Assembly: GCA_016934825.1 (NCBI GenBank)
Contig: JAFGSB010000160.1
Span: 82,276 to 146,275, forward strand
Direction: 5' to 3'
Origin: Candidatus Zhuqueibacterota bacterium
GTDB taxonomy: Bacteria > Zhuqueibacterota > Zhuqueibacteria > Residuimicrobiales > Krinioviventaceae
DNA: 64,000 bases
Part shown: positions 1-64,000 of the stretch, piece after piece
Layout: every line of letters begins with the position of its first letter
How positions within the stretch are numbered: position 1 is the stretch's first letter
Made by a program: the position numbers and the translations under genes
The notes under the pieces: model-generated
Databases searched by the model: none
What the model saw: the letters and a program-made list of their open reading frames with translations, nothing else
What the model was told of the DNA's origin: nothing

Positions 1-3000
1 GCCATGCCAGTTAAAATCATGCAGTCCGGCCTCGAGTTCGTTTAATTCAAAAGTGTAAATAGTCTGTCCTAAAATATTGAAAATTTTAATTTCACCGTTT
101 TTTTCATTTTGTACCAGGTACCTTATTTTTAAACTGCTGTTAAATGGATTAGGGTAGCACATGATTTTATTTTGGGGAACGTGCTCTTCCCGCGCGGGTG
201 TACCCGCCGTTGCAAAGAAAAATGTCTCATCGGCTTTGATTTTGGCGTAATAATGCCCGTAATGATCCGTAGTAGTCTCAATCTGGGTTATGGTTTCTCC
301 GTCCACAGTGAAAAATGAATAGTACGGATTTTCTCCAGCATGATTATAAACAAGGTTAAAACACGTATCCTCAAAGCCCGCGCTTTTAATGGTATATAGG
401 GTATAATTTTCTTTTCCCGGATCTGAAAATCCGTTTAAGGCACGGTTGCTTTTTTCCATTAACGCCAGTACAGTATTGTTGTCTTTTTCTTCCCTTAAAC
501 GTACCTGTAATTTGTTATCACCGCTAAAAACAGATTTGTTTAAAAATTTACCCAATTGTAAAGTCAGCCACAGGCTGTCGTGCACCTCCAGACCGTTGGG
601 GTATTTTAAATTGACGTTCAATTTGAATAATCCCGATTTGGTAAACACATAAGGGGCCATCCAGATTTTCTGCACGGCGGAAGAATCATTCAACTTGAAA
701 TTTAAATCGAGCGACTCCAAATCGACAACAAAATCATAATCGATACTGATGACCTGCGGTTCCGTATTGACAACAAAATTTACCCGATTGGGGAGGATTG
801 AATTAAAGAAGCAGGACAAGCCCGACTGACTGATTAATGTTACGTTGACCAGGTTGGATGTGGAACTGGTATCGCCGTTTGATGCGGTAAAAACGACGGA
901 AGTTTTTCCGCTGAATCCATTCAGGGGTGTAAAAGTAACCTGAGTCGTCGACTGATTGATTCGCACATCCAGATTTTGATCCTGGCATGTCGCGCTAAAG
1001 GTTAAAGGCATCCCGCCCGGATCGCTGCAAAATTTTTTCAAATACAGCGAATTGTATATCTGGCTGTTGGTAAATTCTATATCCGGGATAGGTTGCCAGA
1101 CAGGCCGGTTTTGTTTGTCAATCCTGACCAAAATGGTGTCCGACGACGAATAACCCGTTTTATTTCTGGCGGTAAAAATGATATATTGTTTTCCGGTTTT
1201 GTCAAAGGAGGACATTTTGACGATATTATTTTCCGGGTCTCTGACGCAATTCACAAATGAATGATCATACTGAATATTCCAAACGATTAAAGAATCAGGG
1301 GTCTCCAGATCCCAAATATGATCATCAAGATCGGCATAAAACACTAAATTTGAATTTTTCCAGTTTAAAGTTATATCCGGTAGCCGCGGTGATATGATCG
1401 GAGCGGGATTATATTCTATACAGCGGACCTCCATTGAACCGGTATCATATTCACCCCTGGAATTGGTTACTTTAAATACAACATTGGTTGTTCCCAAAAA
1501 TGTGGTGTTGGTCTCGATTGTAACGAGATGAGTTATTGAATCGATAGTGACCTTTTTTAACGAGTCGCTTCTCAGGACTTCCCACTTTAATTGACTTATG
1601 TCGTCATAAATATCAATGACATAATCGTCAAGATCGATCACTTCCCGGCTGGTACCCCTCATAGCCTGTACTATGGGTAATGGGAAAACAGATAATTTTT
1701 TAACATCGAATATTTTTAGATTGGCCTTTTTTGTGTCCGTAGAATTACCATCCGTGACGGTAAAATAAAGCTCGTCTAACGCCCGGTGACCGCTTGCGGC
1801 GGATATTTGAAGCCTTTGTGATAGCGGATCATAAGACAGACTGACATAATGATCCGGTTCTTTGGTTTGAGCATTCAATGCGACAAAAGTCCATGTCAGA
1901 TCCGCTTTGGCAGCATCGGGATAATTAACCAAATTATTTAAATAAAGCGTTGCCGTTGAATCCGGAAAGACGAGGATATCGGGTATTTCTTTTAATGAAA
2001 GCGGCGGGGATTCAATTCTCACATTCACGGTTTCGGTGTCGGAAGCGTTGTGATTATCTTTCACGGTAATTGTGATCGGCACGATTCCTGTATAATTTTT
2101 ATCGACCGATTCAAGGGTAAGGACATTATCATTAAATACCGCAATGAGATCGTTCGAATTGTTGTTAGATACACTCCAACTGAAATGATTATCATCAACA
2201 TCGGTAACATGTGTGCCCGCAGTCATGGTTATTGTTTTTGCCACCTTGTTATACATAATAACGGGATCAAGCGATGACACATTCAGAACCGGCGGATCAT
2301 TTACGGAAAGTACTTCAACTGTATTGTGAGTTTTTAATGTATCACCGGTTATTTGCGCCTGTACCGCATCCTGCAAAAAAAGCCGGACCGTTTCCTTGCC
2401 GTACCAGTTCGGGTCCGCATAAAAGGTTAAGGAATCACCTTTGTTATCAACATGCACAAAATTTGATAAAATCAATACCGATACATCGGCGACATTATCA
2501 TCTGCATCGGTAAAGAAAGCATTTTTTGGCATTTTCAATTTTTCATCTTCATTAAATATTACAGAAGGTTGAGGAACTTTGAATGAAGGCGGAATATCCA
2601 CGCCGATATTGACATCCTGATAATCCATAAAATTGATCGAGGTTTTTAATCCTATTACACGAAGTTTGATTACGCCGTGATCTTTTTTATTTGTGGACAC
2701 AGTCAGGATGTTGTTTTCAATTTTAACGCTTGAATTCTCGAGGTTTTGCAAAACATCGACACTCCAGTCTATGTCCTGACTTGTTTCACCGCTGGCGACA
2801 TGATCATCCAGATCAATTTGCAGAGTGGAACCGGGAGTAATCAGGGTGTCGGGAATGGGCGGAAAAATTCGAAAACCGGTGATTGAAATTTTATAATCTT
2901 TAACAGTTGAAAAGCGCTGTTCGTTTCCGGGCTCATCCAGCAAATAATAGGTAGATAACCTGTTGTCACCATTTTCAAAATCAAATTTGATCAAGGTGGA

Positions 3001-3492
3001 GTCCTGACGAATAACTGGCATATTAATGACTTTTAATTCGAATGTTGCGATTATCCCCATCCCTCTGGCGGACGGACGAACACCGCCAATCGTCGGCCCG
3101 GTTGATTGGTAATAATCAAGCTGATAGCCGTCAATGCCGTTTCCCCAGCCAGGGTTGTTATACAGATGTAAACTGTCGCCATGTGTGTTATTTATTACGG
3201 CCACACTGGTTTTTAGAAAAGTTCCCGGGTTAAAAGGTTCTCCAACCGGAGGGACTGGCTCAAATATTTCCGGATCGAATGTTAAATAAGCCGCAACACC
3301 GGTGATTTTTTCTCCGTGTGTGTCGGCTAAAATATTAAATTTAACTTTGTCGCCAATATAGGCAAATTTGTCTTCACTGTCCGCTCTTTCAATCCAGATA
3401 TCGGTTTTGCCGCCGTAGACAAAAGAAATGTTTAAAATGACAAGTAATAATAAGGATAAAAAAAATTTTTTTTCAATTAATAATTTGGGCAT
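1..3492 (-). CDS. Giant secreted cohesin/Ig-repeat protein with C-terminal sorting domain (partial)
   Basis: The frame is open on the minus strand from an ATG at 3492 to the window edge (1164 codons, no stop), so the C-terminus is missing. Residues 1-27 form a signal peptide with a Lys-rich start and an FFLSLLLLVIL core. Residues about 41-205 resemble a cohesin-type beta sandwich ('GDKVKFNI' strand, then 'AAYLTFDPEIFEPV', ending in a 'GIIATFELKV' strand). A long series of Ig/cadherin-like repeats follows, for example around 'NDPPVLNVS' near residue 398. From about residue 1110 a 'CYPNPFNSSLKIRY' motif opens a T9SS type A / FlgD-like sorting domain, so about 20-25 residues should lie beyond the window. 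By family logic it is an exported, surface-anchored adhesin or scaffold. Its partner is unknown, but the neighbouring gene carries a dockerin-like domain. No good Shine-Dalgarno is visible; an in-frame GTG lies seven codons upstream. Confidence 0.8.
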   Translation of the reverse strand, partial: MPKLLIEKKFFLSLLLLVILNISFVYGGKTDIWIERADSEDKFAYIGDKVKFNILADTHGEKITGVAAYLTFDPEIFEPVPPVGEPFNPGTFLKTSVAVINNTHGDSLHLYNNPGWGNGIDGYQLDYYQSTGPTIGGVRPSARGMGIIATFELKVINMPVIRQDSTLIKFDFENGDNRLSTYYLLDEPGNEQRFSTVKDYKISITGFRIFPPIPDTLITPGSTLQIDLDDHVASGETSQDIDWSVDVLQNLENSSVKIENNILTVSTNKKDHGVIKLRVIGLKTSINFMDYQDVNIGVDIPPSFKVPQPSVIFNEDEKLKMPKNAFFTDADDNVADVSVLILSNFVHVDNKGDSLTFYADPNWYGKETVRLFLQDAVQAQITGDTLKTHNTVEVLSVNDPPVLNVSSLDPVIMYNKVAKTITMTAGTHVTDVDDNHFSWSVSNNNSNDLIAVFNDNVLTLESVDKNYTGIVPITITVKDNHNASDTETVNVRIESPPLSLKEIPDILVFPDSTATLYLNNLVNYPDAAKADLTWTFVALNAQTKEPDHYVSLSYDPLSQRLQISAASGHRALDELYFTVTDGNSTDTKKANLKIFDVKKLSVFPLPIVQAMRGTSREVIDLDDYVIDIYDDISQLKWEVLRSDSLKKVTIDSITHLVTIETNTTFLGTTNVVFKVTNSRGEYDTGSMEVRCIEYNPAPIISPRLPDITLNWKNSNLVFYADLDDHIWDLETPDSLIVWNIQYDHSFVNCVRDPENNIVKMSSFDKTGKQYIIFTARNKTGYSSSDTILVRIDKQNRPVWQPIPDIEFTNSQIYNSLYLKKFCSDPGGMPLTFSATCQDQNLDVRINQSTTQVTFTPLNGFSGKTSVVFTASNGDTSSTSNLVNVTLISQSGLSCFFNSILPNRVNFVVNTEPQVISIDYDFVVDLESLDLNFKLNDSSAVQKIWMAPYVFTKSGLFKLNVNLKYPNGLEVHDSLWLTLQLGKFLNKSVFSGDNKLQVRLREEKDNNTVLALMEKSNRALNGFSDPGKENYTLYTIKSAGFEDTCFNLVYNHAGENPYYSFFTVDGETITQIETTTDHYGHYYAKIKADETFFFATAGTPAREEHVPQNKIMCYPNPFNSSLKIRYLVQNEKNGEIKIFNILGQTIYTFELNELEAGLHDFNWHG

Positions 3493-3879
3493 TTCCACTC
3501 GTCTTTTCACAATCAAAAATTCAGTTGATTAATCATTTTCCAAATTAAAATTTTGAAATCAATGTTCGGCAACGCCCGCCCGGATCCATGCCGTAAAGAT
3601 TATACGGGGCCGGTGTTATCCAAAGCCCGGCGATTTAAGCGTTTTTATTCATTGAAAACATATAATTTATCATGTGTAAATCAGCAAAGGTTATGCCAAT
3701 ACGGCTCACGAAGGCCCAGCTTAAATCGAATAAAAACAATGTATTCGACGATATATAATCAATTGTACGGTTACGGATTTCCAATTATGGAAAAAAAGGC
3801 ATTAAATATGAACTTTTTTTCCCACATTAAATTTTTAATTTTAATAGAATAAAAAAGGGTTCAAAACAAATAACGAGGT
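3493..3879. other. Intergenic region between the two giant secreted proteins
   Basis: About 390 bases hold no convincing gene. A 99-codon plus-strand frame (3553-3852) has no ribosome binding site and no recognisable protein character. The stretch should contain the promoter of the minus-strand gene starting at 3492, but I cannot place it with confidence. A short motif (gaactttttttccc) near 3806 recurs near 8693 in the next large gap; both sit in T-rich DNA and may be coincidental. Confidence 0.4.
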
Positions 3880-3915
3880 AAAAAAAATGGCCCCGCGATT
3901 AAATCACGGAGCCAT
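3880..3915 (-). terminator. Rho-independent terminator of the dockerin-like giant gene
   Basis: Read on the minus strand, a 14-bp inverted repeat (arms at 3887-3900 and 3902-3915, two wobble pairs) is followed at once by a run of eight T. It lies 26 bases beyond the stop codon at 3942. It therefore separates transcription of the 1401-residue protein from the gene below 3492. Confidence 0.8.
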
Positions 3916-3941
3916 CACCATGAAGAGAAAGTAGCGGATAA

Positions 3942-6900
3942 TTATTTCAGCAACAACATTTTTTGCGTACTGATATGCTTGTTATCCACTTCAAGTCTGT
4001 AGAAATACATTCCTGAACTGACGCGTTTTCCAAAATCATCGCAGCTATCCCAAATTGATTTATAGTAACCGGCGCTCATCGTTGTCGATACCAGAGTACG
4101 GACCTTTTGACCCAGGGTATTGAAAACAACGACCTTGACTTCACCGGCTTTGGGCAGAGCAAATTCTATGGTTGTTGTCGGGTTGAACGGATTCGGATAG
4201 TTTTTGCTCAGGCTGAATTCCATCGGTAATGCGTTTTCATCGGCAATCCCATTGGTAATCGTCGGAACATTGACCCTATGATAGATATCAACAAGCATAG
4301 CGTCATTAATTTTCGGTTGTTCGGGATTTTTAACAATCGCCCTTACTGTAAAATTGACAAGCATCGGATTGATATCTTTTGAACCGTTGTTACCGATAGA
4401 GGCGCAAACAAAATCATGGTTGTATCCGTTTTGTTTCTCAAAGAAGAGTTTACTGCCCCTGTGCAGTTGATCTTCAAAAGAGACCAGTTCCCATTGTTTG
4501 GCGTTGATGAATATTTTGGTTGAATAGGCCATCAATGCCGGGAAGTTTTCCGCTACAATACCATAAGTGGTATATTTGTCGGACTGTTTCAGCACAATCA
4601 GCTTGGCAAGAGTCTTTGCATCGTCTGCCGCAACCGGTCCCTTGTACAGGATACCTTCGCCGTTCGTGGAAGCATTTTCGGCGGCGTAGGCAATATCGCT
4701 GACCGTAATGACATCATCATTATCGACGTCACAATAAACGTTCCAGTTCGTATCCGCTGAAGTCGACTCGAATGCAGATTCAAATACCTGATGGTCGGTG
4801 CCGTTAATTTGATTGTCCGGCAATGAAGTTGTTGCCGAATTGCCGTCGTGATCGTAACCGGCGCAGTCGCCTGCCAGCAGTTTGTCGGCATTGTAAAAGT
4901 TTACGGATGTTGTCGAATAAGCCTGTACGGTCTGGTTTGAAGCTTTTTGAATCGTCCATCCGGCTTTTTCGCACAAAACATCATATTTACCGACTGGTAC
5001 CGATCTCAGGGTATATGTTCCGTTCGGACCCAATGTAACCTGAATACCATCGGTAGCGCTCGCGTCGTTGTTTGCTGAAAGAAAAGTAGCGTCGGTAATG
5101 TTGTCGTAAGATCCGGTCGGGCATACCCATAATGTAACGACCTCGCCGGAATCAGTTCTGGCCTGAACATCGACCAAACCGCTGATTTTGCCTCTTGGCG
5201 CAAGGCTGACAACTGCGGCGGACGGAGGAACATTTGTTCCGAATTGGGTAAAATTAACGTCCAGCATGTGAGATATCCTGCTGCCGGTGTTGTTGATCGT
5301 CAGGTTTGAATTTTCCATCACATCGCCGGAGGCATCCGTTTTGGCAACAATCTGGAATGTCGCTACAGCCGTATTAGCCAGATTCTTTGTGGTTGTAAAG
5401 TTGGTATAATGACTGGCAAAGTCCAGTTGATTATCAGTACCGACAACCGTCGCCACATTTTTGGTAACGGAACCGTTAAATGTTGTTGTAACCGGGGTAA
5501 AGGCTTGTACTCCCGCCGTTGAACCGTTTTGGTCCACGATATTAAAATATTCAGCGGGTACATTCACATAAACCTCGATCCACATCGGGTCATTGGTTGC
5601 CGTATTGTCGGTCGCGTATACCGTTACTGTTAAAGTATCGCCCTTTTCCATCATCGCCCTGGTCGGCTCCAGTCTATAGTTATACTGGCCGTTTTTGTCG
5701 GTTGCACCGGAAAAGTATAGCTGACCGTCGGCTTTGATAATGGTCTGATTGGTTAAATCCGTCCAGTCATTGTCACTGTCATAATCATACAAATAATAGA
5801 TATCATATGTGCCACTTGGTGCGGAACCGGCATCGCTAATATCATCAGTAATCACAGAGACATCAACCAGATATTTTCCGTCAGCATATGTCGGAGCGCT
5901 TGCATACGCAATTGGAGAAGTTCCGTCATCAGATGTGGTCAACCAGTAACACGCATTGGTCAACTCGTCATATTCAACGGCGCCGGAGACATCGGCATCC
6001 AGATTTGTTCCAGCAGTTACCATAAATGCGCCGACCGTTAAATTTGCCGGAGTTCCGTCTATATCAAAAGCGTCCCAGGTTAACAGATAGGTGTCGCCCA
6101 GTCCGAGACTGAGGACTTCGCCTTCAACCGGGGTTAACGGCAGAAAATAGGAACCATGAGAAATTTGTACGGTCCTTTGACCCGCGCTTCCCATATTTCC
6201 GTTACTATTCAGGGTAACAACCGCGGCATCGCCGTCGCTTGTCACAATGGCGTATAAATAATAGGCTACCCCGGCCGCAAGACCGGAATTTCTCACATCC
6301 CACATATAGCGGTTCGCCTGTTTGGTATCCGACGTATCGACGATTGTGGCAATATGAACCGTATGTGTCGGATCTGCAATAGCATCAAGTGGAAGCAATG
6401 TGGTATCAACGGACGAAGGCGTCAGACTCCCGCCTGCTGCCGCGTATCCAAGATCGCTGCAGTACAGGTTGATGATCATGTTGCCGTCCAGTTCGTTATC
6501 CATATCGACCAATCGGCCCCAGTTGATGGTAACATACTGAGTAGTCGCCGTATTAATAATAATGTTGCCGTTATAATACTGATCGTCAAACACAAAATAG
6601 GGGAATGTTTTGATATCAAGCTGAAAATTTGCAGCGCCGGTATTGTTTTTAACGCGCTGCAGCGCCTGATGTCTGCCGTCGTTGGCTACAACCCAAACCT
6701 GGTACGAACCAACCGCGTCAAAATCAGAGTCACTTCTAATAGCTTCATAGTTGTAAAATGAATACGGTAAAAACGCTGTTTGTGCCGAGGTTGTAATCGC
6801 GGTCGCGCCGCCAAGCCCTGTGATAACGATATTCGGAGATGTACCTGATGTTTTAATACTGTCCGCTGTAATAGTAACGGTAGTCGGCGCGCGGAAAATC

Positions 6901-8147
6901 TGAAAAGTGGCTTCATCGTCATAATCGCGAACAGAGACAAAAAAGTCGATGTCATCTATGCTGGTGGAACCAATTGCGCCGTCGGCACCAAGACCGCCGC
7001 TGACATCCAGGGTTACCGAAGAGACATTGTCGTCGCCGATCGGTTCAACCAGACCGTCGTCGTCATAATCGACGCCGATCGCGTCATTGTCCGTGTCCGT
7101 AAAAGTCGGGTAGTGAAAAATATGGACCGCGTCGCTCATTCCAACAACCCAATCCGCCGTCAGGTTTGTTGTGAGGTAAAAATACCAATCACCTTCTTCC
7201 AGCAGGCTTGAATTTAAATTTTCGGCGGACATGGTGCCGTCTTCATTGTCCGTTATCTGCACCGCACTGGTTACATTATAAGCTTTTTGAACTCCGGCTG
7301 TTGCCGCGCTGATCTTTTTAATGGTATCCAGTTTGGACGCCCAGAGCGTAAAGGTGATTTCGTCCGTCGCATCGTCATTGTCAAGGGTAATGGATTCGAA
7401 ATCCGCGTCCGTTCCGTTGACAACGTTTTCATTATTAACATCATCGTCCTGGTCGGTAACCCAATCCGGTAGGGCGGCGGTAATTGCAGCGGCAGCTCCG
7501 TTCGGCCATTTATCACCGTCGGTATCGGTTGTGTCGTTACCGCCGGAATAATTGGCGGCAAATGTAACCAGATTCAATGTTTCTTTTAAAGTAACCCGCG
7601 CTCTTGCCGTGTTTGTGGTTTCGTGTGACTGCTCCTGGGTTATCACATATGAAACGGTATCGCCATCCGAAAAGGAAGGTGACGTAATAACCGGAAACAT
7701 AACGGTTATAATATCACCAGCTACGACTGCTCCCGTTACGCCAAAACTAAGCAAGATTTGTGACGCATTGGTGGAAGCTCCTACTACCGTAACGGCGCCG
7801 ATATCATTTGTCGCGGCCCAGGAAACCGATACACCATCGTTATAATTGGCATCCGGGTCGTCCGCATTCGGATTGGCAAGACTTATTCCGGTTGGCATGG
7901 TGATTTTAATATCATCATCTGCTACCCAGACACCCCCGCCATCCAAAGTTATAACAAGTGTTTGTAAAAAGTGATGATCCCCGTCAAAATCATTGACCGA
8001 CGCACCGATCGGTAATGAATCAACCGGCGCCGTCACACTCAAACCAAACGCGGTTTGAGAAAAGGCGAACAAGATCGCCATAACCAAAAACGTATTACCA
8101 AGATATTTTGATAAACGTTTAGTTTTTACAGCTGTTAAACATTTCAT
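3942..8147 (-). CDS. Giant secreted protein with dockerin-like and C-terminal sorting domains
   Basis: The product is a 1401-residue exported protein. I place the start at the ATG at 8147, not the in-frame ATG at 8216, because GGAGG stands seven bases before it and the protein then begins with a proper signal peptide (core 'FLVMAILFAFSQTAFG'). The body is Asp/Thr-rich beta-sandwich repeats of unknown specificity. Residues about 1010-1085 resemble a carboxypeptidase-regulatory-like fold. Residues about 1092-1160 hold two Asp-rich calcium loops ('GDCAGYDHDGN' and 'YCDVDNDDVITVSD') in dockerin type I / EF-hand arrangement. The last 85 residues ('NYPNPFNPTTTIEFALP' to 'MYFYRLEV', ending KMLLLK) are a canonical T9SS type A / FlgD-like sorting domain. 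It probably sits on the cell surface. Its own terminator lies at 3880-3915. The dockerin call is by pattern only. Confidence 0.82.
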   Translation of the reverse strand: MKCLTAVKTKRLSKYLGNTFLVMAILFAFSQTAFGLSVTAPVDSLPIGASVNDFDGDHHFLQTLVITLDGGGVWVADDDIKITMPTGISLANPNADDPDANYNDGVSVSWAATNDIGAVTVVGASTNASQILLSFGVTGAVVAGDIITVMFPVITSPSFSDGDTVSYVITQEQSHETTNTARARVTLKETLNLVTFAANYSGGNDTTDTDGDKWPNGAAAAITAALPDWVTDQDDDVNNENVVNGTDADFESITLDNDDATDEITFTLWASKLDTIKKISAATAGVQKAYNVTSAVQITDNEDGTMSAENLNSSLLEEGDWYFYLTTNLTADWVVGMSDAVHIFHYPTFTDTDNDAIGVDYDDDGLVEPIGDDNVSSVTLDVSGGLGADGAIGSTSIDDIDFFVSVRDYDDEATFQIFRAPTTVTITADSIKTSGTSPNIVITGLGGATAITTSAQTAFLPYSFYNYEAIRSDSDFDAVGSYQVWVVANDGRHQALQRVKNNTGAANFQLDIKTFPYFVFDDQYYNGNIIINTATTQYVTINWGRLVDMDNELDGNMIINLYCSDLGYAAAGGSLTPSSVDTTLLPLDAIADPTHTVHIATIVDTSDTKQANRYMWDVRNSGLAAGVAYYLYAIVTSDGDAAVVTLNSNGNMGSAGQRTVQISHGSYFLPLTPVEGEVLSLGLGDTYLLTWDAFDIDGTPANLTVGAFMVTAGTNLDADVSGAVEYDELTNACYWLTTSDDGTSPIAYASAPTYADGKYLVDVSVITDDISDAGSAPSGTYDIYYLYDYDSDNDWTDLTNQTIIKADGQLYFSGATDKNGQYNYRLEPTRAMMEKGDTLTVTVYATDNTATNDPMWIEVYVNVPAEYFNIVDQNGSTAGVQAFTPVTTTFNGSVTKNVATVVGTDNQLDFASHYTNFTTTKNLANTAVATFQIVAKTDASGDVMENSNLTINNTGSRISHMLDVNFTQFGTNVPPSAAVVSLAPRGKISGLVDVQARTDSGEVVTLWVCPTGSYDNITDATFLSANNDASATDGIQVTLGPNGTYTLRSVPVGKYDVLCEKAGWTIQKASNQTVQAYSTTSVNFYNADKLLAGDCAGYDHDGNSATTSLPDNQINGTDHQVFESAFESTSADTNWNVYCDVDNDDVITVSDIAYAAENASTNGEGILYKGPVAADDAKTLAKLIVLKQSDKYTTYGIVAENFPALMAYSTKIFINAKQWELVSFEDQLHRGSKLFFEKQNGYNHDFVCASIGNNGSKDINPMLVNFTVRAIVKNPEQPKINDAMLVDIYHRVNVPTITNGIADENALPMEFSLSKNYPNPFNPTTTIEFALPKAGEVKVVVFNTLGQKVRTLVSTTMSAGYYKSIWDSCDDFGKRVSSGMYFYRLEVDNKHISTQKMLLLK

Positions 8148-8779
8148 GTTAACACCTCCATGTGCAAAAAAGTATTTATGAATTAGTAAACTTTGCGTCA
8201 AATCCGTTTGTCGCATTTAAAATTTCAGGACCGAATCGGATTCCCCTAATTAAAGAAATTTTAAAATTCTCGTCATAAGCCTCTCCTCATGTTTTGGTTT
8301 TAAATGTCAAGTTTATATTTTAAAAATTTTTATATCAATAACATTATCCTTTATCGACAAAATCGAAAGAAACTTGAATTTTTTTTAATTTTATGACAAA
8401 CTGCCTTCCTGCAGGTTAATTTTTTTGTATGATTTTTGTTTGATACTATTTGACAGCATGTTACCGGCAAAGTCTATGCCATGTTGATTTTTTATTATTG
8501 TATCATCAGTGACATAGATAGAACATCCATATGTAACACATTGAAATCCCCATAATACTACATATAGATAAATCAAACGTTTATACTACTACATTTGGAA
8601 ATAATAATCGAAAAAGGAGAGAAAAAACGAATTTAAAAAATTTTGTATTTGTCGTAATTTTTAAACGGTAAAGATACTTTTGGGTAAAATGTGAACTTTT
8701 TTTCCCCTGAAAACATTATATATTTTCTCTTTCAATTTTTTTCTTTTTTTAATTTTACCCCGGAAGTATTAAAATTTAC
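8148..8779. other. Large AT-rich intergenic region
   Basis: About 630 bases without a convincing gene. The part next to 8147 must be the 5' leader and promoter region of the giant secreted protein. A GGAGAG sequence near 8617 looks like a ribosome binding site but no reading frame follows. A 61-codon minus-strand frame (8391-8576) has no coding character. The rest is low-complexity A/T tracts. Confidence 0.4.
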
Positions 8780-9784
8780 TTATTCATGGAATTTAGAGTA
8801 TGTATCGACATAGTTTTGAAATAAATTATTTAAATCGATGTTGCGGGAATCCCCCCGATGGACAATTAGCCGGTAGCATAAAATGAGCGGTTTTTCTCTG
8901 TTCAAAAGTACGGGCGTTCTGCCGGGGAATACCGGATTCTGCATACTGTCTTTCTGACGTAAAATCCAGCGTTGCGGGAACAACGGATTTTCAGAGTTGC
9001 AAAAAATAGTAATACCGGATATTGATTTTTCCGAGAAAGAACCTGAAAAATCGAGCCACGGACCGGCACTTACGGATATATTCTCTGGAGTCACGGGACC
9101 TTCCCTGCCGGTGAATTGTATATCACCGGGTAACCGGAATCTGGCTGAAAACCCGCCGTAACCTTTTTCATCATCCGATCCGCCGATAGATATTTTTTGT
9201 TCCAGTGCGTACAGGTTCGTTTGTAAATCAATGATGCGACAATCTTTATTTTCAGGATAGACGCTCAGATAAAGTATTTCCTTTACCAGCGGCTTTTCAT
9301 TCCCCAGGGAATCGGTCCACAACGGTGATTTCCAGAACACTTTAACCTTTAATGTTTTGATTTTCGCTGTGGAGTCAATCAGAGAGGATTCGACTATATC
9401 CAGGCGGAAATCTTTTAAACTCCAGGAATCGCCGATCAATTTGTCATCCGCCAGCACCTGGTGCCAGGCCCAGAATAAACCCCTGTGATGCGGATGATCC
9501 TGAGGGAAATCTTCCGTTAATATTTCACCGTCCAAACCGTACAGTGGGTGAATATAATGGCAACGTGTATATGCTCCATTCAAAGATTTGGGCTTTACTT
9601 GATAGAAAAGGATTCTTTTGCCGTTTTCAAGAAACGTATAACCGTTTTCTTCCTTTTCGACTTTAATGCCTGTAAAGGTATCGCCGTTATATGAATGAAT
9701 ATCTTTAGCGGATGTTGCCCCAAATAAAATAAATAGTAACAGATAAAAAATTTTTCGGACAAGAAAATTTGTTTTATATTTCAT
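8780..9784 (-). CDS. Secreted DUF6807 (PmoA-like) family protein
   Basis: A 334-residue protein with a signal peptide (positively charged start, core 'IFYLLLFILFGATSA'). It shows the hallmark of the DUF6807 family, often auto-annotated as methane oxygenase PmoA: the HPHHRG motif at residues 97-102 followed by LFWAW, and a beta-rich galactose-mutarotase-like body. Despite that annotation the family has no established methane role. Family members are usually found in carbohydrate-utilisation loci with oxidoreductases and hydrolases. The cleaved signal suggests action in the periplasm. The next gene is a lytic transglycosylase 70 bases upstream on the same strand. The substrate is unknown. Confidence 0.75.
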   Translation of the reverse strand: MKYKTNFLVRKIFYLLLFILFGATSAKDIHSYNGDTFTGIKVEKEENGYTFLENGKRILFYQVKPKSLNGAYTRCHYIHPLYGLDGEILTEDFPQDHPHHRGLFWAWHQVLADDKLIGDSWSLKDFRLDIVESSLIDSTAKIKTLKVKVFWKSPLWTDSLGNEKPLVKEILYLSVYPENKDCRIIDLQTNLYALEQKISIGGSDDEKGYGGFSARFRLPGDIQFTGREGPVTPENISVSAGPWLDFSGSFSEKSISGITIFCNSENPLFPQRWILRQKDSMQNPVFPGRTPVLLNREKPLILCYRLIVHRGDSRNIDLNNLFQNYVDTYSKFHE

Positions 9785-9854
9785 AATATTTACCGTCAGG
9801 GTTATTGAGATTTGGGTTTGTGCGGTTTCAGTAACGGAATGATTGAAACACCGG

Positions 9855-10556
9855 TCATAAAATCAGTTCCTGGTATTCTTTATATAATCTTTGAATTGCC
9901 TGCACAATTTCACCGCCTTCTTTTGATAATATCCCGGAGGCTTTATCATTTTTAAGCCATAATGCGCCGCGGCGCTGGCCGTCAGTAAATGCCGCAAGAC
10001 CGCCTTCCACATCATATAATTCAATTAATGCGGATAGAAACCGGGAACCTATTCTGATATTATATATCGGGTTGAATAATACATCCTGCGCCGTACTCCA
10101 GTTTATATTTTCCTGCGAAGCGACAAACATGGCCGTGACGGGCATGATCTGCATCAGGCCCAGCGCGCCGCTGTCCGATGTGTGTTCGGGATCCCATGTT
10201 CCGCCTGTTTCGTAGGTTATGGTAGCGCAGATCAACTCAACATTTAAATTACTGTATTTAATTGCCATATTATAGATTTCTTCAGCAATTTCATACTTTT
10301 TATGTCGTGGCATTTTTACATTGTATAAATCAATAATCGATATGGCTTTTTTAATGTTATATTGACGAACGCTGTCAATATTTAACGCGGTTCTCATTTC
10401 AATTATCAGATTCTGCAATTCGGCAATTTTAACCTGGTTTTTTTTATTAAATATATATTTTATACCTGCCGTACAAATTATCAGTAATAAAATTATTAAT
10501 AACAGTTTTAAAATTAAAGTTACAACGGCACTTGAATTTTTTATTTGATTTTCCAT
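9855..10556 (-). CDS. Membrane-anchored lytic transglycosylase (SLT domain)
   Basis: A 233-residue protein with one N-terminal membrane segment (residues about 12-35) and a lysozyme-like SLT domain from about 95. The catalytic glutamate is E116 in 'TYETGG', followed by the signature 'SGALGLMQIMP' (129-139), a 'NIRIGSRFLSAL' helix and 'AAFTDGQ'. Such enzymes cleave peptidoglycan between MurNAc and GlcNAc to give 1,6-anhydromuropeptides. The anchor places it on the periplasmic side of the inner membrane. It may be co-transcribed with the DUF6807 gene downstream. It is divergent from the glycan cluster that starts at 10811, with a 254-base promoter region between them. Confidence 0.88.
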   Translation of the reverse strand: MENQIKNSSAVVTLILKLLLIILLLIICTAGIKYIFNKKNQVKIAELQNLIIEMRTALNIDSVRQYNIKKAISIIDLYNVKMPRHKKYEIAEEIYNMAIKYSNLNVELICATITYETGGTWDPEHTSDSGALGLMQIMPVTAMFVASQENINWSTAQDVLFNPIYNIRIGSRFLSALIELYDVEGGLAAFTDGQRRGALWLKNDKASGILSKEGGEIVQAIQRLYKEYQELIL

Positions 10557-10810
10557 TTTAAATTACCTTTATTTCAGTTCACGTTTTGATCTGTTTAGGA
10601 AAGCACGGTAATTGAAGGAAAAATAAAGAACGTTGGTAATTAAAGACCTGTCGATTATATTATGATGTAAAATAATAACTGCTCCTGAAACCATCCCCGA
10701 TTAAAGCAGGGGAATGAAAAAAGTATGTATAAAGATATAATTTACAAAAAAATTTACTAAATTATTCATGTCATGTCAACTTGTTTTAAATTAGTGGTTC
10801 ATTTTTTATT

Positions 10811-11920
10811 ATGATCATTTTTATCGGCGTCCTCTTTTCGGTTGTCTATTTGGTTGTCCCGGTATTGTTAATGTTGGGACTGATTGTACAATCCAATCCT
10901 CAAAAAACAGGGATTGAATCAACGCCGGCTATTACAATTATTGTAATAGCCCGCGATGAAGAAAAAAATATTGCGGATTGTATGAACGCGTTGCTTAATC
11001 AGGATTTTCCGAAACAGAAAATCCAAATATTGATTATCGATGACGATTCCCGCGATAACACATATAATATTGCTTCAAGTATCGCGTCTGAAAATCCATT
11101 GGTCAGGGTCATAAAGAATACCCGTTCCACAAACTGGAAGAGCCGCAAAAAAGAAGCCCTGCACCAGGCCCTGCACCAGGCTGCGGGAGAATTCCTGTTT
11201 TTAACGGACGCGGACTGCCGGCCGGGCAAATCGTGGATTAAGGATACGCTGGCCGAATTCGATAACACCACCGGACTGGTTGCGGGCTTTTCACCGCAGC
11301 AATCGACAGGGTCATCCATCTGGAACGGGTTCCTGTTTGCGGATAGTTTGTCGGCCGCCTTTGCTTCTGCAGCGACCATCGGATTAAAGCGCGGCGTGAC
11401 CTGTACTGGACGCAATCTTGCAATCCGGACTCAGGCAGTCAAAGATATCGGCGGTTACCAATATTTACCCGATTCCGTTTCGGGAGACGACGATTTTATT
11501 TTGTTTCAAATCACCCGGCATCCGAACTGGAACGTCCGATATTCATTTCATAAAAGCACTCACGTCCCGGCTTTCGGCCCGGAAAATTTCAGCGAATTCC
11601 TCAGGCAAAAAAAACGGCATATTTCCGCCGGCAGATATTTCGATCCCGGACGGCAGGCCGGTTACGGCATCTACCATCTCACAAATTTCGGATTATGGTT
11701 TGCCGCACTAATGAGCTTTTGGACAAATCACTTTTTAATTGTCCCTCTGCTGTTCAAAATTTTAGTGGATTGGATCGGTCTCAGGCTGTTCACAAAAAAA
11801 TTATCGCTTGGAATGGATATAATTCATTTTCTGATCTGGGAATTTTTATTTCCGGTTTATCATATTTTGGCCGCTCCCGGAGCCATGCGGGGCAAAATAA
11901 GCTGGAAAGAAGACCGGTAA
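10811..11920 (+). CDS. Membrane GT2 glycosyltransferase, paralogue 1
   Basis: A 369-residue family 2 glycosyltransferase. It has an N-terminal membrane segment (4-26), a GT-A catalytic domain with 'ITIIVIARDEEKNI' (41-54), 'LIIDDDSRDN' and the metal-binding DAD at 133-135 in 'LTDADC', then 'SGDDD' at 224-228 and C-terminal membrane helices (about 292-355). It ends with the motif 'GKISWKEDR' that all five paralogues in this cluster share in variant form. The usual QxxRW motif reads QKKRH (266-270), so the Trp is replaced. It should transfer a sugar from a nucleotide-sugar donor to a lipid or membrane acceptor; donor and acceptor cannot be read. It is first in the cluster, and the methyltransferase gene begins one base after its stop. 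Confidence 0.85.
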   Translation: MIIFIGVLFSVVYLVVPVLLMLGLIVQSNPQKTGIESTPAITIIVIARDEEKNIADCMNALLNQDFPKQKIQILIIDDDSRDNTYNIASSIASENPLVRVIKNTRSTNWKSRKKEALHQALHQAAGEFLFLTDADCRPGKSWIKDTLAEFDNTTGLVAGFSPQQSTGSSIWNGFLFADSLSAAFASAATIGLKRGVTCTGRNLAIRTQAVKDIGGYQYLPDSVSGDDDFILFQITRHPNWNVRYSFHKSTHVPAFGPENFSEFLRQKKRHISAGRYFDPGRQAGYGIYHLTNFGLWFAALMSFWTNHFLIVPLLFKILVDWIGLRLFTKKLSLGMDIIHFLIWEFLFPVYHILAAPGAMRGKISWKEDR

Positions 11921-11921
11921 T

Positions 11922-12722
11922 ATGATAAAAAATCCCAACAGAGCGTTATGGAACAATTACGATGAAAGCGCCGTTATCCGCGGAAGACTGGTGGCGCAAA
12001 TTCTGTCTGCGCACCAGAATCTGCGGTCGGCGCGAATACTGGACATCGGCTGCGGTACGGGCGGTGCGGCCGTCGCGCTGGCCCGGGCCGGGGCGCGCGT
12101 TAAAGCCATTGATCCCGATCCGGATAAAATACGACAGGCCAGACAGCTCGCACAGGTGTATGATAATATCGAATTCCGCCAGGGAGATATATCAAACGAG
12201 ACCGGTCCCTGTAACGACGGCATCATTCTCAATGACGTACTGGAACATGTGGATGACCCGGACACCACGCTGGGCTTTTGCGGGAACAACCTGAAAAAAG
12301 ACGGCCTGCTTTACATCGCCACACCCAATAAATACGCTCCGCTCAATATTTTGTGCGATCCCCATTACAGTTTGCCGTTTGTGGCTTTGCTGTCACGGAA
12401 AAAAGTTAAAAGAATTGTCGTCGGACTTTTAAAATGGCAAAAGGGACAAAAGCGTGATTTCCCTCAATTGTTATCATTTAGACAAATAGAAAAACTTTTA
12501 GAGCAAAATAATTTTGACTGGGACCTGGTCAATACCACGGCGGCCTCGATGGCTTTCAGGGAACCTGAAATGCTGTGGAGCAGGCAGTCGCATTTATTTC
12601 TGATCAAAACAATTAAAATGTTTAAACTGGGAAAAATATTTCTTAAATTAATAAATAACAGAAAAGGCTTTTTCAATAAATACATCAATCCATCCTGGTT
12701 TATTCTGGCGAAAAGGATATGA
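11922..12722 (+). CDS. Class I SAM-dependent methyltransferase
   Basis: A 266-residue Rossmann-fold methyltransferase of the Methyltransf_11/23 type. Motif I is 'ILDIGCGTGG' (39-48), with an acidic residue at the end of strand 2 ('KAIDPDPDKI') and the motif 'NDVLEHVDDP' typical of small-molecule and lipid methyltransferases such as UbiG. The C-terminal third is basic and moderately hydrophobic, consistent with membrane association. It sits between a glycosyltransferase and a flippase-like gene, overlapping the latter by ATGA, which implies translational coupling. It may therefore methylate a sugar or lipid carrier of the same pathway. The substrate is unknown. Confidence 0.8.
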   Translation: MIKNPNRALWNNYDESAVIRGRLVAQILSAHQNLRSARILDIGCGTGGAAVALARAGARVKAIDPDPDKIRQARQLAQVYDNIEFRQGDISNETGPCNDGIILNDVLEHVDDPDTTLGFCGNNLKKDGLLYIATPNKYAPLNILCDPHYSLPFVALLSRKKVKRIVVGLLKWQKGQKRDFPQLLSFRQIEKLLEQNNFDWDLVNTTAASMAFREPEMLWSRQSHLFLIKTIKMFKLGKIFLKLINNRKGFFNKYINPSWFILAKRI

Positions 12723-13696
12723 ACGGAAAATTGCTGAAAATTAAATCCGCGGCGCTGAATCATAAAAAATCGTTGTTATTTGGCATAAAGATATTCATTG
12801 CGATTATCATATTGTATTTATTGATACACAGGATCAGTATTGAACAGATTTTACAGGCGTTTCGTCTGGCGCAAATAAAATTTATTGTTTTTTCATTTTT
12901 ATTATTATTTGTCAATGTGTTCCTTCAATTTAAAAAATGGAAGCTGCTTGTGGGTCTTGTCAAGCCGGATGTTCGAAATTATGAAATCCTGTCCTCCTTA
13001 TTGGCCGGATTGACTTTGGGGTTGATAACCCCGGGCCGGGTCGGCGAGTTTGGCCGGGCGTTGTTTATTAAAGAATGTAAATGGACATCCCTGGTGGGTC
13101 TTGTGATGGTTGATAAAATATTTGCGCTGGTTGTTATTTACCTGTTCGGCCTGTTTGGGTTTTTTTATTTTATGCAGTTAAAATTTAATCTTCTGATATG
13201 GCTGCCGCTCAAGATCATTCTTTTTCTGGTTTTGATTGTTTTCCTGTTTTTTATTTTGCATCCGCAAAAGTCAAAAATGATGTTGATCCGGTTTTTCCCC
13301 TTTTTGCAAAAGAAAAATAAAATAAATCAGGTGATTTCCTCTCTGGATGGATTTCATAAAAAGGATGCACGTAAACTTTTATCGCTGGCCCTGCTGCATG
13401 TTATGGTGTATGTTTTTCAATTTTACCTGTTGATCCGCGCTTTTACAACCATTCAATTATACCGGGGACTGCTGGCTATCGGTTCGACCATTATGGCCAA
13501 AACCCTGCTTCCGATATCCTTTGGCGATCTGGGTATCCGGGAAAGTGCGGCCGTTTTTTTCTTTGGTCAGTTCAATGTGTCCCAGGCCGCCGCCTTTAAC
13601 GCTTCATTTTTGCTTTTTTTGATCAATGTTTTTATACCCGGTCTGGCGGGGCTGGTATTGCTGATGGTAAACCGGCTTTATGATAATAATAAATAG
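12719..13696 (+). CDS. AglD/MprF-type membrane protein (LPG synthase TM family, UPF0104)
   Basis: A 325-residue polytopic protein with about eight hydrophobic segments. The family signature 'LITPGRVGEFGR' is at about residues 101-112. Members correspond to the flippase-like transmembrane half of lysylphosphatidylglycerol synthase (MprF) and to archaeal AglD. They often neighbour GT2 enzymes and are thought to handle lipid-linked substrates. The ATG overlaps the stop of the methyltransferase, and the next glycosyltransferase follows within about ten bases, so it belongs to the same operon. Transport of a glycolipid intermediate is an inference. Confidence 0.8.
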   Translation: MNGKLLKIKSAALNHKKSLLFGIKIFIAIIILYLLIHRISIEQILQAFRLAQIKFIVFSFLLLFVNVFLQFKKWKLLVGLVKPDVRNYEILSSLLAGLTLGLITPGRVGEFGRALFIKECKWTSLVGLVMVDKIFALVVIYLFGLFGFFYFMQLKFNLLIWLPLKIILFLVLIVFLFFILHPQKSKMMLIRFFPFLQKKNKINQVISSLDGFHKKDARKLLSLALLHVMVYVFQFYLLIRAFTTIQLYRGLLAIGSTIMAKTLLPISFGDLGIRESAAVFFFGQFNVSQAAAFNASFLLFLINVFIPGLAGLVLLMVNRLYDNNK

Positions 13697-13705
13697 AATT
13701 TGTTT

Positions 13706-14842
13706 ATGACTGTTCTGTTCGTTTTTTATATATTGTCTACGGTTGTATATGGTTTTTTTATTGTATCCCTCGTTTTCGGATTAAACCGTCTTAAAACTCA
13801 AAAGTCAGGTCTTCAGCATACTTTTGTTTCCGTAATTATACCCGCCCGTAATGAGGAGAAAAATATTTCCAAATGCCTGAAAGCGCTTATCGGGCAATCT
13901 TACCCGAAAGAGTTGTTTGAAATACTCATTGTCGATGACTTTTCAACTGATCTTACCGGACAAATCGTGCGGGAGTTTGCGGCGCAGCACAATAACATCA
14001 GGCTCATTTCACTCACTGAAACCAACACCGGCGTATCACCCAAAAAACGAGCCATTGAAGCCGGTATTCAGCAGAGCAGGGGAGAGATCATATTCACGAC
14101 CGATGCGGATAGTCTGGCGCCCCCGGGCTGGCTTGAAACTGTGCTGCGTTATTTTGATGAAGATACCGGACTGGTTGCTTCGTGGCTGCAGGTGAATCCC
14201 GGGAAAAAACTGTTGGGCAAGCTGGAATCTCTGGATTCTCTGAGCATGGTGATAACCGGCGCAGCGGCCTTTGGGCTTGGATTCCCCGTTCTGGCAAACG
14301 GCGCGAACCTTGCATACCGGAAATCCCTGTTTCAGGATATGAACGGGTTTCAGGGAAGCGAACAACTCGCGTCGGGCGATGACGATTTATTGCTGCAAAA
14401 GATTTTCAAACAGTCAAAATGGAAGGCGGTGTTTGCGCCGGATTTATCAGCAAGCGTATCGACCGAAGCAAACTTTTCGTTGCAGGATTTTTTCTCGCAA
14501 CGCGTCCGCTGGGCATCCAAAAGCGGAACGTATCCCCTGTCTGTTTTGGCTTTTGAAATTTTTTTATATTGTTATTTTTTATTTATATTCCTGTCAATCC
14601 CGCTTTTATTTGTTTCATTCGTTTACCTGATTTTTCCCGCCGTAAAACTCCTGCTGGATTATGTAGTCATGAAACGCGGCTGTGATAAATTGAACAGGAA
14701 TTTATCTCCGGTTTATTTTTTGCCGGCGATTTTTTTTCAAATGGGTTACATATTAATTGCCGGTATCGCGGGATTGACCGGAAAATTTACGTGGAAAAAC
14801 CGGTTGTACCTGAAAGGGAAACCGGTCTCCTCAAAAAATTAA
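13706..14842 (+). CDS. Membrane GT2 glycosyltransferase, paralogue 2
   Basis: About 378 residues. I take the ATG at 13706; an in-frame TTG at 13700 is equally possible and neither has a strong ribosome binding site. Architecture matches paralogue 1: an N-terminal membrane segment, 'FVSVIIPARNEEKNI', the DAD motif in 'TTDADS', 'SGDDDLLLQ', an intact QRVRW motif, C-terminal membrane helices and the closing 'GKFTWKNRLY'. It is a predicted inverting glycosyltransferase acting at the cytoplasmic face of the membrane. The stretch after its stop contains a miniature inverted-repeat element (14920-15029) that separates it from the next cluster gene. Confidence 0.85.
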   Translation: MTVLFVFYILSTVVYGFFIVSLVFGLNRLKTQKSGLQHTFVSVIIPARNEEKNISKCLKALIGQSYPKELFEILIVDDFSTDLTGQIVREFAAQHNNIRLISLTETNTGVSPKKRAIEAGIQQSRGEIIFTTDADSLAPPGWLETVLRYFDEDTGLVASWLQVNPGKKLLGKLESLDSLSMVITGAAAFGLGFPVLANGANLAYRKSLFQDMNGFQGSEQLASGDDDLLLQKIFKQSKWKAVFAPDLSASVSTEANFSLQDFFSQRVRWASKSGTYPLSVLAFEIFLYCYFLFIFLSIPLLFVSFVYLIFPAVKLLLDYVVMKRGCDKLNRNLSPVYFLPAIFFQMGYILIAGIAGLTGKFTWKNRLYLKGKPVSSKN

Positions 14843-14919
14843 GTCATATATACATTATTCTACAAGATTTAAAAGATTATTTTTGGTTTGAAAAATAATC
14901 TTTAATCATTATATTTTTG

Positions 14920-15029
14920 CACTGATATCCGGTTACCGGACAACTCTGTCTGATCCGGTTAAAAGTTTTATAAAAATAATTAATAAATATGTAAAGAGTA
15001 TCGTGTCCGGGTTTAACCGGACTCTGATG
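14920..15029. mobile_element. Miniature inverted-repeat element, copy A (110 bp)
   Basis: Its ends match two other copies in the window. The left end starts CACTG..TCCGGTTA.CGGACA and continues CTCTGTCTGATCCGGTTA. The right end contains GTGTCCGGGTTTAACCGGAC and closes CTCTGATG. The two ends are imperfect inverted repeats of each other (core TCCGGTTAA..CGGACAC). The flanking nonamers 14911-14919 and 15030-15038 agree at 7 of 9 positions, compatible with an eroded 9-bp target duplication. It has no coding capacity. It is shorter than copies B and C because the AT-rich middle is reduced. It ends 46 bases before the start of the Wzi-like gene. Confidence 0.7.
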
Positions 15030-15075
15030 AAATTTTTTGCCAATATTAATAAGGAAATTAAAAGGCGGATCCGTT

Positions 15076-16644
15076 TTGAAAAAGTTCTTGTATGCCTGTC
15101 TGTTGTATATTTTTACCGCGACCGTTGTACAGGGTCAGTCCGTAAATCTTCCTCTGGATCACTGGGGATACCGTTTCCTGGAACGCTGCGAGGCAAAAGG
15201 GCTGATCAAATCATTTGATCTTGCTGTCAAACCGGTTTCCAGGGAAGTATTGGCTGAACTCCTCGTGAACATGGAAACCCGTCTGCAAAAGCAACCGGAT
15301 CTCTTTTCGGAAACGGATTGGGCGTTGTTCAATCAGTTAAAAGGGGATTTTACCGATGAACTTTTGAATAAAGAGATTTCTTTAAAAAATATTAAAAGTG
15401 AAAGACATCTCACCCGGTTTACGGAGAACACCAGTCACGTTTATTTTGATTTGCAGGGAAGAGAATCGATCATATCCAACCGCGGCGATTTATACGATCC
15501 CGATGAACTGCTGTCCGAGACCACATTGGGAGGAATGTTACGCGGACAGCTTGGCGGCTCAATCGGTTTTTATGCGGACGCGCGGAATTCTCTGCTCAGG
15601 GGCAGCGATGTTGAGGGAGAAAGTTTTGATGTGTCCAAAGGATCGCCGGTCGTTATGTCCGGATCAAATGTTTACCGCGACCGCGCGACGGCTTATTTTA
15701 TACTGGAAAAGCCATGGCTGCGGTTCGAGATCGGCCGGGATGAATTCGAGTGGGGTCCCGGCTCGCACGGCGGATTAAGCATTAACCGGAATATGCCGCC
15801 CTCCGATATGATCCGGCTGAGCACCTGTTTCAGTCGTTTTCGGTTCACCAGCGTTCATCTGTTCCTCAGCAGCAGCCTGGGACCGAAATATCTGGCCGGA
15901 CACCGCCTTGATTTTAAACTTTTGCCGGGCTTTTACCTGGGGGCGACGGAAACCGTTGTTTACGGCAACCGGGATGTGGAACCGGCTTATATTAATCCGC
16001 TGATGTTTTATCATGTTGCCGAACATCATCTTGGCGATAAAGACAATAATACCATGAGTCTCGACATGACCTTAACGCTGTTACCGCATACAAGACTTTA
16101 CGGTGAATTTTTTATCGATGATATGACATCCACCAAAAGTCTGACGGGATATTTCGGCAACAAGTTCGCGTTCCTCGCCGGCGGACTGTGGACGGATGTT
16201 TTCAGCATAAGCAATCTCGATATCAGCGCCGAATACGCGCGTATCGAGCCCTTTGTTTACGCGCATAAGGATTCGATCAATATTTATACCCATTATGATA
16301 AAATTATCGGCCACTGGCTGGGACCCAATTCCGATTCCGCGTATTTAAAAGCGGGGTATCAATTCAACCGGGATGTCCGGCTGGAGCTGTCTTTCGAACG
16401 CCTCCGTTCCGGTTCCGGAGAGGCCAATACGGTCGACCGTCCCGAAAACGGTACGGAGAAAAAATTCCTGGACGGGTTTGTCGAATCAAAAAAACTGTAT
16501 GGTTTTCAATTGATCGACCAGCTTTATCGTGATATATTCGTTTCCCTTTCTTATACCTATTCGAACGGGGAAAATCTTTTTTTGCAGCCGAATAAAAATT
16601 CGAACGATCATCTTGCACGATTCGAAGTTTATTTTAATTATTAA
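15076..16644 (+). CDS. Wzi-like outer-membrane beta-barrel protein
   Basis: A 522-residue protein from a TTG start at 15076. GGCGG lies about eight bases upstream, and the product then begins with a clean signal peptide ('KKFLYACLLYIFTATVVQGQ'). The mature N-terminal part is alpha-helical. From about residue 130 there are alternating amphipathic strands, and around 225-240 the motif 'WGPGSHGGLSINRN', followed by 'MPPSDMIRLS', typical of the Wzi capsule-assembly family. Wzi proteins are outer-membrane barrels that bind and anchor capsular polysaccharide. Placed among five glycosyltransferases, it suggests the cluster product reaches the cell surface. The longer frame from 15037 lacks a ribosome binding site. 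Confidence 0.75.
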   Translation: MKKFLYACLLYIFTATVVQGQSVNLPLDHWGYRFLERCEAKGLIKSFDLAVKPVSREVLAELLVNMETRLQKQPDLFSETDWALFNQLKGDFTDELLNKEISLKNIKSERHLTRFTENTSHVYFDLQGRESIISNRGDLYDPDELLSETTLGGMLRGQLGGSIGFYADARNSLLRGSDVEGESFDVSKGSPVVMSGSNVYRDRATAYFILEKPWLRFEIGRDEFEWGPGSHGGLSINRNMPPSDMIRLSTCFSRFRFTSVHLFLSSSLGPKYLAGHRLDFKLLPGFYLGATETVVYGNRDVEPAYINPLMFYHVAEHHLGDKDNNTMSLDMTLTLLPHTRLYGEFFIDDMTSTKSLTGYFGNKFAFLAGGLWTDVFSISNLDISAEYARIEPFVYAHKDSINIYTHYDKIIGHWLGPNSDSAYLKAGYQFNRDVRLELSFERLRSGSGEANTVDRPENGTEKKFLDGFVESKKLYGFQLIDQLYRDIFVSLSYTYSNGENLFLQPNKNSNDHLARFEVYFNY

Positions 16645-16658
16645 TCCAGGACATTGTT

Positions 16659-17774
16659 TTGACAGATATTTTAATTACTTTTTTATTTGCTCTGACCTCT
16701 GTTTATGTCCTGCTTATTTTATGGATAATTGCCGGAATAAACAGACTGTTCCCGAAAAAGAATTCCGACCAACCTTTTGTTTCCATTGTTGTCGCGGCAA
16801 GAAACGAAGAAAAGAACATAGGGGACTTGATGACCGCCCTGGTCCGGCAGGATTATCCGAACGAAAAATATGAAATAATTATTGTAGACGACGGGTCCAC
16901 CGATAATACGGCGGAGATCGTTAAAAAATACCAGTCCGGCAGTTCTTGTCGAATTCATCTGTTAACAACGACCAATCGGGCGCAGGTGATATCCCCGAAA
17001 AAGAACGCGGTTACCATGGGAGTAAATCATGCGGCAGGCGAAATTATATTTCTAACGGACGCGGATTGTGTTCCGCCTCCCGGCTGGGTATCGGGTACGG
17101 TTCAATATTTTTCGTCCGAAACCGGGATGGTTATCGGATTCTCGCCCAATGAACTGCCGTCGTTAAATTCGATAACGGCCAAACTTCTGGCGCTGGACTC
17201 TTTGTCTCTGGCGGCGGTCGCGGCCGGCACTACGGGATGGTGCGTTCCGGCCACCTGTAACGGCCGTAACCTGGCCTATCGAAAAATTGTTTTTAAGCAG
17301 GTGGGAGGTTTTGAAAAAATCAAACAGTATGCCTCCGGCGATGACGACCTTTTCCTGAAGCTGGTTTTAACCGGCACAAAGTGGAAAATTCAATACGCGC
17401 TTGAGGAACAGCTTGCCGTACCGACAAAGAAACTTACAAATTTCAGGCAGTTTTTTAATCAAAGACTGCGGCACGCATCCAAAGGATTCCATTACGAGCC
17501 GATAAAAATTATTATTCTTTTTTTTGTTTATATTTTTAATTTTATATTATTATTTAATCTCTTTTATTTAATAAATTATTTTTCATATATTCCGCTGGTC
17601 TGCTTTGCCATGAAATCGCTGGCGGAATTGTTGATCCTGTATATTTTCGCGGTCCGCATTAAGAGACGGCATTACTTAAGCATTTTTCCGCTGGCATCCG
17701 TTCTGCATTTGTTTTATGTGGTTTTTTTCGGCGCCCTCGGTCAGTTGAAAAAATTTAAATGGAAAGACAATTAA
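16659..17774 (+). CDS. Membrane GT2 glycosyltransferase, paralogue 3
   Basis: 371 residues from a TTG start at 16659, with AGGA about eight bases upstream. It has an N-terminal membrane segment, 'FVSIVVAARNEEKNI', 'IIIVDDGSTDNTAEIV', the DAD motif in 'FLTDADC', 'CNGRNLAYRK', 'SGDDDLFLK', three C-terminal membrane helices and the closing 'KKFKWKDN'. As in paralogue 1, the QxxRW motif reads QRLRH. It starts 14 bases after the Wzi-like gene and ends 18 bases before the next paralogue, so it is in the same transcript. It is a glycosyltransferase of the same unknown pathway. Confidence 0.85.
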   Translation: MTDILITFLFALTSVYVLLILWIIAGINRLFPKKNSDQPFVSIVVAARNEEKNIGDLMTALVRQDYPNEKYEIIIVDDGSTDNTAEIVKKYQSGSSCRIHLLTTTNRAQVISPKKNAVTMGVNHAAGEIIFLTDADCVPPPGWVSGTVQYFSSETGMVIGFSPNELPSLNSITAKLLALDSLSLAAVAAGTTGWCVPATCNGRNLAYRKIVFKQVGGFEKIKQYASGDDDLFLKLVLTGTKWKIQYALEEQLAVPTKKLTNFRQFFNQRLRHASKGFHYEPIKIIILFFVYIFNFILLFNLFYLINYFSYIPLVCFAMKSLAELLILYIFAVRIKRRHYLSIFPLASVLHLFYVVFFGALGQLKKFKWKDN

Positions 17775-17792
17775 TATTTAAGGTCTGTCCTG

Positions 17793-18962
17793 GTGTTAAC
17801 ATTTGTTTTAATTTTTCTTTCTTTCATTTACGTATTCACAGTAATAGTTTTTTTCATCGGCCTGTTTTTCAAAAGATCCGGGTCAAATACCGTACAGTAC
17901 CGGGTTACTGTGGTCATTGCGGCGCGAAACGAAGAAAAGAACATCTCCAACATCCTCGACGATCTGGTTCACCAGACATATCCCAAAACCCTGTATGAGG
18001 TCATCATAGTTAATGACAGCTCGACCGACAACACACAGCAGATTATCGACTCGTATGCAAAGAAATATTCATTTTTTCGGTCCTACCTGATCGAGAAGGT
18101 TCCCGCGGGATTCAGTCCGAAAAAGTACGCGTTACAATGCGCAGTCAATCAAACCGGCGGCGATATTTTACTTGGCACGGACGCCGATTGCCGCGTTTCC
18201 TCCCGGTGGATCGAATCCATGGTATCTTTTTTCGAGCCGAATGTTGGATTTGTCATCGGCTTTTCACAATTCGGCCGAAAAAAAAGCAAACAAAATTTTA
18301 TCGAGCGGCTGCAGGCATTCGATTTTATGCAAATGATGGGTGTGGCAGCAGGCACATGCAATATGAGATTACCCATGGCGGCTTCGGGGCAAAACCTGGG
18401 TTACCGGCGAAAAGTTTTTGAACAGATCGGCGGTTTTTCAAAAATCGCGCACCGTGTGTCCGGCGATGATGTACTGCTGATGCAGCTGGTAAAAAAGCAC
18501 ACAAAATATAAGATCGTTTACGCGTCCACTTCGTCCAGCTTTGTCACATCCAAACCGCAGCCGGACCTGGCGTCGTTTATTAATCAAAGAATTCGCTGGG
18601 CCTCTAACGGCTCTTATCAAATTTATCTTAATATTCCGTTTTTTGCTTACCTGCTGCAGTTCTATCTTTATTCATTCTTTTTGTTTTTCGGTCTGTTGTT
18701 CGCGCTGTCCTGCGGACATTATATATCCTTATTCCTTACGGGTTTGCTTTTGAAATTTATTGCCGATTTTATTATTACGGCAAAAAGCGCCTCTTATTTT
18801 AATCGTATGGATCTGTTGAAATATTTCCCGGTGTGGTTTTTGTTGCAACTGCCCTATGTTCTCTATGTGGGATTATTGGGGACTTTTGGTAATTTTAAAT
18901 GGAAAGAACGCAGTCACTCCCCTGTTTTTAATAAAAATCCAAAAAAATATGACAACGATTAG
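17793..18962 (+). CDS. Membrane GT2 glycosyltransferase, paralogue 4
   Basis: 389 residues from a GTG start at 17793 ('MLTFVLIFLSFIYVF'). An N-terminal membrane helix is followed by 'VTVVIAARNEEKNI', 'VIIVNDSSTDNTQQII', the DAD motif in 'LGTDADC', 'SGQNLGYRR', 'SGDDVLLMQ' (the third Asp of the paralogue motif is Val), an intact QRIRW, C-terminal helices and 'GNFKWKERSH'. It overlaps the DUF3108 gene by 14 bases, implying coupled translation. The substitution in SGDDD may reflect a different acceptor. Confidence 0.85.
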   Translation: MLTFVLIFLSFIYVFTVIVFFIGLFFKRSGSNTVQYRVTVVIAARNEEKNISNILDDLVHQTYPKTLYEVIIVNDSSTDNTQQIIDSYAKKYSFFRSYLIEKVPAGFSPKKYALQCAVNQTGGDILLGTDADCRVSSRWIESMVSFFEPNVGFVIGFSQFGRKKSKQNFIERLQAFDFMQMMGVAAGTCNMRLPMAASGQNLGYRRKVFEQIGGFSKIAHRVSGDDVLLMQLVKKHTKYKIVYASTSSSFVTSKPQPDLASFINQRIRWASNGSYQIYLNIPFFAYLLQFYLYSFFLFFGLLFALSCGHYISLFLTGLLLKFIADFIITAKSASYFNRMDLLKYFPVWFLLQLPYVLYVGLLGTFGNFKWKERSHSPVFNKNPKKYDND

Positions 18963-19770
18963 TCACAACAATTTGTCCGGAATATTTTCTATCCGGTTTT
19001 TTATCGTTATGCTGTATTGTTTTTTTTCTTTTATAATTCCGGTTCAATCCGATGAACAGGATAAAGGCAACACATGTTATTTTTGTAACGGGGAAACATT
19101 AAAATACAATATGAAATTTAATGGAATGTCCACAGCGCAATCTATACTATATGCCGAATCGGAGGATCCGCCGTTTCTTGAAATCAACTGGGATTTGCAT
19201 TCAAAAACTGTCTATAAACTTTTATTTTATGTCGACAATCATTATTATGCAAAAGTCGATATGAACATCTGGCTGCCGGTAAAACTGGCCAAAAAAGTAA
19301 AACAGAAAAATATCAAACAATCCTTCGAAACCGTTTATGACCGTAAAAGATTGATTGCCCAAACGGATAACGGCTTGCAGTGGCCCATAAAAAACAACTG
19401 TATGGATTTGTTTTCCATGTTGTACCATCTCAGGACCAGGGAACTGGCGCCGGGCGACAGCCTGATTTATATATTGGACATCGAGAGCCATGTCTGGAAA
19501 CTGACGGGAAAAGTCAGGGAAGGCGAAAAAGTAAAAGGTCCTTTTCAGGATTTGAACATCCGGCAAGTCGATTTTTCTTTTACGCCGGAACTGCCGGTAA
19601 AAGACCGGACATGGAAAACGGACCTGTTCACGAACCGTATTTCACAACCGGACACAAAATTAACTGTTTGTTTGGGGCCGCCGCCGGAAAAATTGCCGGT
19701 TTTTTTAAAATTTGAGACAAAAAAGACATCCGTAGAGATGCTGCTTGATGAATATTCCTTAAAAAAGTGA
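18949..19770 (+). CDS. Periplasmic DUF3108-family protein
   Basis: A 273-residue protein from the ATG at 18949, inside the end of the preceding glycosyltransferase. A longer frame from 18856 exists, but only this start gives an N-terminal signal peptide (core 'FFIVMLYCFFSFIIPVQS'). The mature part has the DUF3108 layout: 'GETLKYNMKFNGM', beta strands, and 'DLFSMLYHLRTRELAPGDS' before another beta region. DUF3108 proteins are exported beta-rich proteins of unknown function in Gram-negative bacteria. Being embedded between glycosyltransferase genes suggests a role in export or periplasmic handling of the glycan. A CxxC pair near the mature N-terminus ('CYFC') is notable. Confidence 0.7.
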   Translation: MTTISHNNLSGIFSIRFFIVMLYCFFSFIIPVQSDEQDKGNTCYFCNGETLKYNMKFNGMSTAQSILYAESEDPPFLEINWDLHSKTVYKLLFYVDNHYYAKVDMNIWLPVKLAKKVKQKNIKQSFETVYDRKRLIAQTDNGLQWPIKNNCMDLFSMLYHLRTRELAPGDSLIYILDIESHVWKLTGKVREGEKVKGPFQDLNIRQVDFSFTPELPVKDRTWKTDLFTNRISQPDTKLTVCLGPPPEKLPVFLKFETKKTSVEMLLDEYSLKK

Positions 19771-19777
19771 CGTTGCC

Positions 19778-20911
19778 ATGCCGGATTTTACAATTGTATT
19801 ATTTTTTATTTACGCCATGTATTTATTATTGGGGCTTTTAATCCTTTTCGGATTGAAAAATCCGGGGCAAACCGAATACAGTGGTCAACCATTCGTTTCG
19901 GTAATTATCGCGGCGCGAAACGAGGAAGAAAATCTGCCGAATTGTTTAACATCTTTAATTGCACTGGATTACCCCAGTGACAAACTGGAAATTATTGTCG
20001 TGGACGACCATTCTTCCGATTCAACGGCGCGGATTATCTCCAGGTTCGCTGAAACATATCCGTTTATAAAACCATATCCGTTAGAGGCCGGACAAAATTC
20101 TACCCCGGGGAAAGCCGGGGCCCTCAATTATGGTATTCGTAAAAGTAAAGGCGAATTCATTTTTGTCACGGACGCCGATTGCCGTGTACCGTCAACATGG
20201 GTCAAAAGCCTGTTATCTTTATTTTCGGATTCTGTCGGCGTTGTCGGCGGAGTAACCCTGCTGGATAAACGTCACGATTCATCACCGCTTTTCGGCAAAA
20301 TTCAATCCTGTGACTGGTTATTTTTGCTCAGCGTCGCCGCGTCCGCCAACAATTATGGATTGCCGCTAAGCTGGTTCGGCAATAATATGGCATTCCGGCG
20401 TAAAACCTACAATGATGTCGGCGGCTTTGAAAAGATCAGCAACAACCTGGTTGAAGATATTGCCCTGCTGTTGGAAATACATAAATCCTCCCAATGGGGG
20501 ATAAAATTTTCTTTTTCCCCTCATTCGTTATTACACAGTATACCCGCACCGAATCTGAAAGAATACTATAACCAGCGAAAAAGATGGGCAAGCGGCATCC
20601 GGATTGTTCATTCATTCGGGATCCTCCTGTTAACCGTTTCCGTGCTGGCACATATCCTGACAGTTTTGGTTTTGTTATGGTCGCACAGTATTACCGCACT
20701 GGCCGGTATTATATTGCTGTCTGTAACCGATTTTGCTGTACTGAACCGGGCATCCCGGCTGCTGGGGCGTACGGATCTTTTACGTTATGTTTTTATTTTT
20801 GAAATATATTATTTTATTTATACAATATTACTGCCGATATTTCTTTTGTTTGACAAAAAAACAAGCTGGAAGGACCGGCAATATTCTTTGAAAAAAAATA
20901 AAATCGTTTAA
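19778..20911 (+). CDS. Membrane GT2 glycosyltransferase, paralogue 5
   Basis: 377 residues from the ATG at 19778, seven bases after the DUF3108 stop. It is the most divergent of the five. It has 'FVSVIIAARNEEENL', 'IIVVDDHSSDSTARII', the DAD motif in 'FVTDADC' and 'WFGNNMAFRR', but 'NLVEDIALLL' (an ED motif as in processive GT2 enzymes) replaces SGDDD. QRKRW is intact, and C-terminal helices plus the closing 'KKTSWKDRQYS' follow. The ED and QxxRW pair makes it look more like a classical processive or lipid-acting GT2 than its paralogues. Its role in the cluster is inferred from position only. Confidence 0.84.
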   Translation: MPDFTIVLFFIYAMYLLLGLLILFGLKNPGQTEYSGQPFVSVIIAARNEEENLPNCLTSLIALDYPSDKLEIIVVDDHSSDSTARIISRFAETYPFIKPYPLEAGQNSTPGKAGALNYGIRKSKGEFIFVTDADCRVPSTWVKSLLSLFSDSVGVVGGVTLLDKRHDSSPLFGKIQSCDWLFLLSVAASANNYGLPLSWFGNNMAFRRKTYNDVGGFEKISNNLVEDIALLLEIHKSSQWGIKFSFSPHSLLHSIPAPNLKEYYNQRKRWASGIRIVHSFGILLLTVSVLAHILTVLVLLWSHSITALAGIILLSVTDFAVLNRASRLLGRTDLLRYVFIFEIYYFIYTILLPIFLLFDKKTSWKDRQYSLKKNKIV

Positions 20912-20953
20912 TTTAAAATTAAGATCCTCATAAAACAAACCAGATCGCGCATT

Positions 20954-22009
20954 ATGACTCTACTACGGCCCTTACTGCTGCATTATTTTATTACTTTCCG
21001 CTGTAATTGCAGGTGCTCATTTTGCGATATCTGGAATGCCGATCGATATGATCAGACAATTTTTGCCGATATAAAGGACGTTGAACAAAACCTTATAGAG
21101 GCAAAAAAGCTGGGCGTCAAATTTGTCGATTTTACCGGCGGCGAACCGCTTTTGCATCCGCACATCCGCACATTTCTTAAATTGGCCAGGAAACTGGGTT
21201 ACCGGACATCCGTTACCACAAACTGTTTATTATACCCGCAAATTGCCGAATCCATAAAAGGACAGGTTGATTTTTTGCATTTTTCTCTGGATTCGTTGAT
21301 CGAATCACAGCATGATGAAATCAGGAATAAAAAAGCATTCGTCTCTGTATTGACAAGTATTGATACCGCACGCGCACTGGGCGAAAAGCCAGACCTGTTA
21401 TTCACGGTGACGGATATTAACGTTAAACAAACAGGCCCGTTATCTGAATTAGCGAAACGGCTCGGACTTTTATTGCTTGTCAATCCTGTTTTTACCAACA
21501 GCAGGGGGCTGGAAATCTCTTTGCAAAATTTAAAATTTCTTGAGAGATTTCAGTACAAACCCTATGTATATATCAACAAGGCGTTTCACCGGCTGCGGGG
21601 AAACGGGGGCAATTCCATCCAAAAACCGAGGTGCCGGGCGGTTGATTCCACCCTCGTAATTTCGCCGGACAACCATCTGCTGCTGCCCTGTTTCCATTTT
21701 TGTCAAATAAAAAAGGCGATTAATGGAGACTTGTCGGGAATTTATAACAGCGAAAAGTTGAGGGAATATAAAAACAGGCAGGGTCGTTTTGATTTTTGCG
21801 AGAGATGTATGTTAAATTGTTATTTCGATCCCTCATTTGTTTACAAATGCGACGTTTATTTTTTGGAAAGCCTCTTTGCGAAAGCGCGTTATGTTTATTA
21901 TAAGCATATCAGAAGAATGGCGGATAGTCTGTTCGGCAGGCTTGAAAACAGGCCGGCGCTGCAGATTGTTAAAGAAATCAACAGCAAATATTTCCCGGAA
22001 AACAGTTAA
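20954..22009 (+). CDS. Radical SAM protein with SPASM-like C-terminus
   Basis: 351 residues. The cluster motif CxxxCxxC is at C17, C21 and C24 ('RCNCRCSFCDIW'), followed by 'DFTGGEPLLHP' for SAM binding. A Cys-rich C-terminal part ('CRAVDSTLVISPDNHLLLPC', then 'FCERCMLNCYF') resembles a SPASM/twitch domain that would bind extra Fe-S clusters. Such enzymes modify peptides, lipids or sugars by radical chemistry. Its stop overlaps the start of the PHP gene by one base (TAATG), so the two are translationally coupled and probably act together. It is the penultimate gene of the glycan cluster. The substrate is unknown. Confidence 0.83.
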   Translation: MTLLRPLLLHYFITFRCNCRCSFCDIWNADRYDQTIFADIKDVEQNLIEAKKLGVKFVDFTGGEPLLHPHIRTFLKLARKLGYRTSVTTNCLLYPQIAESIKGQVDFLHFSLDSLIESQHDEIRNKKAFVSVLTSIDTARALGEKPDLLFTVTDINVKQTGPLSELAKRLGLLLLVNPVFTNSRGLEISLQNLKFLERFQYKPYVYINKAFHRLRGNGGNSIQKPRCRAVDSTLVISPDNHLLLPCFHFCQIKKAINGDLSGIYNSEKLREYKNRQGRFDFCERCMLNCYFDPSFVYKCDVYFLESLFAKARYVYYKHIRRMADSLFGRLENRPALQIVKEINSKYFPENS

Positions 22010-23658
22010 TGACAATAGATCTGCCCGAAAATTATTTATGGCTTGCCCCGGTCTTTTTCTTTCTTTACGCGGAAATCCATTTCCGTATACCCGGATTATA
22101 CAGCCGTTATTATAAAAAAGAACCGGAAATAATCGCCGATGTTCCTTTTCGGCTTGATCCTGGTCAGCCTTTGCCTGTATTGATCCTGATCAAAGACGCC
22201 CACATGTTCCCGGTCAGGTTATTACACATATCCGCGGATATTTCCCGGAACGGTCAAAAGTATGAGCTGTTGAATGAACAGCCGGGAAAACTTTTGGTTG
22301 AAAAGCCCCTCTGGTCGAAATTGTATTTTATCCGTTTACCGGAAGAGATTGACGGGCGGGTTCGTATGGACGTTGCCATAACTTTTGAGATAAACGGAAA
22401 AGTGAAAACAATCCATAACGACAATTACGCGTTGACCTCGCATTCGCCGTTTGAAATTTTGATCGACCAGTATCCCCTTCCCAAAAAAGAAAAGTGGTAC
22501 CTTGGCGATCTGCATTATCACAGCATTTACTCCAGCGACCAGGTAGAATTCGGCGCTCCGCTTGATGTTTCAAAACAGATCGCCAAAGCAATGGGAATAG
22601 ATTTTTTTGCCGTTACCGACCACTCTTATGATCTGGACGATCTCCCGGATAATTACCTGCAAAACGATCCGTTATTATCCAAATGGATTGACATGCTGGA
22701 TTCCACAGCCGCACTTAACAAGGAAGACAAATCATTTATCATCATCCCGGGAGAAGAAATGTCCGTAGGCAATGAGAAAAAACAAAATGTACATTTTCTG
22801 CTGCTGAACAACCGGGATTTTTTCCACGGCAGCGGCGACGGTGCCGAAAAATGGTTTCGCACCAAACCGGAATGGCTCATCCGGCAAATTTTGCCGAAAC
22901 TGGAACCGACCGCCCTGGCCGTCGCGGCCCATCCGGAAACGAAACCGCCGCTGCTGCAAAAACTGCTTATTAACAGGGGGAAATGGAGGAACAAGGATTA
23001 TATGGCGGAAGGATTGCATGGCGTGCAGATGTGGAATGGTATAAAAAGCCACTTTTTACAACACGGAATTCAAAAATGGGTCTCTTTGCTTCTAAAGGGG
23101 AAAAAGTTGTCACTTTTAGCGGGAAATGACGCACACGGAAATTTTAACCGGTTCCGGCAGCTCGGCACACCGTTTTTAACTATGCGGGAAAATAAAAATG
23201 ACGTATTCACAACCGTCAGAACGGGCGTTTATATTGAAAAAGAATTTTCACTAAACAGTCTCATCGAAGCCATCAGAAAGGGAGGAACGATTGTAACGGA
23301 CGGGCCCTTTGCGGAAATATCCATAAAAAATAATAATGGTAAAATTTGTAAAATGGGGGATACCTTTACCGACAACGCAGGAACTCTGCAGGTAACGGTG
23401 CTTTCGTCACCGACTTTTGGTTTTATAAAATCGGTTGAGCTGTATGCCGGCGATGTTGACCGTGGAGAGGAAACAATTGTTTTTTGTTTAACACCCGAAA
23501 CCGGCTGCTATGAATATTTTAATGAACAGGAAATAAACAGACTCCCCGGAAATGGATATATACGATTAATGGCCATAAGTGAAAATCAGGAAAATACATA
23601 CCACTGTTTTACCAATCCTGTTTATATAAAGCAGGATGAAGATTTTTACATGACCTGA
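22009..23658 (+). CDS. PHP-domain metallohydrolase, CehA/McbA-like
   Basis: 549 residues. The first 150 residues are a beta-rich region after a short hydrophobic stretch ('LAPVFFFLYAEI'). The PHP domain follows, with metal-binding motifs 'GDLHYHSIYSSD' (around 167), 'VTDHSYDLDD' (around 203), 'AAHPE' and 'NDAHGNFNRF' (around 374). PHP enzymes of the CehA/McbA group hydrolyse phosphoesters or carbamates with a trinuclear metal site. It is coupled to the radical SAM gene by a one-base overlap and closes the glycan cluster. It could trim or recycle an intermediate, but the real substrate is not readable. Confidence 0.8.
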   Translation: MTIDLPENYLWLAPVFFFLYAEIHFRIPGLYSRYYKKEPEIIADVPFRLDPGQPLPVLILIKDAHMFPVRLLHISADISRNGQKYELLNEQPGKLLVEKPLWSKLYFIRLPEEIDGRVRMDVAITFEINGKVKTIHNDNYALTSHSPFEILIDQYPLPKKEKWYLGDLHYHSIYSSDQVEFGAPLDVSKQIAKAMGIDFFAVTDHSYDLDDLPDNYLQNDPLLSKWIDMLDSTAALNKEDKSFIIIPGEEMSVGNEKKQNVHFLLLNNRDFFHGSGDGAEKWFRTKPEWLIRQILPKLEPTALAVAAHPETKPPLLQKLLINRGKWRNKDYMAEGLHGVQMWNGIKSHFLQHGIQKWVSLLLKGKKLSLLAGNDAHGNFNRFRQLGTPFLTMRENKNDVFTTVRTGVYIEKEFSLNSLIEAIRKGGTIVTDGPFAEISIKNNNGKICKMGDTFTDNAGTLQVTVLSSPTFGFIKSVELYAGDVDRGEETIVFCLTPETGCYEYFNEQEINRLPGNGYIRLMAISENQENTYHCFTNPVYIKQDEDFYMT

Positions 23659-23692
23659 AATCGGAAACCGGTTTTTAATTACATAGTATGGT

Positions 23693-23720
23693 GAAAAACG
23701 GGTGTCCGTGATAACCCGAA
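23693..23720 (-). terminator. Terminator after the tandem-R3H gene
   Basis: Read on the minus strand, CGGGT and ACCCG pair around a 10-base loop and are followed by TTTTT; an outer GGTG/CACC pair can extend the stem. It lies between two convergent genes (stop at 23658 on plus, 23735 on minus), so it ends the minus-strand transcript. A weaker CGG/CCG hairpin with GTTTTT near 23661-23677 may serve the plus strand. Confidence 0.6.
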
Positions 23721-23734
23721 CACCATTATAAAAC

Positions 23735-24193
23735 CTATATTAATTTAATTTTTTTGATAATACGTTTTAAACCCCTGCCGAAAGCATCGGGAGAAATTTC
23801 GATATGTCTTTTTTCACCCTCACCAAAACTTTCCGCTTTGATCGAATCCATATTTTTTAAAGCATCATGAATTACAAATCTTTCATAATTGCTCATATGG
23901 GGGAGTGTAACTTTTTTCCTGGTTTGCAGGGCTTCCTCTGCTTTTCCCTCGGCATATTTACGTAAATTTCCTACAGGATAGATTTTCAAGTCAAACTCTT
24001 CACCGTTCCGATATGTTTTGGTAACAACATCCGGATTATGATCGAAATGGCGGTGTACCAGCTTTCTTTCAAAAGAATTCAAGTTTGATAATGTAATGGG
24101 TTCAATGGAGTCGATGATGTTGCTTTGTATTTCGGATAAGATCTTTTTTATTTTCCCATTATCATGTCGTATATGTTGTTCTCTCCTCAACAT
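23735..24193 (-). CDS. Small protein with two tandem R3H-like domains
   Basis: 152 residues. The C-terminal half ('KVTLPHMSNYERFVIHDAL', then 'GEGEKRHIEISP') is a recognisable R3H single-strand nucleic-acid binding domain as in Jag/KhpB. The N-terminal half ('PITLSNLNSFERKLVHRHF', then 'NGEEFDLKIYP') aligns with it position by position, so the protein appears to be a duplication. Unlike Jag it has no KH domain. It is probably an RNA- or ssDNA-binding regulator. The gene follows mpl by 57 bases on the same strand and may be last in the ubiA-dtd-maf-rodZ-mpl operon. Confidence 0.65.
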   Translation of the reverse strand: MLRREQHIRHDNGKIKKILSEIQSNIIDSIEPITLSNLNSFERKLVHRHFDHNPDVVTKTYRNGEEFDLKIYPVGNLRKYAEGKAEEALQTRKKVTLPHMSNYERFVIHDALKNMDSIKAESFGEGEKRHIEISPDAFGRGLKRIIKKIKLI

Positions 24194-24250
24194 AGATATA
24201 ACCTCATTTTCTATTAATAAACCTTGAATATTCGTACATTATGTAAAAAT

Positions 24251-25672
24251 TTAATTATTTTTATTTATAATTGCATCAATTAATTTATCATGAATATGAT
24301 CAAACGGACCGTTACTAAATGTGACGACTTTATCGCCGGACTGCAAGTGTTGTAAGAGATATTGTACGATCTCTTTGGTTGATTTCAAATGTACGGCGTT
24401 TTTACCTTTATTCTGTAAATCAAGGGCCAGTTGTTCACAGGAGAACAGCTCCTCTGCCGGGACCTTGTCCGGGCGGTTGACGGGAGCGATGATGATGTGA
24501 TCCGCCTTTTCGAACACATCCACAAATACTTTTTGAAAAATATTACGGCGGGTCGTTGCCGAACGGGGTTCATATAAAACGAAAATTCGTTCTTTCGGAT
24601 AAAGACTCCGAAACGCGGCAATGGTTTCTTTAATGGCGGTCGGATGATGACCGAAATCATCATAGATCTCAATCCCCTTTGCCGTTCCTTTCAACTCCAG
24701 GCGCCTTTTAATGCCTTTGAACTGCTGCAGGGCGGCGGTAATCGTCTGGAAATTTATTCCGGCATGGTGCGCGGCCGCAATAGCCGCCAGCGCGTTTCTT
24801 ATATTGTGTTCTCCGGATAGCGGCAGGGCGATATTTCCCATAAAATCGCCGTTAAAAAAAACATCGAAATGTAATGAATGCTGGTTCATGGCAATATTTT
24901 TCCCCTGCCAGTTTGATGTGGGAGACAGCCCGAATGTTTCAACGGGACAAAAAGCCCCGCCGCTGATTTCCATTGCGGCGTCATTATCCCGGCATACGAT
25001 CAGCAGGCCGTTGTTCGGAATTAAATTCACAAATCTCTTAAAGGCCAGTTTGATTTCGTCCAGCGATTTGTAGATGTCGGCATGATCGTATTCGATGTTG
25101 TTGACGATGCCGATGTCCGGCATATACCGCAGGAATTTTGCGGCTTTATCAAAAAAAGCGGAATCATATTCGTCGCCTTCGATAATGAAATCCTTTCCGT
25201 CTCCCACCTGGAACCCCCGGCCGAAATTGAGCGGTATCCCGCCGATCATAAAACCGGGATGCCTGCCGGCAAAGTCAAATATCCAGGCGGTCAGGGCTGT
25301 CGTAGTTGTTTTACCATGCGTGCCGGTCACTACGATTGACCGTTTACCGCGTATTATAAATTCACGAAGCGCGTCGGGTAATGATATATATAGCATGTGA
25401 CGCGTCAGAATTTCTTCGATTTCAACGTTGCCTCGGGATATCACATTACCGACAACAACCATGTCCGGCTCCGGATCGAGATGTCCCACATCAAAGCCCT
25501 GGTAAACGGGAATCTGTTGTTCCTCCAGGAAGGTGCTCATCGGCGGATACAGGTTCTCATCCGAACCGTAAACATCATACCCTTTTTTCTTCAGCATTGC
25601 CGCCAGTGATGCCATAGCCGTCCCGCATATCGCGAGAAAATATATTTTTTTTATTTCCTTATGGTCCTTCAA
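24251..25672 (-). CDS. mpl: UDP-N-acetylmuramate:L-Ala-gamma-D-Glu-meso-DAP ligase
   Basis: 473 residues, Mur ligase family. The N-terminal UDP-binding signature 'FLAICGTAMASLAAMLKKKG' with 'GSDENLYPPMSTFLE' is typical of Mpl rather than MurC. The ATP P-loop 'GTHGKTTT' is at 117-124. Mpl reattaches recycled murein tripeptide to UDP-MurNAc in the cytoplasm, which fits the lytic transglycosylase and amidase genes elsewhere in the window. The start is a TTG at 25672, twelve bases after the rodZ stop, with GGGATGAG just upstream; the overlapping ATG in that sequence is in a frame that closes after eight codons. Confidence 0.9.
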   Translation of the reverse strand: MKDHKEIKKIYFLAICGTAMASLAAMLKKKGYDVYGSDENLYPPMSTFLEEQQIPVYQGFDVGHLDPEPDMVVVGNVISRGNVEIEEILTRHMLYISLPDALREFIIRGKRSIVVTGTHGKTTTTALTAWIFDFAGRHPGFMIGGIPLNFGRGFQVGDGKDFIIEGDEYDSAFFDKAAKFLRYMPDIGIVNNIEYDHADIYKSLDEIKLAFKRFVNLIPNNGLLIVCRDNDAAMEISGGAFCPVETFGLSPTSNWQGKNIAMNQHSLHFDVFFNGDFMGNIALPLSGEHNIRNALAAIAAAHHAGINFQTITAALQQFKGIKRRLELKGTAKGIEIYDDFGHHPTAIKETIAAFRSLYPKERIFVLYEPRSATTRRNIFQKVFVDVFEKADHIIIAPVNRPDKVPAEELFSCEQLALDLQNKGKNAVHLKSTKEIVQYLLQHLQSGDKVVTFSNGPFDHIHDKLIDAIINKNN

Positions 25673-25684
25673 TACTCATCCCGA

Positions 25685-26620
25685 TTATTGAGTTGTTCCG
25701 CCAACACCCATTGCCTGAGGAAATTCAGTTTTTAGGATATTTTTAAAGCCCTGCTCGTCCACTATGATGTTTGTGATCCGTCCTGGTCTGCCGGGGCTGC
25801 CGAGGTCTTTACCGTCAAGGGTTAATTGAACTCCGCTGGCGTTTCCTATTCTTAAATAAAAAGGCTCTTTACTTTGCCATGTTTTTTCGTCGCCGGGAAC
25901 GTAAATGGCTTCTTCGGCGATACTGTCATCGTATACGATCCGGATCCAGTTTGTATCGGTTACGGTTATTTTTAACTCCATGTTCTTAATGTCCGGTTCC
26001 AGTTGAAGGGAATCCGCTATAGGAACTGTTGTCTGCATAACCAGAGAATCCGGTTGTACAGGCGTTACAGGTAAATTCTGTGCTTTTTTGTCTTTTAATC
26101 CGGGTAGCACCCAAAAAACGATAATTAGCGCAACAACAACAAATAAAGCGCCAAAAATAAACACACTGTAAAACCGGATGATCAGCCAGAATTCTTCAAA
26201 CCAATTTGTGGACGTGTCGCTCTCTTGTTTGATTTTATCCGGTTCTTTTGGCTTTTTGGGTTCCTTTGGTTTTTTAGGTTCCTTAACTTTTAACGGAGCT
26301 GACTGCTTTTCGACATGTTTTTTATTTTTTTCTGCGGGTTTTAATTCTTCAAATGAGGATGTGTCCACATCCCGCACGTACGACGCTTTATATTTGCGCA
26401 ATATAACCCCGGGATCGAGGCCCAATTCCACCGATATTGCGGAAAGATATGCTTTAACATAGGCGCTTGGTAAAAAGTCAAAAATACCGTTTTCTATATT
26501 TTCAATATTTTTAACGGCAATTTTTGTCATTTCGGATAATTGCTGAACACTCAATTCCTTGGTTTCTCTCTGTTCAGCTATTTCACGGCCCAGTTCGAGT
26601 TTTTTGTTTTTCCCATTCAT
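25685..26620 (-). CDS. rodZ: RodZ-like helix-turn-helix membrane protein
   Basis: 311 residues in RodZ layout. A Cro/CI-type helix-turn-helix lies at about 10-78 ('LSVQQLSEMTKIAVKNIENI'), then a Lys/Pro-rich linker with repeated KEPKKP units, one membrane helix (about 150-173) and a periplasmic DUF4115-type beta domain ('WIRIVYDD', 'LRIGNASGVQLTLDG'). RodZ links MreB filaments to the elongasome and sets cell shape. The neighbouring mpl and maf fit a cell-wall and division context. I call it by architecture. Confidence 0.8.
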   Translation of the reverse strand: MNGKNKKLELGREIAEQRETKELSVQQLSEMTKIAVKNIENIENGIFDFLPSAYVKAYLSAISVELGLDPGVILRKYKASYVRDVDTSSFEELKPAEKNKKHVEKQSAPLKVKEPKKPKEPKKPKEPDKIKQESDTSTNWFEEFWLIIRFYSVFIFGALFVVVALIIVFWVLPGLKDKKAQNLPVTPVQPDSLVMQTTVPIADSLQLEPDIKNMELKITVTDTNWIRIVYDDSIAEEAIYVPGDEKTWQSKEPFYLRIGNASGVQLTLDGKDLGSPGRPGRITNIIVDEQGFKNILKTEFPQAMGVGGTTQ

Positions 26621-26658
26621 TTATTTATATATCACCGATTTTCAGATTTGAATGAATA

Positions 26659-27270
26659 TTAATAATTTAACATTTTTAATAATCTTGTATAAAATTTTGT
26701 TACCGGGAAACCGACAACATTGTAAAAACACCCGTCAATCCGGTCGGCAAAAACGGCGCTTTGGTCCTGTATCCCATACCCCCCGGCTTTGTCAAACGGG
26801 TTTTGAGTGTTTACATAGCCCTCAATTTCCCAGTCATACAGATCCCGGAAATGCACATTTGTTACTTCATAATCGAACATGTCGTTTCCACCCGGATTTT
26901 CCAACACGGTAAAACCGGTATAAACCTGGTGCGTTCTTCCGCTGAGCCGGGACAACATATCGGCGGCTTCTTTTTTGTCGGCCGGTTTTCCAAGTATTTG
27001 GCCATCCAGGACTACTATGGTGTCCGCACCGATCACAAGTCCGAATTCCAGAGAATCGGCCACTTCTTTTGCTTTTGCACGGGACAGTTCCAGAACATGA
27101 CTTACGGGATCTTTTATTTGTATCGAATCCTCATCCACATGACTGGGACAAATTTGAAAATTTAAACCCAAAAGTTTTAGCAGTTGCGCCCGTCGAGGCG
27201 ATTGAGATGCCAAAACAATATTTTTAGAGTTGATCGAATTTATGATCGTTTTATATTTATCGTTTTTCAT
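26659..27270 (-). CDS. maf: Maf-family nucleotide pyrophosphatase
   Basis: 203 residues. The signature 'IVLASQSPRRAQLLKLLG' is near the N-terminus, with 'VIGADTIVVLDGQILGKP' and 'GRTHQVYTG' downstream, as in Maf/YceF/YhdE proteins. These hydrolyse dTTP, UTP or modified nucleotides to monophosphates. The start overlaps the end of dtd by 14 bases, so the two are translated together. Pairing of house-cleaning enzymes (Maf and Dtd) is plausible. Confidence 0.9.
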   Translation of the reverse strand: MKNDKYKTIINSINSKNIVLASQSPRRAQLLKLLGLNFQICPSHVDEDSIQIKDPVSHVLELSRAKAKEVADSLEFGLVIGADTIVVLDGQILGKPADKKEAADMLSRLSGRTHQVYTGFTVLENPGGNDMFDYEVTNVHFRDLYDWEIEGYVNTQNPFDKAGGYGIQDQSAVFADRIDGCFYNVVGFPVTKFYTRLLKMLNY

Positions 27271-27706
27271 CGCTGTCCAGCATGATTGTTACCGGTCCGT
27301 CGTTATGGATCTCCACCAGCATATGTGCTCCGAATTGTCCTGTCTCGACCTTTAATCCGGATGTTTTTAATAATTGTATAAACTGATTGTACAATGGTTC
27401 GGATATATCCGGATGGGCGGCCTCTGTAAAACCCGGTCTTCTGCCCCTGCGGCAGTCCGCATACAAGGTGAATTGAGATATCGCTAAAATTTCGGCTCCC
27501 AAATCCATAGCGGAAAGATTAAATTTGCCGGATTCATCCTCGAAAATTCTTAAATTAATAATTTTATTGGCAAGGAATCCGGCCGTGTCGTTATTGTCGT
27601 TGTTATTTACACCAAGCAGAACAACCAGACCTTTGTTTATTTCACCGATAATTTTTCCGTCCACTTTTACCGAGGCTTTGGAAACACGTTGTATTAAAGC
27701 ACGCAT
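27257..27706 (-). CDS. dtd: D-aminoacyl-tRNA deacylase
   Basis: 149 residues, full family length. It begins 'MRALIQRVSKASVKVDG' and contains the catalytic 'SQFTLYADCRRGRRPGF' and the substrate-gating 'NDGPVT' motif near the C-terminus, both diagnostic for DTD. It removes D-amino acids (and Gly from tRNA-Ala) mischarged on tRNA. It lies 8 bases downstream of the ubiA gene and overlaps maf. Confidence 0.95.
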   Translation of the reverse strand: MRALIQRVSKASVKVDGKIIGEINKGLVVLLGVNNNDNNDTAGFLANKIINLRIFEDESGKFNLSAMDLGAEILAISQFTLYADCRRGRRPGFTEAAHPDISEPLYNQFIQLLKTSGLKVETGQFGAHMLVEIHNDGPVTIMLDSDEKR

Positions 27707-27714
27707 AACTCACC

Positions 27715-28548
27715 TTACCAGCGCCCGGCAATAATAGCCAGCAACCCGATTATCATATCCGCTTTTAATAATACACTTAATTGTGAAAATATTTCTTTAC
27801 TTGAATGACGCCACATTCGTATGATCGTATAAACCAGGATCGAATTGACTCCAAGCAGAACAATTAAAAAATACCATATACCGTAGATATTGGTCAGAAA
27901 CGGAATAATGGTTAAAATAAACAATAAGAAAAAGATAACCGTTGCGGACCATTTTGCGGGAATCAAACCGAACCGTACCGGCAGAGTGATGGCCCGGTTT
28001 TTTTTGTCGCCTTCAATATCTTCCATATCTTTAATGATTTCACGGCCAAAATGCATCATAAAAGCGAAAACCGCCGGTATCACAGCATTTTTCACCCGTC
28101 CGACCGCCACACCTCCGTAAATAAAAGCGAGCGCCGTTGACAGGCTCACGGCAACGTTGCCCAGCAAAACAGTGCGTTTGAGCTTTACGCTGTAAAAAAG
28201 GAGTAACAGCGAAGTGCTCAAAGCTATGACAAAGGCGGTTAAATTGATCAATAATCCAAGTAAAACGCCCGCCGTATACAAAAACAACGAGAAAGTGAGG
28301 GCATCTTTTCTTTTAACCATCCCGGCGGGTATTGGGCGATTCGGTTTATTGATCCGATCAATTTCTACATCATAATAATCATTGATCGTATTCGAAGCAG
28401 CCGTAATCAGACCGCCTGAGAAACATGCCGCCAGTACCTTAATTATCCATGCCAGATTGCCGCAAATCACTATGGCGATGAATATAGAGAGCATTGATAT
28501 TAAAACATTAAGCGGCCGGGATAATATAATGTATCCACGTAATTTCAC
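27715..28548 (-). CDS. UbiA-family prenyltransferase, DGGGP synthase-like
   Basis: 277 residues with eight to nine membrane helices. Both Asp-rich motifs of the UbiA family are present: 'NDYYDVEIDRINKPNRPIP' (from residue 56) and 'DMEDIEGD' (about 171-180). The sequence around them resembles geranylgeranylglycerol-phosphate geranylgeranyltransferase, the second ether-lipid enzyme of archaea, more than quinone-pathway UbiA or MenA. Some FCB-group bacteria are known to carry such homologues. It appears to head the operon running to the R3H gene. Other prenyl-acceptor activities are possible. Confidence 0.75.
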   Translation of the reverse strand: MKLRGYIILSRPLNVLISMLSIFIAIVICGNLAWIIKVLAACFSGGLITAASNTINDYYDVEIDRINKPNRPIPAGMVKRKDALTFSLFLYTAGVLLGLLINLTAFVIALSTSLLLLFYSVKLKRTVLLGNVAVSLSTALAFIYGGVAVGRVKNAVIPAVFAFMMHFGREIIKDMEDIEGDKKNRAITLPVRFGLIPAKWSATVIFFLLFILTIIPFLTNIYGIWYFLIVLLGVNSILVYTIIRMWRHSSKEIFSQLSVLLKADMIIGLLAIIAGRW

Positions 28549-28694
28549 ATATAAATTGAGTATAGTGCTTGTTCCATTTCTAAATCGTTAATATAGTATT
28601 ATTCTTTTCTAAAATCAAGTTTAATTACTGTAATATTTTTAATAATTTATTTAGATTTAGCAGACAAGAAAAAGAATTCCAAACAGACACTTTT

Positions 28695-29432
28695 TTAGAC
28701 AGGATTCGGGATATCAATAAATTTTACATCCAGGCCAAACGTATCGGCGATAATTCCGCCAAGGGCTTTGATACCGAACTTTTCAGTTGCATAGTGACCC
28801 GCGGAAAAAAAATGAATTTGACCTTCTCTGGCAAGATGCATGATCGATTCGGATACTTCGCCGGTAACAAAAACATCCAGGCCCTGTTCGACCGCTAATG
28901 TTATGTCTCGCTGCGCAGCCCCTGAGCATATCCCCACGCTGGTTATCCTGTCCGGGCCATAAGAAAAGACCAGCGGATCAACCTTGTAAACGGAATGTAC
29001 CAATTTAGAAAAAACGTCAAAGGAGCATTCGTCGATCCGACCCATAATCCCGACTTCACCGAATTCCGATATATCTTTTAATCCGAATTCCTTTGCCGCC
29101 AGCGCGTTATTACCGATAACCGGGTGTTTATCAAGGGGCAGATGATAAGCCAGCAAATTTATATCATTTTGTAATAACAATTTCAGCCGTTTTTTATAAC
29201 TTCCCCTGACAATTTGACTCTCCTTGTTCCAAAGAATACCGTGATGCACAATGATCATGTCGGCATTTTCTTCAATTGCCCGTTCAAACAATTGCACGCT
29301 GACCGATACCGCGGTAACGACTTTGTTCACTTTGGTTTTGCCCTCAACCTGTAAACCCTGCGGGCAATAGTCATTAAAATCCCTGATATTCAAATAATCA
29401 TTAACAAAAGTTTCCAGTTCATTACATTTCAT
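28695..29432 (-). CDS. Nif3-like dinuclear metal-centre protein
   Basis: 245 residues. It shows Nif3/YbgI family features: 'IVHHGILWNKES' (metal-binding His pair), 'AYHLPLDKHPVIGNNALA' and, near the end, 'SAGHYATEKFGIKALG' supplying further ligands. Members form toroidal hexamers with a two-metal site and are often labelled GTP cyclohydrolase I type 2, although the physiological role is unsettled. The ribosome binding site AAGGA precedes the ATG. It follows the Gfo/Idh/MocA gene by 18 bases. Confidence 0.88.
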   Translation of the reverse strand: MKCNELETFVNDYLNIRDFNDYCPQGLQVEGKTKVNKVVTAVSVSVQLFERAIEENADMIIVHHGILWNKESQIVRGSYKKRLKLLLQNDINLLAYHLPLDKHPVIGNNALAAKEFGLKDISEFGEVGIMGRIDECSFDVFSKLVHSVYKVDPLVFSYGPDRITSVGICSGAAQRDITLAVEQGLDVFVTGEVSESIMHLAREGQIHFFSAGHYATEKFGIKALGGIIADTFGLDVKFIDIPNPV

Positions 29433-29450
29433 TATTATCCTTACCCGGAT

Positions 29451-30479
29451 TTAATTCAGATACACTGGCTGGTTTTTTTTCGAAGATTCATAAATTGCCA
29501 GAACAAGCTGTAACGCCCGTCGTGCTTCATTTCCATTTATTATGGGTTCTCTTTTTTCCCTGATTGCCGAAACAATATCCTCAAATTCCCTGACAAACGG
29601 TTTTAAATCAATATCCATCGGTTTTGCCGCTCCGCCTTCCGCGACTTTATAATCACGAAACGGTTCTTCACCTTTTATATGCACAAAGGCGAGCTTTTCA
29701 CCCTCGATAACAACAGTCCCCTCGGTACCATGAATATCCAGCCTTGCCGGGAGCCCGGGGAAAGTCGCTGTGGACGCCTGTATGACACCGGTGGTACCGT
29801 TTGTAAACTCCAGCATGGCCATACCGATATCCTCGACTTGAATATCATGCGAAACATTTCTTGTTTTGCCATATACCCATTTCACCGGTCCCATAACCGA
29901 CAGCAGCAGATCGATAAAATGTATTCCCTGGTTAATAAACGGACCGCCGCCGTCCAGTTCCCAGGTTCCGCGCCAGTCGCCGCTGTTATAATATTCCATA
30001 GACCGATACCACTTTATGCTCGCTTCTCCATGTATCAAAGCACCCAGTTTGTTTTGCTTCAGAATGTCGTATAATTTTTGCGAGGCATCCAGAAACCTGT
30101 ACTGGCTCATCACGCCCAGTGTGACACCGGTTTTTTTACATTCGTTAATAAGCCGATCAGCCTTTTCAAGTGTTACATCAATCGGTTTTTCGACAATTAC
30201 ATTCTTGCCCGCCTTTGCCGCGGCAATACCCGTTTCCGCGTGCAAACCCGACGGCACAGCGATATCGATTACATCCACATCGGGATTGGCTAAAATTTCC
30301 CGGTAATCGGTCGTCCAGGGAATATCAAACCCGGCGGCAAATTCGAGGGTTTTGTCCCGGATGTTACCGCAGATACTTAAAATTTCAACATCCCCGAGTT
30401 GACGTAACGCTTTGACGTGATGCGACGCGACGGCGCCGGCGCCGATAATTGCGAATCCCAGTTTTTTATTGTTTTTCAT
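29451..30479 (-). CDS. Gfo/Idh/MocA-family oxidoreductase
   Basis: 342 residues. The N-terminal Rossmann motif is 'GFAIIGAGAVASHHVKAL'. 'VIVEKPIDVT' carries the EKP motif of the family, and the C-terminal domain contains 'GGPFINQGIHFIDLLL' with the active-site region. These enzymes are NAD(P)-dependent dehydrogenases or oxidoreductases, often acting on sugars, inositols or nucleotide sugars. It has a membrane-free cytoplasmic profile. It is likely co-transcribed with the Nif3-like gene. The substrate cannot be told; a UDP-sugar dehydrogenase role would fit the glycan-rich surroundings but is speculative. Confidence 0.88.
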   Translation of the reverse strand: MKNNKKLGFAIIGAGAVASHHVKALRQLGDVEILSICGNIRDKTLEFAAGFDIPWTTDYREILANPDVDVIDIAVPSGLHAETGIAAAKAGKNVIVEKPIDVTLEKADRLINECKKTGVTLGVMSQYRFLDASQKLYDILKQNKLGALIHGEASIKWYRSMEYYNSGDWRGTWELDGGGPFINQGIHFIDLLLSVMGPVKWVYGKTRNVSHDIQVEDIGMAMLEFTNGTTGVIQASTATFPGLPARLDIHGTEGTVVIEGEKLAFVHIKGEEPFRDYKVAEGGAAKPMDIDLKPFVREFEDIVSAIREKREPIINGNEARRALQLVLAIYESSKKNQPVYLN

Positions 30480-30579
30480 AGTTTTCTTCTGCGTTTACGT
30501 CCCGCATCAGGCCGCCAGGGAAAATTTTTTCGTTGTTAATTTATTTTCTCAAAGCGGTCTTGCGGGAATTAACAAAAAA

Positions 30580-31158
30580 TTAAAATATATTTCGATGCAG
30601 GATGTCATACAATTCACGTTTTGGAACATGCAGGCGGCCGGTTTCATCCCGGTAATATGCTGTCGTATCCTTAATGGGTTCCATAACAGGGTGTTCATCG
30701 GGATATCCGAGAGCAATAACCGAATCAACTCTATAATTTTCAGGGACATCCAGCAGGGAAGCAATCTTTTTCCTGTTTATTGAAGCAAGCCAGCAGGTTC
30801 CGACATCATATTGCATTGCGGTTAATATAATGTTTTCCGAAGCCGCGCCCACATCATGGCCGATCCACGCCGTTTCGTGGTCCTTGTTCACCAGAATGAC
30901 AATAAAAGCAACGGGTTGCTGCCCGGCCTGCGGCCTCCCCGTTTTATTGGGCAGTAAACGCGCCCATTCCGTGTGATCAAATATGGTGTCGACCGTATCC
31001 GGTTCGTCAACGATGATGAATTCCAGCGGCTGCATATTGGATGCGGACGGCGCGATACGACCCGCATCGGCAAATTTTTTTAACAATTCATAATCGACCG
31101 CTTTTTGTTTGAATCTTCTTATCGAACGTCGTAAATAAATCAATTCAAAAACGGACAT
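30580..31158 (-). CDS. Nitroreductase-family flavoprotein
   Basis: 192 residues. 'YLRRSIRRFKQKAVDYELL' at the N-terminus, 'APSASNMQPLEFIIV', 'DVGAASENIILTAMQYDVGT' and 'VIALGYPDEHP' follow the FMN-binding nitroreductase fold. Such dimeric enzymes reduce nitro compounds, quinones or flavins with NAD(P)H. A GGGAG ribosome binding site precedes the ATG at 31158. It lies 100 bases upstream of the Gfo/Idh/MocA gene on the same strand. The physiological substrate is unknown. Confidence 0.88.
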   Translation of the reverse strand: MSVFELIYLRRSIRRFKQKAVDYELLKKFADAGRIAPSASNMQPLEFIIVDEPDTVDTIFDHTEWARLLPNKTGRPQAGQQPVAFIVILVNKDHETAWIGHDVGAASENIILTAMQYDVGTCWLASINRKKIASLLDVPENYRVDSVIALGYPDEHPVMEPIKDTTAYYRDETGRLHVPKRELYDILHRNIF

Positions 31159-31348
31159 CTTTTTCTCCCATTTTTTTGTCCTATGTTTTATAATTTATAT
31201 TCTTGGGCGCTAAATTTCAAGTAAAATCATAAAATAAATTGCATGGGACCGGAAATGGATTTCTTTTAAAATTAATAAAAGAAAATTTAATAACAATGAT
31301 TTCGTGTAACCACCTTAAAGATTTTTCGTATTAGAATATAGATAATAT

Positions 31349-31528
31349 CACTGTTGTCCGGTTAACTGGCACCGCTGCCTGATCCGGCTTACAAGTTAAT
31401 TAAAATCAGGTTATTTAATAATAAAAATTTATTTTACCTAAACAAATCAATTAATGATGTTTTATCCGAAAATTTAAATAAAATAAATATGTTACGAGTG
31501 TCGCGTTCGGGTTTACCTGACACGGGTG
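31349..31528. mobile_element. Miniature inverted-repeat element, copy B (180 bp), perfect 9-bp flanking repeat
   Basis: Ends match copies A and C. It starts CACTGTTGTCCGGTTAAC, has TGATCCGGCTTA about 30 bases in, and ends with a GTGTCGCGTTCGGGTTTACC block and GGGTG. The nonamer AGATAATAT stands directly on both sides (31340-31348 and 31529-31537), a perfect target duplication. The middle is about 100 bases of A/T-rich sequence with no reading frame. It lies in the 405-base gap between divergent genes and ends 35 bases before the start codon at 31564. The rest of that gap (31159-31339) is AT-rich with nothing recognisable. Confidence 0.8.
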
Positions 31529-31563
31529 AGATAATATAAAGAATATAAGAAAGAGGTTTGGTC

Positions 31564-31956
31564 ATGGACGCAAATAATATACAAACAAAACAATCACGCT
31601 ATAATAAAAGAGCGACAAGGAGCGGAGACCCGTTAAGCGGAATCATCACGGGCATCATATTTATACTGGCCGGTTCATTTATATATGCTGATAATCAGGG
31701 GTATTTATATTCTGGTTGGTTCTGGTGGTTAATATTTTCCATGGGACTCGTTTTTCTGATCGAATCTGTTATTCGGGCAACTGTTGAAAAGTATAAAAAA
31801 TCATTTCACGCTTCCGTAATCTGGGGCGCAATTCTGACGACGATTGGCGCAAACCATTTGTTTGATATTGGCAATTGGTGGCCTCTTATTTTAGTTTTTA
31901 TTGGTATCATCTTAATTTTGAGTTCTCAAAAAAACCATATAAGGCAAAGCGCATAA
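31564..31956 (+). CDS. Small membrane protein with LiaI/LiaF-like TM region
   Basis: 130 residues from the ATG at 31564, which has AGAGG seven bases upstream; a TTG two codons earlier is less likely. After a polar N-terminus there are four hydrophobic segments arranged as two helical hairpins ('GIITGIIFILAGSFIYA' and 'WWLIFSMGLVFLIESVI', then 'VIWGAILTTIGANHLF' and 'WWPLILVFIGIILILSS'). This is the pattern of the DUF5668 / LiaI-LiaF-like transmembrane region, which often accompanies cell-envelope stress sensors. A second protein of this type is at 42221. Function unknown. Confidence 0.65.
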   Translation: MDANNIQTKQSRYNKRATRSGDPLSGIITGIIFILAGSFIYADNQGYLYSGWFWWLIFSMGLVFLIESVIRATVEKYKKSFHASVIWGAILTTIGANHLFDIGNWWPLILVFIGIILILSSQKNHIRQSA

Positions 31957-31970
31957 TTAATGAAACAGTA

Positions 31971-32010
31971 AAAACCCCGCACACGGTATTATCGGTGCGG
32001 GGTTTTTTGT
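31971..32010 (+). terminator. Rho-independent terminator
   Basis: A CCCCGCAC / GTGCGGGG stem extended by A/T pairs, then GGTTTTTTGTTTT. It stands 15 bases after the stop of the LiaF-TM-like gene and ends that single-gene unit. Confidence 0.9.
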
Positions 32011-32016
32011 TTTAGG

Positions 32017-32030
32017 ATCACAATTGTGAT
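32017..32030. promoter_or_regulatory. 14-bp palindrome upstream of the PTS EIIA gene
   Basis: The perfect palindrome ATCACAATTGTGAT sits between the terminator at 31971-32010 and the PTS gene at 32153, about 120 bases before the start codon. Its TCACA/TGTGA halves recall HTH-dimer operators, including CRP-like half-sites in the opposite orientation. Operator function is an inference. Confidence 0.35.
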
Positions 32031-32152
32031 TCACAGAACTTTTTCCCGGGACAGGTGTAGTAAACTCAAGATTCATAATTTACATTGCCAAAAATGTTTT
32101 GGAAATAATAATATTTATTATATATTAGTCTGTTAATTTTTTAGGAGTCGAT

Positions 32153-32623
32153 ATGAACCTGAGTGATCTTCTTAACAAAGAAGTTATCCGTATACCGTTA
32201 AAAAATACTGAAAAAAACAAAATCATTGAAGAAATGGTCGATATCCTTGCGCAGAACAATAAGCTTAAAGATCGACAGACAGTATTGGATGACGTATTGG
32301 AACGCGAAAGGGTCATGAGCACCGGAATGGGCGACGGCGTAGCTATTCCACACGCCAAAAGTGAAGGTGTAGATAAGCTGGTCAGCGCTTTTGGAATAAC
32401 AGATAAAGATGTGGATTTTAAATCAATAGACGAAAAGCCGGTGAGATTAATATTCCTGTTGGTCGGTCCTGTTGACCAAACCGGACCGCATTTAAAAGCC
32501 TTGAGCAGAATTTCCCGTTTAATGCATCGAAAAGAATTCCGTGACCGCCTGGCTTCCGCGCATAGCAGTGAAAAAGTTATCGAAGCCATCGCAAAGGAAG
32601 AACAAAAATACTTTTCCTTATAA
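32153..32623 (+). CDS. PTS EIIA (PtsN/fructose-type) domain protein
   Basis: 156 residues, a single EIIA type-2 domain. The phosphorylatable histidine lies in 'GVAIPHAKSEGVDKL', with 'MSTGMGDG' just before it as in PtsN and fructose EIIA. No EIIB, EIIC, HPr or EI gene is nearby, so a regulatory PtsN-like role is more likely than transport. A clear AGGAG ribosome binding site precedes the ATG. A terminator at 32660-32688 follows. Confidence 0.88.
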   Translation: MNLSDLLNKEVIRIPLKNTEKNKIIEEMVDILAQNNKLKDRQTVLDDVLERERVMSTGMGDGVAIPHAKSEGVDKLVSAFGITDKDVDFKSIDEKPVRLIFLLVGPVDQTGPHLKALSRISRLMHRKEFRDRLASAHSSEKVIEAIAKEEQKYFSL

Positions 32624-32659
32624 AAATAATTCCATTACATGTTTTTATTTTCTTTAAAC

Positions 32660-32688
32660 GGGTCTCTCATAGAGGCCCTTTATTTTTT
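32660..32688 (+). terminator. Rho-independent terminator after the EIIA gene
   Basis: GGGTCTCT and AGAGGCCC pair (one wobble) around a CAT loop and are followed by TTTATTTTTT. It lies between the EIIA gene and the DUF2007 gene. Confidence 0.85.
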
Positions 32689-32703
32689 AGCGAAGGTAAT
32701 ATT

Positions 32704-32961
32704 ATGGACGAGCAGAAAAATAACCAGAATGACGAAGAATTAATTGGGTTAAGTAATTTACCCGGTATTGTCTATGCGGAGATGGTAAAAGAAGCCCTTG
32801 AAAGGCAGGGAATCAAAAGTATTATTAAACCTGATGTAATGAGTTCCGGTTTACAGGCAAAAGGCGCCCATATCACCGGAGATTCATGCCGGATTTTTGT
32901 TTTTAAAAAAGATGCTGAAAAAGCACAGGAAATTCTTGAAACCATGATGGATCATATATAG
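32704..32961 (+). CDS. DUF2007-family putative signal-transducing protein
   Basis: 85 residues. 'NLPGIVYAEMVKEALERQGI' followed by 'SCRIFVFKKDAEKAQEIL' matches the small ferredoxin-like DUF2007 fold, described as a putative signal-transducing protein. A GCGAAGG site precedes the ATG. It ends 19 bases before hisS and is probably co-transcribed with it. Its function is not established. Confidence 0.7.
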   Translation: MDEQKNNQNDEELIGLSNLPGIVYAEMVKEALERQGIKSIIKPDVMSSGLQAKGAHITGDSCRIFVFKKDAEKAQEILETMMDHI

Positions 32962-32980
32962 TTTAAACTGAAAGGGTGTT

Positions 32981-34243
32981 ATGAAATACAAATCCGTTAC
33001 CGGAATGCGCGATGTTCTGCCGGACGAACAACCGTACTGGCGGTTGATAGAACAGAAAATTTATGAAATTACGTATTTGTATGGTTACAAACGAATAGAC
33101 CCGCCGATCCTGGAAGAGACCGCTTTATTTATCAGAGGTGTTGGGGAGACGACAGATATTGTCGAAAAAGAAATGTATACTTTTTCAGATAAGGGCGGCA
33201 ATTCGGTTACGATGCGGCCCGAATTCACGGCCGGCGTTTTACGCACATACCTGCAAAACGGTCTGTTTACCCAGGCGAAACCGGTTAAATTATTTTCAAT
33301 CGGACCGGTGTTTCGGTACGAACGGCCCCAGGCCGGCCGCTTTCGCCAGCACACCCAATTCAATGTCGAAGCGCTGGGGGAAATGGACCCCGCACTGGAT
33401 GTGGAAGTCATGTCCATTGCCTGGCAGCTCTATGCCGAACTGGGTTTTACCGGATTAAAATTCCAGTTGAACAGCACCGGCTGCCCCCAATGCAGACCCA
33501 ACTATATTCAAAAATTAAAAGAATATTATGAAAGCAATTATGACGTAATTTGCAATGACTGTAAACGTCGTCTTGATAAAAATCCTCTCAGATTACTGGA
33601 CTGTAAAAACAAAACCTGTCAGCCGGTAATCGCCAAAGCACCCGTTATCAGTGATTACCTGTGTGAAGAATGCCGGGGGCACTTTTCCAGCTTGAGGAAC
33701 TATCTGGAACTGTCGGGAAGGGATTACTCCATCAATCATAAACTGGTTCGGGGGCTGGATTATTATACAAAGACTGTTTTTGAAGTCTGGGCGCAGGGAA
33801 TCGGCGCGCAAAATGCCATGTGCGGCGGCGGCCGATACGACGGTCTGATCGAACAGCTTGGCGGACAACCGACACCGGGAATCGGATTTGGCTCCGGGTT
33901 CGAGAGAATTATCCTCAGCATGAAGGAACAGGGCCTGGTTCCCGCGGAATCGAGAACACCGGACATTTTTATCGCCCATATGGGAGATAATGCGAAAAAG
34001 GAAGCCATCCAGTTGGCTTTTCATTTACGCCGGGAAAATTTCTCCACCCTGCTTGCCTTTGGCGACAGAAGCATAAAATCCCAGATGAAAGAAGCAAACC
34101 GGCTTGGCGCTTCTTTCGCCCTGATACTGGGCGACCGGGAAATCGATGAGCAGATTGCCACGGTTAAGGACCTTGAAGAAGGTTCACAGTCTGAAATCAG
34201 TCTGGATCAACTCGTTCCGTTTTTCAGGGAAAAAATTTTATAA
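32981..34243 (+). CDS. hisS: Histidyl-tRNA synthetase
   Basis: 420 residues, normal family length. Class II motif 2 is 'GPVFRYERPQAGRFRQHTQ', the histidine-binding motifs are 'LVRGLDYYTKTVFE' and 'GGRYDGLIEQLGG', and 'GIGFGSGFERI' is motif 3. It charges tRNA-His in the cytoplasm. A Cys-rich insertion with four CxxC-like pairs (about residues 168-250) could bind zinc, as in several HisRS. AAAGGG precedes the ATG. Confidence 0.96.
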   Translation: MKYKSVTGMRDVLPDEQPYWRLIEQKIYEITYLYGYKRIDPPILEETALFIRGVGETTDIVEKEMYTFSDKGGNSVTMRPEFTAGVLRTYLQNGLFTQAKPVKLFSIGPVFRYERPQAGRFRQHTQFNVEALGEMDPALDVEVMSIAWQLYAELGFTGLKFQLNSTGCPQCRPNYIQKLKEYYESNYDVICNDCKRRLDKNPLRLLDCKNKTCQPVIAKAPVISDYLCEECRGHFSSLRNYLELSGRDYSINHKLVRGLDYYTKTVFEVWAQGIGAQNAMCGGGRYDGLIEQLGGQPTPGIGFGSGFERIILSMKEQGLVPAESRTPDIFIAHMGDNAKKEAIQLAFHLRRENFSTLLAFGDRSIKSQMKEANRLGASFALILGDREIDEQIATVKDLEEGSQSEISLDQLVPFFREKIL

Positions 34244-34268
34244 ATATATAATCAACATTTTGAATTTT

Positions 34269-35045
34269 ATGATCCCTTTATCGCAAAACCAGTATAAATA
34301 CATTCGCTCTTTACAGTTTAAAAAAGGACGCGACCGGGAGAACCGTTTTCTGGTGGAAGGGATACGATTATGTGAAGAGGCTATAAACTCGGATTATCAA
34401 ATCAATAGTTTGATCATAGCCGAAAATCTCCGTGAATCGGAACGAATTTTACAATACGTTGATAAAATTAAAAAACAACAACTGCCCATCTATATTACGG
34501 ATGAAAAAAAGTTTAAAACCCTGGCCGATACGCAAACGCCACAGGGTATTGCCTGTATCGTAACAAAAAAAGAGCGGCCGATTGATTTGAGTTCAAGTTC
34601 GCTGCTGCTGGCGCTGGATGCCATACGGGATCCGGGGAATTTGGGAACAATTATCAGAACGGCGGAATGGTTCGGTATTGACGGTATATTCTCCGGCGTC
34701 GACACCGTTGACATATATAATCCCAAAGTCATTCGCAGCACGATGGGGGCGTTTTTTCATGTTCCGGTTAAAGAAAATGTGATATTACCGGATGAACTGA
34801 ACGTGCTCAAAAAAAATAATTATAAAATAATAGGAACAGTGAGAGAGGGCGGTATTCCGCTTGAACAATTTAAAAAAAAGGAAAAAACCGTACTCTTGAT
34901 CGGCAGCGAGGCGCAGGGATTAAATCCCGGGCTAAAAAAAATCATCGACATGAACATTACCATTTCCGGAAAAGGTAAAAGCGAATCGTTAAACGCCGCT
35001 ATTGCTGCGGGAATTACATTATATCATTTTACTAAAGACTATTAA
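34269..35045 (+). CDS. SpoU/TrmH-family RNA 2'-O-methyltransferase
   Basis: 258 residues from the ATG at 34269; an upstream in-frame start at 34146 would overlap hisS by about 100 bases. The N-terminal substrate-binding domain has 'ENRFLVEGIRLCEEAI'. The catalytic SPOUT knot has motif 1 'DAIRDPGNLGTIIRTAEWFG', motif 2 'LIGSEAQGL' and motif 3 'GKSESLNAAIAAGITLYH'. It is most like RlmB-type enzymes that methylate a ribose 2'-OH in 23S rRNA; the exact nucleotide is not predictable. Confidence 0.9.
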   Translation: MIPLSQNQYKYIRSLQFKKGRDRENRFLVEGIRLCEEAINSDYQINSLIIAENLRESERILQYVDKIKKQQLPIYITDEKKFKTLADTQTPQGIACIVTKKERPIDLSSSSLLLALDAIRDPGNLGTIIRTAEWFGIDGIFSGVDTVDIYNPKVIRSTMGAFFHVPVKENVILPDELNVLKKNNYKIIGTVREGGIPLEQFKKKEKTVLLIGSEAQGLNPGLKKIIDMNITISGKGKSESLNAAIAAGITLYHFTKDY

Positions 35046-35049
35046 GATC

Positions 35050-35832
35050 ATGGAAGATTTAAACAAAAACGGACTTTTTTCACCTATTCAAATTTTTATT
35101 TTATTTTTGGTCACCATTGCACTGGTTACCGTTACGGGGGTGATCATCATTTTACTGGGCGGTTCCACTCTGAGCCTGCTTACGGAAATACTGATTGTTT
35201 TACCGGCGTTGATTGCGTGTCTGCAATTTAAAATGCCTTTTACAAAAACATTTCGTTTACATAAAATCAATCTGCCGATTATTTTTTATTCAATAGTGAT
35301 ATCCCTGGCAGTGTTTATAATCGGCGATGAAATTGACCGTATTATTTATTTAATCTTCCCCATGCCGGAAGAGTTGTACGAATCCATGATTAGGCTTTTA
35401 CAGATCGATTCTGTAAAGGACGCCGTCATATTAATCATGTCTGGTGTTATTTTTGCCGCATTTGCCGAAGAAATGTTGTTCCGGGGAGTATTGCAAAAAT
35501 CGCTCGAACATTTCCGGGAACCGGCAACGGCTATCGTTTTATCATCGGTTTTTTTCGCGATAATTCATTTTAATCCCTGGGCCGCATTACAAATTATGAT
35601 ATTGGGCCTTTTTCTGGGATATATGGCCTGGCGGGCAAACAGTATTTTCCCGGCGATTATATTGCATGGTATAAATAATTTGCTGTCCATGATTCTTATG
35701 AACCTCCCTGAGGAAAAATTAAAGTGGTATTCGGAAACAACAATACATGTCAACGTGTATCTGATTGTTTTCGCTATAGTTGTCCTTGTGCCTGCTATTG
35801 TCTCGTTCAACCGGGCATGTGATGAGAAATAA
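35050..35832 (+). CDS. CPBP-family intramembrane metalloprotease
   Basis: 260 residues from the ATG at 35050, four bases after the methyltransferase stop. It is polytopic. The catalytic motif 'AEEMLFRGVLQ' (EExxxR) is followed by 'FFAIIHFNPWAAL' and 'ILHGINNL', the conserved His positions of the CAAX-prenyl-protease / Abi family. Bacterial members cleave membrane peptides or serve in immunity to bacteriocins; most substrates are unknown. It is probably in the hisS transcript. Confidence 0.87.
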   Translation: MEDLNKNGLFSPIQIFILFLVTIALVTVTGVIIILLGGSTLSLLTEILIVLPALIACLQFKMPFTKTFRLHKINLPIIFYSIVISLAVFIIGDEIDRIIYLIFPMPEELYESMIRLLQIDSVKDAVILIMSGVIFAAFAEEMLFRGVLQKSLEHFREPATAIVLSSVFFAIIHFNPWAALQIMILGLFLGYMAWRANSIFPAIILHGINNLLSMILMNLPEEKLKWYSETTIHVNVYLIVFAIVVLVPAIVSFNRACDEK

Positions 35833-35939
35833 TTCTATTATTAATTTGAATTGATCATTAATTGTCCGCAAAAAACTTTTATTGTCTCTATTTAAATTTT
35901 AAAAAAGCTCATCTCGACACAAAAAGAAAAAAACAGTTT

Positions 35940-36299
35940 ATGAAGATTATCATTCTGAACGGGGAACTGCGTTCCGGTATGCAAATATATCTGGCCTTAA
36001 GTAATTTTTATGAAGTAGAAGTCGCTCTTGATGTGAACGATTTAATGCGGTTATTGGAATCGGAAAATACGGATTATACTTTTCTTGATCTGGATGAAGA
36101 GGACTCGAATTGTGTGGATCCGGGGAATTATAAGATCGTCGATAAAATTCTAAAAAAGTACCCCAAAACAAAAGTCGTTGGCATTTGTGACCATGTCAAT
36201 CCGAATATGAAAGAACAAATATCTCTTCACGGAATCAATAAAGTATTGACAAAACCGATAAAAAACCGGGAATTGTACGAGACGATTAAAGCCGGTTAA
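35940..36299 (+). CDS. Atypical receiver-domain protein
   Basis: 119 residues, a stand-alone CheY-like fold with no output domain. Strand 3 ends in 'YTFLDLDEED', offering an Asp, and the conserved Lys is in 'KVLTKPIKN'. The N-terminal acidic pair that binds Mg (usually DD after strand 1) is replaced by 'IIILNGEL', so phosphorylation by a canonical kinase is doubtful. I chose the ATG at 35940 because it starts strand 1 directly. The ribosome binding site is weak. It lies alone between the CPBP gene and a terminator. Confidence 0.6.
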   Translation: MKIIILNGELRSGMQIYLALSNFYEVEVALDVNDLMRLLESENTDYTFLDLDEEDSNCVDPGNYKIVDKILKKYPKTKVVGICDHVNPNMKEQISLHGINKVLTKPIKNRELYETIKAG

Positions 36300-36334
36300 T
36301 GTTTAGTTTAAAAATGTTTCGATTATTCTTTTAT

Positions 36335-36366
36335 AAGGTTGATATCAAAAGATATTGACCTTTTTT
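36335..36366 (+). terminator. Rho-independent terminator before nadB
   Basis: AAGGT.ATATC-type arms pair across an AAAA loop (36335-36346 with 36351-36362) and are followed by a T run. It follows the receiver gene and isolates nadB. A TTGACT box at 36381-36386 could belong to the nadB promoter, but no good -10 follows. Confidence 0.8.
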
Positions 36367-36447
36367 GTTATGTAAAATTATTGACTTTGATTTAATATTA
36401 ACGTAAGTTAGTCTCAAAAAAATTAACCCGGACAAGAAAATATAGAA

Positions 36448-38064
36448 ATGTCAGTTAAAACAGATTTTTTAATAATAGGCAGTGGAATTGCCGGATTATA
36501 TTCAGCGCTTAAACTTGCCAAACACGGTACGGTAGCAATCGTTACCAAAAAACACAAAGCGGAATCGAACACGAATTACGCCCAGGGAGGTATTGCATCA
36601 GTTTTTGATCCGAAGGATTCATTTGACCGGCATATCAAAGATACCCTGGATGCGAGCGCCGGGTTATGCAAGCTTGAAGCGGTAAAACTGGTTGTTGAAG
36701 AAGGCCCGGCTCATATCAAAGAATTATTTAAAATTGGCGTACCTTTTACGCTCGATAAAAACGGAAATTTTGATCTGGGGCGCGAAGGAGGTCATCATTT
36801 TCACAGAATCGTTCATGTCAAAGACCACACCGGACGGGATGTGGAATCAAACCTTTTGAATAAAGTTAAAGATGAACCCAATATTACTATTTTCGAGGAC
36901 CATGCGGCCATCGACCTGATTACGGAACATCACACATTTTCACCCGGTCCGGCTAACGATTCGTTGCTGCATTGCTGGGGCGCCTATGTGCTGGATTCGA
37001 ACAGCGATAAAGTGGTAAAATTTACTTCAAAGGCGACAATACTGGCATCAGGCGGTTGCGGCCAGGTCTATTTGCATACCACGAACCCGGGAATCGCAAC
37101 CGGAGACGGTGTGGCCATGTGTTACAGGGCCGGCGCTTCCATTGCGAATATGGAATTCATGCAGTTTCACCCGACAACTTTATATCACCCCGATGCCGGT
37201 TCATTTCTGATCTCCGAGGCGGTCAGGGGTTTTGGCGGCACGCTCATTACGCAGGACGGATTAGAATTCATGCAAAATTATCATCCCATGAAATCTCTGG
37301 CGCCGCGTGATATTGTCGCCCGGGCAATCGACAATGAGCTAAAAAAACGAGGCGACCGCTGCGTCTTTCTGGATGTCACGCACCTCGATGCGGACAAGAT
37401 TCGAAACCGTTTTCCGCAGATATATGAAAAATGTGCAAGTTTCAAGATCGATATCACAAAAGAACCCATTCCGGTGGTCCCGGCAGCACATTACTCTTGC
37501 GGCGGCGTTGTAACGGATTTGAATGCCAAAACCATTATATCGGGTCTTTTTGCTTGTGGTGAAGTTGCCTGTACCGGCGTGCATGGCGCAAATCGTCTTG
37601 CCTCAAATTCGCTGCTGGAAGCCCTGGTATTTGCAAACAGAGCCTGTCAATCCGCCGTGCAGTTCGTTAAAGCGCAAAAAAACCAAATGCCCCGCATTCC
37701 TCATTGGGATGACGCCGGAACGTTTAACAGCGAAGAGTGGGTGCTCATATCTCACGATAAAATGGAAATAAAAAACCTGATGTGGGATTACGTTGGCATA
37801 GTACGGTCCAATCTTCGGCTGGAACGCGCGTTAAGCCGGATCAGACTGATACGTCAGGAAATCGAGAATTTTTATCGCCGTACCAAAGTAACCGACGGAC
37901 TGGTGGAATTGCGGAACCTGGCAACCGTTGCGCAGCTTATCATCCAATCCGCGCTTTTAAGAAAAGAAAGCAGGGGTCTGCATTATACAACGGATTACCC
38001 CAAAACAAATGACGAGGATTTTCTAAAGGACACGATCGTACAACATAAAACATATCCGTTTTAA
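36448..38064 (+). CDS. nadB: L-aspartate oxidase
   Basis: 538 residues. The FAD-binding Rossmann motif is '[19 protein letters not shown]'. '[13 protein letters not shown]' and 'HTGRDV' are typical of NadB, and 'AAHYSCGGV' with '[20 protein letters not shown]' is diagnostic for the NadB/SdhA/FrdA flavoproteins. Length and the absence of an iron-sulfur partner favour NadB. It oxidises L-aspartate to iminoaspartate, the first step of de novo NAD synthesis, using fumarate or oxygen. nadA and nadC are not in the window. Confidence 0.94.
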
Positions 38065-38192
38065 AATATTTTGTAATCTATATCAATATTTATATTTTTT
38101 TATTTTGGTATACTGTTACAAATGTTTTTCTTGATTTTAATATCATCATTTTCTATAATAAAATGTTTTTGATAAACCAAGGAGATACTTTA

Positions 38193-38831
38193 ATGAAAAA
38201 AAACAGTATTTTTTTGTACGTTTTAATGATAATGCTATCAGCCACTATTGTGACCGCACAAACCGGGAATGTTTTTACTATCAACGCCGGTTATATGAAT
38301 CCGAAAAATATTAAAGGCGGAATGTTTTTCGGTTTTATGTTCGGAACCGCAATTGATGAAGCGGTTGACATCGGTATTGGCGCCGACATTTTTCATAAAT
38401 CTTATTCTGAAAGAACGAATGTGGCCAATGAAGAAAAAGAAGGTCTGACAACCAATACTTATGAAACGGAAGTGGAATATGCCAGAACAATGGTACCGCT
38501 GACCCTTGCCGTAAATGTCAAGATCCCGACCAGCGCCTATTACGGATATTTTATCAGGGGAAGCCTGAATTATGAATTGTTGTTTAGTAAAGAAAAGAAT
38601 TATGAGCTTGATAAATCTCAAACCCACAGGTATGGCGGCTTTGGCTGGCAGGCTGCGGCCGGTCTTTTTTATCATGTTGGTTCGCGGTCGACTTTGATTG
38701 CCGATGTTTGTTACAACAGTTGTGAAGTCGGCAGAAATGTAGACAGCAGTACAAAAGGATTGCCGACTACGGAACGGGTCGATTTGTCAGGTTTTGGTTA
38801 TCGTTTAGGAGTAAGTTTGGATTTAAAATAA
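38193..38831 (+). CDS. Outer-membrane beta-barrel protein
   Basis: 212 residues from the ATG at 38193, preceded by AAGGAGA; the frame is open 10 codons further upstream but without a start signal. A signal peptide ('SIFLYVLMIMLSATIVTAQ') is followed by alternating beta strands ('FTINAGYMNP', 'MFFGFMFGTAIDE', 'MVPLTLAVNVKIP', 'GWQAAAGLFYHVG'), and the last strand ends in LDLK. It looks like a small eight-stranded OmpA-type or PorT-like barrel. Function unknown. The rhomboid gene starts one base after its stop. Confidence 0.7.
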   Translation: MKKNSIFLYVLMIMLSATIVTAQTGNVFTINAGYMNPKNIKGGMFFGFMFGTAIDEAVDIGIGADIFHKSYSERTNVANEEKEGLTTNTYETEVEYARTMVPLTLAVNVKIPTSAYYGYFIRGSLNYELLFSKEKNYELDKSQTHRYGGFGWQAAAGLFYHVGSRSTLIADVCYNSCEVGRNVDSSTKGLPTTERVDLSGFGYRLGVSLDLK

Positions 38832-38832
38832 T

Positions 38833-39687
38833 ATGAATGTTTATAACCAGCGAGTAAGATTTGGATTCGGCGGCGGGTTGACGCCCGTCGTAAAATATCT
38901 GTTATTAATAAATATTTTTGTTTACTTTATTCAGGTGGTTGTTTACCTGCGCACGCATGTTTCACTTGCTCTGTTTTTTGGATTACAACCATACGATATT
39001 ATACATTCTTTTAAAATATGGCAGTTCATTTCGTATTTGTTTCTTCACAGTGAACAGAGTATTTTTCATATCTTTTTTAATATGTTCACACTATGGATTT
39101 TCGGCTGTGAAGTTGAAAGATGGATGGGCGCCAAAAAGTTTCTTAGATATTATTTGATTACCGGAGTCGGCGCCGGGATTTTTCATATATTGTTTAACTG
39201 GGGATCACAAACCCCGGTTATCGGGGCGTCAGGGGCTATTTATGGCGTGCTGGTCGCTTTTGCCGTAATTTTCCCGGATAGAATTGTTACCCTGTTGCTG
39301 TTTTTTATTTTACCTGTCAGTTTAAAAGCGAAACATTTGGTGGCTATATTTGTCGGCATATCGTTATTTTCGGGAATAGTCGGAATTTTTGGAAAATCTG
39401 ACAGCATTGCTCATTTCGCGCATTTGGGGGGCGCTTTGGTTGGTTATTTAATGCTGCGCGGTAATGTTTTTCTGGGGATGCTTTTACGAAAAATACGACT
39501 GTATCAGCAACAACAAAAAGTTGCCACCGAACAAAAAAGATTAAAAAATATCCAGGAAAAACGTGAAGAGGTTGACAGGATTCTTGACCGGATTAATGAA
39601 GTTGGATACGAAGGTATTACAGAGCAAGAAAAACAAGATCTTAAAAAGGCAAGTGAATTTTTGTCCAAGGAAGATAAGATTTGGTGA
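38833..39687 (+). CDS. Rhomboid-family intramembrane serine protease
   Basis: 284 residues with six membrane helices. The catalytic Ser lies in 'PVIGASGAIYGVLVAF' (GASG) and the His in 'SIAHFAHLGGALVGYL'. The preceding helix region carries 'FLHSEQSIFHIFFNMFTLW'. A C-terminal cytoplasmic tail ('EEVDRILDRINEVGYEGIT', then 'FLSKEDKIW') is the helical extension common in rhomboids of FCB bacteria. It cleaves membrane-protein substrates within the bilayer; targets are unknown. It is adjacent to the beta-barrel gene and overlapped in another frame by a long upstream extension of the amidase frame. Confidence 0.9.
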   Translation: MNVYNQRVRFGFGGGLTPVVKYLLLINIFVYFIQVVVYLRTHVSLALFFGLQPYDIIHSFKIWQFISYLFLHSEQSIFHIFFNMFTLWIFGCEVERWMGAKKFLRYYLITGVGAGIFHILFNWGSQTPVIGASGAIYGVLVAFAVIFPDRIVTLLLFFILPVSLKAKHLVAIFVGISLFSGIVGIFGKSDSIAHFAHLGGALVGYLMLRGNVFLGMLLRKIRLYQQQQKVATEQKRLKNIQEKREEVDRILDRINEVGYEGITEQEKQDLKKASEFLSKEDKIW

Positions 39688-39712
39688 TTTGTTCAGGGGG
39701 TATCGAACCGTT

Positions 39713-41212
39713 ATGAAAAAATATTGTTCGTTACTGCTTTTTGTTTTCCTCTTTGGTTTTATTAGACATGATGCCGTTGCCGAAAACATATCGGTAATTG
39801 ACAAATCACTGGGAAAATCTATGGGGACAATTGAATCCGTCCGGGTTGGTCATTATGATTTTGTATCCGCTACCGGTTTTGCGGAAAAATTCAACTTTCC
39901 ATATGAATTAAATTTTTTTTTAAAAAAAATAACAATACAAACTCCTCAAAATCTTATTACGATAAACGCGTTGATCCCTTATATTTTAATAGACAATGCC
40001 GTTTACCAGATGCCCGTTAACACGCTTTATAAAGATAAAGAGTTTTATATACCCATTAAGTTTTTTATTGAAATATTAAACGGTCAATTCCAGTATGAAA
40101 TGGAATATAATGAAACGGAAAATGCCCTGCTGGTTACGACCAATTTACCCAACATAGCGGACGTTTCTATTGAAGAAATGGATAACGGCGTACTAATCCA
40201 GATTAACAGTCTGAAAAAATTTTCAACTTCCAACATATTTACAAGCGAAAGTAACGGCTGGTTCTATGTTGATTTTTTTGGCGGACGAGTTGACACGCTG
40301 CGCTCTTTTATTGTCGAGAATAATATAAAAAGGATCAAACAAATAATTCCCATACAATTATCGGAAGAAACAGCCAGGCTGTCCTTCCGGGTTTTACCCG
40401 AAATTAAAGAAAAGAATGTTTATCTAAAAACTCCCAATGAAGTAATTATAACCCTTCGCACAAAAAAGAAATTATCAAATGATATTTTAGCGGACCTGGA
40501 AAAAGAAAGAGAAAAATGGAATATAGATGTCATTATCATTGACGCCGGACATGGCGGGAGGGATCCCGGAGCCATCGGCCCGAATGATTTTTTAGAGAAA
40601 AGAATTACCTTTGCCATTGCCAAAGAATTAAAAGCCGAACTGCAAAAAAAACTGGATGTGAAAGTTTTAATGACCCGGGAGAGTGACAATTTTATTCCCC
40701 TGATTCAGCGAACCAGGTTTGCCAATAATAACCAGGGAAAACTATTTCTCAGTATACATGTGGACTCGAATCCAAGTTCGAGAATTCACGGCCATACGGT
40801 TTATATACTTGGCCCGGCAAAAACGGAAGAAGCGCGTCGCGTTGCCCAATATGAAAATTCGGTTATAAGACTGGAAGAGGATCAAAATCAATACGCAGAC
40901 CTGTCGGAAGCGACATTTATTCTCGCCGCGAACGCGCAAAGTTCGTTCCTTAAAGAAAGCGAGGATTTTGCCTCCATTTTGGATAATGAGATAAAAAACA
41001 AATGTGAATCATTTAGTCATGGGGTGAAACAAGCGGGGTTCCAGGTTTTATATGGGGCGTCTATGCCCAGCATTTTACTGGAAACGGCATTTCTGACCAA
41101 CCGTTATGATATACAAAAATTAAAAACAAAAACTTTTCAAAAATCCATGGCCCGCGCCTTATGCGACGGTATTGTTAAATTCAAGGAACGGTATGAAACT
41201 TATAATCATTAA
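39713..41212 (+). CDS. N-acetylmuramoyl-L-alanine amidase (Amidase_3)
   Basis: 499 residues from the ATG at 39713, where a signal peptide begins ('YCSLLLFVFLFGFIRHDAVA'). The frame extends upstream to 39563, but that part lies inside the rhomboid gene. The N-terminal 300 residues resemble copper-amine-oxidase-like and AMIN-type beta domains that target septal peptidoglycan. The C-terminal zinc amidase has 'IIDAGHGGRDPGAIG', 'EKRITFAIAKEL', 'FLSIHVDSNPS' and 'LLETAFLTNRYD', supplying the Zn ligands and catalytic Glu. It cleaves the MurNAc-L-Ala bond in the periplasm during cell separation. Confidence 0.92.
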   Translation: MKKYCSLLLFVFLFGFIRHDAVAENISVIDKSLGKSMGTIESVRVGHYDFVSATGFAEKFNFPYELNFFLKKITIQTPQNLITINALIPYILIDNAVYQMPVNTLYKDKEFYIPIKFFIEILNGQFQYEMEYNETENALLVTTNLPNIADVSIEEMDNGVLIQINSLKKFSTSNIFTSESNGWFYVDFFGGRVDTLRSFIVENNIKRIKQIIPIQLSEETARLSFRVLPEIKEKNVYLKTPNEVIITLRTKKKLSNDILADLEKEREKWNIDVIIIDAGHGGRDPGAIGPNDFLEKRITFAIAKELKAELQKKLDVKVLMTRESDNFIPLIQRTRFANNNQGKLFLSIHVDSNPSSRIHGHTVYILGPAKTEEARRVAQYENSVIRLEEDQNQYADLSEATFILAANAQSSFLKESEDFASILDNEIKNKCESFSHGVKQAGFQVLYGASMPSILLETAFLTNRYDIQKLKTKTFQKSMARALCDGIVKFKERYETYNH

Positions 41213-41232
41213 CGTTCGATCCGGTTACACAA

Positions 41233-42150
41233 TCACAGGTTTTTAAACCGGCTTCCCTGGAATGATCCTCTTCTTTTAAGCTCCTGTTCGATATATCTCA
41301 AAACGGCCATTTTATTTTTTATCCAGTCGGGGGCTAATAACATATCCAGTGGTGATTCCGCCGTTAATCTTTGAACCACCATTGTGGGCGGTATCCGTTC
41401 CAGGAAATCACAAACCAGTTGAACATATTCATTTAGTTTTAATTCCTGTATTTCTCCTTTTAAAAAAGTGTTCTCGAGTTGAGTGTCCTTTAAAATCAAT
41501 AAAGGATGTATTTTTACTTCCTGCGTTCCGGTTAAGGCTATTTTGTCGGCCGTTTCGATTATATGACGACGGCTTTCCCCGGGTAATCCGATCATGATGT
41601 GGGTACATATTCTGAGGTTTAAGACGGACAGCTTTTGCACCGCGTTCAAATAATCCTGAAATGTATGCCCACGGTTAATGATTTTTAAAGTTGTATCAAA
41701 ACTGCTCTGCAAGCCCAATTCAAGCCATAGATCTGTTTTTCGCGACAAATCATCCAACAGTTCGATTACGTTATCCGACAAACAATCCGGCCGCGTGGCG
41801 ATAGACAATCCGACAACGCCTTCAACCGCTATCGATTCCATAAAGTATCGTCGTAAAACATCAACCGGCGCATACGTATTTGTTGAGGATTGAAAATAAA
41901 TAATATATTTATTGACGCCCTTCCTCTGTTTCGCTGTTTGAATTCCCTTTTCTATTTGTTCTTTTGTACTGATATTCTGAAGTGACTGCATGAGCGAAAA
42001 ACTGTCGTTACGGCAAAATATACACCCTCCTTCGCCGGTCAGCGGGTCTTTATTAGGACAGGTAAAACCCGCATCGATCGAGATTTTTCTTACTTTTTCA
42101 CCATATTTTTCTTTTAAAAATCTTGAAAATTTATAATATCTGTCGTTCAT
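41233..42150 (-). CDS. Radical SAM protein, YhcC/TIGR01212 type
   Basis: 305 residues from the ATG at 42150 ('MNDRYYKFSRFLKEKYG'). A longer frame starts at 42204, but that extension coincides with the terminator of the upstream gene (42168-42196), so it is not coding. The cluster motif is 'CPNKDPLTGEGGCIFC', with the wide first spacing typical of the TIGR01212 group, close to the HemN/Elp3-type fold. 'KYIIYFQSSTNTYAPVDVL' and 'IGLPGESRRHIIETA' are family landmarks. The reaction is unknown; relatives are often near tRNA-modification genes. Confidence 0.88.
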   Translation of the reverse strand: MNDRYYKFSRFLKEKYGEKVRKISIDAGFTCPNKDPLTGEGGCIFCRNDSFSLMQSLQNISTKEQIEKGIQTAKQRKGVNKYIIYFQSSTNTYAPVDVLRRYFMESIAVEGVVGLSIATRPDCLSDNVIELLDDLSRKTDLWLELGLQSSFDTTLKIINRGHTFQDYLNAVQKLSVLNLRICTHIMIGLPGESRRHIIETADKIALTGTQEVKIHPLLILKDTQLENTFLKGEIQELKLNEYVQLVCDFLERIPPTMVVQRLTAESPLDMLLAPDWIKNKMAVLRYIEQELKRRGSFQGSRFKNL

Positions 42151-42167
42151 TCGGAACCTGTTATCAA

Positions 42168-42196
42168 CAAAAAAAGCGAGGGGTAACCGCCTCGCC
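42168..42196 (-). terminator. Terminator of the LiaF-like gene
   Basis: On the minus strand GGCGAGG and CCTCGC pair around a CGGTTACC-type loop and are followed by TTTTTTTG. It stands 25 bases after the stop at 42221 and within the spurious 5' extension of the YhcC frame. Confidence 0.85.
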
Positions 42197-42220
42197 TTAA
42201 TCATTCATGCCATAGGAAAA

Positions 42221-42823
42221 TTACCAGACATGAATTTCACCAAAAGTAACATTGCAATATAAAATTAACTTTGCTTTTGCCTGGGCGTAATTGTCCGACT
42301 GGTACACCAGTCTTTGATTCAAACCGTCACGTCTTTCCCCAAAGACATTTATGTCCCCGCCAAGATTCGTGGCAATCACCTTTACCGCCAAGTTTTTGGC
42401 CGTCTTGACCCTGATTTCTCCGAATACCGTATTCAGGTAGAGATGATTTTCTCCATCGGCAATATTTATATCCGTTAAATCGGCCATTACTTTGCCGAAA
42501 ACCGTGCGAACTGTTCCCTTTTGAAAGTTTTCGCTTTTTATATTTACGTTGATATCACCAAAGACATTGGATTCGTCAATATCCTCTTTATCTGCGGTTA
42601 TATCAAGTCCGGTTTTGATTTTCATTTCTTCATCATCGGGCGCCGTTCGCCGGTAATTTTTGAATATGACATATATTCCGATCAGGATCAGAATTACAGG
42701 CCAGAAATCACGGATCACATCGTGAATACTCATAATATCCAGATTGTTAAACAGGAAAAGCAATCCTAAAATAATCAGGATAATACCCCCCACTGGCGTA
42801 TGTCGATTTGAATGATGATGCAT
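42221..42823 (-). CDS. LiaF-like membrane protein
   Basis: 200 residues. A His-rich N-terminus (MHHHSNRH) is followed by two membrane helices ('GGIILIILGLLFLFNNL' and 'DFWPVILILIGIYVIF'), then a soluble beta-helix-like half with repeated 'VFG(D/K/E)' turns ('NVFGDINVNIKS', 'TVFGKVMADL', 'TVFGEIRVKTA', 'NVTFGEIHVW'), the cell-wall-active antibiotics response / LiaF C-terminal fold. LiaF-type proteins modulate envelope-stress two-component systems, but no partner is adjacent. A strong GAGGAGG precedes the ATG. The gene follows trxB by 20 bases. Confidence 0.8.
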   Translation of the reverse strand: MHHHSNRHTPVGGIILIILGLLFLFNNLDIMSIHDVIRDFWPVILILIGIYVIFKNYRRTAPDDEEMKIKTGLDITADKEDIDESNVFGDINVNIKSENFQKGTVRTVFGKVMADLTDINIADGENHLYLNTVFGEIRVKTAKNLAVKVIATNLGGDINVFGERRDGLNQRLVYQSDNYAQAKAKLILYCNVTFGEIHVW

Positions 42824-42843
42824 GAAACCTCCTCAAAGATAAA

Positions 42844-43782
42844 TTATTTTTTACCCGGGTATGCGGTTCCTTCAAGTTCCGCGACATATTTTTCCACTTC
42901 CATGGCCGATTGGCAGCCGGTTCCGGCCGACGTGATTGCCTGCCTGTATATCGGGTCCTGAACATCTCCACAGGCAAAGACGCCTTTTATATTTGTTTTG
43001 GTATATCTGTCTGTAATAATATAATTGTTCTCATCTAACTTGATCTGACCTTTGACCAGATCGACATTCGGATAATGGCCAATAAAAATAAAAATTCCGT
43101 CCACCGCAAATTCGGATGTTTTGTCGGTCTTAACATTTTTCAGCGTCAAGGTTTTAACCGCATCTTCGCCATTAATTTTTTCTACTACAGTATCCCAGAG
43201 GAATTCGATTTTTTCATTTTTTTTGGCGCGTTCCTGTAATATTGCATCGGCGCGAAGGCGGTCACGCCGGTGTATGATGGTGACTTTTTTAGCGAAACGG
43301 GTTAAAAACAATCCTTCATCCAAAGCGCTGTTGCCGCCGCCCACAACAACGACTTTTTTATCCTTAAAGAAAAAACCATCGCAGGTGGCGCAATATGAAA
43401 CGCCCCGGCCAATCAATTTTTCTTCACCCGGGATACCCAATCTTTTGGGTGTCGAACCAGTTGCAATAATAACAGATTTTGCCTGGTATTCCTTGTCAGC
43501 AGTTTTTACAATTTTAACATCACCGGTTAAATCTACTTCAGTAACAACATCATATATAATTTCCGAACCGAACCGATTGGCCTGTTTTTCAAATAATTGG
43601 TACATGTCCAGACCGCCTATACCGTCGGGGAAACCGGGAAAATTTTCCAGATCATCGGTCAACGTAATTTGGCCGCCGCGTTCCATACCGGCAAAAACAA
43701 GCGGATTTAAATTCGCCCTCGCTGCGTATATTGCCGCTGTTAATCCGGCGGGGCCGGAACCGATAATGATTACATTTCTCAT
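42844..43782 (-). CDS. trxB: Thioredoxin-disulfide reductase
   Basis: 312 residues from the ATG at 43782, with GGAGGA just upstream; the longer frame to 43857 lacks this. FAD-binding 'IIIGSGPAGLTAAIYAARA', the redox pair in 'YCATCDGFFFKD', NADPH-binding 'VVVVGGGNSALDEGLFL' and the closing 'GVFACGDVQD' are all in place. It transfers electrons from NADPH to thioredoxin in the cytoplasm. Confidence 0.95.
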   Translation of the reverse strand: MRNVIIIGSGPAGLTAAIYAARANLNPLVFAGMERGGQITLTDDLENFPGFPDGIGGLDMYQLFEKQANRFGSEIIYDVVTEVDLTGDVKIVKTADKEYQAKSVIIATGSTPKRLGIPGEEKLIGRGVSYCATCDGFFFKDKKVVVVGGGNSALDEGLFLTRFAKKVTIIHRRDRLRADAILQERAKKNEKIEFLWDTVVEKINGEDAVKTLTLKNVKTDKTSEFAVDGIFIFIGHYPNVDLVKGQIKLDENNYIITDRYTKTNIKGVFACGDVQDPIYRQAITSAGTGCQSAMEVEKYVAELEGTAYPGKK

Positions 43783-44028
43783 TCTGTCCTCCACTATGTA
43801 AATTATTTCATAATTTCTGTCTGTTAATAAGATGAAGACAAAACAGATATTATTCAATAAATTTGTTTAAATTTAAAAAATATTAATCCAAATAACAAAT
43901 ACAACAAACAAATAAATTTTATTTGTTATTGTACTCACATTCGGTTCGAGATATAAAATACAAATTATTTAAAATATCTAAATCGTTTTAATGTTCACGT
44001 AAAGCGGTAAACAGGCGTGATATGAATT

Positions 44029-44068
44029 CATCCGTATCTGCCCGAATTCAGTAAAAAGGATACGGATG
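44029..44068. repeat. Perfect 10-bp inverted repeat with 20-base loop
   Basis: CATCCGTATC at 44029-44038 and GATACGGATG at 44059-44068 are perfect reverse complements. The hairpin has no T run, so it is unlikely to be an intrinsic terminator. It could be an operator pair or an RNA stem. Confidence 0.5.
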
Positions 44069-44084
44069 TGTCCTGATTTTCCTC

Positions 44085-44112
44085 TTGTTAACAAGTTGAA
44101 TTTTGTTAACAA
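44085..44112. promoter_or_regulatory. Twin 10-bp palindromes, candidate operator
   Basis: The palindrome TTGTTAACAA occurs twice, at 44085-44094 and 44103-44112, exactly 18 bp centre to centre. Two identical symmetric sites in register look like a cooperative binding site for a dimeric helix-turn-helix regulator. The regulator is unknown. The nearest plus-strand gene is the kinase at 44444. Confidence 0.45.
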
Positions 44113-44443
44113 TGAACACTTTTTATATTATGTAAAAAATAATGATTACAGGGATGATGACAATACAAAAAGTTGTTTTTTTCAAATAAAATTATAACTT
44201 TATTCATCTGCGGTCTGTTCACGTGCACCAACGCATGAATTGGATTTCAGGTGTAATTCATTTAATATAATTATGTAATTATTATTCTGCAAAATTGATC
44301 AAATAACGATAGTATACTGCAAAACATATAAAGTAAAAGGAAATTACAGAATGTCCGGTTGAAACCGTACCCGATTGATTTGATATTCAGCAAAACAGAA
44401 AAGATTCTTATTCAAAGATGCGTTATTAAAGGCGGAAGTATAA

Positions 44444-45874
44444 ATGGAATTGAAGAAAAAACGACAGGTTTTATATCCTGATGATCTTTTGGAATATAAA
44501 TCCAAAGTTAAATTATGGTTCGGCGGATTGTTCGCCCCGGAGCGGGAGATTTTTATCGCCCGCGCACCCGCCCGTCTTGATGTGATGGGCGGTATTGCGG
44601 ATTATTCCGGTTCCGTCGTTTTGCAGGGTACGTTAAATGAAGCGGCCATAGTCGGGATCCAGCGCCGTCGTGATAAACGCCTTTTGGTTAAATCGACCGG
44701 CATTGAAAAGGAGGGCCTTCAGACTATAATCAATTATCATCTTGATGAATTTTATGAATCCGGGAAATTAAAATCATTTGAGACAATTAAAAATGATTTC
44801 AAAAAGGACCCCCAGTGTAGTTGGGTGGCTTATGTCCTGGGAGCCTTTCCGGTATTATTGAAGGAAAAAATCATCAACAACTTTGCTTCAGGCGCGACCA
44901 TTTGTATAAAAAGTAATATCCCTATCGGCGCCGGTGTTGCTTCCTCCGCGGCCCTGGAAGTTGCGACCATGCTGGCGTTAAAATTCGCTTATGACCTGAG
45001 TTTTGACGCATTTCAAATGTCGAAATATTGCCAGATGGTTGAGAACTTTATTGTCGGAGCGCCATGCGGAATTATGGATCAAATGGCATCCTCCATGGGC
45101 AAACAAAACAGGCTGCTGGCTTTACGCTGTCAGCCGCATGAATTGCTGAAAATGGTGGTCATACCTTCCAATATTCAACTTATCGGTATACATTCAAGAG
45201 TAAAACATCATATCGGCGGCTCACTTTATTCTCAAACCCGCGTTGCGACTTTTATGGGCAAAAAAATTATTTTTTCTTATTTAAAAGAAAAATCCATTCA
45301 TAATCCCTATAACGATTATTTATGCAACGTTTCAACGGAAGAGTGGACGGAAAAATATAAAAGTGTCGTTCCCGAACAAATTCGCGGCGACGAGTTTATC
45401 GAAAAATATGAAACCCATGAAGATCCGGCCACTAAAATCGAACCCGGTAAAACATATTACCCGCAAAAGACCGCCGAGCACCCGGTGTTTGAAAATTTCA
45501 GAAACCAAAAATTTATTAAACTTTTGGAAACATATTTTCCGGGGGACAGCAAAGAAAATCTGATACAGGCCGGGAACCTTATGTACGAATCTCATGACAG
45601 TTACAGCGACAATTGCGGACTGGGCGCAAAAGAAACGGATATCATTGTAAATTTAGTAAAGAAACTGGGGCCTGAAAAAGGATTTTACGGCGCCAAAATC
45701 ACCGGCGGGGGCAGCGGAGGCACGGTTGCCATACTGGCCGATAAAAATGTTGACGATACGTTAAAAAATATTGCCACCCGTTACCATGATATGACCAAAT
45801 TAAAGCCCTATATTTTTTGGGGTTCGTCGCCGGGGGCCCTGGAATTAGGAACTATTGTAACAAAATTCGAATAA
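44444..45874 (+). CDS. GHMP sugar-1-kinase, L-arabinokinase-like
   Basis: 476 residues. 'IARAPARLDVMGGIADYSGS' at the N-terminus, the GHMP ATP motif 'PIGAGVASSAALEVA', 'VENFIVGAPCGIMDQMASSM' and the final 'YGAKITGGGSGGTVAIL' place it in the galactokinase family. Several stretches ('GGIADYSGS', 'CQMVENFIVGAPCGIMDQM', 'KHHIGG.LY...R..TFMG', 'DYLCN') match what I recall of the kinase half of plant L-arabinokinase (ARA1) better than classical GalK. It should phosphorylate the anomeric OH of L-arabinose, galactose or a related sugar. GGCGGAAG precedes the ATG. The GalU-like gene 280 bases downstream would activate the product. Confidence 0.75.
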   Translation: MELKKKRQVLYPDDLLEYKSKVKLWFGGLFAPEREIFIARAPARLDVMGGIADYSGSVVLQGTLNEAAIVGIQRRRDKRLLVKSTGIEKEGLQTIINYHLDEFYESGKLKSFETIKNDFKKDPQCSWVAYVLGAFPVLLKEKIINNFASGATICIKSNIPIGAGVASSAALEVATMLALKFAYDLSFDAFQMSKYCQMVENFIVGAPCGIMDQMASSMGKQNRLLALRCQPHELLKMVVIPSNIQLIGIHSRVKHHIGGSLYSQTRVATFMGKKIIFSYLKEKSIHNPYNDYLCNVSTEEWTEKYKSVVPEQIRGDEFIEKYETHEDPATKIEPGKTYYPQKTAEHPVFENFRNQKFIKLLETYFPGDSKENLIQAGNLMYESHDSYSDNCGLGAKETDIIVNLVKKLGPEKGFYGAKITGGGSGGTVAILADKNVDDTLKNIATRYHDMTKLKPYIFWGSSPGALELGTIVTKFE

Positions 45875-45890
45875 CATATATGAATACTGA

Positions 45891-45924
45891 TTTTCCCTCT
45901 AAGATTTATAAACGTAGGGGAAAT
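45891..45924 (+). terminator. Hairpin after the kinase gene
   Basis: TTTCCC.CTA and TAGGGGAAA pair around a loop of about 14 bases and are followed by a weak T-rich tract. It stands 17 bases after the kinase stop. Termination is plausible but the T run is poor. Confidence 0.4.
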
Positions 45925-45974
45925 ATATTTTATGATTCCGAAAGATACAGGCAAAAGATCTATTTATTGTTTTA

Positions 45975-46060
45975 ACTGAGGGCTTTGGTGAAGCAGGCGA
46001 GACCGAATTCCCTGGACCCAGCCGACCCGGAAGTAACCTCAAATGTTTTCTCATTGATAT
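45975..46060 (+). ncRNA. Candidate structured RNA, GC-rich intergenic island
   Basis: Within an AT-rich 280-base gap, about 65 bases (45975-46040) are suddenly GC-rich and can fold: outer GAGG/CCTC arms (45978-45981 with 46037-46040), a GCTT/AAGC hairpin and a GGC/GCC pair. Downstream are two more compact stems, CAGAAC/GTTCTG (46085-46102) and TATAAC/GTTATA (46119-46132), before the GalU-like start at 46153. It does not match riboswitch, SRP, 6S or tmRNA motifs that I can recall. It could be a leader element of the nucleotidyltransferase gene or an independent small RNA. Low confidence. Confidence 0.3.
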
Positions 46061-46152
46061 AGGCGAACAAAACATGACTGGTACAGAACGGATCTGTTCT
46101 GCGGAAAAGTATAAGAGATATAACCTGTTATAAAGTATTTGTCGGAACAAAA

Positions 46153-47082
46153 ATGATCAAAAAAGCAGTTATACCAGCGGCGGGAATCGGAACGCGCCAG
46201 TTTCCCGCAACCAATACGGTCCAGAAAGAATTGTTCCCGCTGGTTGACCGGGACGGGATTGCCAAGCCGACCATCCAGATTATCGCTGAAGAAGCAGTTA
46301 ACGCGGGTATTGAGGACATCGCCCTGATCGTTCAGCCCGGTATGGAGGAACAATTTAAAAGACATTTTCAGGGATTATCGGCAGACGATATGAAATCTTT
46401 TGAAAATAAAAAAAGGGGGATTAATCAATCTGCCCTTCTGGAAAAATTGAAAAATTCAATTACCTATCTGCATCAAACCGTCCAGGATGGTTACGGCCAT
46501 GCCGTTTACTGCGCCAGGGACTGGGCGGGCGGCGAACCTTTTTTGCTAATGCTTGGCGATCATATTTATATATCCGAAAATGATATTTCCTGCGCCGCAC
46601 AGGTTTTAGCCGGTTATGAACTATTCGAAAAATCAATTTTCGCGTTAAAGCGAACCCCCGCAGAATTGATTTATTTGTACGGCACGGTAACCGGTCCGCT
46701 TTTGCGGGAAAATCCTCCGGCATATCATTTAACCGACATCGTAGAAAAGCCGTCGGTCGCTTACGCCAGGGAAAACCTGCATCATCCGGCTTTACCTGCG
46801 GATACTTTTTTATGTTTTTTTGGTATGCATATATTGACGCCGGCCATTTTTCAGATACTGGAAGAACATATTAAAAATAACATTCGGGGAAACGGCGAAA
46901 TCCAGTTAACCACGGCGCAGGCGGAATTGAGTAAAAGAGAAGGAGCAATTGGTCTTGAAGTGGAAGGGCAGCGCCTGGATATGGGAACACCCCTGGGATA
47001 TATTGAAACACAATTGGCGCTGGCATTAAACGGTCCGTTTGCCCGTGATGTTGATGTGATATTTAAAAAATTAAAAAACTAA
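46153..47082 (+). CDS. GalU-like UDP-sugar pyrophosphorylase
   Basis: 309 residues. 'IKKAVIPAAGIGTRQFPATN' with 'VQKELFPLVDRDGIAKPTIQ' is the GalU nucleotide-binding signature, with an unusual three-residue insertion (RDG) after LVD. Further motifs are 'DGYGHAVYCARDWAGG' and 'FLLMLGDHIYI', 'DIVEKPS' and 'GEIQLTTAQAEL'. It makes UDP-glucose or a related UDP-sugar from UTP and a sugar 1-phosphate. Its position after the arabinokinase-like gene suggests that it uses that kinase's product, as the UDP-sugar pyrophosphorylase does in plant salvage. Confidence 0.83.
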   Translation: MIKKAVIPAAGIGTRQFPATNTVQKELFPLVDRDGIAKPTIQIIAEEAVNAGIEDIALIVQPGMEEQFKRHFQGLSADDMKSFENKKRGINQSALLEKLKNSITYLHQTVQDGYGHAVYCARDWAGGEPFLLMLGDHIYISENDISCAAQVLAGYELFEKSIFALKRTPAELIYLYGTVTGPLLRENPPAYHLTDIVEKPSVAYARENLHHPALPADTFLCFFGMHILTPAIFQILEEHIKNNIRGNGEIQLTTAQAELSKREGAIGLEVEGQRLDMGTPLGYIETQLALALNGPFARDVDVIFKKLKN

Positions 47083-47110
47083 AAAATACTACAAACAAAA
47101 AGGGCTCGGA

Positions 47111-47746
47111 ATGTTAAGTATTATTTTAATTGTCGTTATAGGCTATCTGGTCGGATCTTTTCCAACCAGTATTATCACCGGAAAGATTTTACGTGGAATA
47201 GATATTCGCGAACACGGCAGCGGAAACGCCGGGGCAACAAATGTATTCAGAGTTTTGGGGTGGAAGCCCGGCATTTTCGTAATGGCTTTTGATATCTTTA
47301 AAGGATTTGCCGTCACGTACTGGATTTCAAGAATAACAATTGGTACTGTACCGTTGGACTTTGAACTGATGCAAATTATAGCCGGATGTTCCGCTATTTT
47401 CGGGCATATCTGGACCGTTTTTGCGAATTTCCATGGCGGGAAAGGAGTCGGTACGGCCGCAGGTATGCTGATCGCGCTTTATCCAACTGCGCTTTTGATC
47501 TGTCTAGGCGTATTTATTATCGTTTTCCTGCTTTCCAGGATTGTGTCCTTAAGTTCCATCTCCGCCGCTATTACTTTACCCGTCGTTTTGACGATATTCC
47601 GTTATGGAATCAACAAACCGGTGCCCCTGTCTTTGTATATTTTTGGCTTTTTCGTTTCCGTATTGATTATATATACCCATCGTTCGAATATAAAGCGTTT
47701 ATTGAACGGTACAGAAAACCGGTTCGGCCGTAAAAAGTCCGCATGA
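47111..47746 (+). CDS. plsY: Glycerol-3-phosphate acyltransferase PlsY
   Basis: 211 residues with five membrane helices. The three loop motifs of PlsY are present: 'VGSFPTSIITGK', 'HGSGNAGATNVFRVLGWKPG' and, later, 'ANFHGGKGVGTAAGM'. It transfers acyl groups from acyl-phosphate to glycerol-3-phosphate at the inner membrane, the first step of ester phospholipid synthesis. It shows that the organism makes ordinary bacterial lipids even though an archaeal-type UbiA is also encoded. A GGGCTCGGA site precedes the ATG. Confidence 0.95.
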   Translation: MLSIILIVVIGYLVGSFPTSIITGKILRGIDIREHGSGNAGATNVFRVLGWKPGIFVMAFDIFKGFAVTYWISRITIGTVPLDFELMQIIAGCSAIFGHIWTVFANFHGGKGVGTAAGMLIALYPTALLICLGVFIIVFLLSRIVSLSSISAAITLPVVLTIFRYGINKPVPLSLYIFGFFVSVLIIYTHRSNIKRLLNGTENRFGRKKSA

Positions 47747-47767
47747 TCCTGAACGATAATTTGACAG

Positions 47768-48706
47768 ATGACCGATGAATTGAAAATCCAATTTTTAGGT
47801 ACCGGCGCGGCTGTGCCGTCAATGCGCCGCGGTCTGCCGTCGTTGACAATTAAGCATGACGGGGGAATTATTTTATGTGATATCGGGGAGGGCACGCAGA
47901 TGAATATTCTGCGCGCCGGAATTTCTCCGTCAAAGATCCATACGATTTTCATCTCTCATCTGCACGGCGACCATATATTCGGATTGCCCGGATTTCTCAC
48001 CTCACAGCAAATGATGGACAGAATGAATCCCCTGACCGTTATCGGTCCGGCCGGTATCCGGCAGTTTTATGAAAGTATCCGGGAGATTTCCGGTTTTGAT
48101 ATCCAATACCCGCTCTATTTTAAAGAATTGACCGAAAATGCTCCCGAACCATTTCAGGCCGGCCCGTTTCAGGTCACCGCGAAAATCCTGGAACACCGGA
48201 CTGCCTGTTATGGTTACCGTTTCAGCGAAGCGGAAAAACCAGGCAAGTTTGACGTACAAAAAGCGGAACAGTTTGGAATTCCTCCCGGACCGTTACGTTC
48301 CGATTTACAGCAGGGAAAAATCATTAACATCCGCGGGAAAAATATCAATCCGGGGGAAGTACTTGGCCCGCCATATCCAGGGCGAACCATTGTTTTCTGC
48401 ACCGATACGCGTCCCTGTGAAAACACCGTTAAACTGGCGAAAAACGCCTCGTTATTGATTCATGACAGCACTTTTTCAAAAAAGCTCACAGAGAGGGCGC
48501 AAAAAACATTTCACAGCACATCCGTTCAGGCGGCGGAAATAGCTGTACAAGCCGGGGTGGAAAAATTATTTCTCTGGCATCTGAGTATCCGTCATGATGA
48601 GAACGATGAGCAGGAAATGTTAAAGGAAGCCAGGGAGATTTTTCCGCAAACATATTTACCCTGTGATTTTGAAACACTCGAACTCAAACGGCCGGAACAG
48701 ACGTGA
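47768..48706 (+). CDS. rnz: Ribonuclease Z
   Basis: 312 residues. The metallo-beta-lactamase motif 'ISHLHGDHIFGLPGFL' (HxHxDH) follows the N-terminal 'FLGTGAAVPSMRRGLPS' typical of RNase Z, and later 'FCTDTRPCENTV' and 'HSTSVQAAEIA' supply the remaining ligands. It cleaves the 3' trailer of tRNA precursors. Its stop overlaps the GTG start of the transporter gene (GTGA). Confidence 0.93.
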   Translation: MTDELKIQFLGTGAAVPSMRRGLPSLTIKHDGGIILCDIGEGTQMNILRAGISPSKIHTIFISHLHGDHIFGLPGFLTSQQMMDRMNPLTVIGPAGIRQFYESIREISGFDIQYPLYFKELTENAPEPFQAGPFQVTAKILEHRTACYGYRFSEAEKPGKFDVQKAEQFGIPPGPLRSDLQQGKIINIRGKNINPGEVLGPPYPGRTIVFCTDTRPCENTVKLAKNASLLIHDSTFSKKLTERAQKTFHSTSVQAAEIAVQAGVEKLFLWHLSIRHDENDEQEMLKEAREIFPQTYLPCDFETLELKRPEQT

Positions 48707-49614
48707 TAAAATCCGTTTTCTTTAAATACAAAGTGTTTATCATCCTGTTTGTCGGGATTCTGTCCATTTCTTCCGCATCGATATTGATAAAAATATGCGC
48801 CGCCCCGGCGCTGGTCATCGCTTTTTACCGAATGACAATTGCTTCCCTTTTTTATTGGGGGACAACAATGGCAAAAGGACCCGGCCTTAAATCCATAAGC
48901 CGAAAAGAACTGAAATACACAATATTATCCGGAGCTTTTTTAGCTCTTCACTTTGCAACCTGGATTTCATCCCTCAATTATACCTCCGTTGCCAGTTCTG
49001 TGGTGCTGGTGCAGACATCTCCGATTTTCGTTGCCCTGGGCAGTTACATTTTTCTTAAGGAACGTCTCTCATTAAAATGTATTACTGGCGTGGTTATCAC
49101 TGTTGCCGGCGGGATTATCATCGGGAAATTTGATACAAGCAATAATTCTTCTGCGTTTACCGGCAACCTGCTGGCGCTGTTAGGTGCGGTCGGCGCTTCC
49201 GGTTATTTTTTAGTCGGACGCCATATTCGAAAAACAATGGATATATTTAAATATGTAACCCTGGTCTATTCTTCCGCGGCCCTGTTTTTATTTATAATGG
49301 TTTTTATTCAAAGCCCTTTGTTGTTTTTTGGATATGATCGGCATGTTTATTTATTACTTGTTGCCATCGCTTTGATTCCACAGGTGATCGGCCATACCAG
49401 TTTAAACTGGGCTTTGAAATATTTTTCGGCGACGGCCGTTGCAATCTTTACTCTCGGCGAGTCCGTTTGCGCATCAATTATGGCATGGATACTGTTGGAT
49501 GAAGCGCTTCCTTTTTACAAAATTTCCGGGGGAATAATCCTGTTAACCGGGGTCATCATTGTGTTAATAGCTGAAAACACCCAAAATCGGGGGTGGAAAA
49601 GTGAAAAATGTTGA
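48703..49614 (+). CDS. EamA/DMT-family transporter
   Basis: 303 residues with ten hydrophobic segments in two homologous halves, the EamA drug/metabolite transporter layout. 'FVGILSISSASILIKICAAP' opens the first half and 'GHTSLNWALKYFSATAVAI' closes a helix of the second. It begins with GTG at 48703, overlapping rnz, so translation is coupled. Substrates of this family range from amino acids to nucleotide sugars and cannot be inferred here. Confidence 0.87.
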   Translation: MIKSVFFKYKVFIILFVGILSISSASILIKICAAPALVIAFYRMTIASLFYWGTTMAKGPGLKSISRKELKYTILSGAFLALHFATWISSLNYTSVASSVVLVQTSPIFVALGSYIFLKERLSLKCITGVVITVAGGIIIGKFDTSNNSSAFTGNLLALLGAVGASGYFLVGRHIRKTMDIFKYVTLVYSSAALFLFIMVFIQSPLLFFGYDRHVYLLLVAIALIPQVIGHTSLNWALKYFSATAVAIFTLGESVCASIMAWILLDEALPFYKISGGIILLTGVIIVLIAENTQNRGWKSEKC

Positions 49615-49639
49615 CATTGTATGTTATTAATCTTATATT
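49611..49639 (+). promoter_or_regulatory. Sigma-70-like promoter for the 49865 gene
   Basis: TTGACA at 49611-49616 and TATATT at 49634-49639 are separated by exactly 17 bases. The -35 box overlaps the stop of the transporter gene. It would give a leader of about 220 bases before the start at 49865. This is the best promoter match I saw in the window. Confidence 0.6.
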
Positions 49640-49804
49640 TTCTGTGTAACGCGGAATCAGGAACAAACGTTCAGAATTATGCAATAAGCTGCATTTTTTT
49701 AAATAAAGATATTATATAAATATATATTAGAAAAATACAAGTACGATTCTGCTAACGGTTGATTCCGTGTGGTCTATTCTTTTCGTTTTTAAAATAAAAA
49801 AGAA

Positions 49805-49841
49805 ACCGTTGTCAGTCAAAAGCTTCAACGGTATTTTTTTT
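49805..49841 (+). terminator. Terminator-like hairpin in the leader of the 49865 gene
   Basis: ACCGTTG and CAACGGT (49805-49811, 49826-49832) form a perfect 7-bp stem, followed by ATTTTTTTTAT. It ends only about ten bases before the ribosome binding site of the next gene. It is therefore either the late terminator of the plsY-rnz-transporter transcript or an attenuator inside the leader of the next gene. Confidence 0.6.
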
Positions 49842-49864
49842 ATATGCTGAAGGAGAGTCCCCTT

Positions 49865-50374
49865 ATGAAAAAATGTGCTAATCCCCTGACTTCCCTTGAA
49901 AATCTTTCCCGAAATATTGCCGGATTTACCGGGTACAAGCAACCGGAACAAAGAGAACGATCGGACAGGCTGTATCGGGAATTTTTGATTAAACAAATGA
50001 AATCGCTCATAAAATCGCTCGGGCATAAAATTGATGTCGATACAGCCGATTTAAAAAAAAATGTGGATGAAAACGTCAACAGCACAAAACGTAAACTCCT
50101 GACCATCAGTGAAAGTTTAAAGAATCCTACTTATGAGGGAACTCCCTTCTTTAAGAAAATCAGGTTATCCGATGAATTAATCACCAGTATTTATGAAAAT
50201 GAATGCCGTATGCTGGAAGCGATAAAAAATATAAGCGATGAAATAAAGGCGATCATTTCCCCTGGAATTGACCAGTATGTTTTAGAGGATAGTTACTTAC
50301 ATATTCATGATTATCTTGATGCCCTTAACCAGTATTTGTTTGAACGTGAGTCTTTAATTTTGGGTGAATATTAA
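49865..50374 (+). CDS. Hypothetical helical protein
   Basis: 169 residues from the ATG at 49865, which has AAGGAG nine bases upstream; the in-frame ATG at 49844 lies before that site. I do not recognise the family. The sequence is highly charged and predicted helical throughout, with no signal peptide or membrane segment. There are long heptad-like stretches ('RLYREFLIKQMKSLIKSLG', 'DELITSIYENECRMLEAIK', 'SYLHIHDYLDALNQYLFE'), so a soluble helical bundle is likely. It has a promoter and hairpin of its own upstream and is followed 30 bases later by the YjbQ gene, with which it may be co-transcribed. Confidence 0.6.
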   Translation: MKKCANPLTSLENLSRNIAGFTGYKQPEQRERSDRLYREFLIKQMKSLIKSLGHKIDVDTADLKKNVDENVNSTKRKLLTISESLKNPTYEGTPFFKKIRLSDELITSIYENECRMLEAIKNISDEIKAIISPGIDQYVLEDSYLHIHDYLDALNQYLFERESLILGEY

Positions 50375-50404
50375 TTATTTCAGATATTTTAACGCGGAGA
50401 AAAA

Positions 50405-50818
50405 ATGAAATCATATACACATTATTTGTGGTTTAATACAAAAAAGCACCGTGAATATATCAATATCACTCGTGATGTCAACGATGTTCTGCGTAACAGC
50501 GGCATCAAGGAAGGTATGATACTGGTTTCCGCAATGCATATTACCGCCGCAATTTATGTGAATGACGCAGAGTCGGGTCTCATTCAGGATATTGATGAAT
50601 GGCTGCAAAAGCTGGCGCCCGAAGGACCGGATTATAATCATCACAGAACAGGGGAAGTGAACGGTGATGCGCATCTAAAAAATTTGCTTATGCATCACCA
50701 GGTTATTATCCCGGTTACGAAAGGTCAAATGGATTTTGGCCCGTGGCAGCAGGTCTATTACGCGGAATTTGACGGTCAGAGGAGAAAAAGGATTATCATT
50801 AAAGTTATGGGTGAATAA
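50405..50818 (+). CDS. YjbQ/UPF0047-family protein
   Basis: 137 residues, full length for the family. '[20 protein letters not shown]' followed by '[20 protein letters not shown]' and, near the end, '[18 protein letters not shown]' carry the conserved His, Asp and Glu cluster. E. coli YjbQ has weak thiamine-phosphate synthase activity and the family is annotated as secondary thiamine-phosphate synthase; the true role is uncertain. A GCGGAG site precedes the ATG. It converges on the response regulator gene, with only four bases between the stops. Confidence 0.9.
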
Positions 50819-50822
50819 TATA

Positions 50823-52193
50823 TTAGCCCGGTTTTTTTTGATCAATCCCCAAATAGCTCATTTTTCTGTAGAGTGTAGCCTCCCCGATACCCAGGGATTG
50901 TGCGGTTTTCCCCCGGTGATAATTATTTTTTAATAATTGATCGAGAATAAACTCTCTCTCGAACTCTTCAGTCGCGATTTTCAAATTGTCGGAAGAAAAT
51001 TCAAATTTTTTTGTCTTTTTTGTCTCCAGCAAATCATCCGGCAGATCATGAAATGACAAAACATTTCCTTTGGCAAATATCATCAGTCTTTCCACGAAAT
51101 TTTCCAATTCTCTCACTTCCCCCTGCCATTCCCGCCTGGTCAGCGCCGTCAACAATTCAGGCTCGATATGATCTACTTTTTTGTTCATCTGCTTGTTATA
51201 TTTTTGGATAAAATGGTTCAGGAGCAGGGGAATGTCACTCCGGCGTTCGCTTAGCGAGGGAAGGACGATTTCAATGATATTCAGACGGTAATACAAATCT
51301 TCACGGAAAGCGCCTTTTTCGATTTCCTGCCGTAAATCACGATTTGTCGCCGCGATTATTCTGACATGGATCGTTTCCGGAATATTGGAACCGACCGATA
51401 ATATCGTTTTTGTTTCAATCGCCCGAAGCAGTTTTACCTGTGATGTCAGTGACATTTCACTGATCTCATCCAAAAAAAGTGTGCCGCGATGTGCCGCCTT
51501 GAATAATCCTTCCTTGTCCGTATATGCCCCTGTAAATGCGCCTTTTTTATAGCCGAAAAGTTCGCTTTCTATGAGTGTTTCCGTAATGGCGCCGCAGTTT
51601 ACGGCGACAAATCGTCCCAGTTTGTGCCGACTGTTAAAATGGATCGCTTTTGCGACAAGTTCTTTTCCCGTTCCGCTTTTACCGCCAATCAATACATTGC
51701 TTTCGCTTTCGGAGACACCTTTTATCGTTTCAAAAACTTTTTTTATTGCCGCGCTTTCCCCAATGATATTGGTAAAATCATATTGCGAATTGACTTCCTG
51801 TCTCAGCGCCTGATTTTCGTAAACCAGTTCTTTGTGTTCAACCAGCTTTTGAACTCTGTGAGCAACATCCTCAAAATTTAACGGTTTGAGTAAATAATCA
51901 AAAGCCCCTTTTCGCAGGGCTTCAATTGCTGTTTCAATGGATGCGTATGCAGTGATAATAATAAAAGACACTCGGGATTTCAACTCGGCCGTTTTTTCCA
52001 ATAATTCAATTCCATTCATTTTCGGCATTTCCAGGTCTGTTATCACAACATCGAATTCATTGGTTTTGATCAACTCCAGGGCTTCCTGTCCGTTCGCGGC
52101 CTGACGACAGTTAAACCCCTGGTTGTTCAATACGGTCATTAAACTTTCACGGGTTATATCGTCATCATCGACTATCAGTACATGTATAGCCAT
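50823..52193 (-). CDS. NtrC-family sigma-54 response regulator
   Basis: 456 residues: a receiver domain with phosphoacceptor D53 ('VVITDLEMPKMNG') and acidic pocket (VDDDD), an AAA+ domain with Walker A 'GGKSGTGKELVAKAI' and the sigma-54 contact loop 'GAFTGA', and a C-terminal Fis-type helix-turn-helix ('RGKTAQSLGIGEATLYRKM'). When phosphorylated it should oligomerise and activate sigma-54 promoters. Its start follows the histidine kinase stop with no gap, so the two form a two-component system. Confidence 0.95.
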   Translation of the reverse strand: MAIHVLIVDDDDITRESLMTVLNNQGFNCRQAANGQEALELIKTNEFDVVITDLEMPKMNGIELLEKTAELKSRVSFIIITAYASIETAIEALRKGAFDYLLKPLNFEDVAHRVQKLVEHKELVYENQALRQEVNSQYDFTNIIGESAAIKKVFETIKGVSESESNVLIGGKSGTGKELVAKAIHFNSRHKLGRFVAVNCGAITETLIESELFGYKKGAFTGAYTDKEGLFKAAHRGTLFLDEISEMSLTSQVKLLRAIETKTILSVGSNIPETIHVRIIAATNRDLRQEIEKGAFREDLYYRLNIIEIVLPSLSERRSDIPLLLNHFIQKYNKQMNKKVDHIEPELLTALTRREWQGEVRELENFVERLMIFAKGNVLSFHDLPDDLLETKKTKKFEFSSDNLKIATEEFEREFILDQLLKNNYHRGKTAQSLGIGEATLYRKMSYLGIDQKKPG

Positions 52194-54077
52194 TTATATA
52201 TCCTTACCGCTTTGCGGCAATACAATCGTAAAAGTGGTATGTTCCCCTTGCCGGCTTTCCACAGACATAGTGCCTGAAAAACTGGAAATGATGTTGTAAC
52301 TGACCCATAAACCCAGGCCTGTGCCCTTGTCCTTTGCTTTAGTTGTATAAAAGGGCTCGAAAATATGCGGTATGTTTTCCTCGGGGATGCCGATGCCGTT
52401 GTCGGTAATCGAGGTGTACACATTGTTGTGATCGAACCATGTTTTAATTAAAAGTGTACCGTTTTTAACATTTTCCATGGCGTCGGCGGCGTTCAGGCAA
52501 ATGTTAATAAACACCTGTAATACCTGGTCAAAACTTGCCGTAACTACCGGGATTTTTGCTTCAAGATCTGTTTCTATATTTTGATGTTTCAGCCGTTTGT
52601 CATATTTTATAATTCGTATAACGTGTTCAATGACATTATTTAAATAAATTTTTTCAACTTTGTGGGGAATGGGTTTTGAGAAATCGACCAGTGTTTTTAC
52701 GGTTCTCGATATACGGTCAATATTTTGCCGGATAAGGGTAATTTTATCTTTAAACTCCGGGTCGTCAATTTTAAAACTAAGCAGTTGGGTGAGTGATGAA
52801 ATTGAATTTAAAGGCGACCCGACTTCATGCGCTATACCGGCGGCCAATGTTCCAACGGCCGATAATTTTTCCGACTGGATAAGCTGCTGGCGCATTTGTT
52901 CCTGCTGGGTGATGTCACGCGCTATGACACTGCTGCCGATAAACTGACCTTTCTCATTAATGATCGCTGTACGCGTCACATCGATGAGAATTCGCCTGCC
53001 GTCCCGCGTCAAACGATTCGTTTGCAGATTTTTGACGAACCCTTTTTCTTTAACGATCTGGTTAATCCGTTCAATTTCCTGCTGGGATTTTTGATCGTCC
53101 GGGAAAATTAAACTGATGGATTTTCCCACCACATCTTCTTCCGGCCAGCCGTATATTGCTTCGGCCGCTTTGTTCCACATGACAATCCGGTCATTTTCGT
53201 TTAAAATAATTATCGCGTCGGCCGCATCGTTTAATATATTCTCGAAATACTGTTCATAACGCTTGAGTTCAATTTGCCCTTTTATGTGATCCGTAACATC
53301 ATGACAGAGAACAGATACGCCAATACTCTTCCTGTTATTATCGCGAAGCGGCGCAACCTGATAATTAATAATTCTCTCGCCCTTTTTGGCAATTTTGTGT
53401 CTGACTTCAAATAAATCCGATTCTTTGTTTTCGTCAACAGCCTGCAGTATTGCATTATAAAGTTTTTGTTCCTTTTTTAAATCCGGGAATATTTGCAGAA
53501 TATTCTGGCCCAGAACTTCCTGGGAGCGCATTTCATATATTCTTGTCGATCCCGAACTCCACTGAATAAAATTAAGATTTCTGTCCAGCAGGAAAAGGCC
53601 GATCCCGGCAAAATCTATGGCCATTAGTCCAATTTCGTAGGCATGGGTATAATCTTTTGTTAATTGTTCAACCTTGCCCCTGGTTTTCGACATGAACTGG
53701 ACATGGATATTTGTAATCAAGGGATCGAACAGGTCATTGATCTGGCCGAAAGTTTCAAGACTGTTGAAGGATTTATCACCGGCTTTGGCAATAAAGGAAA
53801 GAATGATATAACGGCTGACAAGTAAAGACTTGATAATCAGTTTTGGCGCTTCACTCAATGACAAATAAAAGGTGTTTATTATTTTTTCAACATGTTGAAC
53901 AATAACATCAACATTAGAATTCTGAAGATATGCAACCAGAAACTCTTTCAGACTCAATACAAGGCGTTTAAGGCGCGTTTCCTCCCAATTGGGAAACTGT
54001 ACGGCGACTCGCTCCTGCCATTCTTTTAATATATCATCGTTTCTTTTTTCAAGAACATTTAATATCGTGTCAATCAA
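52194..54077 (-). CDS. PAS-domain sensor histidine kinase
   Basis: 627 residues, no membrane segment, so probably cytoplasmic. Residues 1-155 are an all-helical domain ('VAVQFPNWEETRLKRLVLSL') resembling the N-terminal domain of Rsb-type regulators. Two PAS domains follow (about 160-280 and 290-405), then the HisKA phospho-His at about 417 in 'GIAHEVGSPLNSI' and the ATPase with 'NICLNAADAME', 'DNGIGIPEENIPHIFEPFY' and 'GTGLGLWVS'. It is the partner of the NtrC-type regulator immediately downstream. The signal is not evident; the helical and PAS domains suggest an intracellular cue. Confidence 0.93.
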   Translation of the reverse strand: MIDTILNVLEKRNDDILKEWQERVAVQFPNWEETRLKRLVLSLKEFLVAYLQNSNVDVIVQHVEKIINTFYLSLSEAPKLIIKSLLVSRYIILSFIAKAGDKSFNSLETFGQINDLFDPLITNIHVQFMSKTRGKVEQLTKDYTHAYEIGLMAIDFAGIGLFLLDRNLNFIQWSSGSTRIYEMRSQEVLGQNILQIFPDLKKEQKLYNAILQAVDENKESDLFEVRHKIAKKGERIINYQVAPLRDNNRKSIGVSVLCHDVTDHIKGQIELKRYEQYFENILNDAADAIIILNENDRIVMWNKAAEAIYGWPEEDVVGKSISLIFPDDQKSQQEIERINQIVKEKGFVKNLQTNRLTRDGRRILIDVTRTAIINEKGQFIGSSVIARDITQQEQMRQQLIQSEKLSAVGTLAAGIAHEVGSPLNSISSLTQLLSFKIDDPEFKDKITLIRQNIDRISRTVKTLVDFSKPIPHKVEKIYLNNVIEHVIRIIKYDKRLKHQNIETDLEAKIPVVTASFDQVLQVFINICLNAADAMENVKNGTLLIKTWFDHNNVYTSITDNGIGIPEENIPHIFEPFYTTKAKDKGTGLGLWVSYNIISSFSGTMSVESRQGEHTTFTIVLPQSGKDI

Positions 54078-54184
54078 ATTTATTCCTGTAGATAATGTTG
54101 TATTATACTAAAATAATATTAGCCGGTTCCGGGATATTGATTGTCCTTTTAACAAACAGGATAACGCATCCATTGAAAAGTATG

Positions 54185-54233
54185 AAAAAAAGCCGACCAT
54201 AGTTTATGAATAATCAACAGTAACCGGCTTTTT
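54185..54233 (-). terminator. Terminator downstream of tkt
   Basis: On the minus strand AAGCCG and CGGCTT pair across a long loop of about 33 bases that may contain its own short stem, followed by TTTTTT. The plus strand also shows CGGCTTTTT, so it could work in both directions. It lies 30 bases after the transketolase stop and separates it from the kinase gene. Confidence 0.6.
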
Positions 54234-54262
54234 AATTTTGTAACCTTTTTATAATACTGCTT

Positions 54263-56278
54263 TTATAAAATTGCTTTGGCCTTTTTCACTATTGCTTCAG
54301 CCGTAAAACCAAAATGTTCAAATACTTTTTTATACGGCCCGCTTTCACCAAACCGGTCGATTGTAATCGTATCGCCGTTGTCTCCGACCCATTCCTTCCA
54401 GCCGAATGAAACGCCGGCTTCTACGGCAAGGCGGGCTTTGACATCCGGCGGCAGGACGCTGTTTTGATATTCAATACTCTGTTCGCGTAACAATTCCCAG
54501 CACGGCATACTGACGACACGGGCATCGATGTTTTCTTTTGCCAGCATTTCCTGTGCCTCCAGGGCCAGATACACTTCCGAACCGGTGCCGATGAGAACCA
54601 CATCCGGTTTGTCTCCTTTTTCTTTGGATAGAACATAGGCGCCCTTTAATACGCCTTTGGCGCTGCCGAATGTTGTCTGATCGTATACCGGGATGTTCTG
54701 CCGTGTTAAAAGCAGCATTGTCGGACCATCCTTGCGAAGCATAGCCGCGCGCCAGGCATAACTAACTTCATTGGCATCGCCGGGACGAATAACGTGAACA
54801 TTCGGCATCAGCCGGAATGAAGCCATTTGTTCGACCGGCTGGTGGGTCGGGCCGTCTTCGCCGACGCCAATGGAATCATGCGTCATCACGTAAATGACCG
54901 GCAGTTTCATGATCGCCGCCAGCCGGATAGCGGGACGTGCGTAATCGGTAAATACGAAAAAGGTGCTGGTAAACGGACGAAGTCCGCCGTGCAGAATCAA
55001 TCCGTTTGCGGCGCCGCACATGCCGAATTCACGAACACCCCACGGAATATTCCTGTTGCCGAAATTTCCTTTGCCGAAATAACCTGAACTTTTCAGCAAT
55101 GTTTTGGTGGAGGGAGACAGATCTGCGCTGCCGCCGATAAGGTACGGCACTTTTTCCGCGATGGCGTTGATCACTTTACCCGAAATATTTCGTGTCGCGG
55201 CCGGGCCGTCTTCCGGTTTGAATTCCGGTACAAGAGAATCCCACCCGTCCGGGAGTTTGCCGGCGATCGCTTCTTTTAACTGTTTTGCCAGATGCGGATA
55301 TTCTTTTTCATAAGCGGTAAAATTTTCATTCCACTTTTTCTCTTCCGTTTTTCCTTTGTCGCCGAATTGTTTCATGTGCTCGTAGACCCGTCCGGGCACC
55401 AAAAATTTTTCGTCTTCGGGCCAGCCGTAGGCTTTTTTGGTCAGTTTGACCTCTTCTTCACCTAACGGCGCGCCGTGCGCCTTGGAAGTGTCCACCATAT
55501 TCGGCGATCCAAAACCGATATGTGACCGGATAATAATCAATGAAGGCTTGTCCGTTACTTTTTTGGCGTCGGCTATGGCTTTTGTTATGGCATCCGGATT
55601 GTTGGCGTTTTCGCCGATATTTATCACATGCCAGCCGTAACCCTCGAATCTTTTTTGCACGTTATCCGAATAAGCCAGGTCCGTTTTCCCCTCAATCGTG
55701 ATATGATTGTCATCATAAAACCACACGAGTTTGCCGAGTCCGAAATGACCCGCCAGCGACGCGGCTTCATGCGAAACGCCTTCCATTAAATCGCCGTCGC
55801 CGCACACCGCGTAGGTATAATGATCTATAATATTATATTTTTCTTTATTATATACCGAGGCCAGATGCGCCTCGGCAATGGCCATGCCGACCGAGTTTGA
55901 AATTCCCTGACCCAGCGGGCCGGTCGTGGTTTCAACTCCCGGAGTTAATCCGAATTCCGGGTGTCCCGGTGTTTTACTGCCCAGTTGGCGGAATTTTTTC
56001 AGCTCGTCAAGCGGCAGGTCATATCCGGCTATATGCAGAATGGAATAGATCAGCATGGACGCATGCCCGGCGGACAGGACAAACCTGTCCCGGTTAAACC
56101 AGTTGGGATTTTGCGGATTATAAGACAGATATTTGGTCCATAGGGTATAAACTAACGGGGCCAGGGCCATCGGTGTGCCCGGATGACCCGAATTTGCCTG
56201 CTGTACGCCGTCCATTGATAGGGTTCGAATCGTGTTTATACAAAGCTCATCAATCGACATTTGGTCAAGATTTTGCAT
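54263..56278 (-). CDS. tkt: Transketolase
   Basis: 671 residues from the ATG at 56278, preceded by AGAGG; an upstream in-frame ATG at 56320 lies before that site. The thiamine-diphosphate motif region ('GDGDLMEGVSHEAASLAGHF' and 'WFYDDNHITIEG') and the pyrimidine domain ('THDSIGVGEDGPTHQPVEQM') are intact. It interconverts C5/C7 and C3/C6 sugar phosphates in the non-oxidative pentose phosphate pathway. A miniature inverted-repeat element (56329-56496) begins 51 bases upstream of the start codon. Confidence 0.96.
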   Translation of the reverse strand: MQNLDQMSIDELCINTIRTLSMDGVQQANSGHPGTPMALAPLVYTLWTKYLSYNPQNPNWFNRDRFVLSAGHASMLIYSILHIAGYDLPLDELKKFRQLGSKTPGHPEFGLTPGVETTTGPLGQGISNSVGMAIAEAHLASVYNKEKYNIIDHYTYAVCGDGDLMEGVSHEAASLAGHFGLGKLVWFYDDNHITIEGKTDLAYSDNVQKRFEGYGWHVINIGENANNPDAITKAIADAKKVTDKPSLIIIRSHIGFGSPNMVDTSKAHGAPLGEEEVKLTKKAYGWPEDEKFLVPGRVYEHMKQFGDKGKTEEKKWNENFTAYEKEYPHLAKQLKEAIAGKLPDGWDSLVPEFKPEDGPAATRNISGKVINAIAEKVPYLIGGSADLSPSTKTLLKSSGYFGKGNFGNRNIPWGVREFGMCGAANGLILHGGLRPFTSTFFVFTDYARPAIRLAAIMKLPVIYVMTHDSIGVGEDGPTHQPVEQMASFRLMPNVHVIRPGDANEVSYAWRAAMLRKDGPTMLLLTRQNIPVYDQTTFGSAKGVLKGAYVLSKEKGDKPDVVLIGTGSEVYLALEAQEMLAKENIDARVVSMPCWELLREQSIEYQNSVLPPDVKARLAVEAGVSFGWKEWVGDNGDTITIDRFGESGPYKKVFEHFGFTAEAIVKKAKAIL

Positions 56279-56328
56279 ATGATCCTCTCTTTTTCTATTT
56301 CCCGATACAATTTTTTTCATATAAATAT

Positions 56329-56496
56329 CACTGGTTTCCGGTTAACGGACACCTCTGTGTGATCCGGCTTATTATTTCAATAAATTAATTATCACAATTT
56401 AATTATTACAAACAAACAAATAGTGATTTTATATCTGAATACTTGATAATATAATATGTCAAGGGTGTCGTGTCCGGGTTTAACCGGACTCTGGTG
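56329..56496. mobile_element. Miniature inverted-repeat element, copy C (168 bp)
   Basis: It starts CACTGGTTTCCGGTTAACGG, with TGATCCGGCTTA further in, and ends with GTGTCCGGGTTTAACCGGAC and CTCTGGTG. The two ends are imperfect inverted repeats. Flanking nonamers TATAAATAT (56320-56328) and TATAATTAT (56497-56505) agree at 8 of 9 positions, consistent with a 9-bp target duplication that has since gained one change. No reading frame inside. It lies in the divergent region between tkt and gpmI. Confidence 0.78.
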
Positions 56497-56568
56497 TATA
56501 ATTATATCAAATTATAAAAAAATTACCAAGAATCAAAGAATTTTAAGACGGATGTTATATAAAGCTCA

Positions 56569-56603
56569 GGCACCATCTTGTCCCTTGTGCGGACATCGGT
56601 GCC
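56569..56603. repeat. Two-step hairpin in the gpmI upstream region
   Basis: GGCACC/GGTGCC (56569-56574 with 56598-56603) encloses GTCC/GGAC (56580-56583 with 56591-56594), a compact 35-base double stem in otherwise AT-rich DNA, 130 bases before the gpmI start. There is no T run. The remaining bases from 56604 to 56733 show only A/T-rich sequence. A 62-codon frame over this hairpin is not credible. Confidence 0.4.
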
Positions 56604-56733
56604 GGGAAATAAACCGAAATATCACAATGTTGAATATATGTTAAATTAAACTTTTAAAAATAATAAATTATGGTTATATTTTTATTCTATAAATAAATTA
56701 TCCGCACGTTATTCAAAACATATAGAGGACAAG

Positions 56734-58362
56734 ATGACGTTAAAGTTGAACAGGAACGAAAAATTTTCAGGCCGTAAAGGGCCTTTATTATTGATTATTA
56801 TGGACGGAGTCGGACTTGGCAAGGAATATGAAGGGAATGCCGTATACATGGCAAAGACGCCGGTCCTGGATAAATTGTTAGCGGGCAAACTGGTTACAAA
56901 ATTAAAGGCGCACGGTCCGGCCGTGGGTTTGCCCTCCGATGACGATATGGGCAACAGCGAGGTGGGGCACAACGCGATCGGCGCGGGTCGGATATTCGCG
57001 CAGGGCGCCAAACTGGTTGAAAATTCAATTCAATCCGGCGAAATTTTTAAATCACAGACCTGGCAAAAGATACTGGAGCGCGGTAAAAAAGGCGGCGCGG
57101 TGCATTTTATCGGCCTGCTGTCCGACGGAAATGTGCATTCGCATATCAATCATTTGTTTGCGTTGATCCGGAATTGCGCCGAGAACGGCATTCGTAAAGT
57201 ACGAGTTCATCCTTTGCTGGACGGACGCGATGTCGGCGAACGTTCCGCGTTGGATTACATCATTCCGACCCAGGAGCTTTTGGATAAAATTTCAAAAGAA
57301 AAGACTTTCGATTACAAAATCGCGTCCGGCGGCGGCCGTATGGTGACAACGATGGACCGCTACAACGCCGACTGGGACGTGGTCAAACGCGGCTGGGACG
57401 CGCATGTTCACGGCATCGGCAGAAAATTCAAATCCGCGGCGGAAGCCGTACAGACATATTATGATGAGGATCCCAAGAGCACCGATCAGTATCTTGGCCA
57501 GTTTGTGATCGTCGACGATAACGGTCAACCCGTCGGTAAAATTTCGGACGGCGACAGCGTATTGAATTTTAATTTCCGCGGCGACCGGGCCATAGAAATT
57601 TCCCGCGCTTTTGACGAAAAAGGCCTGGACACCTTTGAACGCGGCGAAATCCCCGATGTCTTTTACGCCGGGATGATGGAGTATGACGGCGATTTGCATA
57701 TCCCGAAAAACTATGTCGTCGAACCGCCGAAAATCGACCGCACCATGTCGGAATATTTATGCGCGGAAAAAGTGCCCATGTTCGCCATTTCCGAGACCCA
57801 GAAATTCGGCCATGTGACCTACTTTTGGAACGGCAACCGTTCCGGGTATATCGACAAATCGCTGGAAACCTATGTCGAAATTCCGTCCGACCGAATCGAG
57901 TTCGACAAGGCGCCGAAAATGAAAGCGCTGGAAATTACCGATAAATCCATCGAGTTGTTAAAATCGGGCAAATACAAATTCGGGCGCATCAATTTTGCCA
58001 ACGGCGATATGGTCGGTCATACCGGCGTAATGGAGGCCGCCATCATTGCCATGCAAACAGTGGACGAATGCGTGGGCCGGCTGCTCGAAGTCGTGAAGGA
58101 ACTGGACGGAATCGCCGTCGTCACCGCGGACCACGGCAACTCGGACGAAATGTTCACCGAAAAAAACGGCATCAGGACTCCGAAAACCGCGCACACCCTG
58201 AATCCGGTGCCGTTTATTATTTACGATCCGTCATACAACGGTGAGTACCAGATGGCGGACGTGAAGAATGCCGGGCTGGGTAATATTGCGGCGACATTAT
58301 TGAACCTGCTGGGCTTTGAAAAAGTTAAAGATTATGACGATTCTTTAATTTCGTTTAAATAA
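56734..58362 (+). CDS. gpmI: 2,3-bisphosphoglycerate-independent phosphoglycerate mutase
   Basis: 542 residues, full length. The alkaline-phosphatase-fold motif 'LLLIIMDGVGLG' carries the first metal ligand (D24), and the phospho-Ser is S75 in 'DDMGNSEVGHN'. Further ligands are in 'FANGDMVGHTGV' and 'VTADHGNSDEM'. It interconverts 3- and 2-phosphoglycerate in glycolysis with Mn. AGAGGA precedes the ATG. The gene is visibly more GC-rich than the upstream DNA. A strong hairpin (58372-58412) follows. Confidence 0.95.
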   Translation: MTLKLNRNEKFSGRKGPLLLIIMDGVGLGKEYEGNAVYMAKTPVLDKLLAGKLVTKLKAHGPAVGLPSDDDMGNSEVGHNAIGAGRIFAQGAKLVENSIQSGEIFKSQTWQKILERGKKGGAVHFIGLLSDGNVHSHINHLFALIRNCAENGIRKVRVHPLLDGRDVGERSALDYIIPTQELLDKISKEKTFDYKIASGGGRMVTTMDRYNADWDVVKRGWDAHVHGIGRKFKSAAEAVQTYYDEDPKSTDQYLGQFVIVDDNGQPVGKISDGDSVLNFNFRGDRAIEISRAFDEKGLDTFERGEIPDVFYAGMMEYDGDLHIPKNYVVEPPKIDRTMSEYLCAEKVPMFAISETQKFGHVTYFWNGNRSGYIDKSLETYVEIPSDRIEFDKAPKMKALEITDKSIELLKSGKYKFGRINFANGDMVGHTGVMEAAIIAMQTVDECVGRLLEVVKELDGIAVVTADHGNSDEMFTEKNGIRTPKTAHTLNPVPFIIYDPSYNGEYQMADVKNAGLGNIAATLLNLLGFEKVKDYDDSLISFK

Positions 58363-58371
58363 ACTGGATAA

Positions 58372-58425
58372 ACACCCCCGGTAAGTCCCTGTGTCGCGGG
58401 AACCGGGGGTGTGGTTTCGGGTTTT
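58372..58425 (+). terminator. Strong hairpin between gpmI and the archease gene
   Basis: A perfect 11-bp GC-rich inverted repeat (58372-58382 with 58402-58412) is followed by GGTTTCGGGTTTTT. It ends a few bases before the archease start at 58430, so it probably terminates most gpmI transcripts or sets down the level of the archease-rtcB unit. Confidence 0.7.
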
Positions 58426-58429
58426 TATC

Positions 58430-58846
58430 ATGAAAAATGTAACGTTTTTAGATCATACCGCCGATACGGGAATTCTCGTCCGCGCGGATTCCCTGGAAGC
58501 CCTGTTTTCCACCTCCGCGGGCGCCATGTTCCACATCATCTGTCCACGGAAAAACCATAACAAAACCATCAACCACAGCATATCGATAACCGCTCCGGAT
58601 ATTGAGCAATTACTGGTCGACTGGCTGTCCGAGCTCAATTTTCTGTTTCAGACAAAGCAGTTTCTATTGTCCGATATACCGAAGATCAAAATTGATTATT
58701 TGTCCCTGTGGGCGCAGGTCAGCGGCGAAAGAGTCGATTTCGGTGTACATGATATTCACGTGGAAATAAAGGCGGTGACGTATCACAAACTCTATGTCAG
58801 AAAAATAAATCATCACTGGGGGGCGCAAATTATATTTGATATTTAA
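58430..58846 (+). CDS. Archease
   Basis: 138 residues from the ATG at 58430. 'VTFLDHTADTGILVRADSL' is the archease N-terminal signature (conserved His and Asp), with 'LLVDWLSELNFLFQTKQFLL' in the middle and the metal-binding Asp at the very C-terminus (FDI). Archease is the protein cofactor that lets RtcB turn over repeatedly by speeding its guanylylation. The rtcB gene begins nine bases after its stop, the classical arrangement. An in-frame start at 58391 lies within the upstream hairpin and is rejected. Confidence 0.93.
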   Translation: MKNVTFLDHTADTGILVRADSLEALFSTSAGAMFHIICPRKNHNKTINHSISITAPDIEQLLVDWLSELNFLFQTKQFLLSDIPKIKIDYLSLWAQVSGERVDFGVHDIHVEIKAVTYHKLYVRKINHHWGAQIIFDI

Positions 58847-58855
58847 AGAGTTGTT

Positions 58856-60295
58856 ATGAAAGAAAATTTAATCAAAATAAATGATTTCCTGTACGAGATC
58901 CCGAAAACGGGGAAAATGAAAGTCCCTGCCCGTATTTACGCGACGGAGAACATGCTGGCGGACATATTGAGCGACAACGCTCCGGAACAGGCTAAGAATG
59001 TCGCCTGCCTGCCGGGGATCGTCGGTTATTCATTCGCCATGCCGGATATGCACTGGGGTTACGGTTTTCCCATCGGCGGGGTGGCCGCGTTCGACATGGA
59101 CGACGGCGTCATTTCGCCCGGCGGCGTGGGATACGACATTAACTGCGGTGTGCGGCTGCTGCGCACCGATTTGTCTCGTAAGGACGTTCAGGGCAAAATA
59201 ACCCATATCGTGGACGCTTTGTTCGCCAGCATTCCCAGCGGCGTCGGCTCAACCGGACCGGTCAGGCTGTCCGCCGCCGACGAGAAAAAAGTATTGACGG
59301 AAGGTGCGCACTGGGCGGTGGCGAACGGTTACGGCGACAGAGAGGACCTGGACAAGATCGAGGAGACCGGCCGGATGCCGGGCGCGGTCCCGGACTATGT
59401 CAGCGACCACGCGCTCAAACGCGGCAAGGCGCAGTTGGGCACGCTGGGCTCCGGCAACCATTTTGTCGAAGTGGGATATGTGGAACAGGTGTTTGACGAA
59501 AAGATCGCGGCGCGGCTGGGACTGTTCAAAAACCAGGTGACGGTGATCGTGCATACCGGTTCGCGGGGACTGGGTCACCAGATCTGCGACGATTTTATCA
59601 AAGTCATGCTGGGGGCGGCGGACAAATACGGCATTTATCTGCCGGACCGGCAGTTGTGTTGCGCGCCGGTCAGGTCGCCGGAGGGGCAGCGTTACCTGGG
59701 AGCCATGGCCGCCGGCGTGAACTTTGCCTTTTGCAACCGCCAGCTCATCACCCACTGGACGCGCGAGGCGTTTATGCGGGCGCTGTGCGCGGGCCCGAAA
59801 ACCGTGAATATGCGCGTGGTTTACGAAGTGGCGCACAATATCGCCAAAATCGAGGAGCACAAAGTCAACGGCAAAAACAAAAAATTGTGTGTGCACCGCA
59901 AGGGCGCGACGCGGGCGTTCGGGCCGGGCCATCCCGCGGTGCCGGAATCGTACCGGGACATCGGCCAGCCGGTGCTCATCCCCGGCGACATGGGACGCTA
60001 CTCGTATGTGCTGGTCGGCACCGAGAACGCCATGCGCGAGACCTTCGGTTCCACCTGTCACGGCGCGGGCCGTGTGCTGAGCCGTAAAAAAGCCTTAAAG
60101 AGAGCGCAGGGCCGCTCGTTGTACAGGGAACTGCTGGACAAAGGTATTTACGTCAAAGCCTCCTCCAAAGCCACCATGGCGGAGGAAATGCCGGAGGCGT
60201 ATAAAAACGTTTCCAATGTTGTGGACGCCGTCGCCGGGGCGGGGATATCCAAAATCGTGGCGCGGTTAAAGCCGATGGGGGTGATTAAGGGGTAG
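58856..60295 (+). CDS. rtcB: RNA-splicing ligase RtcB
   Basis: 479 residues, the long form as in archaea. The metal-binding Cys is in 'GGVGYDINCGVR' (about 93-100), with 'LGSGNHFVEV' and 'HTGSRGLGHQI' supplying His ligands, and the guanylylated His is H402 in 'STCHGAGRVLS'. It joins RNA 2',3'-cyclic-phosphate or 3'-phosphate ends to 5'-OH ends using GTP, for tRNA or RNA repair. It is translationally adjacent to archease. It is the most GC-rich gene of the window, in sharp contrast to the AT-rich genes after 60.5 kb. Confidence 0.96.
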   Translation: MKENLIKINDFLYEIPKTGKMKVPARIYATENMLADILSDNAPEQAKNVACLPGIVGYSFAMPDMHWGYGFPIGGVAAFDMDDGVISPGGVGYDINCGVRLLRTDLSRKDVQGKITHIVDALFASIPSGVGSTGPVRLSAADEKKVLTEGAHWAVANGYGDREDLDKIEETGRMPGAVPDYVSDHALKRGKAQLGTLGSGNHFVEVGYVEQVFDEKIAARLGLFKNQVTVIVHTGSRGLGHQICDDFIKVMLGAADKYGIYLPDRQLCCAPVRSPEGQRYLGAMAAGVNFAFCNRQLITHWTREAFMRALCAGPKTVNMRVVYEVAHNIAKIEEHKVNGKNKKLCVHRKGATRAFGPGHPAVPESYRDIGQPVLIPGDMGRYSYVLVGTENAMRETFGSTCHGAGRVLSRKKALKRAQGRSLYRELLDKGIYVKASSKATMAEEMPEAYKNVSNVVDAVAGAGISKIVARLKPMGVIKG

Positions 60296-60310
60296 GAACT
60301 TTGGATTGAT

Positions 60311-60339
60311 GTGTAGTCCACTTTTAAAGTGGACTACAC
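60311..60339. repeat. 29-bp perfect palindrome after rtcB
   Basis: Two perfect 14-base arms (GTGTAGTCCACTTT and its complement) flank a single central T. It lies 15 bases after the rtcB stop, at the boundary between the GC-rich rtcB gene and the AT-rich island. As RNA it would be a very stable stem but has no T run on either side. It could be a terminator of unusual type, a recombination or excision scar, or a protein binding site. Confidence 0.55.
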
Positions 60340-60376
60340 GTAAAAACACCTCGTTTTTCAATTCCAGAGTAGGAAC

Positions 60377-60415
60377 GGTATTGTCAGGGAATCTCTGATT
60401 CCCGTTTGGTATTGT
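60377..60415. repeat. Hairpin bracketed by direct repeats at the island edge
   Basis: GGGAATC/GATTCCC (60387-60393 with 60397-60403) form a perfect stem with a TCT loop. The octamer GGTATTGT stands on both sides of it (60377 onwards and 60408 onwards). Together with the palindrome at 60311 this makes a concentrated repeat block at the transition to the AT-rich genes. Nothing else is seen between 60340 and 60508. Confidence 0.4.
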
Positions 60416-60508
60416 AGATTGTTTATTTGATTTTAATTGATTCCCAAATAAGAGATTTGATCCAATCGGGTTCTTAATTAAGAGATAGGGAAAAAGAATT
60501 AAATCGAA

Positions 60509-61627
60509 TCACTTTGTAAGAATTATATCAATTTCACCAGTATTTTTTGTCGAGTTGCCACATATTTCTGTTTGGGTTTTTTTATTAAAAGGACTCTCAG
60601 ATATTTTTGTTTTATGTTCTGGAAAATATTTTTGAAGAATAGTAAGAGTTGTATTAAAAGTGAAATCTCTTTTATCGGTTCGAACATAAATGGTGCTTTT
60701 TTTATCCATCAAGAATGAACAATTATAAAAGACACTATCTAAAAGATTATAATATGTTTCTTTTGACACAAAACGTCCTTTATATTTTTCTTTTGTTGCT
60801 TTTGGTATAACTGGGCCTCCAAGTAACCACAACCGCAACCATTGATCAGCGTAATAGTCAGTTACAGAACAATATGGTGGTGAAGTTAAAAGAAGAGAAA
60901 ATTTAATATTTGCGGTTTTTGCCCTTTCGACAATATCAACCAATTTAAGGGTACAATCACCAAATAAAATCTTGCTATCAAAAACTTCAGGTTTACCTTT
61001 TTCATATCTCCAATTTAATTTTTTTATAATAAATTCCGCTGGATTGATTTTTGGTGGTTTTTCAAGATTATTTCTTTTCCACCATTCAATTGAATAATTT
61101 ATACCTAATGCCCTTGTCATTTTCATTTGATTTGACAAACCTTCTCCTAATCTCCCATGCAAATAAACTAATAAAACAGACATTAAGGTTGCATCTACAT
61201 TATTTCTCTTCCAATCTAAATGTCTACGTGCGGCTAGTAAAAATTTTAAAACTTCATCACAATAACACATTCTATAAAAATTTGGCAACTCGGTGATAGT
61301 TTTATTAAAATAATTTTTTATATAATATATTTCCAGAAGACGATCTATAACATCTTTTTTATCAGCTGGACATAATTTTACAGATCCATATAGCCAACCG
61401 ACAGGATTAATTTCAATGCCTAAACTATGTCTGCCTAATACACCCCCAGCATATATACTGGAACCCCGACCAGCAAAAGGATCAATAATAAAGTCACCAG
61501 CTTTTGAATAATTTTCGATTACGCCAAAAGCAAATTCAACAGGAAACATGGCATAATATGGGCCGAATCTTGCCCAACGAGATTCAGCAGTTTTAAAACC
61601 TTTTAATATTTTAGCTGTTTGAATCAT
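60509..61627 (-). CDS. Adenine/cytosine-N DNA methyltransferase
   Basis: 372 residues from the ATG at 61627; an in-frame ATG at 61666 would overlap nurA by 38 bases. Motif I for SAM binding is 'DPFAGRGSSIYAG' (from residue 49), and the catalytic motif is 'TSPPY' at about 248-252, so it belongs to the N4-cytosine/N6-adenine class with motif I before motif IV. About 200 residues between them would hold the target-recognition region. It modifies DNA, presumably to mark self. No restriction endonuclease of a standard type is adjacent; instead it is downstream of nurA and herA on the same strand. Confidence 0.82.
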   Translation of the reverse strand: MIQTAKILKGFKTAESRWARFGPYYAMFPVEFAFGVIENYSKAGDFIIDPFAGRGSSIYAGGVLGRHSLGIEINPVGWLYGSVKLCPADKKDVIDRLLEIYYIKNYFNKTITELPNFYRMCYCDEVLKFLLAARRHLDWKRNNVDATLMSVLLVYLHGRLGEGLSNQMKMTRALGINYSIEWWKRNNLEKPPKINPAEFIIKKLNWRYEKGKPEVFDSKILFGDCTLKLVDIVERAKTANIKFSLLLTSPPYCSVTDYYADQWLRLWLLGGPVIPKATKEKYKGRFVSKETYYNLLDSVFYNCSFLMDKKSTIYVRTDKRDFTFNTTLTILQKYFPEHKTKISESPFNKKTQTEICGNSTKNTGEIDIILTK

Positions 61628-61628
61628 G

Positions 61629-63011
61629 TTATAATGATTTTTCCTTAATTTCCCTTGCAATATCATCGAAAATTCTCTTACCTAAGTTTAAAGGTATTGC
61701 CGCTTCAGCATGAGCTGAAACTAGAGGAGAGACAGAATTAGGATATCTACTGGAAACTAGCTCGTTTAATAAATTCATTAAATCATTCAATCTTGGAAAT
61801 TGATCTGGTGATGCTGTAGATATATCTTGTTGGTATTCATTGAAAAAAGCTAACACGGGTACAATACGATAACCCGTATTTGTTTTGTAAAATAGTTTTC
61901 TTCCAAAATATGTATCTTGACCATATGGCTTTTTACTATCTGAAAAGATAATGTTATTTTTTATATAAAAATCAGTCAATAAAAAAGCTGTTTGTATTGG
62001 AAATTTATCGGTCGACCCATCAGCTTGAGTATCGATTTCTTCAAAATGATTATAAAAGGTACCTGATTTTTCTACACCAAACAATAATAAATTTTTTTTA
62101 GTATAATTTTTTTGTAGCTCATTTATTCTTCTTAATTCTGTTATAATAGATTTATTCATCCAAGACCATGTACTAAAACAAGCAAGTGGGCCATCTAGGA
62201 TAAATACAACTCTATCCATAATGTTTAGCCAGCCTTTTTTTTCAAATGATCTTAAAATATGAATTAACCACAATTTTTCAAGCATCTGCATTATTTGTCC
62301 ATACATTTCACCGTTTGTTCCGCCCGGATTAAACAACTCATGTAAACGCATTGCGTCTGTTGAATATAACATTTCACTGGAAGTGTCAGATTTATATGGT
62401 CCAAAACCATAAGTCATATCTTCATCAACGTCATCAATAGGGCTTTTGGGTTTTCGCCTTTCTCCAATTTTATGATCACCATCAAGTTTAATCTGAAATA
62501 AGTGTTCATATGTATCAAGTAATGTTTCACCTTCTTCAAATACTCGTGTATTCTTCAATTCTTCAAATAATGCTTTTCGCATTGAAGCTTTTGCGGTTTT
62601 TTCCCCCTTAATAATAACATTGCATCCTGGAATCACAGTGTCAATTGTAGAAGCTTTCTCTGTTTCACGGAATTTTTTGGGGTCAATAAATTCAAATTTA
62701 GCATAATCCCTTACATCCTTTTCAATTATTAATACTGCAGATATTGTTATATAACCAAATTCTGCACCAGGGAAACCATTTTCGGCTTTTGCGGTATGAT
62801 AACTTCCATCTATTGCAATAATATAATCAGGTGTAAAACCACTATTCGATAAATCATTTATATTTATAAGGTTTTTTTTAATAAATTTATTATTTTCACC
62901 ATTATCCTTTTGATGTCTTATTATTAATTTATCCTGTAGTTTTTGTACCTTAGGACTATCTAAAATCCTTCTTAACGGCTCATAGCTTGCGAATTCTTTT
63001 TCAAAACCCAT
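61629..63011 (-). CDS. nurA: NurA-family nuclease
   Basis: 460 residues. The NurA catalytic landmarks are 'IIAIDGSYHTAKAE' (D68 in the DGS motif), 'VVFILDGPLACFS' in the middle, and the C-terminal 'SAHAEAAIPLNLGKRIFDDI' helix. NurA is a 5'-3' exonuclease and endonuclease that works inside the HerA hexamer. The herA-like gene is 12 bases upstream on the same strand, which confirms the pairing. It is visibly AT-rich, unlike the rtcB region. Its stop is one base before the methyltransferase ATG, so all three genes form one operon. Confidence 0.85.
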   Translation of the reverse strand: MGFEKEFASYEPLRRILDSPKVQKLQDKLIIRHQKDNGENNKFIKKNLININDLSNSGFTPDYIIAIDGSYHTAKAENGFPGAEFGYITISAVLIIEKDVRDYAKFEFIDPKKFRETEKASTIDTVIPGCNVIIKGEKTAKASMRKALFEELKNTRVFEEGETLLDTYEHLFQIKLDGDHKIGERRKPKSPIDDVDEDMTYGFGPYKSDTSSEMLYSTDAMRLHELFNPGGTNGEMYGQIMQMLEKLWLIHILRSFEKKGWLNIMDRVVFILDGPLACFSTWSWMNKSIITELRRINELQKNYTKKNLLLFGVEKSGTFYNHFEEIDTQADGSTDKFPIQTAFLLTDFYIKNNIIFSDSKKPYGQDTYFGRKLFYKTNTGYRIVPVLAFFNEYQQDISTASPDQFPRLNDLMNLLNELVSSRYPNSVSPLVSAHAEAAIPLNLGKRIFDDIAREIKEKSL

Positions 63012-63023
63012 AATTGACCCATA

Positions 63024-63926
63024 TTAAATGTTTACATCAAATTTATCAACTTGAACTGGAATTACAAATGGATTGCTCAATGTTTTCACCCTTAAAAAAC
63101 CTTTGTCTTGTGCGCGCCGAATGGATGGTTCAAAATCAGCAAAATCGTAATATTTACTTAGTTCTTTTGTTTCATCGGTATTATTTAGATGTGCAATAAA
63201 CCAATTAGCCGTGTTTCGTAAAATGTTTTTTTGAATACTACTCACTTCCTGGGTGGCATATACCATTCCAATCCTATATTTTGCACCTTCTTTAGCAGTT
63301 CTTACCCAAATATCTTTCAAGTCGAGATCACTACCTGCAGGTAAAATATTATGTGCTTCTTCAATATAAACTATTACTTCAGGAATATTCAATTCACCTT
63401 GAACAAATCTTTTTTGATTTTCAAGAAATATTTTTGTCATAATTCTATTTGCAGAAGATTTATTCAATTCGGGTTCACCACTAGATTGATCAATAATTAC
63501 CAATTTGCCGGAAATTATATGGTTGTATATTTCCTCAGCATAATCATGAGTTGTATCAGCACTATGTTGTTCTATTGCTTTACCAATTTTTCTAGTTCCA
63601 TTAGGGTATTGAAGTATCCCGATAATTTTTTTCAAATTTTCATCTGCCCAACTATCCCCCGAACCATTTGCTCGATTAACATACCAATTTTCAAAAGCTA
63701 GATAACCACTTTTTTTATCTCTTATGAATTTATCCAATGCCTCAAAAGCATTTGCTAACTGATCCCAGGAAGGGTTTTGCGTGGAAAAAACTTTTGCAGC
63801 AACTTGATACTCGGGAGCGTTATCACCTTGACTATTTCTCATTGCATCAAGTAATTTTTGGTTAAATAAATTTGTTGTATTAGCCCTCATAGTACCTGGC
63901 ACTTGGAAACCAGCTCTAGTGTCATG
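63024..63926 (-). pseudogene. herA: HerA-like ATPase, 5'-truncated by an IS element
   Basis: About 300 codons of the C-terminal part of a HerA/FtsK-type hexameric helicase. Walker B 'EVIVYIEEAHNILP' and the following 'GMVYATQEVSSIQKNIL' and 'NTANWFIAHLNN' are clear. The Walker A motif and the N-terminal HAS barrel are missing. The frame is open upstream to 63926 ('DTRAGFQVPGTM'), then meets the TGA of an IS630-like transposase at 63927-63929. A GTG at 63902 is the first possible start but has no ribosome binding site. The simplest reading is an IS insertion inside herA, with the 5' part beyond the window. HerA drives NurA along DNA ends, so the system may be inactive in this cell. Confidence 0.75.
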
Positions 63927-64000
63927 TCAAGTTAATAAAGTTGGATAAAGTCGTTTCAATTTAATCCGTGCATCATTAGTAGTAAACCGCCAGTCAACTT
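63927..64000 (-). mobile_element. C-terminal end of an IS630-like transposase
   Basis: The minus-strand frame from the window edge reads 'VDWRFTTNDARIKLKRLYP' and then ends TLLT-stop (TGA at 63927-63929). This FTTxDARIKLKxLYP tail is what I know as the C-terminus of IS630/Tc1-type DDE transposases. The element's end should lie just after the stop; a TA dinucleotide at 63917-63918, the target type of this family, followed by GTGTCATGTCAAGTT is a candidate boundary. Only 24 codons are visible. Confidence 0.6.

Follow-up and report, generated by a model that had tools for sequence, protein, structure and literature searches.

A herA-nurA-methyltransferase cassette of archaea and bacteria as a candidate restriction-modification-like defense system

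We identified a compact cassette of three genes, encoding a HerA-type ATPase, a NurA-family nuclease and a DNA methyltransferase, which turns up repeatedly in archaea and bacteria that are only remotely related. By analogy with known motor-nuclease systems, the cassette is likely to provide a restriction-modification-like defense, in which the methyltransferase would mark self DNA and the HerA motor would feed unmarked DNA to NurA. One copy lies at the end of the window, that is, the whole 64,000-nucleotide stretch of Candidatus Zhuqueibacterota bacterium DNA analyzed here (contig JAFGSB010000160.1; Table 1), and this copy is probably inactive because its herA is left without the Walker A half.

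Table 1. Features of the cassette copy and of the adjoining insertion sequence end in the window
Feature	Coordinates	Strand	Details
DNA methyltransferase	60509..61627	-	372 aa from the start common to relatives; Pfam, AlphaFold model
NurA-family nuclease	61629..63011	-	460 aa, intact; Pfam, AlphaFold model
herA 3' remnant	63024..63918	-	covers residues ~411-708 of a protein of ~708; retains the Walker B region (YIEEAH) but not the Walker A half
TA dinucleotide, end of HerA homology, putative IS630-type target site	63917..63918	.	sequence and homology boundary
IS630-type insertion sequence end	63919..64000	-	encodes the C-terminus of the transposase (63930-63998) and its stop (63927-63929); runs to the contig end

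The methyltransferase of the window carries motif I (DPFAGRG) ahead of motif IV (TSPPY) and scores 47.7 bits against Pfam N6_N4_Mtase (cut-off 26.7), in agreement with an earlier sequence-only reading that had called it a TSPPY-type DNA methyltransferase. Its open reading frame (60509-61666, minus strand) opens upstream at 61666, and the alignment with relatives begins at Met14 (61627), so that the gap to nurA is a single base; with 12 bases between nurA and herA and all genes on the same strand, the spacing and strand of the proposed operon are confirmed. The AlphaFold model of the methyltransferase (pLDDT 77.8) adopts the class I methyltransferase fold. The middle gene encodes a NurA nuclease, as had also been proposed: the Pfam NurA score is 77.5 bits (cut-off 21), and D68 and D273 are invariant among 19 near and distant sequences aligned, such that both the NurA domain and the catalytic acidic residues are present. 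Excerpts of PMC12977600 assign a known role to an early aspartate of Thermococcus NurA, D49, to which D68 of the cassette protein would correspond, judging from the common DGS motif. Among the PADLOC 2023 models, which include HerA and methyltransferases, none matches the cassette NurA.

The operon lies in an AT-rich island (GC 0.316 compared with 0.419 for the window), as the sequence-only reading stated, but the adjacent gene that it took for a GC-rich piece of chromosome, rtcB, is itself the outlier with a GC content of 0.592. This gene (58856-60295) may itself be foreign. Between the convergent rtcB and methyltransferase genes, we observed an inverted repeat (60312-60340; GTGTAGTCCACTTT...AAAGTGGACTACAC), perhaps a terminator. 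The neighbors of the window's own cassette copy are housekeeping genes only. Elsewhere in the window, a large protein (3942-8216) ends in NYPNPFNPTTTIEFALPKAGEV..., which resembles a type IX secretion sorting tail and so hints at a host from the FCB group.

The third gene, which had been read as a HerA-type ATPase, does show HerA homology and the YIEEAH motif but is not a whole gene: only its 3' part is present, and window and contig finish on the same base (146275 of 146275). Aligned with a relative of 708 residues, window 63030-63920 matches residues 411-707, which leaves the last ~42% of herA. Upstream of the break, where 82 bases remain past the TA, the frame reads VDWRFTTNDARIKLKRLYPTLLT followed by a stop; the sequence-only reading placed the end of the locus at 63926 because this stop occupies the next three bases. 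These 23 residues form the C-terminus of an IS630-type transposase and share 78% identity with the end of ISMae29, and eight of the 15 plasmid matches listed (15 of 120 at E ≤ 10) are named IS630; Pfam gave no match for the 23-residue peptide. IS630 elements target TA. Most likely, herA was truncated by an IS630-type insertion at which the assembly broke; truncation by a deletion instead is possible. Whole-genome searches of the assembly found neither the 5' half of herA nor a second copy of the insertion sequence end. We discarded a continuation of herA on another contig, given that no 5' half was found in the assembly, and a TGA read as tryptophan or a sequencing error in herA, given that the upstream frame encodes the end of an IS630 transposase rather than HerA.

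To follow the cassette in other genomes, we ran a NurA alignment and two peptide patterns against 84,980 species, each represented by one genome, a procedure that misses some members. This yielded 42 loci, 41 of which are real (L045, with 38 aligned residues, was dropped). In these neighborhoods, herA adjoins nurA in all 41 loci, and all 40 loci with enough contig to evaluate have the methyltransferase gene next to the pair. The gene order is herA-nurA-methyltransferase, with methyltransferase-herA-nurA in L035 as the sole exception. The herA-nurA gap is most often 12 bases (9/41 loci), the same as in the window, and nurA and the methyltransferase gene overlap by four bases in 26 of 39 loci. 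No fourth conserved gene emerged across the 41 loci, the commonest extra cluster being found in five. The family is common: of the 7998 proteins scored, 2001 match at E ≤ 0.001, and the 120 listed are all at least 65% identical.

Starting from the methyltransferase gave the same picture. We searched three sets of 395, 285 and 296 genomes, with some overlap between the first set and the third, at E ≤ 1e-30, scoring some first-look candidates per genome, and obtained 12 genomes, three of them seeds. The prospect raised in the sequence-only reading that the methyltransferase might occur mostly without nurA and herA did not materialize: nurA adjoins it in eight of the nine non-seed genomes (damaged in two) and herA in seven. 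The eight methyltransferases next to nurA are those scoring above 250 bits. Two of the nine genomes (G183 and G707) are those of L006 and L009; hence seven are new, six of them with nurA. The one exception among the nine, G145, encodes two methyltransferases that are more distant, at 147 and 142 bits, and neither of them is accompanied by herA-nurA. By these neighborhood counts, the three-gene association exceeds chance.

According to the record names, the hosts include archaea (L004, L008 and L039) and bacteria of the Bacteroidota, Nitrospirota, Omnitrophota, Cloacimonadota, Spirochaetota, Gammaproteobacteria and Dojkabacteria, although most of the 41 loci, as well as both archaeal genomes that hold two NurA proteins, come from metagenome assemblies, in which contigs can be misassigned. 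The cassette is also present in isolates, namely Bacteroides fragilis (L022), Sediminibacterium roseum (L031), Psychrobacter lutiphocae (L032) and a Mucilaginibacter (L033). Three flanking gene families are common to L004 and L039, which supports a common archaeal setting. Across 36 loci (five of the 41, having an incomplete gene, were dropped), the identity patterns correlate at 0.83 for NurA and the methyltransferase, and at 0.62 and 0.65 for HerA with the other two; because HerA tracks its partners less closely than they track each other, it appears to have been partly exchanged and to have partly its own history; between L004 and L005, for example, the values are 0.87 for NurA and 0.72 for HerA.

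HerA and NurA have a known role in end resection (excerpts of PMC9960219 and PMC12977600), and the cassette could in principle be a DNA repair pair that processes broken ends, with a passenger methyltransferase regulating genes. In line with this, the cassette NurA is the sole NurA in 12 of the 15 cassette genomes searched, with a second one in three, and a genome search found no second NurA in the window's genome. The housekeeping archaeal pair of the Mre11-Rad50 operon belongs to the same two superfamilies but forms a separate clade and occupies a separate locus within the same genomes. In the genome of L004, a second operon (L054) encodes a metallophosphatase, an SMC/Rad50-type ATPase, NurA and HerA; in the genome of L039, the corresponding locus (L055) encodes a metallophosphatase and NurA recognized by Pfam and HerA recognized by profile, with a 1174-residue gene between. 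A NurA tree of 17 cassette loci and the window separates cassette from housekeeping proteins on long branches with full support, although these branches leave exact placements unsure, and hhalign of the two NurA groups gave one short match at 1% probability. Thus, the grouping with the housekeeping archaeal pair that the sequence-only reading had allowed for was not observed. Also at odds with a repair function are the patchy distribution (cassette nurA in one of the 82 genomes of the window's phylum, the window's own), the identity of cassette proteins across domains (up to 87% between archaeal and bacterial NurA) and the near-constant pairing with methyltransferases. With both pairs in two archaeal genomes, a separate operon and a split tree, we rejected housekeeping repair as the main reading and consider it unlikely.

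Among solved structures, TdpA and TdpB come closest to the cassette proteins. Full-length HerA relatives conserve Walker A (G-x4-GKS), Walker B (YIEEAH), R617 and Q634 across 16 near and distant sequences (L004 numbering), the latter two residues being the predicted arginine finger and sensor glutamine, and Pfam DUF87 scores above its cut-off in three full-length relatives. Against solved structures, the HerA profile matched TdpA best and other HerA-type chains more weakly. The NurA profile matched no sequence of a solved structure at 0.1, and NurA was therefore compared by fold; the top structural match of its AlphaFold model (pLDDT 75.5) is the nuclease chain of TdpAB. By sequence and model similarity, the pair is thus a candidate TdpA/TdpB-like motor and nuclease. 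TdpABC, reportedly described by An et al. in 2025, is said to be a phosphorothioate-linked system in which HerA-NurA-type TdpA/TdpB form the restriction half and phosphorothioate is the mark. Like Tdp, the cassette combines a HerA-type motor and a NurA-type nuclease with a dedicated DNA-modifying enzyme; its third gene, in contrast, encodes a DNA methyltransferase, and no further gene is conserved in the 41 loci. The proteins also differ in length, with 586 aa in TdpA compared with ~700 in the cassette HerA, and 358 residues in the solved TdpAB nuclease chain compared with 460 in NurA.

Other known systems share single features with the cassette. Type II restriction-modification has in common with it an N6/N4-class methyltransferase, which by family assignment would be the cognate enzyme, and PvuII- and DpnII-like enzymes lie beside distant herA-nurA pairs, but in place of a site-specific endonuclease gene, of which none is conserved in the 41 loci, the cassette has a motor and a nuclease. 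The anti-phage systems HerA-DUF4297 and Sir2-HerA (Nezha) likewise join a HerA-like motor to an effector (excerpts of PMC11291478 and PMC12948488), the effector being DUF4297 or Sir2 rather than NurA. HerA/FtsK ATPases have been recruited into defense loci (Rakesh et al. 2024, PMC10853773), but with different partners, NurA having 0 occurrences in the main text. The multi-gene cores of BREX, DISARM and MADS are not conserved beside the cassette in the 41 loci, although PADLOC mad8 weakly matches the cassette HerA (E 1.9e-9 to 3.7e-12). The 186 flanking ORFs, each of at least 120 aa, closed at both ends and within 4.5 kb (L045 left out, the two GIY-YIG-type genes inside the operon included), matched 201 and 267 PADLOC families (two halves of 93 ORFs), compared with six for 48 window genes as a control; these are counts of redundant families, in which one protein matches many models, rather than of genes, and the control is a single genome. 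Type III methyltransferases, Septu PtuA/PtuB, AriA, reverse transcriptase and PDC-S13 are among the 25 families listed per half. We identified no description of the cassette among the literature matches listed, which do not cover key earlier surveys, such that a prior in silico prediction is possible. Tdp already provides an example of HerA-NurA working together with a DNA modification.

Beyond the close family, the modification partner changes. In the same 395 genomes, a wider-clade nurA (E ≤ 1e-15, again scoring some first-look candidates per genome) was found in 13, eight of which carry the cassette methyltransferase. In four of the 13 loci, herA is directly preceded by another methyltransferase gene, at spacings that range from an overlap of 4 bases to a gap of 28: a PvuII-like one in L097 (M.PvuII, E 3.9e-67), a DpnII-like (Dam/DpnII) one in L098 (E 2.5e-39) and further D12-class genes in L094 and L096. 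In the thirteenth locus (L095), a type I HsdM-like gene is found at a distance of 2.3 kb, beyond one intervening gene, and a D12 gene at ~11 kb. Among still other distant relatives, encoded on plasmids, Halorarius has the order HerA-NurA-methyltransferase, and Deferribacter a methyltransferase gene, a herA split by IS200/TnpB and nurA. A Vibrio temperate phage (L051:1309-5751) carries, right after the integrase gene, a HerA that occupies two frames, along with NurA and a D12 methyltransferase in convergent orientation, and in a Nostoc plasmid (L052:3769-8271) HerA-NurA is followed by an AbiTii gene, the cassette-type methyltransferase being absent.

These loci bear on the possibility that the motor and nuclease act in defense and that the methyltransferase, instead of providing the self mark, regulates separately or senses phage DNA. 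The AbiTii gene of the Nostoc plasmid, in place of the methyltransferase, agrees with such a role. In BREX-like systems, too, methylation and restriction can be separable. A self mark accounts better for the presence of different methyltransferase classes in one position, as it does for a methyltransferase found on its own on a phage contig (L048, 17 kb of 28.7 examined), where its neighbor is a tape-measure gene (PHROG 5062, E 2e-52) and herA and nurA are absent, and we regard the separate role as improbable. On this single contig, the phage enzyme is 93.6% identical to the cassette copy in L018, and a phage taking the protective enzyme alone is what would be expected if methylation blocks the nuclease. 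Among viral contigs, no cassette NurA was found, and in one HerA locus the contig ends inside nurA.

The likeness to a processive restriction-modification system that the sequence-only reading had suggested is therefore strengthened by TdpAB as the nearest solved relative and by the exchange of the partner methyltransferase; defense itself is a prediction. In the mechanism we favor, the methyltransferase, judged by its family, would label host DNA as self. By analogy with Tdp, a HerA hexamer and a NurA dimer would assemble and load onto the DNA ends of linear invaders, the motor would pump unmarked incoming DNA into NurA, which is predicted to shred it, and the complex would stall at or reject methylated DNA. 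According to excerpts of PMC12977600 and PMC9960219, known HerA-NurA complexes engage linear DNA. Circular plasmids might escape the cassette, because Thermococcus NurA alone left circular dsDNA uncut (excerpts of PMC12977600). Also weighing against this mechanism are the VIA-align results for the methyltransferase model, whose top matches are tRNA methyltransferases with many near ties, the partly separate history of HerA, the methyltransferases of G145 and the Nostoc locus.

The compact modification-plus-nuclease unit could also be a selfish stabilization module, in which, once the cassette is lost, the remaining HerA-NurA would turn on host DNA that has become unmethylated, so that the module and its mobile carrier are kept. 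Distant HerA-NurA forms do occur on plasmids and beside a phage integrase, but a plasmid search did not turn up the close family (among 72,556 records, five match the cassette NurA, all below 60% identity). This role, which we hold to be rather unlikely, is compatible with defense and does not exclude it.

In classical restriction, the endonuclease and the methyltransferase read the same site. No site-recognition subunit is visible in the cassette, and the mark might be sensed by the motor or with help from the methyltransferase, because herA-nurA pairs with methyltransferases of presumably different sites. Tentatively, HerA-NurA could be a general plug-in restriction core that reads modification as the motor runs, without site recognition, and that phages counter with a lone matching methyltransferase; on the same tentative footing, at least four kinds of modification enzyme would serve it, namely the cassette methyltransferase, PvuII-like and Dam/DpnII-like enzymes and Tdp phosphorothioation. 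The question is whether one conserved motor-nuclease pair accompanied by several methyltransferase classes detects missing methylation in general or borrows its specificity from the methyltransferase. General detection, if true, would imply a different self/non-self logic and unite phosphorothioate-based Tdp and base-methylation systems under one mechanism.

Decay is not confined to the window. Besides the window copy, herA is broken in L008, L024, L026 and L040, nurA in L037, L044, G418 and G488, as well as in L042 near a contig end, and the methyltransferase gene in L044. In G488, where nurA is truncated, herA was not found in the 14 kb read. Most of nurA is gone in G418, with its start fused to the methyltransferase gene. 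Retention of the methyltransferase with loss of the nuclease was set aside as evidence, being not significant relative to gene length in a rough hand estimate. A single in-frame stop interrupts herA in each of L008 (181-183) and L024 (8491-8493), through assembly error, decay or another cause. In L076 (5547-6947), a single reading frame joins the N-terminal ~108 residues of NurA to an almost complete methyltransferase. Finally, a GIY-YIG/DUF4357 gene, the defense candidate PADLOC PDC-S14, lies between herA and nurA in L034 (8144-8989), and a relative of this gene occupies the same position in L037 (341-1186).
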